DNA of 40,456 nucleotides from Dehalococcoidales bacterium (lineage in GTDB: Bacteria > Chloroflexota > Dehalococcoidia > Dehalococcoidales > RBG-16-60-22). The stretch covers positions 1 through 40,456 of the forward strand of contig JAQTVW010000004.1 in NCBI GenBank assembly GCA_028706655.1, given 5' to 3'. The notes under the pieces were generated by a model. It was not told the origin of the DNA, searched no databases, and saw nothing but the letters and a program-made list of their open reading frames with translations. Of the stretch, positions 1 to 40,456 are shown in pieces (within the stretch, counting starts at the first letter, position 1; each line of letters begins with the position of its first letter). Both the position numbers and the translations under genes were made by a program.

Positions 1-1652
1 GTGGGATTGATTTCATTGGCGGCTTTGCAGTCCATCCAGTTGTAGGAACCGCAGAGCCCCGTCCGTTCCGGACTGATAACACAGACATGGCTGGGGGCGA
101 ACGACTGGCACAGGGTACAGGAATAGTACATCTCCGTCGTTTCGTCAGTCATGCCTTCAATTCTGGCGTCTCTGATACGGTATACATCTCTCGCCTTGGC
201 GAGTGTTTCATCCACCTTGGCGGAATCGGTATAAATTTTAACTTGCAATTTGTCGAAGATGCGCCCGAAGTCCTGGTGCAGTTTGGCATGGAGCAGGGTG
301 CCGATATGCTTGAGCCGGAAGCCCTTCTCGACTGATTGTTTGCTGATGCGAATCCAGGCAATATCTCTCTGCCCGATGTGCATCACGCCCTGGGCGTAGT
401 TGATAAGATGATGTATCTGGCGTTCCAGGATAGGTTCGTAATCTTCCTGCATCTGGCGTCCGGCTACTTCCACGGCAATAGCCATGGGAAGTTTGGAACC
501 CGGCTGGACATCGGTCAGTTCCGGCCCGATAACTTCAATCTTGCCGTCTTCCACTTCGTCCATGCGCTTGCTGGTGACCCATTCCACCATATGCGTGCGC
601 CCGCCGCCGCATTCCAGGTAGATGTCATCGCCGCGGACACGTTCGCCCTCGAAAGCGGGACCGAAGGCGACCGGGATGGGTACTTCCGCGACATTGACTT
701 TAAGACCCCTGACCTCGATGGCTTTCGCCACTATCTGGTCGTGGGGGATATTGGAGACGACATGCTCGTAGGTGGTGATACCGGTCGGCAGGATTTGCGG
801 GATAGGCGTATCGGCGATGGTCGGGAAGCCGAAGTTGATGGCGCCGGCGGCGTTGGCATACCATTCGTCGGTGACATAGCCCAGCGGCAGCGCGAAGGCG
901 AAGACGCGGTCTTTGTTATAGATAAGCACCTTGCGGAAATCGCCCGGTTCGATACCGCCGAAGGAAAGGGCGGCGCGCGTGGCGAATCCGGCGGCAAAGA
1001 CCGTCGCCGAAACATCCGGCCCGAAGGAGACCAGCCGCGTCGGCCAGCCGATTTGCACGCCCGCTTCCACCAGTTGTTCGGAGAAGCGTTTGCCGTTGTA
1101 TTCCGCGGACATGAAAACGTAGATGTTCTTCTGCTGGAGTTCCTGGGCAATCTTGGCGGCGATTTCCTTGGTCGGCGCCGCGCCGAGCACGGCGGCAAAA
1201 CCGGGTGCCGTGCCGTCCACAAACTCGATGCCGCGCTTGCGGAGGATGACATCATCGGCGGCGCCGAGCCAGATATTCTCTTCGGTGACGTCTTCGCCCC
1301 TCAGGTAGAAGTTCGGCTGCTCCAGGTAGCGGATAGCCTCGATGACTTCCTCGGCGAAGAACGTGACCATGCCCGCATCCAGCGCGGGACCGAGATAGGG
1401 CAGCGGGTGGGTCTCTTTGACCGGCGGCGGGAGAATCTGCTTGCACTTCTTGATAAGCTTCTCCATATCGCCGAGCTTTTCTATCTTCATGCCCAGGATG
1501 CCGTAGATGACGGGCAGGTAGTAGGCGGTATTGGGAAAGCCTACCGGCTCGTTGGGGCCGTGCTTTTCCATCGCCAGCTTCCATTTTTCTTCCGCCTGGG
1601 CGACAATTTTGTGCGCTCCTCGAATCACTGCGGATGCAATTATCTTAGACAT
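1..1652 (-). CDS. acsB: Acetyl-CoA synthase (AcsB), C-terminus cut off by the window
   Basis: AcsB condenses CO, CoA and a corrinoid-bound methyl group to acetyl-CoA at the nickel-iron A-cluster, in complex with CODH. About 550 residues are visible from the ATG at 1652, which has an AGGAG site just upstream. The reading frame stays open to base 1. Near the visible end the A-cluster pattern CTLCQSFAPSHVC is followed by a cysteine ten residues on (C512, C515, C524, C534). The spacing equals that of the Moorella enzyme and the position is close to its C506-C528, so this is the long bacterial form with the CODH-contacting N-terminal domain. The later A-cluster cysteines lie beyond the window. It follows acsA by 31 bases and is the last visible gene of the operon. 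Confidence 0.96.
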   Translation of the reverse strand, partial: MSKIIASAVIRGAHKIVAQAEEKWKLAMEKHGPNEPVGFPNTAYYLPVIYGILGMKIEKLGDMEKLIKKCKQILPPPVKETHPLPYLGPALDAGMVTFFAEEVIEAIRYLEQPNFYLRGEDVTEENIWLGAADDVILRKRGIEFVDGTAPGFAAVLGAAPTKEIAAKIAQELQQKNIYVFMSAEYNGKRFSEQLVEAGVQIGWPTRLVSFGPDVSATVFAAGFATRAALSFGGIEPGDFRKVLIYNKDRVFAFALPLGYVTDEWYANAAGAINFGFPTIADTPIPQILPTGITTYEHVVSNIPHDQIVAKAIEVRGLKVNVAEVPIPVAFGPAFEGERVRGDDIYLECGGGRTHMVEWVTSKRMDEVEDGKIEVIGPELTDVQPGSKLPMAIAVEVAGRQMQEDYEPILERQIHHLINYAQGVMHIGQRDIAWIRISKQSVEKGFRLKHIGTLLHAKLHQDFGRIFDKLQVKIYTDSAKVDETLAKARDVYRIRDARIEGMTDETTEMYYSCTLCQSFAPSHVCVISPERTGLCGSYNWMDCKAANEINP

Positions 1653-1683
1653 TGTCTTGTTCTCCTAATTCTTATCGCCGGCG

Positions 1684-3651
1684 TTAGACCGCATCGAGCT
1701 CGCGGCGCATTGCCATATCGTAAAGGACACGCTCGCGGGACTTGTCAATGCCCAGAGCCTTGCGCTTCTTATCTATGTGCTCAATCATCAGTTTCGCCGC
1801 CTGTACCGGGTCGGGCTGGAAGTCCCACTTGCCGCCGTACATCTCTTCCATGTCTTTGAACAGGTGGTTGGTGAACTCACCGCTGCCGAGCGTAGGCCAG
1901 GTGGTGCCGAATACGGTGTACATGCCGGAAGCGACAAAGTACTGCCCGATGGCGATTGCCTTTTCGCTCATCCATTCCGGAGCGGCACCGGCGGCAGGCA
2001 GATCGCTGATATCATCGCCCAGTCCGCCATCTTTGACGACGGCGGTAGCGGCGATGAGGATGCGGCTGTTATCGACACAGGCGCCCATGTGGAGCACCGG
2101 CGGGATGCCGACTGTCTCGCATATCTCGGCGAGGCCGGGTCCGCAGAACTGTTTGGCGGCTTCGGGCACCATGAGCCCGGCTTTAGCCGCCGCCATCGCG
2201 CCGCAGCCTGTGGAGAGCACTAGAACATCGTTCTTGATAAGCTCTTTTATCATAGCGACGTGGGCGCCGTCGTGGGTGGTGCGGGCGTTGTTGCAGCCGA
2301 CGACTCCGGCTAAGCCCCGGATTCTGCCGTTGATGATGTTATCGTTGAGAGGACGGTATGACGCGCGGAAGAGACCGCCGAGCAGATAGTTGATGGTCTC
2401 ATGGCTGAAACCCGCGATGAGAGGGGTTTTTATGTTGGGAATTCTGACATTCTTGCCGCGGTTAGGGTAGTTATCAACAGCGGCTTTGATGATGGCTTTG
2501 GCGGACTCTCTGGGGTTGTGCTCATCAAACTGCATATGGGTGGCCCCCGTAATCTTGGCGCGTTCATCAGTGGTGATGAGTTTGGTATGGAAACAGCGGG
2601 CGACTTCCTGGAGCCCCTGCATGATGCACTGCACATCGACGACCATTGCTTCAACCGCGCCGGTGACAATCGCCAGTTCCTGCTGCAGGTAGTTGCCGAC
2701 AATCGGTACGCCATGCCGCATCATAATCTCATTGGCGGTGCAGCACATGCCCGCCAGGTTGATGCCCTTGGCGCCTTTGGATTCGGCGTACTTGATAAGC
2801 TCGGGGTCCTGGCTTTCTACTGCCAGCATCTCGGCGAGCGCCGGTTCATGCCCGTGGATAATGACGTTAACCATGTCCTCTTTAAGCACGCCGAGGTTAA
2901 TTTCGCTTAATGTTGGTGTGGGTGTTCCGAACATGCAGTCCTGGATTTCGGTGGCAATCATGCTGCCGCCCCAGCCGTCCGCCAGCGCTGCCCTTGTACC
3001 CTGCAGCATGATGTTCTTGTAGTCCTGGTCGACGCCCATATGGGTGCGGTGCATCAGTTCGACGACTTCGCGGTCGATACCGCGCGGCACGACGCCCAGC
3101 TTGCGCCATAGTTCCTGGCGCTTGACCGGGGCATTCTTGATAAAGGCTAATTCGCCGTCCTGTTTGCCAAATTCTTTTTCGCAGACTTTAGCAACATCGA
3201 GGGCGATTTCCTCGTTCTTGCGGTTGCCGATTTCCACGCCGAGGTCGAGCGCCAATTTGAGGAGCTTTTGCTCGTCTTTGATGGCGAAGTCCTTGGTCTT
3301 GCCCTCCGCCATAAGTTTGAAAGCCTCGACGACACGTCTGCCGTGGTCGCTGTGGGAAGCGGTACCGGCGGCTATCTTGCGGGCGAAATTGCGCGCCGCG
3401 ATAGTCTCCGCGGTCGCACCGCAAACGCCCGTGCGCAGGGCATGCTCTTCAGGGGTCTCGGTCTTGTTTTTCGCCAGCGGCACCCGGCAGGGTCCCATAG
3501 CGCAGTTACTGCAGCAGCTGCCTTCTCCGCCGATGGGGCAGGGTTTCATCTGCGCAGCGCGGTCAAAGACCGTCCGTACCTTTTCCTGAGCGGCTTTTTC
3601 CAGCATCTCGTTCGTTGCGGCGTCAATACTCTTTATTTCTTTTTCTACCAT
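1684..3651 (-). CDS. acsA: Carbon monoxide dehydrogenase catalytic subunit (AcsA/CooS)
   Basis: Ni-Fe CODH interconverts CO2 and CO and feeds CO to AcsB. The 655-residue protein has the N-terminal cysteine cluster CPIGGEGSCCSNC (C38 and C46 for the shared D-cluster; C47, C50, C55 and probably C77 for the B-cluster). All C-cluster ligands are present: H268 in HGHEP, C303 in GMCCTAN, C342 in DVQCIMQ, C453 in VGCNNA, C483 in STGCGAM and C525 in MGACVDN. The enzyme should be active. I chose the ATG at 3651 over a GTG at 3660 because GAGGTGAGG sits at a proper distance only for the ATG. It lies 18 bases after acsD. Its place between acsD and acsB argues for the ACS-coupled enzyme rather than a stand-alone CooS. 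Confidence 0.97.
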   Translation of the reverse strand: MVEKEIKSIDAATNEMLEKAAQEKVRTVFDRAAQMKPCPIGGEGSCCSNCAMGPCRVPLAKNKTETPEEHALRTGVCGATAETIAARNFARKIAAGTASHSDHGRRVVEAFKLMAEGKTKDFAIKDEQKLLKLALDLGVEIGNRKNEEIALDVAKVCEKEFGKQDGELAFIKNAPVKRQELWRKLGVVPRGIDREVVELMHRTHMGVDQDYKNIMLQGTRAALADGWGGSMIATEIQDCMFGTPTPTLSEINLGVLKEDMVNVIIHGHEPALAEMLAVESQDPELIKYAESKGAKGINLAGMCCTANEIMMRHGVPIVGNYLQQELAIVTGAVEAMVVDVQCIMQGLQEVARCFHTKLITTDERAKITGATHMQFDEHNPRESAKAIIKAAVDNYPNRGKNVRIPNIKTPLIAGFSHETINYLLGGLFRASYRPLNDNIINGRIRGLAGVVGCNNARTTHDGAHVAMIKELIKNDVLVLSTGCGAMAAAKAGLMVPEAAKQFCGPGLAEICETVGIPPVLHMGACVDNSRILIAATAVVKDGGLGDDISDLPAAGAAPEWMSEKAIAIGQYFVASGMYTVFGTTWPTLGSGEFTNHLFKDMEEMYGGKWDFQPDPVQAAKLMIEHIDKKRKALGIDKSRERVLYDMAMRRELDAV

Positions 3652-3669
3652 TGTCCTCACCTCTCCCGA

Positions 3670-4611
3670 TTAACCGGTGGTCAAATCCGTAATCATCTCA
3701 CGGATTAATTTGATTGCTTCCGGATGTCTCATGACTAAAATATCCGCGCCTGCCAGAAGCAAGAGCATCGCGGACATTGATTCCAATATAATGCCCCTCT
3801 TTTTGGCATCGCCCATCGCGGGGTCGTCGGCTATTTTAGCCTCTTTGGTCTTCCACGATTCTTTAGCGATGTTGCAGATAATGGGGAATTGGAGTTTATC
3901 GTCCTGCTGGGTCAGGGCAGCCATGCGCATTCGTTCCATTACCGAGTAACAGTATTCGATGCCGTACCCGATGCCGCTCACCGTGGGGTCCATGATGAGC
4001 AGATTGTCCGGCACGCCCAGATTACCGAGCAGGATATTAAGTTGTTTCGCCAGGTTAATATCAATTGGCGACGAAGCAGCTACCGTCTGGTTGTAACCGA
4101 TAGCGGCAGCGCCGATTTTCTTGTGGTCGCCTTCTTCAACAGGCCCGATGATGAGGCGCTTATCCTGGCAAAGCTCCGTAACCCGGCGCATCACCTCGGT
4201 GTCTTTTTCGTGGTTGGCGGTGCCCCAGACTATCAGGGGAACATCGATGGCATCCGCCACCTTCTTGACGACCTGCGCCGCTTCCTCAGCCCCGCGGTTC
4301 ATTCCGTTAGGATCGGTGCTGGCAAGCTGCAGGCAGATCATCTCCGCGCCGTAATCCTTGATGCACTTCTGCGCCCAGGCTACAGGGTCGCCGGTGACGC
4401 CGCTGAATGGTTCCAGAGCGGCGGGCGCCCATTCTTCCGGCGGAGCATCATACACTTCCATCGCGATTTTGGGTTTATTGGGCATGGCGCCTTCAAACAG
4501 ATAAAACGGATAGGCGCTCTCGCCGCCAATGGTGACGACCTTGTCACCCTTGCCCAGTTTTATCTCTTTAATCTTGCCGGTATACGTTGTCTTCGGGATT
4601 TCCAGAGCCAT
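3670..4611 (-). CDS. acsD: Corrinoid iron-sulfur protein small subunit (AcsD)
   Basis: AcsD is the TIM-barrel small subunit of the corrinoid/iron-sulfur protein that carries the methyl group from methyl-tetrahydrofolate to acetyl-CoA synthase. The 313 residues match the family in length and carry typical stretches such as IGGESAYPFYLFEG near the N-terminus and LIMDPTVSGIGYGIEYCYS in the second half. The ATG at 4611 follows AAGGAGGGAAG. The large subunit gene acsC, which carries the cobamide- and FeS-binding parts, is not in the window and is expected further along the operon past position 1. It is 9 bases after a small unknown gene and 18 bases before acsA. Confidence 0.95.
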   Translation of the reverse strand: MALEIPKTTYTGKIKEIKLGKGDKVVTIGGESAYPFYLFEGAMPNKPKIAMEVYDAPPEEWAPAALEPFSGVTGDPVAWAQKCIKDYGAEMICLQLASTDPNGMNRGAEEAAQVVKKVADAIDVPLIVWGTANHEKDTEVMRRVTELCQDKRLIIGPVEEGDHKKIGAAAIGYNQTVAASSPIDINLAKQLNILLGNLGVPDNLLIMDPTVSGIGYGIEYCYSVMERMRMAALTQQDDKLQFPIICNIAKESWKTKEAKIADDPAMGDAKKRGIILESMSAMLLLLAGADILVMRHPEAIKLIREMITDLTTG

Positions 4612-4620
4612 CTTCCCTCC

Positions 4621-4842
4621 TTAAGCCGGATTCTTGCGTTTTTCGCTGCCGAACCACTCTTTGCTATACCAGTACCGTTCACCGGAACGCAGGTACTTAA
4701 GTCTCTCCTCGCGGCTGTCCAGTTTCTGGCGCCATTGCCCGGCTTGTTCGCCCTGTGGCTCGCCGGATTCATACGTAGCGCCGAGCACTTCTACCTTGTC
4801 ACGGTTCGGGGCACTTTTCTGTTCGATTTTGTATTCCGCCAT
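4621..4842 (-). CDS. Unknown 73-residue protein inside the Wood-Ljungdahl operon
   Basis: I do not recognise this protein. It is short, hydrophilic and strongly charged, without a signal peptide, membrane segment or cysteine. The second half is basic and aromatic (ERLKYLRSGERYWYSKEWFG). Reality as a gene is supported by an AGGAGG exactly six bases before the ATG at 4842, by tight spacing (23 bases after folD, 9 before acsD) and by the absence of another frame that would explain the gap. A GTG at 4848 touches the ribosome site and is less likely. Its position between folate and corrinoid-protein genes suggests a small accessory or assembly factor for one of them; that is inference only. Confidence 0.72.
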   Translation of the reverse strand: MAEYKIEQKSAPNRDKVEVLGATYESGEPQGEQAGQWRQKLDSREERLKYLRSGERYWYSKEWFGSEKRKNPA

Positions 4843-4865
4843 ATCCACCCTCCTGCGAGAAATAG

Positions 4866-5741
4866 TTACCTTAAACCAGCCGCCAAAATTGCTGCTTTTA
4901 TTGTGTTGGACATCAGCATCGTAACGGTCATGGGACCGATGCCGCCGGGAACAGGAGTAATCGCTTCCGCTTTCCGGGCTATCGCGGGGAAGTCAAGGTC
5001 GCCGACGAGTATTTCTTTTTCCTGACCCGGCTGTTTGATATAGTTTGCGCCAAAATCTATCGCAATAACGCCTTCTTTTACCATTTCGGCGGTAATAAAG
5101 TTCGGTTTGTTGACCGCTACTATTATTATATCAGCTTGTTTTGTGTAATGCGAAAGTCCCGGATTATCCGGGGGCACCAGTGTCACCGTAGCGCCTGTCT
5201 TTTCCTGCGCCCAGAGAGAAGCCAGCGGCTTGCCCACCAGGTTGTCTATGTTGACGATGACGGCATGCTTACCTTTCAGGCTATACCGGTAACGGCGCAG
5301 GATTTCATCGATGCCGGCGGGAGTGGCAGGCAGAAATGCTTCTTGCCCCAGCCATGCCTTGCCCACGTTGGCGGGATTGAAGCCATCCACGTCTTTCCGG
5401 GGCAGCACCGCGTTGAGCACCCGGTTTTCATCGACATGGGTGGGGAGGGGAAGCTGGACGAAGATACCGTGTATCGCGGGGTCGGCATTCAGCTTCGTAA
5501 TCTCGGAGAGCAGCGCCGCTTCGCTGATTTCAACGGGCAAACGGAGCATGTTGGACTTGATACCCAGCGCCTCGGCGGCTTTCTCCTTGAGCTTGACATA
5601 ACTCGCTGAGCCGGGATTTTCTCCCACGAGCACCCCAGCGATGCCCGGAGTTATGCCGCGTTCCCTCAGGGCGATAACCTGCTGCGCCAGTTCCGCTTTG
5701 ATATCTGCGGAGGTCTTCTTGCCGTCAAGGATGACCGCCAT
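4866..5741 (-). CDS. folD: FolD-family methylene-THF dehydrogenase/cyclohydrolase, copy with intact catalytic Lys
   Basis: FolD normally converts 5,10-methenyl-THF to formyl-THF (cyclohydrolase) and interconverts methenyl- and methylene-THF with NAD(P). This 291-residue copy keeps the catalytic Tyr/Lys pair (Y48 and K52 in SYVKLKEK), Q96 in VQLPLP, KDVDG (116-120) and the C-terminal TPVPGGIGPMT. What is odd is the nucleotide-binding loop: residues 164-172 read NIDNLVGKP where the family has G-(R/A)-S-x-x-V-G-x-P. The glycine and the Arg/Ser that usually contact NADP are replaced and an Asp is introduced. NAD use, weak nucleotide binding or a cyclohydrolase-only role are possible. The start lies 1 base after the stop of the second folD copy, so the two are translationally linked. 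Confidence 0.93.
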   Translation of the reverse strand: MAVILDGKKTSADIKAELAQQVIALRERGITPGIAGVLVGENPGSASYVKLKEKAAEALGIKSNMLRLPVEISEAALLSEITKLNADPAIHGIFVQLPLPTHVDENRVLNAVLPRKDVDGFNPANVGKAWLGQEAFLPATPAGIDEILRRYRYSLKGKHAVIVNIDNLVGKPLASLWAQEKTGATVTLVPPDNPGLSHYTKQADIIIVAVNKPNFITAEMVKEGVIAIDFGANYIKQPGQEKEILVGDLDFPAIARKAEAITPVPGGIGPMTVTMLMSNTIKAAILAAGLR

Positions 5742-5742
5742 G

Positions 5743-6597
5743 TTATTTGCTTAACCTCTCCGCGGCCTGTACTGTATGCGCCAGCAGGATGGTGGTCGTG
5801 ACCGCGCCCACGCCGCCCGGAACCGGAGTAATCATGCCGGCAACCTGGCTGACCTCATCGAAGTCCATGTCTCCGCTGAGCTTGCCGTCCGCGCCGCGGC
5901 TGACGCCGACATCAATCACGACTGCTCCGGGACTGACGACATCCTTCTTAATCATTTTCGGCTTGCCGACAGCGCTGACCAGGATTTCGGCGCGGCGGAA
6001 CTCCTCCGCAGGATTCTGGGTCTTATAATCGCAAAGAACGACCGTTGCCCAGCGATTGAGCAGCATAATGCCGGCGGTGCGCCCGATGTTGCCTGCCCCG
6101 CCGATGATGACCACGCGCTTACCTTCAATCGGGACATTGTAGCGGTCGAGCAGTTCAATAACCGCCGAAGGAGTGCAGGGCGCGAAGCCATCGGTCTCGC
6201 GCATCATCAACTTCGCCATGCTCAGGGGATTCAGACAATCGACATCTTTTTCCGTCGCCAGTAGTCTGAGGACGGTATTCTCATTTATATGCTTGGGCAG
6301 CGGGCGCTGGATGATGACACCCTGAAAGCGGGTGTCTTTGTTGAGGGCTTCAACCTGCTGCTCCAGCTTTTGCTGGGTAACATCAATCGGGAAATTGAAG
6401 GTCTCGGTATAGATGCCGAGTGCTTCACATGCTTTGGCAATCCCTTTCAGGTAGGACTGCGCGCCGGCGTCTTCCCCGACGGCAATCGCCGCCAGTCCGG
6501 TGTTGATGCCCTTTGCCTTGAGCGCGGCAATGCGGGGCTGTAACTCGGCGCGGATCTTTTCCGCTACGTCTTTACCACTGATTAACTGTGCAGTCAT
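5743..6597 (-). CDS. FolD paralogue lacking the catalytic lysine
   Basis: This 284-residue FolD homologue directly precedes the other folD. The active-site Tyr is present (Y49 in SYLKGIAKAC) but the residue four positions on, Lys in FolD enzymes, is Ile53. I re-read the codons as TAC CTG AAA GGG ATT GCC AAA, so this is not a translation slip. Other family positions also differ: IQRPLP instead of QLPLP, KDVDC instead of KDVDG, CTPSA instead of CTPxG, GGAGNIGRT as the Rossmann loop, and GGVGAVT instead of GGVGPMT. In FolD the Lys is needed for cyclohydrolase chemistry, so this copy may work only as a dehydrogenase or as a partner subunit. It starts 17 bases after the upstream cooC-like gene. 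Confidence 0.9.
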   Translation of the reverse strand: MTAQLISGKDVAEKIRAELQPRIAALKAKGINTGLAAIAVGEDAGAQSYLKGIAKACEALGIYTETFNFPIDVTQQKLEQQVEALNKDTRFQGVIIQRPLPKHINENTVLRLLATEKDVDCLNPLSMAKLMMRETDGFAPCTPSAVIELLDRYNVPIEGKRVVIIGGAGNIGRTAGIMLLNRWATVVLCDYKTQNPAEEFRRAEILVSAVGKPKMIKKDVVSPGAVVIDVGVSRGADGKLSGDMDFDEVSQVAGMITPVPGGVGAVTTTILLAHTVQAAERLSK

Positions 6598-6614
6598 GTT
6601 TTGGCTCCCTTCAA

Positions 6615-7379
6615 CTATTTATTTTTTAGTAATGAGTTCATCAAGGTATCTATCGCGCTCACCGCCGGCGAGTTGTCCGGCAAGTCGACAAGCGGCTTCA
6701 TCCCGAGGTCATATTCATATATCATCTTGTCCTGGGGGACGACAGCAGTTGGCTTGATGTCCAATCGCACCAATTCCGCTTCCACCTGCGGGTCGATGCT
6801 GCCCGCGGGAACCTGGTTGACCAGTACCGACTGGCGTTTGACATTCAAACGGAGTTCTTTAATCATATCGCGCACGCGGGCGATGGTGCGTACCCCTTTT
6901 ACCGAGTGATTGGAGACAAGGAGCATCTCATCGATATTTTGCGTGGTGCGGCGGCTGAGGTGTTCCATGCCCGCTTCGTTATCGATAACGACGAAGGCAT
7001 AGTTGCCGGAAAGTTGGTCGATGAACTTGCGCAGCATGAGGTTGGGGTAGCAATAGCACTCCGCACCCTCGCCCTTGCCCATGCTGAGCAGGTCCAGTCC
7101 TTTGGCTTCGACAATCGCTTCGTTCAATTTGAAGTCGAGATAGTGTTCCTTGGTCATCCCCTGCGGAATCTGGATCTTTTCTTTCTGGAATTCATCGAGG
7201 ATAAGCCCTACGGTCTTGCCGACGGCAATGCCCAGGCTCTCCCCGAGGTTGGCGTTGGGGTCGGCGTCTACAGCCAGGATGGGCGTGAGTCCTTTTTTCA
7301 GAAGGTAGCGGATGACCAGGGTAGTCAACGAGGTCTTCCCGCTGCCGCCTTTGCCCGCCACTGCAATACTTATCGTCAA
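6615..7379 (-). CDS. cooC: CooC/AcsF-type nickel-insertion ATPase (second copy)
   Basis: CooC and AcsF are MinD-like ATPases that deliver nickel to CODH or acetyl-CoA synthase. The protein has the deviant Walker A GKGGSGKT (residues 9-16), a switch segment with DADPNANLG, and the CxC metal site of the family (C108 and C110 in ECYCYP). I start it at the TTG at 7379, giving about 254 residues, because an AAGGA site precedes it, the sequence from there matches the usual N-terminus, and it begins 1 base after the stop of the preceding gene. A longer frame upstream would overlap that gene by over 130 bases. It differs clearly from the other CooC-like gene at 11211. Confidence 0.92.
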   Translation of the reverse strand: MTISIAVAGKGGSGKTSLTTLVIRYLLKKGLTPILAVDADPNANLGESLGIAVGKTVGLILDEFQKEKIQIPQGMTKEHYLDFKLNEAIVEAKGLDLLSMGKGEGAECYCYPNLMLRKFIDQLSGNYAFVVIDNEAGMEHLSRRTTQNIDEMLLVSNHSVKGVRTIARVRDMIKELRLNVKRQSVLVNQVPAGSIDPQVEAELVRLDIKPTAVVPQDKMIYEYDLGMKPLVDLPDNSPAVSAIDTLMNSLLKNK

Positions 7380-7380
7380 A

Positions 7381-9348
7381 TTATTTCCTTTTTCCGGTAT
7401 TCTTCTGCCGCTCGCTGAGTTTCCTTGTGACTTCAGGGAACACGTCAGCGTGGGTATGCGGCAGGAACATAGCGGCAGTATAGCTGTCCATGAAGTCGGC
7501 GCTGTCGCTGAGTTCAATGTTGGTCATCATGGCGGCGATGCGCCGCGAATCATCGAGCAGGTCGGTGGAGAAGGAGACCAGCCGTGCACCCAGCAAGGAG
7601 CCGTTGCCGACGAAGATAAAGCGGTCTTCGGGAAGCTCCGGCAGCAGTCCGATGGTGATGGCGCTTTTTATGTTCAGGTGGCTGCCGAAAGCGCCGGCGA
7701 TAATAACCTGGTCGAACGCGGCGCAACTGGTGCCGACGCTCTTGCTCAGGGTCTGGCAGCCGGCATACATCGCGGCTTTGGCGCGGATGAGGTTTTCAAT
7801 GTCAATCTCGGTCAGTACGATATCCCTGCCGATTTGTGTATCCGGCGCCCATGCCATGACGTACTCGTAGCCGTCTTCGCCGGTGCGGATACGTTTGGTG
7901 GGCAGGTTGTGCTGAAACTTGCCGTTCCGGGTAATGACACCGGCTTCCATCATGCGGGCGATGGTGTTAATCAGTCCCGAGCCGCAGATTCCCTTGGGTT
8001 TGGACTTGCCGATGACCCCGATTTTCGGCTCGTAGGTTTTTTCATCGATATCAAAATCTTCAATGGCGCCATCGGTGGCGACGATGCCGTGACGGATACC
8101 GCCGCCTTCAAACGCGGGTCCCGCCGAGCAGGACGCTGTCACCAGCCAATCCGAATTACCAATGACGATTTCGCCGTTGGTGCCGATATCCAGGAAGAAG
8201 GTCAGCTTGTTGCGCTGGTACATCCCCGTGCCGATGACGCCGGAAACAATGTCCCCGCCGACGTAGCTGGAAACAGCCGGGAAGACGAAGATGAGCGCAC
8301 CTTTTCTCAGATGGATACCCAGCGAACGCACCTCGACCGGGGGAAAAAAATTGGCGGCGGGAATGTAAGGCGCTAATCGGATATACTGCGGGTCGACGCC
8401 GAGCAGCAACTCTGTCATGGTGGTGTTGCCTGCCAGGGTCATGTGCCCGATGTCCTTCAGGTTGACCTGGCTCTTCGCCAGCAGATTGTCAATTACCTTG
8501 TTAATCGTATCAATAACGGCAGTTTGCAGCTTCTTGAGTCCGCCGGGCTTCTGCGCCTGCGCAATTCTTGTGATGACGTCCTGTCCGTACGGTATCTGCC
8601 CGTTAAACTCGATGCTGTCCGCGAGAATTTTACCTTTATTCAAATCGAGAAGCTGTCCGCAGACCGTAGTTGTGCCGATATCGAAAGCGAGGGCATAATG
8701 TCTTTCGCGGGTGTCGCCCGGCTCAACATTCACGATACGGAGGCGGCGCCCGTCATCCTTCCTGCCCTCGCGCACCGCGGTCGTCAGCAGCGTGACCGTG
8801 ACCCTCCAGTTTTTCCGGCGCACAATCCCGGGTAAAGTTTTCAGGATGTCAAAGTCCACGCCCACGTTCTTCAGTTTGTACTGCTGTTTGAGACCGCGCA
8901 GCAGGCGGGAAAGGTCGCTGGCGTTATCGGTCATGGTGGGAGGCGGTAACTCAAGGTAGAACTTGCTGAGCGGCGGTTTAAAGCGCCAGCCGGTGGCGAG
9001 CGCCGCCGAGACGTTCTTGCCTTCCCGGGCAACGATGGCACGCTCCAGACGCGATTCGACCGGCACATAGACTGTCAGGTCGGTAAGGACCCGGGTCTGG
9101 CACGCCTGGCGGACGCCGCGCCCGTATTCTTCATCCGAAATTCTGGTGGTGCGGGTCGTCTCGGCATCGCCCTTTTCAATCACGACCTTACAGGTACCGC
9201 AGGTGCCGCTGCCGCCGCAGGAGGCATGAAGACGCACCCCGGCGGCAATCGCAGCCTGCAGCAGATTTTCGCCCTTCGCCACGACAATATCGACATTATC
9301 GGGATTGAAATGGACGGTTACTTTTTTATGAGCTAAATCTTTCGCCAC
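7381..9348 (-). CDS. acsV: Reductive activator of corrinoid protein (RACE family, AcsV-like)
   Basis: RACE proteins use ATP to re-reduce the corrinoid iron-sulfur protein when its cobalt has been oxidised to Co(II). The 655-residue protein begins with a [2Fe-2S] ferredoxin domain (C44, C50, C53 and C83, in CGGSGTCGTC and further on), then a linker of roughly 120 residues, then a large ASKHA-type ATPase region starting at AFDIGTTTVCG (about residue 221) with glycine-rich loops such as GICGSGLIN. The start is a GTG at 9348 with AGGAG upstream. It sits 18 bases after fhs and 1 base before a cooC-like gene. The cellular partner is expected to be AcsC/AcsD. Confidence 0.9.
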   Translation of the reverse strand: MAKDLAHKKVTVHFNPDNVDIVVAKGENLLQAAIAAGVRLHASCGGSGTCGTCKVVIEKGDAETTRTTRISDEEYGRGVRQACQTRVLTDLTVYVPVESRLERAIVAREGKNVSAALATGWRFKPPLSKFYLELPPPTMTDNASDLSRLLRGLKQQYKLKNVGVDFDILKTLPGIVRRKNWRVTVTLLTTAVREGRKDDGRRLRIVNVEPGDTRERHYALAFDIGTTTVCGQLLDLNKGKILADSIEFNGQIPYGQDVITRIAQAQKPGGLKKLQTAVIDTINKVIDNLLAKSQVNLKDIGHMTLAGNTTMTELLLGVDPQYIRLAPYIPAANFFPPVEVRSLGIHLRKGALIFVFPAVSSYVGGDIVSGVIGTGMYQRNKLTFFLDIGTNGEIVIGNSDWLVTASCSAGPAFEGGGIRHGIVATDGAIEDFDIDEKTYEPKIGVIGKSKPKGICGSGLINTIARMMEAGVITRNGKFQHNLPTKRIRTGEDGYEYVMAWAPDTQIGRDIVLTEIDIENLIRAKAAMYAGCQTLSKSVGTSCAAFDQVIIAGAFGSHLNIKSAITIGLLPELPEDRFIFVGNGSLLGARLVSFSTDLLDDSRRIAAMMTNIELSDSADFMDSYTAAMFLPHTHADVFPEVTRKLSERQKNTGKRK

Positions 9349-9366
9349 CCGTTCTCCTGCTGGTAG

Positions 9367-11139
9367 CTAGTCTACCTCGTGAAGCCCCTTGACCTTGCCG
9401 GTCTTGACATCGACATCGACCTTGCGGAAGGCAGGGTCGGAACCGGTGCCCGGCATCAGGCTGATCGTGCCCGCCATCGGGCAGAGGAACTTGGCGCCGG
9501 AATAAATCAGGATATCGCGGATGGGCAATACCCAGCCTTTGGGGACACCCTTGAGCGTCGGGTCATGGGTCAGGCTGAGGTGGGTCTTGACCATCATCGT
9601 GGAATATTCGTTGTATTTCGGGTCTGCTTCAAAAGCCTTGGCTTTCGCCTCGGCTTCGGGGCTCCAGGCGACGCCGTCCGCGCCGTAGACCACTTTAGCA
9701 ACCTGTTCGACGCGTTGGCGCAGTTTCGTCTCGTTGGGATAGAGGAAATGGAAATCGTTCTTTTCGTTGCAGGCTTCCTTGACGGCATCCGCCAGTTCCA
9801 GGGCGCCGGCGCCGCCGTTGGCGAAGTGGGTGGAAACAGCGCAGCGCGCTCCCGCCGCCTCGGCAGCCTTGCGCACGATAGCCACTTCTTCTTTGGTATC
9901 GGTTGGGAAGCTGTTGATGCAAACCACCGGGTTGATGCCTGCCGTGCGGATGGTCTTGATGTGGTGCAGCATATTGGCGCAGCCTTTTTCCACCAGTTCC
10001 GGGGCGGATTTCTTGTACGCATCGGGCAGCGGGACGCCGGGAGTCACTTTGGGACCGCCGCCGTGCATTTTAAGCGACCGGATGGAAGCGACCAGCACCG
10101 AGACGTTCGGCTTGAGACCGCTGTTGCGGCACTTGACGTTCCAGAACTTTTCGAAACCGATATCGGCGGCGAAACCGCTTTCGGTGACATGATAATCAAA
10201 CATCTTCAGCCCGAGGCGGTCGGCGATAATAGACGATTGCCCCACGGCGATATTGGCGAAGGGGCCGGCATGCACCATGCAGGGCTGGTATTCCGCCGTG
10301 CAGCAGAGCGTGGGGTTAATCGTGTTGCGCATCCATGCGGTCATCGCCCCGGCTACTTCAAGGTCGCCGGTAGTTACGGGCTTGCCCTTCTTATCAAAGG
10401 CTACTGTAATGTTATTCATTCTCTCGCGCAGGTCGGCAAGGTCGCGGACGATGGACAGCATCGCCATCAGTTCCGAGCTTACCGCGATGCCGAATTTGGA
10501 CTGCATCGTGAAACCGTCCATGCGTCCGCCGAGTCCGATGATGATATTGCGCAGGCTCTGGGCGCAAAAGTCGATGACCCAGCCCATCTCGACGCGGGTA
10601 GGGTCGATATTAAGGCGGCGGATGCCGCTCAGCCGGGCGAGTTGCTCGTCATCATAGTTGCGCTCGTGCTGCATGCGGGCTTGCAGGGCGACCATCGCCA
10701 GGTTGTGCGCATTCATAATATCGTTGATATCGCCGGTCAAGCCCATGGAAAATTCGGTATGGGGAATCAAAATGGCATTGCCGCCGCCGGCAGCAGTACC
10801 CTTGACGTTCATGGTAGGACCGCCGGAGGGCTGCCGGATGCATCCGCCGACGTTCAGCTTCTGCTTACCCAATCCCTCGATGAGCCCCATCGTGGTAGTG
10901 GTCTTGCCCTCGCCCAGCGGAGTGGGGGTGACAGCGGTAACTTCAATATACTTGCCGTCCGGCTTGTTGCCCAGGCGGTTCATTATCTTGAGAAAGTCGA
11001 GCCTGGGCGTTTTGCCGAAGGGGATAATTTCGTCCTTTTGCAGGTTGAGCCGCGCCCGCCATTCTTCCGGATTCGGCATGTGCTCTTCGGCAGCTTCGGC
11101 AATCTGCCAGTCCGCCATCTTGGTGATATCGTAAGCCAT
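9367..11139 (-). CDS. fhs: Formate--tetrahydrofolate ligase
   Basis: Fhs makes 10-formyl-THF from formate, ATP and THF, the ATP-consuming entry of the methyl branch. The P-loop [15 protein letters not shown] (residues 71-85) is followed by other family stretches such as [14 protein letters not shown] and HFANGGAG. At 590 residues it is somewhat longer than the usual 555-560, with extra sequence at the N-terminus and around the C-terminal quarter. The ATG at 11139 has AGGAGG upstream. There is a 71-base gap to the preceding cooC-like gene and 18 bases to the corrinoid activator. Confidence 0.97.
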
Positions 11140-11210
11140 GAATTATGCCTCCTTCAAAACAGGTAAAACCTACAATTTATGATTTTTAATACCCGGCCTT
11201 TCAGATGTTC

Positions 11211-11987
11211 CTAGTGTGTTGCCTTTGCCGGAAGAAGCTTGCGAAAGATATTATCGATTTCTGCGGCGACCTGACCACTGGCTTCGAAGATGGGATGTCC
11301 CGCCAGGTCGGCATCGATAATCGCCTGGTCGTAAGGGATAAAGCCGAGGAAATCAGAGCCGGGCAGACTGGATGTGATAAAGTCCTTTTCGGCAGGGGTC
11401 TTGACCTTGTTGCCGACGACCGAGATGCTGGGCAGACCCAGGTCCTGCGCCAGCTGGTAAATAGTGCGAGCAGTCTCGATGCTGCGGTGCCCCGGTTCCA
11501 CAACTACAATAAGTTTATCGACGGCTTTGGAAGTGCCCCGTGCCAGGTGTTCGATGCCGGCTTCCATGTCCAGGATAACCACTTCATCACGCTGCAGCAG
11601 GAGATGGGAGAGCAATGCCTGGAGCAGGACGCCTTCAGGGCAATAGCAGCCGGTGCCGCCCCGCTTGATGCGTCCCATCACCATGAGCTTGATGCCGTCC
11701 AGCTTTGCGGAATAGCGTTCGGGCAGGTCATCCACGCGGGGGTTCAGCTTAAAGAACGAGCCGGACTGTCCGGGCTTGGCGCCGGTACGTTCTTCGATGA
11801 TTTCATTCAATTCGGATATGGGGGTAATCTTTTCCGGATGGGCAAAACCGAGGGTCGCCGCCAGATTAGCATCAGGGTCGGCATCGATGGCTATGACTGA
11901 AAATCCTGACGCAGCGAAGCGCCGGGCAAGTGATGCCGCCAGCAGCGTTTTGCCGACGCCGCCTTTTCCGCTAATAGCTAGTTTCAT
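11211..11987 (-). CDS. cooC: CooC/AcsF-type nickel-insertion ATPase (first gene of the operon)
   Basis: A MinD/ParA-like ATPase of the CooC group with Walker A GKGGVGKT (residues 7-14), DADPDANLA in the switch region and the metal-binding CxC (C114 and C116 in GGTGCYCPE), close to C112/C114 of Carboxydothermus CooC1. I use the ATG at 11987 (258 residues), because this begins directly with the conserved MKLAISGKGG; the upstream extension in frame has no family features. The ribosome site is weak (AAAGG about 20 bases away). It is the first gene after the divergent promoter region. A second CooC homologue sits at 6615, so CODH and ACS may have separate nickel chaperones. Confidence 0.9.
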   Translation of the reverse strand: MKLAISGKGGVGKTLLAASLARRFAASGFSVIAIDADPDANLAATLGFAHPEKITPISELNEIIEERTGAKPGQSGSFFKLNPRVDDLPERYSAKLDGIKLMVMGRIKRGGTGCYCPEGVLLQALLSHLLLQRDEVVILDMEAGIEHLARGTSKAVDKLIVVVEPGHRSIETARTIYQLAQDLGLPSISVVGNKVKTPAEKDFITSSLPGSDFLGFIPYDQAIIDADLAGHPIFEASGQVAAEIDNIFRKLLPAKATH

Positions 11988-12122
11988 CCGTATCTTAATT
12001 AACCTTTGGATTTCTAGCGAAATCGATAGTTCGCCGGAGAGGTAATGTGAAGAACGAGCGTTTAAAAAACAACTGCGCTTCACAGCCTGTGTCTCTATCT
12101 AGCCTGCGATGGAATGAGTATA

Positions 12123-12151
12123 AGTTTAGCCCAACATCATACAAAAGTCAA
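12123..12151 (-). promoter_or_regulatory. Predicted sigma-70-type promoter of the Wood-Ljungdahl operon
   Basis: On the minus strand TTGACT (12146-12151) and TAAACT (12123-12128) are 17 bases apart. Transcription would start near 12116, leaving a leader of about 130 bases before the cooC-like gene. The leader holds an imperfect palindrome at 12017-12034 (arms GCGAA and TTCGC around an 8-base loop), which might be an operator. I found no conserved cobalamin or other riboswitch core in it. Confidence 0.5.
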
Positions 12152-12164
12152 ATATTTGCAGCGG

Positions 12165-12193
12165 TTGTTATTTATATCTTAAATGACTAGAAT
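12165..12193 (+). promoter_or_regulatory. Predicted promoter of the thiamine-binding protein operon
   Basis: TTGTTA (12165-12170) and TAGAAT (12188-12193) are separated by 17 bases. Transcription would begin near 12200, giving an 18-base leader that just holds the GAGGAGG ribosome site (12204-12210). It diverges from the Wood-Ljungdahl promoter; the two overlap within the same 70 bases and could be co-regulated. Confidence 0.55.
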
Positions 12194-12217
12194 TGTGTGT
12201 GTTGAGGAGGTCTGCCG

Positions 12218-12523
12218 ATGGCAATGATTGAAGTAAGCATCGTACCGGTAGGAACAAAGAATCCTTCGTTGAGCCAATATGTCGCCCGTGCCGTGAAGGT
12301 TTTGCGCGAAGAAAAAGATATAAAATACGAATTGACAGCCATGGGGACTATTATTGAAGGCGAACTCGAAAAGCTTCTGGAAATTGCCGGGAAAATGCAC
12401 CGGGCGGCTTTTACGGAAGATATATCGCGGCTGGTGACCAGTATCCGCATCGATGAACGAAGGGATAAACCATCCAGCATTGCAGGTAAAGTAGCGTCCG
12501 TGCGGCAAAAGCTGGGCAAATAG
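12218..12523 (+). CDS. MTH1187/YkoF-family thiamine-binding protein
   Basis: A 101-residue protein of the DUF77 (PF01910) family: small ferredoxin-like-fold proteins, some of which bind thiamine or its pyrimidine precursor. Seen here are the typical N-terminus MIEVSIVPVGT, the Y-E-L-T-x-M-G-T-I-I-E-G core and a conserved C-terminal R-x-D-E-R-R-D segment. There is no signal peptide, so it is probably cytoplasmic. AGGAGG precedes the ATG at ideal distance. The TauE/SafE gene starts 1 base after its stop, and thiC with a TPP riboswitch follows two genes later, supporting a role around thiamine or its precursors. Confidence 0.82.
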   Translation: MAMIEVSIVPVGTKNPSLSQYVARAVKVLREEKDIKYELTAMGTIIEGELEKLLEIAGKMHRAAFTEDISRLVTSIRIDERRDKPSSIAGKVASVRQKLGK

Positions 12524-12524
12524 G

Positions 12525-13349
12525 ATGACCCCGGTACACGCGGCCCTTTTGCTGGGTACCGGTGTCGTTGCCGGCTTTGCGGGTGGGTTGCTGGGTGTCG
12601 GCGGCGGCTTTATCATGACGCCGGTACAATATTTTATTTACATGGATATGGGTCTGCCCATGGACGTTGCCATCAAACTGGCATTCGGTACCAACCTGCT
12701 GGTCATTTTGCCCACCGCAACCAGCGCGGTGTGGCGGCACAGCCGAAAAGGCGCGGTGCAATGGCGCATTGCCGTAACCATGGGATTAAGCGCCTCTATC
12801 GTCGCCTTTCTGGGTGCGATGCTGTCAGCGCATCTGCCCGGAAACTGGTTGAAAATCGGCTTCGGAGTAGTTGTTATCCTGAGCGCCGTACGGATGTTAA
12901 CAGCGAAAGAACCGGCGGTAACGCCGGAGCCAAATCAGAATCCCTGGCTCTGGGCGGCATGGGCAATACCCATCGGCGCTTTGACCGGAATACTGGGCGT
13001 TGGCGGGGGTGTGGTAACAGTACCCGTGCTGACGCTGGCATTAAAATACGAAGTGCACCGGGCACTGGCGACTTCCCTCGCACTGATGATGTTCACCAGT
13101 ACGAGCGCCGTCGTGGGATATATCATCAATGGCATCAACGCCGGCAATTTGCCGGCATACTCTCTGGGCTATGTTTACCTGCCGGCATGGGGACTGCTGG
13201 TAATCAGCAGCATCGGCATGGCGCAGGTCGGCGCTATCGCCGCTCACCGGCTGCAATCCCGCAAGCTGGTCTATCTGTTTATCTCCCTGCTTTTTTACGC
13301 CGGATTGCGCATGCTGGGTGTTTTCGAATGGCTGGGGCTGCCGATATAG
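12525..13349 (+). CDS. TauE/SafE-family permease
   Basis: A 274-residue integral membrane protein with about eight hydrophobic segments. It shows the internal duplication of the family: GFAGGLLGVGGGFIMTPV near the N-terminus and GALTGILGVGGGVVTVPV in the middle. Members export or import sulfite, sulfoacetate and other small anions; the substrate cannot be read from sequence. It begins 1 base after the thiamine-binding protein gene and is followed 9 bases later by a metallo-beta-lactamase-fold gene. The neighbourhood suggests a thiamine precursor or a sulfur compound as substrate (inference). Confidence 0.88.
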   Translation: MTPVHAALLLGTGVVAGFAGGLLGVGGGFIMTPVQYFIYMDMGLPMDVAIKLAFGTNLLVILPTATSAVWRHSRKGAVQWRIAVTMGLSASIVAFLGAMLSAHLPGNWLKIGFGVVVILSAVRMLTAKEPAVTPEPNQNPWLWAAWAIPIGALTGILGVGGGVVTVPVLTLALKYEVHRALATSLALMMFTSTSAVVGYIINGINAGNLPAYSLGYVYLPAWGLLVISSIGMAQVGAIAAHRLQSRKLVYLFISLLFYAGLRMLGVFEWLGLPI

Positions 13350-13358
13350 GAAGGACTT

Positions 13359-14192
13359 GTGGAAATTGAAATTACGACATTGAGCGAGAATACGGCGAAC
13401 TACGGTTTCCGCGCCGAATGGGGCATCAGCATGCTTATCGAGGCGGACGGCAAGAAAATTATGATGGACACTGGGCTAAGTAATTCCGCAGTGTATAATG
13501 CCCAGTTGCTGGGCGTTGATTTGAAGGAAATCGATTGTATTGTGCTGAGTCACGGTCATGCCGACCACACCGGTGGGCTGCGCGATGTGCTGAAGAGGTC
13601 AGGACCGAAGGAAATATTCGCCCACCCTGACATCTGGACGAAAAAGTACGCCAACCGGCACGGAGAACGGGAACGTTTCATCGGTATTCCCTTTGCCCGT
13701 GAGGAACTGGAAGCGCTGGGCGGTTCTTTCTCATTGTCCCGCGAGCCGGTCAAGCTTTCGGAAAACATCATGACGACCGGCGAAATCCCCATGATTACGG
13801 AATATGAGTCGATTGAGCCGGTGATGTTCATCAAGGAAAACGGCAAGACCACCCCTGACCCGTTAAATGATGACCTGGCGCTGATAATCAACGCCGATTT
13901 CGGGTTGGTGGTTGTCCTGGGTTGCGGGCATCACGGCATCATCAACACGCTGCAGCATGCCCGCAAACTGACCGGCAATGACGTCGTCTATGCTGTTATC
14001 GGGGGACCGCACCTTATTGGCGCCAGCCCCGAGCGGCTGCCCCTGACGGCGGCGGCGCTGCGAGAAATGGGCGTACAAAAGATAGGACTTTCCCACTGCA
14101 CCGGATTTCCCGCTTCAGTGTACCTGGCGCAGGAACTCGGTGACGCTTTCTTTTTGAATAACGCCGGCAGCCGCTTTAGGCTACCTTTCTAA
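13359..14192 (+). CDS. Metallo-beta-lactamase-fold hydrolase (COG1237 type)
   Basis: A 277-residue cytoplasmic protein with the HxHxDH zinc motif in LSHGHADHTGGL (about residues 64-74), an upstream MMDTGLS strand, and later histidines in GCGHHG and SHCTGF that complete the metal site. It resembles the COG1237 group, which includes archaeal enzymes annotated as ribofuranosylaminobenzene phosphate synthase-like; that specific activity cannot be claimed here. The start is GTG at 13359 with GGAAGG upstream. It is third in a three-gene operon with a thiamine-binding protein and a permease, so a role in pterin, thiamine or sulfur metabolism is possible but unproven. Confidence 0.85.
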   Translation: MEIEITTLSENTANYGFRAEWGISMLIEADGKKIMMDTGLSNSAVYNAQLLGVDLKEIDCIVLSHGHADHTGGLRDVLKRSGPKEIFAHPDIWTKKYANRHGERERFIGIPFAREELEALGGSFSLSREPVKLSENIMTTGEIPMITEYESIEPVMFIKENGKTTPDPLNDDLALIINADFGLVVVLGCGHHGIINTLQHARKLTGNDVVYAVIGGPHLIGASPERLPLTAAALREMGVQKIGLSHCTGFPASVYLAQELGDAFFLNNAGSRFRLPF

Positions 14193-14201
14193 TGCCGCGC
14201 C

Positions 14202-14231
14202 TTGCATTCTGCATAAAATCTGGGTTAGAAT
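14202..14231 (+). promoter_or_regulatory. Predicted promoter of thiC and its riboswitch
   Basis: TTGCAT (14202-14207) and TAGAAT (14226-14231) are 18 bases apart. The expected start, near 14238, falls just before the first base-paired element of the TPP riboswitch at 14242, which supports the call. Confidence 0.5.
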
Positions 14232-14241
14232 TGAACATAAA

Positions 14242-14328
14242 CCGCTAGGGGTGCTCAGGGCTGAGAGTCCCGGGTAACCGGGACAACCCTTGGAACCTGC
14301 TCTCGGTAGTGCGAGCGTAGGGAAGCGG
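14242..14328 (+). ncRNA. TPP riboswitch (THI element) upstream of thiC
   Basis: The conserved THI-box elements are present in order: GGGGTGC, the pyrimidine-sensing GGGCTGAGAG (14258-14267), ACCC preceding TTGGAACCTG (14286-14299) and the end of the aptamer GCGTAGGGAA (14315-14323). The closing stem P1 pairs CCGCT (14242-14246) with AGCGG (14324-14328). Binding of thiamine pyrophosphate stabilises P1 and should shut down thiC. The adjacent expression platform fits transcription termination. Confidence 0.95.
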
Positions 14329-14336
14329 CAGTGAGA

Positions 14337-14382
14337 CCAGGGGTCTACTGCTTAATGCCGCAGCCCTTGGTTTTATTATTTT
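14337..14382 (+). terminator. Riboswitch-controlled intrinsic terminator with competing antiterminator
   Basis: CCAGGGG (14337-14343) pairs with CCCTTGG (14364-14370), with an inner CTGC/GCAG stem, followed by TTTTATTATTTT (14371-14382). A competing hairpin pairs GCGGCA (14325-14330), which contains most of the P1 3' strand, with TGCCGC (14356-14361) and would break the terminator. TPP binding sequesters the P1 strand and so favours termination before thiC at 14395. Confidence 0.82.
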
Positions 14383-14394
14383 AGGGAGACTGCA

Positions 14395-15690
14395 ATGACA
14401 CAGTTAGAATCGGCGAGAAAGAGTATTATTACCCCGGAAATAGCGGCGGTCGCACATGCCGAGCAGGTGGAACCTGAATTTATCCGGCAGGGTATCGCGC
14501 AGGGTAACATCGTTATTCCGGCGAATATCAAGCATACCAACCTCGCGCCGCGCGGCATCGGTAAAGGACTTTCGACAAAGGTTAATGCCAATATCGGCAC
14601 GTCGTCCGATTTTTGTGATAAGTCTGTCGAACTGGAGAAACTGCGGGTGGCGATTGCCGCGGGAGCGGATGCGGTCATGGACCTGAGCACCGGCGGAGAT
14701 ATCCCCGCAATGCGCCGGGCGGTCATTGACGCCAGCCCGATTCCGGTGGGCACGGTGCCCATCTACCAGGCGGGCATCGGAGCGATAAACAAATATGGCG
14801 CTATTGTCAAAATGACGGTGGATGATCTCTTTGCCGGCATCGAAGCGCACGTCCGCGACGGCGTCGATTTTATTACGGTTCACTGTGGCGTGACCCGCTC
14901 GGCGATTGCGCGGCTTAAGCAGCAGGGCAGGGTGGCGGATGTCGTCTCACGCGGCGGCGCCTTCCTCATCGGCTGGATTCTCCACAATGAGCAGGAAAAC
15001 CCGCTTTATGAGTATTACGACCGCTTGCTGGAACTGGCGCGGGAATATGATGTGACTCTGAGCCTCGGTGACGGCATGCGCCCGGGCTGTTTGTCCGACG
15101 CCACCGACCGCGCCCAGATTGAAGAACTGATTACCCTCGGCGAACTGGTGGAGCGCGCCTGGAAAGCCGGCGTGCAGGTCATGGTGGAAGGTCCGGGGCA
15201 TGTGCCGCTGAACCAGATTGAAGCGAATGTCCAACTGCAAAAATCGCTGTGCAAGGGTGCGCCCTTCTATGTGTTAGGCCCGCTGGTCACTGACATCGGC
15301 GCCGGCTACGACCACATTACCGGGGCTATCGGCGGGGCGATTGCTGCGGCGGCAGGCACCGATTTCCTGTGCTACGTGACGCCTGCGGAACACCTCGGTC
15401 TCCCCGATGCGGAAGATGTGCGCCAGGGTGTGATTGCCTCGCGTATTGCGGGGCATGCGGCGGATATTGTCAAAGGCGTAAAAGGCGCTGCCGACCGTGA
15501 TTTGCAGATGTCGCTGGCGCGCAAACGGCTTGACTGGCAGGCGCAGGCGCAGCTCTCCATCGACCCGGAGCGGGCGAAAGAAATTCATGCCAGGCGTGCC
15601 ACCGCCGGGGAAGCCTGTTCCATGTGCGGCGCCTTCTGTGCTATGAAAGTCGTCGAGCAGTATCTCGGCGTACGCACTTCAAGATGCTAG
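14395..15690 (+). CDS. thiC: Phosphomethylpyrimidine synthase ThiC
   Basis: ThiC is a radical-SAM enzyme that rearranges aminoimidazole ribotide to the HMP phosphate moiety of thiamine. The 431-residue protein is the compact form without the N-terminal extension of the proteobacterial enzyme. Typical stretches include [25 protein letters not shown] and [10 protein letters not shown]. The 4Fe-4S cysteines are at the C-terminus (C408, C411 and C415 in CSMCGAFC); the last spacing is one residue shorter than in the Escherichia coli enzyme, which I believe is usual for this short form. GGGAG precedes the ATG. Expression is under the TPP riboswitch directly upstream. No other thi gene is in the window. 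Confidence 0.96.
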
Positions 15691-15709
15691 CCGCTGGTAG
15701 CTGCCCCTG

Positions 15710-15737
15710 TTGACAATACAATCCGTAGTAGTAGAAT
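15710..15737 (+). promoter_or_regulatory. Strong predicted promoter of the amino-sugar operon, giving a nearly leaderless mRNA
   Basis: A perfect TTGACA (15710-15715) and TAGAAT (15732-15737) are 16 bases apart. Transcription would start at about 15743-15745, only 2-4 bases before the ATG at 15747. No Shine-Dalgarno sequence precedes that ATG, which agrees with a leaderless or near-leaderless transcript. Confidence 0.62.
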
Positions 15738-15746
15738 AAAACCATC

Positions 15747-17033
15747 ATGCGATTGTTTGGTTCTTCCGGCATACGCCGCCTATTCGACCGTGACCTCGTG
15801 GAACTGGCATTCCGGGTGGGGTTGGCGGTGGGAGCAGGCTACAAGAATGTTATTGTGGGCACGGATACCCGCACCTCGGGCGCAGTTCTCAAACACGCTG
15901 TAATTTCCGGTCTGCTGGCTGCTGGCGCCGATTGCCGCGATGCCGGAATTCTGCCTACACCCACAGTGGCTTTTGCTACGCGCCAGTTTTCCTGCGGCAT
16001 TATGGTCACCGCTTCCCATAACCCTCCCGAATACAACGGTCTCAAGCTGCTCAACCCGGACGGTTCTTCCTTTACTATGGAACAGCAGGAGCGGCTGGAG
16101 CCTCTGATTTTGAGTCCTTCGTTGAAAGCGGCATCATGGTCGGACTTGCATACCTGCCTGAATTACGAAGATGCTGTCCCCGAACACATCTCGCGGATAA
16201 TACAGGACTTTCCGCATGAGACGAAAGTCAAGGTGGTGCTGGACTGCGGCTGCGGCGCCGCCTCGGTCATTACCCCTTATTTATTACAGCGAATGGGCTG
16301 TGAAGTCCTGGCATTAAACAGCCATCCTTCCGGTTTCTTCCCGCGCGACATCGAGCCGGTAGAAGCCAACCTGTCCGACCTGATGAGAACTACTCGTGAG
16401 TCCGGCGCGACGCTGGGTATCGCCCACGATGGCGATGCCGACCGCATGATGCTGGTGGACAATCTGGGGCGATTCATTTCGGGAGACCGTTTACTTGTTC
16501 TGCTCGCCCGTGATCTTGGTGCAAAAGACATCGTGACCACCGTGGACACTTCGATGGCAGTTGAGGAAGCGGGCTTTGCCGTGCGCCGTACGGTAGTCGG
16601 CGATACTGCGGTCTCCGAGGAACTGCGCAAAGGCGGCAGCTTCGGCGGCGAACCGGCAGGCGCCTGGATTTTCCCCGGCATTTCTTTGTGCCCTGACGGC
16701 ATTTATGCCGCCGCCCAGGCAATAGCAATCGTAAGCGAGGGCAGGCTCTCGGAACTGGTGGACAGCATTCCGTTTTATCCGATGAAACGCGGCAGTATCG
16801 CCGGGAAAATGCCTGTCGAACTGGCATCGCGATTATCCCAGATGAAGCCGCTTTCGGTGAACAATACCGATGGCGTTAAATTGAACTTTTCCGATGGCTG
16901 GCTGCTCGTCCGCCCGTCCGGCACGGAGCCGAAAATCCGCCTGACCGCCGAAGCCAGGACTGAAACGCGGGTGCGCCAGCTATATGAGGCCGGAGAAAAA
17001 ATAATCAGGAGCGCCATCAACGGGAACGTATAA
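15747..17033 (+). CDS. glmM: Phosphoglucosamine mutase (GlmM-like)
   Basis: A phosphohexomutase expected to convert glucosamine-6-phosphate to glucosamine-1-phosphate for UDP-GlcNAc synthesis. All four active-site elements are visible in 428 residues: phosphoserine loop VTASHNPP (S90), metal site DGDADR (228-233), sugar-recognition loop GGEPAGAW (300-307) and phosphate-binding RPSGTEPKIR near the C-terminus. The sugar loop differs from the bacterial GlmM form GGEQSGH and looks more like archaeal mutases. The context (two sugar nucleotidyltransferases and glmS downstream) favours glucosamine over mannose or glucose as substrate. It begins almost at the predicted transcription start. Confidence 0.85.
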   Translation: MRLFGSSGIRRLFDRDLVELAFRVGLAVGAGYKNVIVGTDTRTSGAVLKHAVISGLLAAGADCRDAGILPTPTVAFATRQFSCGIMVTASHNPPEYNGLKLLNPDGSSFTMEQQERLEPLILSPSLKAASWSDLHTCLNYEDAVPEHISRIIQDFPHETKVKVVLDCGCGAASVITPYLLQRMGCEVLALNSHPSGFFPRDIEPVEANLSDLMRTTRESGATLGIAHDGDADRMMLVDNLGRFISGDRLLVLLARDLGAKDIVTTVDTSMAVEEAGFAVRRTVVGDTAVSEELRKGGSFGGEPAGAWIFPGISLCPDGIYAAAQAIAIVSEGRLSELVDSIPFYPMKRGSIAGKMPVELASRLSQMKPLSVNNTDGVKLNFSDGWLLVRPSGTEPKIRLTAEARTETRVRQLYEAGEKIIRSAINGNV

Positions 17034-17039
17034 CCAACG

Positions 17040-17096
17040 GCTCACGCTGAACTTGTCGAAGGATGTACTCGTGGTTCGACAGGCTCACCACGAGCG
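17040..17096. repeat. Dispersed palindromic repeat between glmM and the first nucleotidyltransferase
   Basis: The intergenic stretch contains CTGAACTTGTCGAAGGATG followed by a perfect hairpin CTCGTGG (17068-17074) and CCACGAG (17088-17094) enclosing TTCGACAGGCTCA. The outer parts are also mutually complementary (TGAACTTGTCGAA against TTCGACAGGCTCA with G-U pairs). This is the layout of a widespread repeat seen in many bacterial and metagenomic genomes, often near gene ends. A possible degenerate copy lies at 34899-34940. Confidence 0.65.
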
Positions 17097-17126
17097 TTTA
17101 TTAGACCACGGTAAAAAGGGGGATAG

Positions 17127-18329
17127 TTGAAAGCAGTCGTTTTAGCCGCCGGCGAAGGAAGCCGCATGCGTCCGCTCACATACACCCGACCCAAAGTCAT
17201 GCTGCCTATCGTCAATAAACCGATTCTGGAGCATTTACTTCTGGAGGCGAGCGCCGCCGGGATTAAAGATTTCATCTTTGTCGTTGGTTATTGCGATGAA
17301 CAGGTGCGCCAGTACTTCGGCGACGGCGGCAAGTGGAAAGTTCACATCTCTTACTGCAATCAGCGCCGGCAAATGGGTACCGCTGATGCCGTGCGAAGCC
17401 TGGAGGGGCTGGTGGAAGGGAATTTCCTGGTACTGAACGGCGATATCATCGTACATCAGGAAGACATCCGCCGGCTGGCAAGTCACCAACAGAATACCAT
17501 GAGCGTCATTGAGGTGGCGGATACGCGCGGGCTTGGCATTGTAGAGATGGTTGAGGGCAGACTGCTTAAAATCTATGAAAAGGTGGATAATCCTCCCTCA
17601 CATATGGCAAATGCGGGACTGTATTTATTCACACCGGAAATCTTCCGCGCTGTGCACAAGACACCCAAATCGCCGCGCGGGGAATACGAAATCACCGATT
17701 CTCTCAAATTGTTAATTGAGGCAGGACAGGTTGTGCAGTGCCAGGAAATCAAACAGTGGCTCGATTTAAGCTACCCGTGGGACTTGCTCAAGGCAAATGA
17801 AAAGCTGATGGTGGGTCTGACGCCGGAAGTCCACGGCGAACTAGAAGAGTACGTAGTAATAAAAGGACAGGTTGCTATCGGTAAAAACACCGTAGTCCGG
17901 TCGGGTTCGTATATTGAAGGGCCGGTCATCATCGGGGAAGATTGCGAAATCGGGCCATCGTGCCATATCCGTCCTTGTACCGCTATCGGCGATAAGTGCA
18001 AAATAGGTTTCGCGGTGGGTATCAAAAACAGTATTATTATGCGGGGCAGCAAACTGCCGCACCATAATTATCTCGGTGACAGCGTGGTCGGCGAAGACTG
18101 CAATTTCGGCGCCGGCACCAAGGTGGCAAACCTGAGATTAGACAAGAAGAATGTCATCGTCGGCGGCATCGATAGCGGTCGGCGGAAACTGGGTACTATT
18201 GTGGGAGACAGGGTGGAAACGGGAATCAATGCCTCTATCAACGTCGGCTGCGTGATTGGCAACAACACCAGTATCGGTCCGGGCGCTCTGGCTAAAGGCA
18301 TCATCGCACCTGATTCACACATATTATAA
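17127..18329 (+). CDS. Bifunctional sugar-1-phosphate nucleotidyltransferase/acetyltransferase
   Basis: A 400-residue protein with an N-terminal nucleotidyltransferase domain (LAAGEGSRMRPLT, residues 6-18; K23 in RPKVMLP; LNGDII for the metal Asp) and a C-terminal left-handed beta-helix from about residue 245. The helix keeps the GlmU-like acetyltransferase segment: KLPHHNYLGDSVVGE, then GAGTKVANLRLDKK, containing the expected His, Tyr, Asn and Lys. This arrangement is that of archaeal ST0452-type enzymes, which acetylate GlcN-1-P and then form UDP-GlcNAc. Start: TTG at 17127 with AAGGGGG upstream. A close paralogue follows after 31 bases. Confidence 0.84.
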   Translation: MKAVVLAAGEGSRMRPLTYTRPKVMLPIVNKPILEHLLLEASAAGIKDFIFVVGYCDEQVRQYFGDGGKWKVHISYCNQRRQMGTADAVRSLEGLVEGNFLVLNGDIIVHQEDIRRLASHQQNTMSVIEVADTRGLGIVEMVEGRLLKIYEKVDNPPSHMANAGLYLFTPEIFRAVHKTPKSPRGEYEITDSLKLLIEAGQVVQCQEIKQWLDLSYPWDLLKANEKLMVGLTPEVHGELEEYVVIKGQVAIGKNTVVRSGSYIEGPVIIGEDCEIGPSCHIRPCTAIGDKCKIGFAVGIKNSIIMRGSKLPHHNYLGDSVVGEDCNFGAGTKVANLRLDKKNVIVGGIDSGRRKLGTIVGDRVETGINASINVGCVIGNNTSIGPGALAKGIIAPDSHIL

Positions 18330-18360
18330 ACAGATGCAAATCCTGAAAGGAGGTAGCTTT

Positions 18361-19536
18361 ATGAAGCAGGCGGTCATCCTGGCGGCAGGTGAAGGACAGC
18401 GCCTCCGTCCTTTTACCGTGAACCGCCCCAAATCCATGCTCTATATTGCTGCCAAACCTATGCTTCAGTATGTTATCGAATCGCTGGCACAGAACGGCAT
18501 CCGCGATATCGTTCTTGTGGTAGGCTACCGTAAGGAGCAGGTATTTGATTATTTCGGTTCCGGGGAAAAATTAGGTGTTGACATAACATATGTGACGCAG
18601 GAGAAGCAACTGGGCACCGCCCATGCTTTATTACAGGCTAAGGAAGCCACCGGCGAAGAATTTCTCGTGCTGCACGGGGATAATCTCATCACTGCCGCCA
18701 CCATCGCCAAATTCATAAAAATCAAGCCCGATGCGGTGCTGGTCACAAAGGTGACCGACCCGTCACGGTACGGCGTGGTGAAATATTACGGCGACAAACT
18801 GAAAAAGATTGAGGAAAAACCGAAAGAAGCCGGCAGTAACACAATAAATACCGGTATTTACTCTTTCACCAAAGATATTTATGATTTTATTGAGAACGAA
18901 ACCGGTATCCCGGATGTCTTAAACAAGATGGTTGAGTCCGGTAGGAACGTCAGTGTCCTGGAAACCATGGAGACGAGACTGGATATTGTTTATCCCTGGG
19001 ACATCCTGAGCCTGAACAATGCGGTGCTCGCCCAGACGAAGGGCAGCGTCGCCGGTAATATCGAATCAGGGGTATTCCTTAAAGGTTCGGTGCTGGTGGG
19101 AAAAGATACCCTGATACGTTCGGGTACTTATATCGTGGGGCCGGTCGTCATAGGGGAAGGTTGTGAAATAGGTCCCAACGTTACCATCCGCCCGGCGACC
19201 AGTATCGGGGACAATGTGATTATTTCTTCGTTCACCGAGATAAAAAACAGCGTCATCGGTGATGATGTTAATATCGCCGCCGGGAGCGTCATCCAGAATT
19301 CGGTCATCGATAAAGGATGCATTATCAAAGACCATTTTACAGCAGACAGCGGACAGGTGGAGATCAGGGTCAACGGTGATTATCACCCGACTAACGTGGG
19401 AGTAATGCTCGGCGAAGGCTGCAGCGTGGGCAGCAATGTTTTTGCCCAGCCGGGGGCAATCGCCGGAAACTATTGCCAGATTAAAGCGCAAAAGACAATC
19501 AGCGGCAGGTTGCCGGATAAAAGTCTGGTCTTCTAA
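18361..19536 (+). CDS. Sugar-1-phosphate nucleotidyltransferase, paralogue without acetyltransferase residues
   Basis: A 391-residue tandem paralogue of the preceding gene. The N-terminal domain is intact (LAAGEGQRLRPFT, RPKSML, LHGDNL). The C-terminal left-handed beta-helix is present (hexapeptide repeats such as VIGEGCEIGPNVTIRP), but the acetyltransferase signature of its neighbour, P-H-x-N-Y-L-G-D followed by GAGT..AN, is replaced by SSFTEIKNSVIGDDV and IAAGSVIQN. It probably only transfers a nucleotide, with UTP or dTTP and an unknown sugar-1-phosphate. AAAGGAGGT precedes the ATG at 18361. glmS follows after 14 bases. Confidence 0.84.
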   Translation: MKQAVILAAGEGQRLRPFTVNRPKSMLYIAAKPMLQYVIESLAQNGIRDIVLVVGYRKEQVFDYFGSGEKLGVDITYVTQEKQLGTAHALLQAKEATGEEFLVLHGDNLITAATIAKFIKIKPDAVLVTKVTDPSRYGVVKYYGDKLKKIEEKPKEAGSNTINTGIYSFTKDIYDFIENETGIPDVLNKMVESGRNVSVLETMETRLDIVYPWDILSLNNAVLAQTKGSVAGNIESGVFLKGSVLVGKDTLIRSGTYIVGPVVIGEGCEIGPNVTIRPATSIGDNVIISSFTEIKNSVIGDDVNIAAGSVIQNSVIDKGCIIKDHFTADSGQVEIRVNGDYHPTNVGVMLGEGCSVGSNVFAQPGAIAGNYCQIKAQKTISGRLPDKSLVF

Positions 19537-19550
19537 GGGGTAGCGGAAGT

Positions 19551-21335
19551 ATGTGTGGAATTGTGGGTTACATCGGCGGGCGGCAGGCTCAAACGATTTT
19601 ACTGAACTGCCTGGGCAGATTAGAGTATCGCGGTTATGATTCCTGCGGCATCGCGGTTGCCGCAGAGCATACTACGGTCTTCAAAGACGCGGTGCGGGTC
19701 AAGGCGCTGGCGCAAACGCTGCCGAAACTGGAAGGCAAGACCGGCATCGGGCATACCCGCTGGGCAACTCACGGCGAGCCGTCCATGATTAACGCCCATC
19801 CTCACTGTGACTGCACAGGCAGGATTGCCGTCGCCCATAACGGTGTCATCAATAACTCCCAGAAGCTAAAACAGCAGCTTGTCAGCGAAGGTCACCTTTT
19901 TGTTTCCGAGACGGACAGCGAGGTAATTCCGCATCTCATCGAGAAATACTACGAAGATAGTTTACCCAAAGCCGTTGAAGCGGCTTTACATGAAATCGAA
20001 GGCTCTTACGCCATAGTTGTTTTGATGGAAGGCGAAAGGGAACTGGTCGTCGCCCGGAAAGACAGCCCGCTGATAATCGGTATCGGCGACCGGGAAAACT
20101 TCATCGCGTCGGATGTCCCGGCGATACTGGACTACACCAGTCGTGTCATGTACCTTGAAGAAGGCGATGTCGCCGTCGTTACCGGAGACGAAGTGAAAGT
20201 CAGGGGTAACGGTGTGGAAGTCGCCAGGGAAGAACACAAAGTACCCTGGACAGTCAAGGATGCTCAGCGGGGCGGCTACGAGCACTTTATGCTCAAGGAA
20301 ATCCACGAACAGCCGAAGGTGGTGCGCGATACCCTCAGCGAATATATCTCGATCGCGCAGCCGGCGGCGGACATGACGGTAGTAGGCGGCAGCGGGATGG
20401 AAGACATACTCATGCTTGCCTGCGGCACTTCATACCATGCCGCGCTGGTCGGCAAGTACATCATCGAACAACTGGTGAAAATTCCGGTCAGAGTAGAAAT
20501 CGCCTCTGAATTCAGCTATTCAGGGCGGGCTTCGGCGCGTAATAAAGCGATTGTCATCAGCCAGTCCGGGGAAACGGCGGATGTGCTCAAGGCAATCAAG
20601 CAACTTAAGAATGAAGATTGCCATGTGATCGCTGTTACCAACGTCGTCGGGAGTACTGTCAGTCGTATTGCGGACCAGGTTGTCTATACCCGCGCCGGAC
20701 CGGAAATCAGCGTAGCGGCCACCAAGAGTTTCGTGGCGCAGCTTATTGCTTTATACTGGCTGACTCTGCCTTATTCCCGCGTCGATATCCGCCAGCTGGA
20801 TGAGATGGTGCTGGGCTTGCGGCAGCTCCCGGGGAAAATCCAGCAGGTTTTTGATAATGAAGAGGCTATTAAAAGTCTTGCCGCCGAGTTTGCCAGATTC
20901 AACAACGCTTTTTTCGTGGGACGCGGCATCAACTATCCCATCGCTCTGGAAGGTGCACTTAAACTAAAGGAAATTTCCTATATTCATGCCGAGGGTTATT
21001 CTGCCGGAGAATTGAAGCACGGACCCTTCGCCTTGCTGGGACCGGAGACGCCGGTAGTGGCTGTCGTGGCGCGGGACAACACCTACGAGGCGATGCTGGC
21101 GAATATTAAAGAGGTCAAAGCCCGCAAGTCTCCGGTGCTGGCCTTGGTAGAGGACGACGATGATGAAGTCAGCGGACTGGCAGACTGGATTATTCCGGTA
21201 CCGGGTGTTGACGCCCTGTTTTCGCCTGTGGTGAATGTGGTTGTGCTGCAGCTGCTGGCGTACTACACCGCCAAACAAAGAGGCTGTCCGATTGACTTCC
21301 CCCGCAACCTTGCCAAGAGCGTTACGGTAGAGTAG
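19551..21335 (+). CDS. glmS: Glutamine--fructose-6-phosphate aminotransferase (isomerizing)
   Basis: GlmS makes glucosamine-6-phosphate from fructose-6-phosphate and glutamine, the first step of UDP-GlcNAc synthesis. The 594-residue protein has the Ntn glutaminase nucleophile (C2 in MCGIVGYIG), TRWATHG and GNNGVI-like AHNGVINN, two SIS domains (CGTSYHAA, SQSGETAD; later GRGINYPIALEGALKLKE) and the standard C-terminus PRNLAKSVTVE. It closes the plus-strand operon. The neighbouring DUF58 gene ends only 5 bases away on the other strand and no terminator is visible between them. Confidence 0.97.
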   Translation: MCGIVGYIGGRQAQTILLNCLGRLEYRGYDSCGIAVAAEHTTVFKDAVRVKALAQTLPKLEGKTGIGHTRWATHGEPSMINAHPHCDCTGRIAVAHNGVINNSQKLKQQLVSEGHLFVSETDSEVIPHLIEKYYEDSLPKAVEAALHEIEGSYAIVVLMEGERELVVARKDSPLIIGIGDRENFIASDVPAILDYTSRVMYLEEGDVAVVTGDEVKVRGNGVEVAREEHKVPWTVKDAQRGGYEHFMLKEIHEQPKVVRDTLSEYISIAQPAADMTVVGGSGMEDILMLACGTSYHAALVGKYIIEQLVKIPVRVEIASEFSYSGRASARNKAIVISQSGETADVLKAIKQLKNEDCHVIAVTNVVGSTVSRIADQVVYTRAGPEISVAATKSFVAQLIALYWLTLPYSRVDIRQLDEMVLGLRQLPGKIQQVFDNEEAIKSLAAEFARFNNAFFVGRGINYPIALEGALKLKEISYIHAEGYSAGELKHGPFALLGPETPVVAVVARDNTYEAMLANIKEVKARKSPVLALVEDDDDEVSGLADWIIPVPGVDALFSPVVNVVVLQLLAYYTAKQRGCPIDFPRNLAKSVTVE

Positions 21336-21340
21336 GTCGC

Positions 21341-22915
21341 TCAGGCTTCGGAATTAACCGGCACCACCGCGTACTTTCTTCGGGCGAGTTTCTCGCTGTT
21401 CACCAGTATTGCTTCCGCATCATGGTTCAGTTGGGACACCAGCAGGATGACCGCAGGCGCGGCGACTTGCCGGGTTGCTGTCGTTAAAGCAACGGTAGCG
21501 GGATGGTTGAGGGCAGCCTCCTCTATCGCCCGATGTTCAAAATCCAGCATCGCCAGCAGCCGTTGCGCTGACTCGGATTCGACACGCTTCAATTCGGAGA
21601 TATTCCGGCGCAGTCTTGCCATGTCCGGTTTTGCCAGGTATTGTTGCGGAGACTCGGTCATTGTGATGTCCCGGGTCAAAGCCAGCGCCCGTTTCAGGAT
21701 TTCACGAGGTTCGGTGATGGCAGTAGTAAGCAGGACTTCGTGCTGGTTGTAAGCGGTCAGCGCGGCAGGGATATGCTCGCGGGTGAGGGTTAGCGCCGCC
21801 GTGAGCAGGTTAAATGCCAGGTTATCGGCTTCTTCAGCGCTGCTCACGGAGAGATTAACGGCGATGATTGCCGGGGGTCCGCCCGCCGCCGCAAATTCCC
21901 GGACAATGAGCTGCTGTAATTTAATCGTGTGTTTCCAATCGATGCCGCGAAGCGGGTCGCCTGCCTGATAAGTACGGCTGCCGAGGAATTCCACTCCCCG
22001 GTGGGGCAACCGGATATTCTCCGGAGCGGATTCGGAATCCGTGGCTTCGCCGGCTCCTGATTGTTCCAGGTATTTCCGCGCCATCCATTCCGCGTATTGT
22101 GCCTGCGGGATGACGTGTAAATCCAGCGGTTCAAGCGTTTGGTTGACTACCATCAGCGCCCGGGCGTCAGTAACTACGGCGCGAATCAATGGGTGTGTCG
22201 GTCCTGCCAGCGGTGGCGTCAGGCTCAACTCCAGTTTGACATCATGTCCGTTCAAAATGAAATCCTGCGGGGTGATTTCAACCCAATCGTCATCCGTCTG
22301 TACCGAGACGTACAGCAAGGTGTTTGTCCTGCTGCCCAGTTCCATCGTGGCTTTCGCGGTAGCGCCGGCAACAACCCGCAGGCTTACATCCGTCGGCGCA
22401 AGCGGAGAGCGCGGGATATTCATTAATATATTGATGGTCGTGCCCATCAAATAGAGCGCAAACAAGGTTCCGGTTAATAGCAGAACGCGGATATCGAGGA
22501 GGACGGCAATCATGACCACTGCCAGCGTGGTAGTCAGTAATGCGCGGTAGACGGTCGTGACCCGGCGTCCCGCCCCGACAACGATTACCGCATGAAAGTC
22601 AGAAGAGCTCTGCCTGAGGTGATAATCGAGTAGATAGATTAACGGCAGGAGTGCCGCCGCCGAAATAATTTCGATGACGAAAGGTGTGAGCCCGGTCATT
22701 CGAGCGAGAATTGCGGCAATCGCAAGCGGCAGGAGAAATATAGTGAAAATTGAGGCGACGATGTTAATACGCGGCGCCGCCGGTCGCAGGGTCAGGACAG
22801 TCATACCCAGAAATAGCACGAGAGCCAGAAACAGGTAAGGCGGCGGTGACAGGATGGCGGCAACCAGTAATATAAACAGTGAATATGATTGACATAATCT
22901 CACCAAACTGCCCAT
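21341..22915 (-). CDS. DUF58-family membrane protein
   Basis: A 524-residue protein with hydrophobic segments in the first 170 residues, followed by a beta-rich extracytoplasmic-like part and the DUF58 signature: SRTYQAGDPLRGIDWKHT and LIVREFAAAGG. DUF58 proteins have a von Willebrand A-like fold and usually sit next to MoxR ATPases; their chemistry is unknown. The ATG at 22915 is 2 bases after the moxR stop. Later segments (residues 345-500) with ITEPREILKRALAL and repeated Ala-rich helices fit the vWA-like domain. It is the last gene of the cluster. Confidence 0.88.
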   Translation of the reverse strand: MGSLVRLCQSYSLFILLVAAILSPPPYLFLALVLFLGMTVLTLRPAAPRINIVASIFTIFLLPLAIAAILARMTGLTPFVIEIISAAALLPLIYLLDYHLRQSSSDFHAVIVVGAGRRVTTVYRALLTTTLAVVMIAVLLDIRVLLLTGTLFALYLMGTTINILMNIPRSPLAPTDVSLRVVAGATAKATMELGSRTNTLLYVSVQTDDDWVEITPQDFILNGHDVKLELSLTPPLAGPTHPLIRAVVTDARALMVVNQTLEPLDLHVIPQAQYAEWMARKYLEQSGAGEATDSESAPENIRLPHRGVEFLGSRTYQAGDPLRGIDWKHTIKLQQLIVREFAAAGGPPAIIAVNLSVSSAEEADNLAFNLLTAALTLTREHIPAALTAYNQHEVLLTTAITEPREILKRALALTRDITMTESPQQYLAKPDMARLRRNISELKRVESESAQRLLAMLDFEHRAIEEAALNHPATVALTTATRQVAAPAVILLVSQLNHDAEAILVNSEKLARRKYAVVPVNSEA

Positions 22916-22917
22916 GG

Positions 22918-24156
22918 TTATCTGAGAGAGAGCCCGGTACTAACGGCAACGGCGGCAACAACCAGTGCCAGGGCTATCCACATCCAGTGCCGCTTCAAAA
23001 GAGTCTGAACGGTTATAGCCCCAGTTCCCGTTGCAGCTTCAACAACGGTTTGCGGTGGTATTTCATTTTGATTAACGGGAGGACTGACAGCATGGGAAAC
23101 TGAAGAGTCGGTTTTTTGACTCGATGGAGTAATGTGTTCCGGAGGCCGGACGTTATGGCTCGCTGGTTGCGAAAGGTCAGGAACTGGTTTTGCACTGCGT
23201 GCTTCGCCGATGCCTTCTTTGGGTACCGCCGTTTCCTGGATTATCTTTCTGATAACGGCTTCAGGGCTCACGTTGTCCATCTCTGCTTCGCTGCTGAGGC
23301 GGATGCGGTGAGTCAGTGCTGGTAGGGCAAGCCGCTTGATATCATCAGGAATGACAAAATCTCTACCTTGAATGAATGCCAGAGCGCGGGCGCCCTTGAA
23401 CAGTGCGATGCTGGCGCGGGGACCCGGGGCGTGGGAAACATCGGGCTGGTGTCGTAGGTTATCGATAATATCGACGATGTACCGACGGACATTATCGGCG
23501 ATGTGTATTTGTTTTACATCCTGCTGGAGCTGGATGATATCAGCCGGGGTGGCGACAGCCACAACCTGCGGCGCCGAAATAGCATCAATATCGCGGAGAA
23601 TGCGGTCTTCCTCTTCGACACTCGGCAGAGAACTCCAGACGCGGAACATGAACCGGTCTGACTGTACCTCACTGAGCGGTGAAGTACCGATGCTGCCATA
23701 GGGAATCTGGCTGGCGATAAGTATAAACGGCTGTTCCAGCCGGTGAGTTTCCCGCTCGATGGTGACCTGTTGTTCCTGCATCGCCTCCAGCAGGGCAGAC
23801 TGAGTGCGCGGAGTGGTACGGTTCAGTTCATCCGCCAGAACTACGTTGGCGAAGATAGGTCCGGGCATGAAGGTGGCGGCGGCATCGGGACGGTAGAGAT
23901 AGAAACCCAGGATATCAGCAGGGAGCATATCCGGCGTACCCTGCACCCTCTTGAACTTCCCGCCGATGGCGGTGGCAAACGTGCGTGCGATAGTAGTCTT
24001 GGCTGTGCCCGGTAACCCTTCAATAAGGACATGTCCCTGGCTCAGCAGTGCGATGAGCAGGATTTCCTTGATTTCACTCTTGCCGATGACTACCTTGGAA
24101 ACCTCGGCAATGATGTTTTTCAGAAGTTGGCGTCGATTTGTCAGGTCAGTAGTCAC
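22918..24156 (-). CDS. MoxR-type AAA+ ATPase with a membrane-anchored C-terminal tail
   Basis: MoxR ATPases act as chaperones for partner proteins, often with vWA domains. Walker A is GLPGTAKTT (about residues 46-54), Walker B is VVLADELNRTTPRTQSALLEA, and the sensor segment is ASQIPYGSIGTSPLSEVQSDRF in place of the common ATQNP...E. At 412 residues it is about 90 longer than typical. The extra part is a Pro/Ser/Thr-rich linker (about 325-385) ending in a hydrophobic helix, WMWIALALVVAAVAVSTGL, which would tether the ATPase to the membrane. The start is GTG at 24156, overlapping the stop of the preceding gene by 4 bases. Confidence 0.9.
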   Translation of the reverse strand: MTTDLTNRRQLLKNIIAEVSKVVIGKSEIKEILLIALLSQGHVLIEGLPGTAKTTIARTFATAIGGKFKRVQGTPDMLPADILGFYLYRPDAAATFMPGPIFANVVLADELNRTTPRTQSALLEAMQEQQVTIERETHRLEQPFILIASQIPYGSIGTSPLSEVQSDRFMFRVWSSLPSVEEEDRILRDIDAISAPQVVAVATPADIIQLQQDVKQIHIADNVRRYIVDIIDNLRHQPDVSHAPGPRASIALFKGARALAFIQGRDFVIPDDIKRLALPALTHRIRLSSEAEMDNVSPEAVIRKIIQETAVPKEGIGEARSAKPVPDLSQPASHNVRPPEHITPSSQKTDSSVSHAVSPPVNQNEIPPQTVVEAATGTGAITVQTLLKRHWMWIALALVVAAVAVSTGLSLR

Positions 24157-25058
24157 GATAGACTCCTATTCAGATAATCAGGCTGGCGGCGCCATAATGG
24201 AAAAAGAGTGATGGCGAATACCAGCGCTATCAGTAATAATAGCCCTAACGGCGCGGCAAGTAAACTGCGCAACTTTGCCAGCATTGCTTTTGTCTCCTGC
24301 AGATTGGAGGACGACAGGTGCGACTGGTCGAAATACACGCCTTCCGGACTTGTTTTGATAATGTTTGACAACAGATTGCTGTTGCTTGCCATTGTTGCCA
24401 TGCTGTTGATGAAGATGCTGGCATCAGCAATCAATATGACTTGCCCGCTGCCGAGCATGTGCCGGGAAATGACCGGCTTTCTGCCGGTTGGTTCGCCTTC
24501 GTTCCAGGTCCGGTTACTGTTATCATCAAGGAAGCTGAACAGGGACGATTGTGCCATAATCTCGCCAGGCGCGATATTAAGCAGGCTCGTAGCATGGTTC
24601 AGTACCAGGCTCTCCAAACCACTGGTGAGAGAGTCATCGGTAAAGATTGAAACGCGGGGCAGCCACTCGCTGTTGTAATTGGAAAGCGGATCGAGCAGCG
24701 CCCGCCCGGAAAACCGTGCGGTCAATCCCAGATACTCCAGAACATCGTTCCCGTAGCCGTAATCATCTGCCAGTACCAGAGCCCCGCCGCTTGAGGTGAA
24801 GCTGCGGATGGTATCAAGCTCGTCCGGAGTAAATTGAAGATAGGGGACGAGAATGAAAGTCGTTCCTGCTGAGGCGGAAGGCAGTCTGCTGAGGGATTCA
24901 ATAGGCTTGATTTCGTTGCCGGCTTGCAGATTCCCGGTGCCGTTCCAGCAATGGTTTTCAAAGCGAAAATCTTCATGGGAAGGAAACAGCCAGACGACGA
25001 TAACGAGGGTGAGGGTCACGGTAATCGCCAGTATCAGCAAAAATCTACGGAGTATCAC
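24153..25058 (-). CDS. DUF4350-like membrane protein
   Basis: A roughly 301-residue protein with an N-terminal membrane segment (LLILAITVTLTLVIVVWLF), an exported middle domain with glycine-rich loops (SFTSSGGALVLADDYGYG), and a second membrane segment at the C-terminus followed by WRRQPDY. It matches the DUF4350 layout commonly found with MoxR, DUF58 and DUF4129. I choose the GTG at 25058 since AGAGGAG lies 7 bases upstream and this start overlaps the preceding gene by only 14 bases; a longer frame would overlap by 110. It overlaps moxR by 4 bases. Function unknown. Confidence 0.75.
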   Translation of the reverse strand: MILRRFLLILAITVTLTLVIVVWLFPSHEDFRFENHCWNGTGNLQAGNEIKPIESLSRLPSASAGTTFILVPYLQFTPDELDTIRSFTSSGGALVLADDYGYGNDVLEYLGLTARFSGRALLDPLSNYNSEWLPRVSIFTDDSLTSGLESLVLNHATSLLNIAPGEIMAQSSLFSFLDDNSNRTWNEGEPTGRKPVISRHMLGSGQVILIADASIFINSMATMASNSNLLSNIIKTSPEGVYFDQSHLSSSNLQETKAMLAKLRSLLAAPLGLLLLIALVFAITLFPLWRRQPDYLNRSLS

Positions 25059-26997
25059 GGCAAAGCTCCTCTTTAATCGTTGCGGCAATCTTTTCCGCCT
25101 GTGCTGCGGCGGCTTCATCTGGATTGCGCGTGGAATAGAGAGCCGATTCGGCAATCGCAGTCAGTGAGGCAAATTGCTGGCTTGTCTCCTGTGTTAAGGC
25201 GGCGGCATGTCCAAGAAATTCACGGAGGGTATCTGCCGGATGCATCAGCGCGCCGGTTTTGTCCTCCACAGCTTTGAGTCCAGCCCGGTAGGCTTCAAGG
25301 ATTTTAATACTGATTCCGGACGGCTTGCGGCTTTCTGTTGTCCGGGAAATCAGCAGAGCAGGTTCCGGCTGGGAGATCGATGGCGGTGTTTCCCGCCGGG
25401 GCTGCGGGACAAAGTTACGCCGGAAGCGTATTCCCAGGAAAGTGATAACAATAGCCAGAAGTAATATTGTAAACGGGTTAAAAGCAGATATTTGCCTTGT
25501 TATGGAGGTTGTAATCGGGATGTCAGCCAAAGGCTGAATCGTGATGGAAACATCCTGCCGGCTGAAAACAGGCCAATGGATGCCGGACGCCAGAGATGCG
25601 GCGAAACTGCCGTCAGCGCTGGTGTTGACCGTGCCGGCAGCGTCATTCAAACGGACAGTGACTACAGCATTGGCGATGGGTTGTGCTGCATAGTAGATTG
25701 TACCTCTGACGGAAATTTGCCGGGACAGGAAGACAAGCGGAGTCATTTGAATATCAGCGGTGACCGGTAATTCCCGTATCATGACCATGGACTGGCTGAC
25801 GCTTGTCCCGCAAGACGCCCCGGCAGGCAGAACGATGACCTTCAAAACATGTTCACCGCTGGAAATATTCAGATGTGCTTTCACTTCAACGCTGAAGCTC
25901 TCTTTTACAGTCCGGGCAGCGAGTAATGATTCATCCAGCATCACAAGGATATCACGTTCCGGAATGTCGCGGGTAGTGATTGTGCCGCTGATGTTAAACG
26001 GCAGTCCGGGGTAGGCTGTTCCGGGCGCGGCAAGGTCGAGTTTCGTGGGGTAGACGCTGGCGTCAACGACAACCCTGCTGATGACACCCGAATAGACCCC
26101 GGCATCTTTGTCACCCGGTGTGTATTGTGCTTTTACCGGAAACGGAGCGGTGAAAGTGTCCCGGTTGCGGTACGGAAACGTCCATTCATTTGGAACAGTA
26201 ATGTTCTCGGTGTACGTTCCGTTGCCATCAGTGATGGCGGTGGCGATAGTCTTATTGTCTGTTACTATTTCTATCGGGCGGGCAGGCAGCGGCATTCCGA
26301 CAGCGCTGAGTATGCCGGAAACAGTCACGGTATCTCCGGCCAGCACTGATGGCGTATCGATTATGAGTGTGAGTTGTGTGGGTGTAAGCTCGGACTGCTG
26401 CTGTAATCGGCTCTCTTGAAGGGTATCCTGCAGCCTGTCAAATTCCGCGATAAGCAGCTGAATCCGCCGCAGGCTGTCTTGCAGGAGGTCGTATTGGGTC
26501 TGATAGATGCTGGATGACGCACCTGCCATCAGTCCCGTCATATTTGTCAGGCTCTCAGTGGCGGCAGTGATTTCGGTCGATAACATCCCTGCCTGCTGCA
26601 GGGATACATCAGCCTCAGCCAGAACCGGTACGGCGGTATCGATTTGGTTATCGTCAATCAGGTTGGCAGCCTCCTCCAGCAGTGTTTCTAATCGGCTGAT
26701 GGTATCGGAGAGTTGACTGCAAAAATCGTTATAACGATTAACAAGATAGCGGAGATCCTGAGGCAGCCGCACGTCGGTCATGTCATCTAATACCACTGCG
26801 GCGTCATGGTATTGCCCGGCGGAAATGCGGTTGAAAAAATTGCGGTACTGGAGAAGAAGCATCGCCGTATCGATGCGTTCTCCGGCAAGAGAGGGATTTT
26901 CGTGGGGTATTTGTGATTGTTTAGCGAAGGCAGGTATATTAAGAAACAGTACCGCTAGTGTGACAGCGCACGAAGCAATGAGAATCGCCCTCTTCAT
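25045..26997 (-). CDS. Exported multidomain protein with a C-terminal DUF4129-like domain
   Basis: A 650-residue protein with a clear signal peptide (MKRAILIASCAVTLAVLFL, cut probably after AFA), a long alpha-helical region (about 40-210, coiled-coil-like), two to three beta-sandwich domains resembling Ig or carboxypeptidase-regulatory folds (for example LAGDTVTVSGILSAVG and PGLPFNISGTITTRD), a membrane segment (FNPFTILLLAIVITFLGI) and a cytoplasmic tail. The tail YRAGLKAVEDKTGALMHPAD looks like DUF4129. No transglutaminase Cys-His-Asp is apparent, although DUF4129 is often fused to one. I start at the ATG at 26997, where the signal peptide begins; the ribosome site is weak. Confidence 0.78.
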   Translation of the reverse strand: MKRAILIASCAVTLAVLFLNIPAFAKQSQIPHENPSLAGERIDTAMLLLQYRNFFNRISAGQYHDAAVVLDDMTDVRLPQDLRYLVNRYNDFCSQLSDTISRLETLLEEAANLIDDNQIDTAVPVLAEADVSLQQAGMLSTEITAATESLTNMTGLMAGASSSIYQTQYDLLQDSLRRIQLLIAEFDRLQDTLQESRLQQQSELTPTQLTLIIDTPSVLAGDTVTVSGILSAVGMPLPARPIEIVTDNKTIATAITDGNGTYTENITVPNEWTFPYRNRDTFTAPFPVKAQYTPGDKDAGVYSGVISRVVVDASVYPTKLDLAAPGTAYPGLPFNISGTITTRDIPERDILVMLDESLLAARTVKESFSVEVKAHLNISSGEHVLKVIVLPAGASCGTSVSQSMVMIRELPVTADIQMTPLVFLSRQISVRGTIYYAAQPIANAVVTVRLNDAAGTVNTSADGSFAASLASGIHWPVFSRQDVSITIQPLADIPITTSITRQISAFNPFTILLLAIVITFLGIRFRRNFVPQPRRETPPSISQPEPALLISRTTESRKPSGISIKILEAYRAGLKAVEDKTGALMHPADTLREFLGHAAALTQETSQQFASLTAIAESALYSTRNPDEAAAAQAEKIAATIKEELCRDTP

Positions 26998-27013
26998 GGA
27001 TAATCTTTGGTTG

Positions 27014-27265
27014 TCACGAAATAATTCGGAGTATCTGTAGTGATAGTGCAAAAAGAAAACCGATGAATAGCACGATGCTGATAACAGTCAGGCTGCGCTT
27101 AGCTTTAGCATCCAGATGGATAAATAGTTCAGTGATGGCAAGCGCGACGGCAACGTATACCGTGTAGTAGGTTGCCAGGGTTTTTACACCTAACGCCGTC
27201 ATGACGACAGTGCCGACCAAAAGAGCTGTCGATATACTCAGAATATAGAAGTTATATATCTTCAA
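27014..27265 (-). CDS. Small integral membrane protein, unrecognised
   Basis: An 83-residue protein with three predicted hydrophobic segments (around residues 7-25, 30-48 and 58-80) and a short basic loop, DAKAKRS. It begins at a TTG at 27265 that overlaps the stop of the preceding gene by 4 bases, with AAAGG seven bases upstream, so it is probably translationally coupled. I do not recognise the family. Its place in the MoxR/DUF58/DUF4129 cluster suggests a membrane subunit of the same assembly; archaeal clusters of this sort also carry small membrane proteins. Confidence 0.65.
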   Translation of the reverse strand: MKIYNFYILSISTALLVGTVVMTALGVKTLATYYTVYVAVALAITELFIHLDAKAKRSLTVISIVLFIGFLFALSLQILRIIS

Positions 27266-28002
27266 TCAAGTACCTTTAGCAAAACGGAGTATTTCTTTTT
27301 CCCGAAGTCTTCCTGAGCTATCGTCATGGGTCTGTTCCAGGCTTCGGCAGCAAGCGTTGCGACTATTGAAGCGAGCGGGTAACCGAGACTGTGATGCGAC
27401 CAGGTGGCGCGGTTGTCAATGCGTGGATTTCGGATAGTTACCTGTATGTGACTGTTTTCGCAAATGACACTGGCGCCGTCAGCGACGCCCAGCTTACCGC
27501 TGAAAAGAGCTGTCAAGGAGTTCTCTAACTCAGCTGGTGTCGGTCCGGGGCGTGTCTCTACCATATCGACGGCACTGCTTCCGATAGTCGAAAGAAGTAA
27601 TCCGATTTCATCAGGCGCGGTACCGTACCGGGTGATGAACCGCTGGGGGATGGCTTTAGTTATGGTGGGGGATATTGAATTGACGTTCAACGGGATAAGG
27701 GCGCGTGGCTTTTCGCCGGTCAAAGAAGAAGGAAGGTAAATAGCACGTGATTTGATACCCAGTTCCTCAACTACAGAGGCGATGTTATCAATACCGGTTT
27801 CAAGGAGTAATTGGCAGACTTCAGGAGGCAGGCGCGGTACCGTACTCCCAAGCGCCAGCAGGATAAAAGACAGTATCAGCAGGCAAATGCTCAGAGCCGC
27901 CAGCCACGTAACCTCAAGAACAAAGTAGGCAGGTGGAAATAAAATGAGTCCGGTGATGAGTAATGCCAGCCCCGCCCATATGTACGGGTTTTTCGTACGC
28001 AA
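27262..28002 (-). CDS. Membrane-anchored protein of unknown function, first gene of the MoxR cluster
   Basis: About 246 residues: two adjacent N-terminal membrane helices (roughly 8-30 and 34-52), then a soluble, probably cytoplasmic domain of about 190 residues with VPRLPPEVCQLLLETGIDN at its beginning and a conserved-looking end, LASIVATLAAEAWNRP. I do not recognise the domain. The TTG at 28002 is preceded by AGGAGG at six bases, which decides the start over a TTG 51 bases further out. A promoter lies directly upstream, so this is the promoter-proximal gene of a six-gene operon running to 21341. Confidence 0.7.
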   Translation of the reverse strand: MRTKNPYIWAGLALLITGLILFPPAYFVLEVTWLAALSICLLILSFILLALGSTVPRLPPEVCQLLLETGIDNIASVVEELGIKSRAIYLPSSLTGEKPRALIPLNVNSISPTITKAIPQRFITRYGTAPDEIGLLLSTIGSSAVDMVETRPGPTPAELENSLTALFSGKLGVADGASVICENSHIQVTIRNPRIDNRATWSHHSLGYPLASIVATLAAEAWNRPMTIAQEDFGKKKYSVLLKVLD

Positions 28003-28031
28003 CCCTCGCCTCCTCCCTGAAACTGTAACTA

Positions 28032-28060
28032 AGTATATATCAGCATATAGCAAAAGTCTA
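28032..28060 (-). promoter_or_regulatory. Predicted promoter of the MoxR/DUF58 cluster
   Basis: On the minus strand TAGACT (28055-28060) and TATACT (28032-28037) are 17 bases apart. Transcription would begin near 28025, about 23 bases before the TTG start, leaving room for the AGGAGG site. Confidence 0.5.
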
Positions 28061-28103
28061 TCCCTGTCTGATTCGGAATATCAGGGCGTGGCTGAATTTA
28101 TCG

Positions 28104-28158
28104 TTTTAAAAAGATTGCTCCAGCCGGAGCATCGGATGAAGTCCCGGACTGGAGCAAT
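28104..28158 (-). terminator. Intrinsic terminator after the PT-repeat surface protein
   Basis: A perfect 10-base stem pairs ATTGCTCCAG (28114-28123) with CTGGAGCAAT (28149-28158), extended inward by CCGG/CCGG. On the minus strand it is followed by CTTTTTAAAA. It lies 26 bases after the stop of the surface-protein gene and isolates that gene from the MoxR cluster. Confidence 0.8.
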
Positions 28159-28183
28159 GTATATCTATATTTGTTTTATTGTT

Positions 28184-29113
28184 TTATTCGCGGCGTGCCT
28201 TTACCTGCCAGACCACGATTGCGATGATGATGATACCGACAACGATCGCCACAACAATCCACCAGTTAAATCCGCTCGGCGTCGGAGTGGGCGGAGTAGG
28301 GGTAGGCGTAGGCGTGGGTGTCGGCGTCGGTTTAGGCGTCGGTGTCGGCGACACGGTAGGCGTAGGGGTCGGCGTCGGTTTAGGCGTTGGCGTCGGCGAC
28401 ACGGTAGGCGTAGGGGTCGGCGTCGGTTTAGGCGTTGGCGTCGGCGACACGGTTGGGGTAGGCGTTGGAGTGGGTGTAGGAGTGGGTGTAGGAGTAGGCG
28501 TGGGCTGCGGTGCCGGCGCCGGAGGTACAGCCATGACTTCAAATACAGTGAAATGGGAAGTCGTACCGCTGACGGTACCTGTAACTGTATTGACGACAAT
28601 GTTGGACAGTGTCACCCACTTCCCTGCTGTCTGGTCATAGAATGCAATAACCAGGTCTTTCTCAGCAACACCAACCGGTAAGCTGGCTTTGACATATTTC
28701 AGAGTGATGGTTATCGGCGGTGAGAACGTGGCGCCGCTTGGTCCAAAATCATACGCCAGACCGATAACGCGGGCATCATCAGGAGGTGCCGGAGGCGGTG
28801 TCTGGGACAGCACGATTAATATGCTGTTCAAAGGAGTACCGGATTGGGATAAAGCTGTGGTGCCATCGTTAATATCTACCGTACAATAGCCATCAGCCGA
28901 TGTGGCTGTCACGTCATTCGTGACAACGCCGCTGCCGGTGATGGTATCTGATAAAGTTGTATAGCCATCCGGCAAGCCGCCGCCGCCGCCGCCGCCGGCG
29001 GAATCACCATAACCTTGCGCGTAGACTGTTGATGGCGGCACGAACGACAGTAAGGCTGTCAGCAACACCAGGCATAATATTGCTACCGTTCCAGTGTAAA
29101 CCTTGTTCTTCAT
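28184..29113 (-). CDS. Surface protein with Pro-Thr repeat stalk and C-terminal membrane anchor
   Basis: A 309-residue exported protein: signal peptide (ending near STVYAQ), a polyglycine stretch (about 40-46), a folded beta-rich domain (about 50-195) with the segment [20 protein letters not shown] and [10 protein letters not shown], a Pro-Thr-rich stalk of about 80 residues, and a membrane helix ([19 protein letters not shown]) ending in basic residues. This layout is common for cell-surface proteins of Dehalococcoidia and some archaea. The stalk is a wall-spanning or glycosylated spacer by analogy. AGGAGG precedes the ATG. The XRE-TPR regulator gene lies 77 bases upstream on the same strand and may be co-transcribed. 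Confidence 0.85.
28321..28464 (-). repeat. 48-bp minisatellite (three copies) in the Pro-Thr stalk
   Basis: Three tandem copies start at 28321, 28369 and 28417. Each encodes the 16-residue unit [16 protein letters not shown] and the copies differ by only a few bases. Since the period is a multiple of three, copy-number change would lengthen or shorten the stalk without breaking the frame. Confidence 0.9.
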
Positions 29114-29190
29114 GTTAATAACCTCCTAAATATATTTGCTACTTCAGTGCAAGTCCTATCGGACTGCCCCAAGTTTTCGCAACAATCGCT

Positions 29191-30069
29191 TCATTTCTGT
29201 AGTGTCGGGTCAAGTGCTAATGCCCTATCGAAATCGGAAATTGCTTGCTCATAATATCCCAGACTGATGTAGGCTAAACCCCTGTTGCTATACGCGAGGG
29301 CAAGACCGGGGTCAAGTTCGATCGCTTTGGTACAATCGGCGACGGCTTGTTCGTACCTCCCCAATTTCACGTAGGCTAAACCCCGGTTACTATAGGCGAG
29401 TGCAAGTTTCGGGTCAAGGTCAATCGCCATGGTGCAATCTGTAATCGCCTGTTCGTATTGTCCCAGTTCGAGATATGCCCAGCCCCTGTTATTGTAGGCG
29501 AGAGCAAATCCCGGGTCGAGTTTAATCGCCTTGTTAAAAGCTTCGATGCCTTTGGTGTACTCTTCGCTGTTGTTAAAACTGACTCCCTGGTTATTGGCAG
29601 CAATGGCTGTTTCTGAGGTTGGCGCGCTAAACCACAACATTACGCCGAACAACACTGCCAGCGAAGCAGAAAACACTACCCTCGCCCAGTTCTTATGCGC
29701 CGTGATCATTGTAGACAATCCTTCAAACGACCGAAACGCTCCCTTTTTCTCACTGACAGGATTTGTTTCTCTATTTCCGCTCTCCGCCCGTAACTTTTTC
29801 AGTGTCTTGTGGTCCTTCAGCATCTCGGCGATATCTGAAGGTATTTTGCCGGCGAGCACTATCAATTCATCTCTATCGGTATTCAAAGCCCCGGCAAGAC
29901 TGTTGATTACTTTTTCACTGGGTGGCGGCAGGATACCGTTTTCAATCTTACTGAGGTACGTAAAATCAACCTCGACTTTTGCAGCCAGTGCGCGTTGCGT
30001 CAGCCCGGTCTCTATTCTTAATTGTTTAAGGCGACTGCCGAATCTCTTGGCATCTTCAATGTTTTCCAT
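29191..30069 (-). CDS. Membrane-spanning XRE-type regulator with extracytoplasmic TPR repeats
   Basis: A 292-residue protein. Residues 10-65 form an XRE/Cro helix-turn-helix (RLKQLRIETGLTQRALA, then VDFTYLSKIENG). A single hydrophobic segment follows (about 127-148, VVFSASLAVLFGVMLWF). The rest is four TPR units of 34 residues, each with the pattern ALAYxNRGxAYxxLGxYEQA. Topology predicts DNA-binding inside and TPRs outside, that is, a one-component transmembrane regulator. The start ATG at 30069 has GAAGG upstream. Two related palindromes lie 38-98 bases upstream and one overlaps its own -35 box, suggesting autoregulation. Target genes and the signal are unknown; the nearby surface protein and pilins are candidates. 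Confidence 0.87.
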   Translation of the reverse strand: MENIEDAKRFGSRLKQLRIETGLTQRALAAKVEVDFTYLSKIENGILPPPSEKVINSLAGALNTDRDELIVLAGKIPSDIAEMLKDHKTLKKLRAESGNRETNPVSEKKGAFRSFEGLSTMITAHKNWARVVFSASLAVLFGVMLWFSAPTSETAIAANNQGVSFNNSEEYTKGIEAFNKAIKLDPGFALAYNNRGWAYLELGQYEQAITDCTMAIDLDPKLALAYSNRGLAYVKLGRYEQAVADCTKAIELDPGLALAYSNRGLAYISLGYYEQAISDFDRALALDPTLQK

Positions 30070-30094
30070 AGATATACCTTCACAGATATAGCTG

Positions 30095-30123
30095 ATTCTA
30101 GCTCATGTTGAGTGAAAAGTCAA
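30095..30123 (-). promoter_or_regulatory. Predicted promoter of the XRE-TPR regulator gene
   Basis: On the minus strand TTGACT (30118-30123) and TAGAAT (30095-30100) are exactly 17 bases apart. Transcription would start near 30088, giving a leader of about 19 bases. The -35 box is half of a palindrome (30108-30123). Confidence 0.65.
30108..30123. promoter_or_regulatory. Candidate operator 1, overlapping the -35 box
   Basis: TTGAGTGAAAAGTCAA: half-sites TTGAGT and AGTCAA with a 4-base spacer. One half-site is the -35 box of the XRE-TPR gene, so a bound regulator would block RNA polymerase. Confidence 0.55.
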
Positions 30124-30151
30124 TAGGTTTTAGCAAACCGGGGGCGGCTTG

Positions 30152-30167
30152 TTGAGTAATGACTCAA
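30152..30167. promoter_or_regulatory. Candidate operator 2, upstream of the -35 box
   Basis: TTGAGTAATGACTCAA: perfect half-sites TTGAGT and ACTCAA with a 4-base spacer. It has the same design as operator 1; the centres are 44 bases apart, about four helical turns, which places both sites on one face of the DNA. Confidence 0.55.
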
Positions 30168-30206
30168 ATACAGACGTAGAATAGCTTTGGGCGGCGGTTA
30201 GTATCG

Positions 30207-31058
30207 CTACGGATTTATTTGCCAGCAGCTGATGTCAAGTAGACTGGTACCCTGCCATACCCCAGCCCTGATGGAAGACTTCTGTCCGGAATCGTTGGAT
30301 GCTTGCGCTGTGATAGTATACGGGAGACTGTCCGAGTCCCAAACGGTGCCGACATCATCACGGGTAGCGCGGACGAAACCGTGTCCCTCGATCCCATTGA
30401 TGCCTTCCGCCCCACTGAGTTCGAAGGAATGATCTTTACTGGATCCCGCGCTGATAGTCGTCGGGCTTGGCAGAGTCCAGATGACAGTGATGCCGGAACC
30501 GGGATACCCGTTGACATCGGGATCAAGACTTGTGATGTCACCGCCGGTAGAATCTTCGACAAAGCTGATACCTGCCGGAAAATCGATTAATATTTGTTCT
30601 ATTTTCATGTTGCCGCTGCCATTGTTAAAAAGATTCATCGTGTAGTAATAAACGCCGGCGCTCCAGGTTATTTCCTTGGTAATAATCAGCCAATCCGAGT
30701 GTTCTCCGGACCCGCCAATCATTTCGCCGAAAACAACAGTCACTTCGTCTATTGTCACGCCTACAGTCATCCCGTTGATGCCGGTCAGTTCGTACGAATA
30801 AGGGAACGAAGCGGGCTTGTCGTTAACCAGTTTCCAGAGCGCATCCTCGATACCGGCTTCCGCTGCGTAAAGTCCTTTTGTTTTTGCTTCGGTTGCATCA
30901 CTGCTTTTAAGACTGGTAGCAGCGTAATTCAGGGAAGGTACGGTAACAAGACTCCCAAAAACCAGCAGCGCCAGGACAATCGGCAGCGCCTGCCCGGACT
31001 GGCCGCAACAGATGCGTTTCCACCACTTTTTCAAAGCACACTCACATTGTAAAATCAT
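30207..31058 (-). CDS. PilX/TadG-like exported protein of the pilin cluster
   Basis: A 283-residue protein with one N-terminal hydrophobic helix preceded by a short basic stretch (GQSGQALPIVLALLVFGSLV), then AEAGIEDALWKL, the usual AEAG-IE-AL motif of PilX-type minor pilin components. The remainder is a beta-rich domain with DUF11-like features (FPAGISFVEDSTGG). It lacks the GFxxxE prepilin cleavage site. Its ATG overlaps the stop of the preceding pilin gene (ATGA). It probably belongs to a type IV pilus or pseudopilus; the assembly ATPase, platform protein and prepilin peptidase are not in this window. Confidence 0.75.
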   Translation of the reverse strand: MILQCECALKKWWKRICCGQSGQALPIVLALLVFGSLVTVPSLNYAATSLKSSDATEAKTKGLYAAEAGIEDALWKLVNDKPASFPYSYELTGINGMTVGVTIDEVTVVFGEMIGGSGEHSDWLIITKEITWSAGVYYYTMNLFNNGSGNMKIEQILIDFPAGISFVEDSTGGDITSLDPDVNGYPGSGITVIWTLPSPTTISAGSSKDHSFELSGAEGINGIEGHGFVRATRDDVGTVWDSDSLPYTITAQASNDSGQKSSIRAGVWQGTSLLDISCWQINP

Positions 31059-31567
31059 TGCCGCTGATCAATTCCATATTCGCGGGAAACTGTCCTTTCA
31101 CCAAAATGTGTCTGGATGTTTAACTGCCAGACATGACCTTGCTGGGTGAAGCCAGCGCCAGCGATGTAGTCCGCTACTTGCCTGGTCTTGTTTTCTGTAA
31201 CCACATTTTCTCTGTCCCGGACAACGAACGTGCGGTTCAGCTTTTGCAGTGAACCCGAGTTGAGCCAGAGATAACGGATATCGTAAGAGTCACCATTCTC
31301 CCAATCCTTCCAGAAGATGGAGATGAACTCATCATCGGAAGTACAGGGATCATCACCGAGCGTGATATTCTGAGAACAGATGACATCCTGACTTATCCAG
31401 TAGCCTGCCTGCTGGGCGTGGCTCACCGCCACCGCCTGGTTATCGTTGCGCTGCGTACTGGTTATCAGTTGCGTTACCGTCATGCCGGCACCAATCGCGA
31501 TCAGGGAAGAAAGCCCGAGAACCACGACCAGTTCAATTGTAAAGAAGCCCCTTTCACTTCTTGTCAT
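31055..31567 (-). CDS. Type IV prepilin-like protein (PulJ/PilW-like)
   Basis: A 170-residue protein with a classical prepilin leader: short basic leader, cleavage after Gly in RGFFTIELVVVLGLSSLIA, and Glu at mature position 5. The rest is a globular domain with two cysteines (in ICSQNITLGDDPC) that could form a disulfide. The ATG overlaps the previous stop by 4 bases and the following gene overlaps its own stop by 4 bases, so the three pilin genes are coupled. Confidence 0.82.
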   Translation of the reverse strand: MTRSERGFFTIELVVVLGLSSLIAIGAGMTVTQLITSTQRNDNQAVAVSHAQQAGYWISQDVICSQNITLGDDPCTSDDEFISIFWKDWENGDSYDIRYLWLNSGSLQKLNRTFVVRDRENVVTENKTRQVADYIAGAGFTQQGHVWQLNIQTHFGERTVSREYGIDQRQ

Positions 31568-31932
31568 CGGTCTACCTTATATATTTTAACGGATAGTACA
31601 GTCTTGCCGTTGCGTGTTGCACTGACCGTCACTTGCTGTATGCCGTCATCGCTGACGTGGACCAACGACGTTGAAGGCGCGGGAACCGTCCAGCCGGCGG
31701 GAATGTCCATCGAGCCATCAATGGGATAAGTTGCCGGATGGGATTGGTACGCGCAGCTTTTAACGTATTCAATTTCGCTGCGCACGAGGCTGTCAGCAAT
31801 CGCCTGCTCGCTGGTGATTACGGTAGCTTTGGTAGTCGTTGCCATACCGCTGAGCAGGGCGACTGCCACGATACCGAGTATCGCCAGCGCGACAAGAGTT
31901 TCAATGAGAATAAAACCGCGTTCGGCTTTCAT
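31564..31932 (-). CDS. Type IV prepilin-like protein (PulI/PilV-like)
   Basis: About 122 residues with a six-residue leader (MKAERG) and a prepilin helix FILIETLVALAILGIVAVAL, Glu at mature position 5. I use the ATG at 31932. A TTG 27 bases further out sits about at the predicted transcription start and lacks a spaced ribosome site. First gene of a three-gene coupled set (31932-30207). Confidence 0.8.
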   Translation of the reverse strand: MKAERGFILIETLVALAILGIVAVALLSGMATTTKATVITSEQAIADSLVRSEIEYVKSCAYQSHPATYPIDGSMDIPAGWTVPAPSTSLVHVSDDGIQQVTVSATRNGKTVLSVKIYKVDR

Positions 31933-31967
31933 GCCTGTATATCCCGTTTTTAAGTGCAAACCCCCCT

Positions 31968-31996
31968 ATAATATTTTCACCGAAATACCTGGTAAA
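31968..31996 (-). promoter_or_regulatory. Predicted promoter of the pilin operon
   Basis: On the minus strand TTTACC (31991-31996) and TATTAT (31968-31973) are 17 bases apart, with a start near 31962. The rest of the 31997-32200 intergenic region holds no feature I can support. Confidence 0.42.
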
Positions 31997-32200
31997 TCCA
32001 ATAGTCTTTTAGTCATTTGCGTATGGCAATTTAGTACTAGGCAAAAGCATAGCGTTTCAGGCACTGCAGCAATTATAATTATTCAATGCGAGTGACCTGT
32101 TTACAGAAATGATATTAACAGGATTGATATTATTAGCCCGGGTTTGTTTATCGTTTGTTTATAGATACCGTGATAGTCTGATGTCGGTTGAGAGTGACCT

Positions 32201-32836
32201 ATGAATCCGAAATCTTTAACCAGACTAGTTGAAGAATCCACGGCAGTAGCAACTGGCGCGAACGCTGCGGTACCGCGCCAGAGCAAGCCTTCCGTGCAGG
32301 ATTTTATGTTCCTGCTCAGCAAGGTGAAGATGCTCTTTGACCTTCCCGAGACAGAAAATATATACAGATTTATCGCCGTGTCACTCTCGGAATTTCTGAA
32401 CAGTTCGGTGGTGTTTGTCAGTTCATATGACCAGCCTAAGAACATAATGAAAGTGCAGGGACTGGCTGGATTGGGCGGCTATACCGAAAAGATAGTACAT
32501 ATGATTGGTTCAAATCCTGCCGCTTTGTCTACACCGATGACGGAAGATTGCCGCAGGGGCCTGGTTACCAGCAAATTCACCAACGTTGGCGGGGGGATTT
32601 ACGAACTTGCGAATCACTCTTTACCCAAAATCGTATGCTCCGGCGTGGAAGAGTTTATCGGAATCAGATATACCTACGCAATGGGGCTGACCTGGCACGA
32701 TAGGATCCTGGGCAGCGTGGCGGTGTTGAGCCGAGTGGAAATCCGCGATTCTGCCGTAATCGAAACCTTCATTAACTATGCCGCGCTGGCGGTCCGGCAG
32801 AGGCTGGAGAAAGAAAACAACCCCGCCGATACTTAG
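32201..32836 (+). CDS. Stand-alone GAF-domain protein
   Basis: A 211-residue soluble protein. After about 32 low-complexity residues comes a single GAF-like domain, with FDLPETENIYRFIAVSL at the start and the closing strand/helix pattern HDRILGSVAVLSR followed by VIETFINYAALAVRQRLE. GAF domains bind small molecules or act as dimerisation modules; no output domain is fused. GAGAG precedes the ATG and a clear terminator follows, so this is a monocistronic unit. Ligand and partner unknown; the membrane regulator or response regulator nearby are conceivable partners. Confidence 0.78.
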   Translation: MNPKSLTRLVEESTAVATGANAAVPRQSKPSVQDFMFLLSKVKMLFDLPETENIYRFIAVSLSEFLNSSVVFVSSYDQPKNIMKVQGLAGLGGYTEKIVHMIGSNPAALSTPMTEDCRRGLVTSKFTNVGGGIYELANHSLPKIVCSGVEEFIGIRYTYAMGLTWHDRILGSVAVLSRVEIRDSAVIETFINYAALAVRQRLEKENNPADT

Positions 32837-32857
32837 CTGATTATTTGAATGGAAGGT

Positions 32858-32891
32858 AAAGAGCCCTCAGAAATAGGGGCTCTTTTATTTT
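32858..32891 (+). terminator. Intrinsic terminator after the GAF gene
   Basis: AAAGAGCCC (32858-32866) pairs with GGGCTCTTT (32877-32885), followed by a T-rich tail to 32891, 22 bases after the stop codon. Confidence 0.85.
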
Positions 32892-33037
32892 GCCAATCCC
32901 AAGATAGTTCAGGATAGGTAGTCTATTCCAGCATTCAGCTTCCCTTGATACTTATAGTCATGGCGCACTAGGATTACAAGAAGCTGTAACTGCATTCAAG
33001 TAAATTTTACCAAGACATGTTTATGATATAAATAATT

Positions 33038-33745
33038 CTAAGAAGATCTCACAGTCTTAGCCTTTTGCTTATTTTTCCTCGATCTTCTTGATGCTGTAAG
33101 AGTCCGTGCTTTATAATCCAGTTCATATAAAAAGTTTAGAAGATCTTCACATAGCTCTATTGCTAGCCTAAGATCCTCAGTACTTGGCGCAGATAATTCA
33201 TGGGCTGCTTCGTTTCCGATGAATCTTATGCTATGAAGGTTTGACACGATATTCTTAGGTAAGATTGTCGTCATGTTGTCTATCTTTTGTTGAAGGTTCT
33301 GCCCAGCTATTTTCTTGTCAGAGCATATCCCCTCAAGTAACGAACGTATACTTAGCGCACATAAGATATTCAATTTGTTATTGTACGCGCCAAGAGTTTC
33401 TCTATATATGTTACTCAGCTTATCTTTTAATTGTTTGAACTCTTTAGAATTTATTTGGAACTCATTTCGTGGTGGATGGTAGGTAAAGTCCCATGAACTC
33501 TCATCATTGAGGTTATCGGAATTTACATCAACAATGTAGTATTCCTCCAACAATCCGGTCTTGCAACCAGAGCAAACCCTTAGACGATATCCTGCTCTTT
33601 CAACAAAGATTAATGAACCGTCAAAATCGTCATAATTTGGATAGTCTCTGAAATGTTCGCCCTTACAGGTATGCTCGGTTTCACATTTACATTTATTACA
33701 GAAAATGTACTTTGGTTTTGCATTGGATATAGATGTTTTAGTCAC
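33038..33745 (-). CDS. DUF4145-family protein with N-terminal zinc ribbon
   Basis: A 235-residue protein. Two Cys pairs (C16/C19 and C58/C61) form a probable zinc ribbon. The core, residues 105-215, matches DUF4145: YRETLGAYNNKLNILCALSI, then RSLLEGICSDK and IRFIGNEAAHEL. The tail is rich in Lys/Arg. DUF4145 occurs alone or fused to restriction and other defence proteins; its function is unknown. The gene is much richer in A+T than all neighbours and lies 101 bases from the 3' end of a tRNA-Arg, which suggests acquisition by transfer. Start: GTG at 33745 with GGGTG upstream. Confidence 0.8.
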   Translation of the reverse strand: MTKTSISNAKPKYIFCNKCKCETEHTCKGEHFRDYPNYDDFDGSLIFVERAGYRLRVCSGCKTGLLEEYYIVDVNSDNLNDESSWDFTYHPPRNEFQINSKEFKQLKDKLSNIYRETLGAYNNKLNILCALSIRSLLEGICSDKKIAGQNLQQKIDNMTTILPKNIVSNLHSIRFIGNEAAHELSAPSTEDLRLAIELCEDLLNFLYELDYKARTLTASRRSRKNKQKAKTVRSS

Positions 33746-33846
33746 ACTTCACCCTTTGCATCTACACTTCGCATATTCTGAGGTTATTCTAATTACACCT
33801 TACTAGCATGTCAACTTGGGCTTAATGCCCATTTCACAAGAAATTC

Positions 33847-33922
33847 TGGCGCGCCTGGGGGGATTCGAACCCACGACCACCGGTTTCGAAGACCGATGCT
33901 CTATCCACTGAGCTACAGGCGC
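33847..33922 (-). tRNA. tRNA-Arg (anticodon UCG)
   Basis: Acceptor stem GCGCCTG/CAGGCGC, D-arm AGCTCAGTGGATAGAGC, anticodon loop CTTCGAA (anticodon TCG, reading CGA), T-loop TTCGAAT, discriminator G and encoded CCA. The T-stem contains one U-C mismatch. The gene is 76 bases with CCA. Confidence 0.95.
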
Positions 33923-34008
33923 ACAAGCTCAATTATAGACGATACCCCAAAAATTTGCACTGCATTTCTTACGCCTCTGTGCTATCATATTGGCACAAGG
34001 AGGTGCCC

Positions 34009-34320
34009 ATGTTTAAAGTCGTTTCCCTCTGGAACCTGCGCCCCGGCGTCAGCCCTGAAGAAGCCGAAAAGCAATATTATGAAGAGCATATACCCATCGC
34101 CAAAAAGATTCCCGGTCTGCGCAAATATATCATCGGCAAAGGGAGAGGTAAAGACCATCCCTTCTACCGCATCGCGGAACTTTATTTTGATGATAAAGAT
34201 GCGATGAGCGCCGGCTTCGCTTCGCCGGAAGGCAAGGCGACCATCGAAGACAATGGCTTCACATCTCGCATCAAGGATAGAATCGTTGTGTATTATGACG
34301 AAGAGGAGGTCAAGCTCTAA
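34009..34320 (+). CDS. EthD-family dimeric alpha/beta-barrel protein
   Basis: A 103-residue protein with the EthD/ferredoxin-like layout: MFKVVSLWNLRPG, EEAEKQYYEEHIPIAKKIPG with the H-x-P motif, and FYRIAELYFDDKDAM. Members are small dimeric proteins, in part found with ring-modifying or degradation enzymes; no activity can be assigned. AAGGAGGT precedes the ATG at 34009, which I prefer over an in-frame start 54 bases upstream. The next gene starts 2 bases after its stop, so the two form an operon. Confidence 0.82.
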   Translation: MFKVVSLWNLRPGVSPEEAEKQYYEEHIPIAKKIPGLRKYIIGKGRGKDHPFYRIAELYFDDKDAMSAGFASPEGKATIEDNGFTSRIKDRIVVYYDEEEVKL

Positions 34321-34322
34321 AT

Positions 34323-34754
34323 ATGGAAGATAAATCGGCAAAGGTCTGGCGGCGTTTCCAGGATATTACCGGCTATACAGACAAAGAACTGGCGATATTC
34401 AAAGCGAACCCCAAATTTATGAAGATGATGAATACCCCCGCGTACCGGACGCATAAAATTATCGCCGAGGTAGTCGAATCGCACGGCTGCATCTGTCAGC
34501 ACAAGACAGGGCAGCGTATCGTCATGAGCGGCAACGGCGCCCTGGTTAGTGCCGAATGCCCGCCGATTATGTGCATCGGGCTGGTCTCCCAGTTGAACAG
34601 TGTCGTGGCAGCCGTTTTCGAGCGGTTCGCCGCCGGTCTCGATCCCAACGGATTGCTCACTGATACTATCGGATGTGTGGATGTGGGCATTAACTGCGGG
34701 GGCTGGGGGCGGGTACTGGCAAAGATTTTCGTGGAGGGACCGTCTAACAAGTAG
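34323..34754 (+). CDS. TIGR04076-like small Cys-containing protein
   Basis: A 143-residue soluble protein. The second half resembles the TIGR04076 pattern: a first Cys region (HGCICQHKTGQRIVMSGN), a CIGLVSQL helix, and a closing segment TIGCVDVGINCGGWGRV. Five to six cysteines suggest metal or FeS binding, but no canonical motif is present. The first 45 residues are helical and of unknown function. It overlaps nothing and follows the EthD-like gene by 2 bases with GAGGAGG upstream; its stop is 5 bases from the end of the tRNA-His gene on the other strand. Confidence 0.62.
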   Translation: MEDKSAKVWRRFQDITGYTDKELAIFKANPKFMKMMNTPAYRTHKIIAEVVESHGCICQHKTGQRIVMSGNGALVSAECPPIMCIGLVSQLNSVVAAVFERFAAGLDPNGLLTDTIGCVDVGINCGGWGRVLAKIFVEGPSNK

Positions 34755-34759
34755 GATGA

Positions 34760-34838
34760 TGGGGTGAGTGGAGGGATTTGAACCCTCGCTCTCCAGGGCC
34801 ACAACCTGGCGCCTTAGACCAGCTGGGCTACACTCACC
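34760..34838 (-). tRNA. tRNA-His (anticodon GUG)
   Basis: Acceptor GTGAGTG/CACTCAC preceded by an encoded G at -1 opposite C73, which is the identity feature of tRNA-His. Anticodon loop TTGTGGC (anticodon GTG), T-arm GAGGG/CCCTC with TTCAAAT, and encoded CCA. Confidence 0.96.
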
Positions 34839-34951
34839 ATAAACCTAGTTATTATAGCCTATCCAGCGGGCTTGTTTCAATGCGGGGGAGGATAAGCCAC
34901 TCACACTGAGCTGGTGGCTCGGCGGGCTCACGATACGCGGAATGAGTTTAA

Positions 34952-35236
34952 CTATTTGTCGGAAAGTTCAACGATAGTGACGCCGGCGCTGCCTTCTCCC
35001 GGAATACCCCCGCGGTATGATTTGACCAGCGGATGGGTCGACAGATAGCGCCAGACCAGATTGCGGATAGTCCCCGTGCCCTTGCCGTGGACGACTTTGA
35101 CCTGGTAAAAACCGGCGACAAAGGATTCATGCAGGAAATTATCGAGCAGGGGCAGTGCTTCATCCTGGGTGAGATGGCGCAGGCGCAGTTCGTTCGCAGC
35201 CGGCGGCGATTCTGGTTCCAGACGCTTGGGGTTCAT
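34952..35236 (-). CDS. Stand-alone Smr-domain protein
   Basis: A 94-residue protein that consists of a Smr (small MutS-related) domain: ELRLRHLTQDEALPLL, the HGKGTGTIR loop (residues 50-58) and the closing GEGSAGVTIVEL. Smr domains are nucleases or RNA-binding modules. No MutS2 ATPase gene precedes it; the upstream gene is a response regulator, so this is a free-standing Smr and not a MutS2 remnant. AAAAGGA precedes the ATG. It is 58 bases after the response regulator. Confidence 0.85.
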   Translation of the reverse strand: MNPKRLEPESPPAANELRLRHLTQDEALPLLDNFLHESFVAGFYQVKVVHGKGTGTIRNLVWRYLSTHPLVKSYRGGIPGEGSAGVTIVELSDK

Positions 35237-35294
35237 TCCTTTTAATATAAGTCAAAACGGAGTCCCGGCGCAATCTGGATACAAATGAAGACGG

Positions 35295-36281
35295 CTAAAT
35301 GCTGTGCTGGCTGAGACCGAGCAGAGTGTTGACCACTACCGGGTCGAATTGGGTGCCGCTGCAACGTTTCATCTCGATATATGCTTCCGGCAACGACATC
35401 GCGGGGCGATAGGGACGGTCGGAGGTCATCGCATCAAAAGCGTCGGCAGCCGCCACAATCCTGGCGCCGAGCGGGATATCGTCCCGGGCAATAAGCTGGT
35501 TCAAGCCCCCGCCGTCATAATGGTCGTGGTGGTGGGAGATGATGGAAACCACCGCATCGTTTACCAATGGCTGGACCAGGTGGGGACCGACCATGGCATG
35601 GGTCATGATGTGGCGGTATTCCTCCGTGGTCAGCTCGCCGGGTTTGTTCAGGATACGCGGGTCGATAGCAACCTTGCCGACATCATGCAGCAGGGCGCCC
35701 CAGTAAAGGTCATCAAGCTCTTCCGAGTTCATGTTAAGCCTCTGCCCGATGGCGAGGGCGACTTCCGTCACATCCTGTGAATGGCCTGCCGTATATTTGT
35801 CATTAGCTTCCAGTGTGCTGACGAGCGTCCGGATAGTGCCCAGAAAGAGGCTCCGTAGTCCCTGTTTATATTGATGGGTCTTCTGGTAATCGCGGAGTTG
35901 CAATTCCAAGCGGTGTTTTTCCAGGGCAAGAGTCACGCTCAGCAGAACATCATCGAGGGTGAAGGGCTTGCGGATGTAGTCCTGGGCGCCGTCTTTGATG
36001 CATTGGGCGATAACGCGGGTGTCTGTTACGCCGCTTGCCATGACTACCGATGTCTCAGGGAACCGGGTCTGGATTTCCGGCAGCAGTTCGTTGCCATGCT
36101 TGCCCGGCATCTCGATGTCCAGAACCACCAGGTCGGACGGTTTCAAGACAAGTTTGGCTATTGCCTGTTCGGCGTTGCCGGCTTCGTCGCACTGATAGCC
36201 GGATTTTGACAGCTTGCGGTTCAGCACATAACGAAGCGTTTCTTCATCATCGACAATTAAAATGCTTCCCGGTTTAGCCAT
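35295..36281 (-). CDS. Response regulator with a degenerate HD-GYP output domain
   Basis: A 328-residue protein: receiver domain (residues 5-120; acidic pair DD11-12, phospho-acceptor D55, K105 in IRKPF) and an HD-GYP domain (about 150-328). HD-GYP proteins hydrolyse cyclic di-GMP. The HD pair is present (H199, D200 in LLHDVGK) with further metal-ligand positions (HH251-252), but the signature that gives the family its name reads HHDHYDGGGLN (251-261) instead of HHExxDGxGYP, so GYP is GLN. Catalysis may be altered or lost. No sensor kinase is next to it. The DUF5658 gene lies 30 bases upstream and may be co-transcribed. Confidence 0.9.
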   Translation of the reverse strand: MAKPGSILIVDDEETLRYVLNRKLSKSGYQCDEAGNAEQAIAKLVLKPSDLVVLDIEMPGKHGNELLPEIQTRFPETSVVMASGVTDTRVIAQCIKDGAQDYIRKPFTLDDVLLSVTLALEKHRLELQLRDYQKTHQYKQGLRSLFLGTIRTLVSTLEANDKYTAGHSQDVTEVALAIGQRLNMNSEELDDLYWGALLHDVGKVAIDPRILNKPGELTTEEYRHIMTHAMVGPHLVQPLVNDAVVSIISHHHDHYDGGGLNQLIARDDIPLGARIVAAADAFDAMTSDRPYRPAMSLPEAYIEMKRCSGTQFDPVVVNTLLGLSQHSI

Positions 36282-36311
36282 TGGCGTCCTCCATTTGTTT
36301 GCGTTGTCAGG

Positions 36312-36623
36312 TTATATTAATACCAGCAGTAATTCTTTGATATTCCAGCCGACCACCAGTGTCAGCAGGACGATGGCGGGCAGGAACCACTTGCCGGGTA
36401 CCAGAAGTACCAGAAGCACGGGAAGGACAAGTTTGAACAGAAGCAGGTCCACCGGCGTGTGAATCAGATTAGCCATGAAAGGGTTTAATTCACTGAACCC
36501 GGCTGATACTGCCGCCAGGGTCAACAACAGGTCTGCCTGCTGCAGGAACAGGTAACCGACTTTAAGCGGTATGTCATGAGTCGGATTGGCGTCTCTCAGC
36601 AGTCTTTCGTAGCGGTAATTCAT
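36312..36623 (-). CDS. DUF5658-like membrane protein
   Basis: A 103-residue integral membrane protein with three hydrophobic segments and the pattern QQADLLLTLAAVSAGFSELNP found in DUF5658 proteins, where a D..LT...G..E.NP motif is conserved. Function unknown. Its ATG is at 36623. It precedes the response regulator on the same strand by 30 bases. Confidence 0.75.
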   Translation of the reverse strand: MNYRYERLLRDANPTHDIPLKVGYLFLQQADLLLTLAAVSAGFSELNPFMANLIHTPVDLLLFKLVLPVLLVLLVPGKWFLPAIVLLTLVVGWNIKELLLVLI

Positions 36624-36733
36624 TTGATTCTCTTAAATCCTGTGCTTTATATATGACCCAGAGTATCGTTCCGGCGGCAAACGGGGCATAAACGTTTTTA
36701 CGATAGAAATAAACAAATTATAAATACCGTAAT

Positions 36734-36763
36734 TTGTTATCTGCTATCTGTTTGCATTATAAT
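36734..36763 (+). promoter_or_regulatory. Predicted promoter of the acyl-CoA synthetase gene
   Basis: TTGTTA (36734-36739) and a perfect TATAAT (36758-36763), 18 bases apart. Transcription would start near 36770, leaving a leader of about 100 bases that contains a small hairpin (GGGCG/CGCCC) and a ribosome site at 36858-36862. Confidence 0.55.
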
Positions 36764-36872
36764 TGGACTTGGTACAAACTTCATTCATTTATCGACCGGT
36801 ATCAGATTCCAAATTGCCTGGGCGCTATCCTGAGACAACGCCCGCAAGTATAAGAAAAGGAGAATATGTTGC

Positions 36873-39584
36873 ATGCCCGCAGAAGTTGAGGCAAAATACC
36901 CCGCGCATTACGAAGCTGAAGTGCTGCTGAAGAGCGGCCAGAAGATAATGTTCAGACCCATCCATCGGGAAGACACCGAGCGCTGGCTTGCCTTCATCAA
37001 CCGGCTCAGCGATCACACGAAGTACCTCCGCTTCCATTATATTCCTAAAGAATTTTCCCAGGAAGATGCTCAAAGGTACTGTACCGTAGATTACTTTAAT
37101 ACCTTCGCCTTCGTTGCAGAAATCAGGAAAGGACAGCGTAAGGAAATCATCGCCATCGGAAGGTACTACCGGCTGCCCACGCAGAATTCGGCGGAAATAT
37201 CTTTCGCTATTGAAGACGGCTATCAGGATGTAGGCATTGGCACCAAGCTGCTCGAATGGCTGGCAAACGTCGCGCGGGACAACGGTATTACCATGTTTGA
37301 AGCCGAAGTCCTGCCTGAGAACGAACTGATGCTTACCGTGTTCCGCGATTATGGTTTCCACGTGACCAGCCAGCTTGCCGGCGATATCATCCGCGTGTCT
37401 TTTCCTATCGCCCGTACCAAGCGCGTTGAGCAGAAAGAACAGGAACGGGAGCGCCTCTCAACGGTAGCTTCTTTGAAATACCTCCTTTACCCGCGCTCGG
37501 TGGCGGTGGTCGGGGCTTCCCGCAAGGCAGGTTCTATCGGGCAACTCTTGATGGAACAACTTATCCGTAACGATTACGCCGGTGTCGTTTACCCGATTAA
37601 TCCCAATGCCGAATCGGTGATGGGAGTCAAGACGTATCCTTCGATTGTTGATGTGCCCGGACAGGTTGACCTGGCAATTGTTGCGGTGCCCGCCGCATTT
37701 GTCTCAAAAGTAGCGGACGAATGCGGACAGAAGGGCGTACGCGCTATTGTCGTAATCTCCGATGGTTTCAAGGAACGAGGTGCGGAGGGTGCGGCGCGGG
37801 AGAACGAACTGAGGAGCATCACGCTGGGACACGGCATGCGACTGGTGGGCCCCAACTGCATGGGCATCATCAATACGGACCCGTCCGTACGTATTAACGG
37901 CACCTTCTCCCGGATTTACCCGCCGCACGGGAATGTTGCTTTTTTGACCCAGAGCGGCGCGATGGGTCTGGTTATCCTGGACTATGCCCGCAACGTGAAC
38001 ATGGGTATTTCCACATTCGTCAGCGTGGGCAACCGCGCTGATATTTCCCCCAATGATATGCTCCAGTACTGGGAACAGGACCCGCAGACCAAGGTCATCC
38101 TGCTGTACATGGAGTCTTTCGGTAATCCCCGGCATTTCAGCCGCATCGCGCGAAGGGTATCCGTCAAGAAACCTATCCTCGTCGTGAAAAGCGGCAGCAC
38201 TGAGGCAGGTTCGCGCGCAGCTTCGTCCCACACAGGGGCAATGGCAACACCGGAGATTGTTTCTGATGCGCTGTTCCGCCAGGCAGGCATTACGCGCATC
38301 AACTCTGTGGAAGAACTGTTTGATGTCGCTATCCTGCTGGCAAACCAGCCGCTGCCCCGCGGTAGAAGACTGGCAATCGTTACCAACGGCGGCGGTCCCG
38401 GCATCATGGCGGCGGACGCCTGCACCCGCCAGGGTCTGACTCTGACGGAGTTTTCCGCCAAGACCAAAGAAGCGCTTAAGAAAGTTATCAAGCGCGACGT
38501 GAGTATCAATAACCCCATCGACGTGACTGCAGGAGCGTCACCCGAGGAATTTGAAGGAATTCTTAAAGTGCTCGCTGAAGACCCTGATGTAGATGCGGCG
38601 CTGCCGATGTTTATCCCGGCAACTGCCATCAGCCCTGAAGAAATGCAGGTTGCGGTCAGCCGAGCGGCGCTGGTTTTTCAGAAGCAGGACAAACCGCTGC
38701 TCGCCTGTTTTATCGGGCAACGCGGCGTGCAGCGGAAGCTGGCATCAGGCAAGAGGTTCGTGCCTTCCTTCCTGTTCCCGGAAGACGCGGTAGTCGCACT
38801 GGCCAGAGCCGCCGAACATGGCGAAATGGTACGCAAACCGAAGGGTGTCGTTCCGCAGTTCAAGGGTATTAAGCGGGACAGGGCGCAGGAGATTATCCGG
38901 GAAGTCATGCAGCGGAGCAGCAAACGTCCCATCTGGCTCTCCGCAGAAGAGATTGCCGAACTGCTGGCATGCTACGGGATGCGCTTTGTCCAGACGATTA
39001 TCGCCCGGACGCCGGGCGAAGCAGCCGCCACCGCCGCGAAAATCGGTTTTCCGGTGGTTATCAAGCTCCATTCTTCCACCATCACCCACAAGACTGATGT
39101 CGGCGGGGTCGTCCTCGATGTAAAAACAGAAGCCGATGTCAAAAAGGCATTCAACGATATTAAAGCCAAGCTGGCGAAAATCGGCAAGGCTGACGAAATG
39201 GAAGGGGTTACCATCCAGCGGTATGTCACCGGCGGCGTCGAAGCCATCGTCGGCGTCACGCAGAACCCCACCTTCGGTCCGCTTATCATGTTCGGTCTGG
39301 GCGGCGTTTATGCCGAGTTGTTCAAGGATGTGGCATTACGTCTGCACCCGCTCACCGACCTGGATGCCAGCGAGTTGATAGAGTCTATCAAAGCGGTCAA
39401 GCTCTTCGATGGTTTCCGCGGGGCGCCGCCTGCGGACAAGGCTGCCCTGGCAGACCTGCTGCTGCGGCTGTCCACCATGGTTGAGGATGTCAAGGAAATC
39501 GCCGAACTGGACCTGAACCCGGTCAAGGTCATGCCGCAGGGTGAGGGTTACTGGGTCGTCGATGCCCGCATCATGGTCAAGTAA
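36873..39584 (+). CDS. ADP-forming acyl-CoA synthetase fused to an N-terminal GNAT acetyltransferase
   Basis: A 903-residue protein. Residues 1-185 are a GNAT domain (acetyl-CoA loop GYQDVGIGTKLL). It is followed by a CoA-binding domain (about 200-330, VAVVGASRKAGSIG), a succinyl-CoA-ligase-like domain (345-490) and a C-terminal ATP-grasp domain (690-903, VIKLHSSTITHKTDVGG). The catalytic His of ADP-forming synthetases is kept: H453 in ASSHTGAMA. So it may convert acetyl-CoA, ADP and phosphate to acetate and ATP, which would drain the acetyl-CoA from the Wood-Ljungdahl operon and yield ATP. PatZ-type lysine acetyltransferases have the same domains but are regulators. Both functions remain possible. 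Monocistronic, with promoter and terminator. Confidence 0.9.
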   Translation: MPAEVEAKYPAHYEAEVLLKSGQKIMFRPIHREDTERWLAFINRLSDHTKYLRFHYIPKEFSQEDAQRYCTVDYFNTFAFVAEIRKGQRKEIIAIGRYYRLPTQNSAEISFAIEDGYQDVGIGTKLLEWLANVARDNGITMFEAEVLPENELMLTVFRDYGFHVTSQLAGDIIRVSFPIARTKRVEQKEQERERLSTVASLKYLLYPRSVAVVGASRKAGSIGQLLMEQLIRNDYAGVVYPINPNAESVMGVKTYPSIVDVPGQVDLAIVAVPAAFVSKVADECGQKGVRAIVVISDGFKERGAEGAARENELRSITLGHGMRLVGPNCMGIINTDPSVRINGTFSRIYPPHGNVAFLTQSGAMGLVILDYARNVNMGISTFVSVGNRADISPNDMLQYWEQDPQTKVILLYMESFGNPRHFSRIARRVSVKKPILVVKSGSTEAGSRAASSHTGAMATPEIVSDALFRQAGITRINSVEELFDVAILLANQPLPRGRRLAIVTNGGGPGIMAADACTRQGLTLTEFSAKTKEALKKVIKRDVSINNPIDVTAGASPEEFEGILKVLAEDPDVDAALPMFIPATAISPEEMQVAVSRAALVFQKQDKPLLACFIGQRGVQRKLASGKRFVPSFLFPEDAVVALARAAEHGEMVRKPKGVVPQFKGIKRDRAQEIIREVMQRSSKRPIWLSAEEIAELLACYGMRFVQTIIARTPGEAAATAAKIGFPVVIKLHSSTITHKTDVGGVVLDVKTEADVKKAFNDIKAKLAKIGKADEMEGVTIQRYVTGGVEAIVGVTQNPTFGPLIMFGLGGVYAELFKDVALRLHPLTDLDASELIESIKAVKLFDGFRGAPPADKAALADLLLRLSTMVEDVKEIAELDLNPVKVMPQGEGYWVVDARIMVK

Positions 39585-39605
39585 TCAACCGGAACTGATT
39601 AACGA

Positions 39606-39636
39606 AGCGGAGAATCGCAAGGTTCTCCGCTTTTTT
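39606..39636 (+). terminator. Intrinsic terminator after the acyl-CoA synthetase
   Basis: AGCGGAGAA (39606-39614) pairs perfectly with TTCTCCGCT (39623-39631), followed by TTTTTT, 22 bases after the stop codon. Confidence 0.92.
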
Positions 39637-39668
39637 ATTGGAAAGCAGCGGAATCATGTTATAAGTAA

Positions 39669-39697
39669 TTGACACCGGACTGGTGAAGTGCTATTCT
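39669..39697 (+). promoter_or_regulatory. Predicted promoter of the Old Yellow Enzyme-family gene
   Basis: A perfect TTGACA (39669-39674) and TATTCT (39692-39697), 17 bases apart, directly after the preceding terminator. The start would be near 39704, about 40 bases before the ATG. Confidence 0.58.
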
Positions 39698-39742
39698 AGG
39701 GCGTTTTAGGTAGGAGCATCTATTTATATTCGGAGGTTTATG

Positions 39743-40456
39743 ATGAAGCTGTTTGAACCGGGAAAAATCGGTAAACTGACCGTTAAAAATCGCATCGCGC
39801 TGGCGCCGATGACCGTCGGCGGGCTGGTCGAGCCGGATGGACGGCTTTCCGACCGGGCGATTGACTATTTCGTGGCGCGCGCTAAAGGCGGCACGGGTCT
39901 GATTATCACGCCTATCTTCCGCGTTTCGCGGGAAATCGAGCAGTTCCCCAATATCCCGTACTCCTATAACCTGATGATTGATAACAACATCTACCTCTCC
40001 CGCATTAGCGAACTGGCGGATGCCGTCCACGATTACGGTGCGAAGCTCTGCGTGCAACTGACCGCCGGACTGGGACGGGTCATCGGGGTAGCCTATGTCC
40101 GAGCGGGACAGGCGGTCGGTCCATCGGTATTGCCATGCTTCTGGGATAAAAACTACAAGACGCGCGAACTGGCTGTCGGTGAGATTGAGCGCCTGATAAA
40201 ATCCTTCCAGTTCGCCGCCGAACTGCTGGCGATGGGCGGTGTCGACGCTGTTGAACTGCATGCGCATGAGGGTTATCTCTTTGACGAATTCATGACGGCG
40301 TTGTGGAACAAACGCACGGACAAATACGGCGGCGATTTGAACGGGCGGTTGCGCTTTCCGATTGAGGTTATTGATTCTATCCGCAAAGGAGCGGGCAATG
40401 ACTTTCCGATTATCTATCGCTACGGGTTGACCCACTATATCGAGGGCGGCAGGACG
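39743..40456 (+). CDS. NADH:flavin oxidoreductase, Old Yellow Enzyme family (C-terminus cut off)
   Basis: 238 residues are visible, open to the window end. It is an FMN-binding TIM barrel: MKLFEPGKIGKLTVKNRIALAPM at the start (shown only as the first strand of the barrel), GGTGLIITP, and KTRELAVGEIERLI. The substrate/flavin loop reads HAHEGYLFDEF with NKRTDKYGG, where most members have HxAHGYLxxxF. Family members reduce enoates or enoyl-CoA, or demethylate quaternary amines; the substrate cannot be told. GGAGG favours the second of two adjacent ATGs (39743 over 39740). An FeS and FAD part may follow outside the window. Confidence 0.88.
   Translation, partial: MKLFEPGKIGKLTVKNRIALAPMTVGGLVEPDGRLSDRAIDYFVARAKGGTGLIITPIFRVSREIEQFPNIPYSYNLMIDNNIYLSRISELADAVHDYGAKLCVQLTAGLGRVIGVAYVRAGQAVGPSVLPCFWDKNYKTRELAVGEIERLIKSFQFAAELLAMGGVDAVELHAHEGYLFDEFMTALWNKRTDKYGGDLNGRLRFPIEVIDSIRKGAGNDFPIIYRYGLTHYIEGGRT

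Follow-up and report, generated by a model that had tools for sequence, protein, structure and literature searches.

The window, the whole stretch of 40,456 nucleotides that was analysed, carries on its minus strand a gene for a predicted membrane-spanning regulator and, behind it, a gene for a surface protein, with two candidate operators in front of the pair.

30151..30167 (-), putative operator O2, TTGAGTCATTACTCAAC, 44 bp upstream of O1; second sites occur in 15 loci
30105..30123 (-), putative operator O1, TTGACTTTTCACTCAACAT, overlapping the -35 box and conserved upstream of orthologues
30118..30123 (-), -35 box TTGACT within O1, 17 nt from the -10 box
30095..30100 (-), -10 box TAGAAT; a -10-like hexamer is equally spaced in aligned orthologues
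29191..30069 (-), XRE-TM-TPR regulator gene, 292 aa (open reading frame, Pfam, AlphaFold2 model)
29839..30042 (-), XRE DNA-binding domain, residues 10-77, recognition-helix region VDFTYLSKIENG (HTH_31 E 6e-14, HTH_3 E 9e-12)
29626..29682 (-), single membrane helix or signal-anchor, residues about 126-148 (hydropathy maximum from residue 131; AlphaFold2 helix 126-147)
29599..29607 (-), A-I-A motif behind the membrane helix, putatively signal peptidase I-like (orthologue comparison)
29200..29619 (-), four TPRs, predicted to lie outside the membrane (TPR_1 in four stretches; eight helices with pLDDT >90)
28184..29113 (-), downstream surface-protein gene, homologous to the ectodomain fused to XRE-TM elsewhere (best E about 1e-38)
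28526..28975 (-), ZU5/GAIN-like domain of the surface protein, residues 47-196 (AlphaFold2 pLDDT 93.9; Foldseek)
28547..28555 (-), HFT motif, located between the final two strands where the ZU5/GAIN-like domain ends (AlphaFold2)

At the N-terminus of the regulator, Pfam places HTH_31/HTH_3 at residues 9-69; the best-ranking models for the XRE domain are HTH_3, HTH_31 and HTH_19, and the solved structures nearest to it by sequence in a PDB profile search include SinR, DdrO and C.AhdI. Residues F36, Y38, L39, S40, K41, E43, G45, P48-P50 and S51 of this domain are invariant among 11 orthologues. The AlphaFold2 model (mean pLDDT 84.1) comprises the XRE helices, the membrane helix and eight TPR helices, the linker being disordered, and the TPR helices of the model resemble consensus TPR proteins in Foldseek. 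The membrane helix is kept in orthologues, with a topology that is assigned from charge alone. Pfam, hydropathy and the model thus confirm the architecture that an earlier, sequence-only reading of this DNA had described, namely XRE followed by a single membrane helix and four TPRs. RodZ, too, is built as HTH, then one TM, then an outside domain, and on that model the XRE domain would be a cytoskeletal adaptor and not a DNA binder. Such a role is highly improbable here, as the RodZ-type HTH_25 stays under its cut-off in fused orthologues and has no entry for the window protein, the RodZ ectodomain is absent, and conserved palindromes lie over the gene's own promoter.

The palindromes in the window are TTGAGTGAAAAGTCAA at 30108-30123 and TTGAGTAATGACTCAA at 30152-30167, with a centre-to-centre distance of 44 bp. 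Their sequences and spacing are exactly those given in the sequence-only reading, as is the placement of the TTGACT -35 box within the first of them. The TAGAAT -10 box follows this box after 17 nt. For the motif TTGA[GC]T-N4-A[GC]TCAA with at most one mismatch, 0.16 occurrences are expected by chance in the window, where two exact ones are found. Across the whole 1.8-Mb genome the two palindromes are the sole exact matches, and one-mismatch matches elsewhere number 6, compared with 5 for a control pattern. An Rfam search of window positions 28000-33000 returned no match.

A search with an N-terminal profile found the XRE-TM module encoded by 19 of the 156 genomes of the order, the window's genome included; relatives on genome contigs that matched solely in the TPR part were excluded. 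Outside the order, a class-wide search gave XRE relatives only, all of them without the membrane helix. The analysis covered 20 loci, one per genome plus a second copy in G127, leaving aside a truncated copy without a site (L108) and XRE fragments from the end of contig G051:C23. Nearly all genomes compared are incomplete draft assemblies. Contig ends truncate L094, L101 and L105, and the frame of L106 stops early. A genus is shared by G004 and G017, and likewise by G000 and G001.

A clear site lies upstream of the start in 19 of the 20 usable loci, which gives this family the palindromic candidate operator at its own promoter that characterises XRE/HTH_3 autoregulators. In 18 loci, representing six families of the order, the site reads TTGACTTTTYACTCAACAT or nearly so, with the -35 box as its left half and a -10-like hexamer 17 nt after TTGACT. 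The comparison with orthologues that had been suggested as a check on the proposal therefore came out in its favour, with the site present in 19 of 20 loci and over the -35 box in 18. Of the two remaining loci, L107 has a weak site variant only; in L105 a separate -35/-10 precedes the near site, which lies just before the start. Because these two deviate, and because L091 and L101 show a single detectable site and L093/L096 only a half-site as their second, the two-site layout is not universal.

Over 17 aligned loci (with one representative for the genus pair G004/G017), the 18-bp site averages 1.79 bits per column, against 0.43 upstream and 0.25 downstream. Promoter spacers are normally unconserved. 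Here the middle and right half of the site, which include the promoter spacer, reach about 1.7 bits, nearly the level of the hexamer, and in this alignment spacer conservation exceeds what a -35 box alone explains. An A-rich stretch (GCCAAAAG-like) about 12 to 5 bases before TTGACT is also conserved in many orthologues.

A second site was found in 15 loci, 14 by a score above 12 (next-best matches scored at most 9) and L105 via contig overlap. The spacings between sites are 42, 43, 44, 51, 52, 53, 53, 53, 54, 63, 73, 73, 74, 94 and 94 bp, and they cluster at multiples of a full helical turn (resultant length R 0.87 for a period of 10.5 bp, 0.90 for 10.25 bp). This phasing was noticed on the first eight loci; the seven later loci were held out with the phase fixed beforehand, and gave p about 1.5e-4. 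With one value per family and turn number, a collapse that removes relatedness from the phasing statistic only partly and whose turn binning slightly favours the result, p was about 6.5e-5. The statement that both sites share the same helical face, made originally from a single locus, hence holds over 15 loci with differing spacings. The simplest explanation would be that selection keeps two protein dimers facing the same side of the DNA.

XRE domains related to C.AhdI often both activate and repress, and the domain here is among these relatives. Since most two-site loci have O2 upstream of the promoter, the protein could be an activator, or an activator at O2 combined with a repressor at O1, in the manner of C-proteins or lambda CI. 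This is unlikely given that in 18 of 20 loci the -35 box itself falls within O1 and that O2 stands 4 to 9 turns away, a distance too variable for contact with RNA polymerase; moreover, some loci have no O2, and the near site of L105 is downstream of the promoter hexamers. We infer repression rather than activation from this arrangement.

All matches to TTGACTTTTYASTCAAC without mismatch in 30 genomes sit at the regulator gene itself, and the same exact core site was found in none of 11 control genomes without the gene. Because exact core matches are confined to the gene's own locus, the circuit appears to be self-only, and judged by the distribution of sites the regulator very probably controls only its own operon. 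The genome search for a regulon proposed in the sequence-only reading yielded none, with extras at chance level only in the window's own genome and in the 30 genomes; a regulon beyond the own operon, which is an optional feature of XRE/HTH_3 autoregulators, was thus not seen in this set. On inspection, two one-mismatch sites, at G004:C134 close to a response regulator and at G008:C19, seem to be chance occurrences. A site pair at G127:C85 proved to belong to this same gene, broken across two contigs, and yields one further spacing, 94.

The class-level relatives without a membrane helix offer a view of the site outside the anchored family. In 8 of these 13 a related site, with at most two mismatches, lies upstream of their own XRE gene, typically as TTGACA.TCAACTCAA and mostly within about 60 bp of the start; no convincing second site was seen in the 13. 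Since soluble relatives have a similar site, binding to the own promoter seems to precede the membrane anchor. The same similarity could also be taken to mean that another XRE protein of the cell, a soluble one, binds the sites, and that the membrane protein does not bind DNA. This is very unlikely, as no other protein in the window's genome matches the XRE-TM query better than E 1e-5, and among the genomes searched no exact core site lies away from the gene or in a genome that lacks it.

On the outer side of the membrane the family is more varied. In most relatives the XRE-TM part carries a two-part surface ectodomain and a second, C-terminal membrane helix, and in L105 and L107 (G127 and G128) it is fused to ectodomains of >1,000 residues; the L105 ectodomain contains Ig-like, glucodextranase-B and immune-inhibitor-A MAM-like domains. 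A TPR outer half is found in four loci (G000, G051, G133 and G015, the last being cut by a contig end and assigned to this type from its first residues), and in all three readable TPR loci the next gene encodes a secreted protein homologous to the fused ectodomain. On this comparison the outer half is exchangeable between TPR and surface protein. The tree needs 3-4 changes between the two types, with low support for its deep branches, and a single TPR clade was set aside on that basis. Within the window's family the gene holds the same position before a conserved block of NfeD-like, DUF4129, DUF4350 and MoxR genes, and the exchange therefore appears to have happened in place. In the window this block, at 21341-28053 (-), consists of DUF58, a MoxR ATPase, DUF4350, DUF4129, a small protein and an NfeD-like membrane protein, and most of it adjoins the regulator within the same family. 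A separate paralogue, L106 (G127:C43; a 346-aa ORF), has two tandem XRE domains before the membrane helix; its frame stops early, and a surface-domain match is found further downstream.

A surface protein and pilins had been named as the neighbours of the regulator. The surface protein is indeed conserved beside relatives, but the pilin-like genes (PilX-like and minor pilin, 30207-31959 (-), upstream of the regulator) adjoin it here but are not conserved beside the orthologues, and a pilin link was rejected on that ground. The surface-protein gene probably shares the regulator's operon, from which it is separated by a 77-bp gap. Its product is laid out as a signal peptide, the ZU5/GAIN-like domain, a PT-rich stalk and a C-terminal membrane helix, and shows 62% identity to the protein of the same-genus genome G001 over 248 columns, part of which is low-complexity. 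The predicted model of the domain matches ankyrin ZU5 in Foldseek (E 3e-5, prob 1.0, TM 0.5-0.6), with the GAIN structures of the adhesion GPCRs CD97/BAI3 also among the best matches and weaker ones to UNC5b and CARD8/NLRP1 entries, so that by its modelled fold the surface protein would fall within the ZU5/GAIN superfamily. H141 and F142 are invariant in 8 aligned homologues and the next residue is T or S (SHF[TS]); by this conservation, and by analogy, the HFT motif is a possible autoproteolysis site. In the superfamily the active-site motif is CxH (PMC3482391), and this is absent from the surface protein here, where SHF has no Cys before the His.

Taken together, the locus probably encodes an autorepressor through which the promoter of a surface protein responds to the level or state of that protein in the membrane. 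A membrane-anchored XRE dimer would bind the palindrome O1 and so cover its own -35 box, the XRE protein would also occupy O2 further upstream on the same helix face, and cooperative or looped binding at O1 and O2 would shut the promoter off. In the split arrangement of the window this promoter would drive the regulator and also the downstream ZU5/GAIN-like surface protein; most relatives have the regulator and the surface protein as one polypeptide. The input may be abundance, assembly, or the binding of a ligand or partner by the TPR or surface domain. The membrane level or state of the product would therefore set its own transcription, and the locus can be likened to a self-contained thermostat that governs a surface protein. 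The autoregulation put forward in the sequence-only reading is, at the level of sequence comparison, largely supported.

Behind the helix, nearly all orthologues have P..(V/T/A)xA (TQA, VKA, VRA, TKA, VSA, AVA, AIA). Because this AxA-type motif is conserved, the lasting anchorage of the protein is uncertain, and the membrane helix may be a cleaved signal peptide. Repression would then be coupled to export: the helix would serve as a signal peptide whose N-region is very long and binds DNA, the unexported or uncleaved protein would repress, and signal peptidase I would free the ectodomain while the XRE stub is destroyed or changed, so that transcription follows export. This possibility is a tentative one. 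It would agree with the signal-peptidase c-region-like segment behind the helix in nearly all orthologues, with the positively charged residues ahead of the helix, and with the C-terminal membrane anchor that the fused ectodomains have of their own and that would keep them on the cell after cleavage. An in-frame ATG shortly before the helix, present in 14 of 20 loci, also fits, with an SD match of at least 5 at that ATG in 6 of 20 loci, compared with 4.7% of internal ATGs generally, a background that is not composition-matched. However, the helix could be an uncleaved anchor, and the internal-start signal is seen in a minority of loci. In the window, the in-frame ATG at 29707-29709 (-) before the membrane helix has AAGGA 9 nt upstream and is a possible second start. 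Dual translation from an internal start, with SD matches enriched but in a minority of loci, was kept as a side possibility. Slightly more doubtful again is the fuller version, in which a surface protein carries its own repressor before a cleavable signal peptide, and export and cleavage, possibly with ZU5/GAIN-like autoproteolysis, lift repression. The window's split form would in that case be a variant with TPRs replacing the ectodomain. If true, this version would couple transcription directly to secretion.

Few transmembrane transcription regulators have been validated so far (PMC10269533), and a literature search on XRE membrane autorepressors or on this lineage found nothing with the terms used. 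As a membrane-anchored autorepressor, the family would be a minimal case for how such a factor finds its promoter, with apparently one target and a clear operator. Its value lies in a pair of sites that stay in phase by whole turns although their spacing changes, in soluble relatives that carry a similar site and can serve for comparison, and in natural swaps of the outside domain. For hypothetical surface proteins of a little-known lineage it points to a role, and as a model of how the cell surface could feed back on a promoter it can be tested.

Among known systems, RodZ shares with the regulator an XRE-like fold, one TM and an outside domain, whereas the protein here is without a RodZ-type HTH at the cut-off (HTH_25 in orthologues), without the RodZ ectodomain or C-terminal domain, and has candidate operators at its own promoter. 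Repressors of the SinR, DdrO and C-protein type have operators and autoregulation. SinR, DdrO and C.AhdI, which are among the nearest solved XRE domains, are soluble, whereas the protein here is predicted to be membrane-anchored and has a second candidate operator, placed at whole turns from the first. RsgI anti-sigma factors combine an N-terminal cytoplasmic regulator, one TM, a variable outside sensor and proteolytic signalling (PMC12203970); RsgI holds a sigma factor, whereas the cytoplasmic part here is the DNA-binding domain itself. The surface domain has the same predicted fold as the ZU5/GPS (GAIN) domains of bacterial surface proteins, PIDD, NLRP1 and adhesion GPCRs (PMC3482391, PMC8081665), with HF[TS] between its last two strands, and related ZU5/GAIN domains self-cleave at a comparable place (PMC3482391, PMC8081665). 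In its architecture the regulator is of the broad kind of one-component transmembrane transcription regulators (TTRs), and belongs neither to the ToxR/CadC family nor to RodZ. As in ToxR, CadC, TcpP and other TTRs, surveyed in PMC10269533, whose main text makes no mention of XRE or HTH_3, a cytoplasmic DNA-binding domain (here XRE by Pfam and PDB profile, with a conserved putative operator), one membrane helix and an extracytoplasmic part are joined in one polypeptide, according to hydropathy, the model and the orthologues. It differs from ToxR and CadC in having an XRE domain (HTH_3/HTH_31, with no Trans_reg_C match) in place of their OmpR-type winged helix, and from the TTRs in that it probably represses its own operon only and in that its ectodomain is exchangeable with a surface protein.
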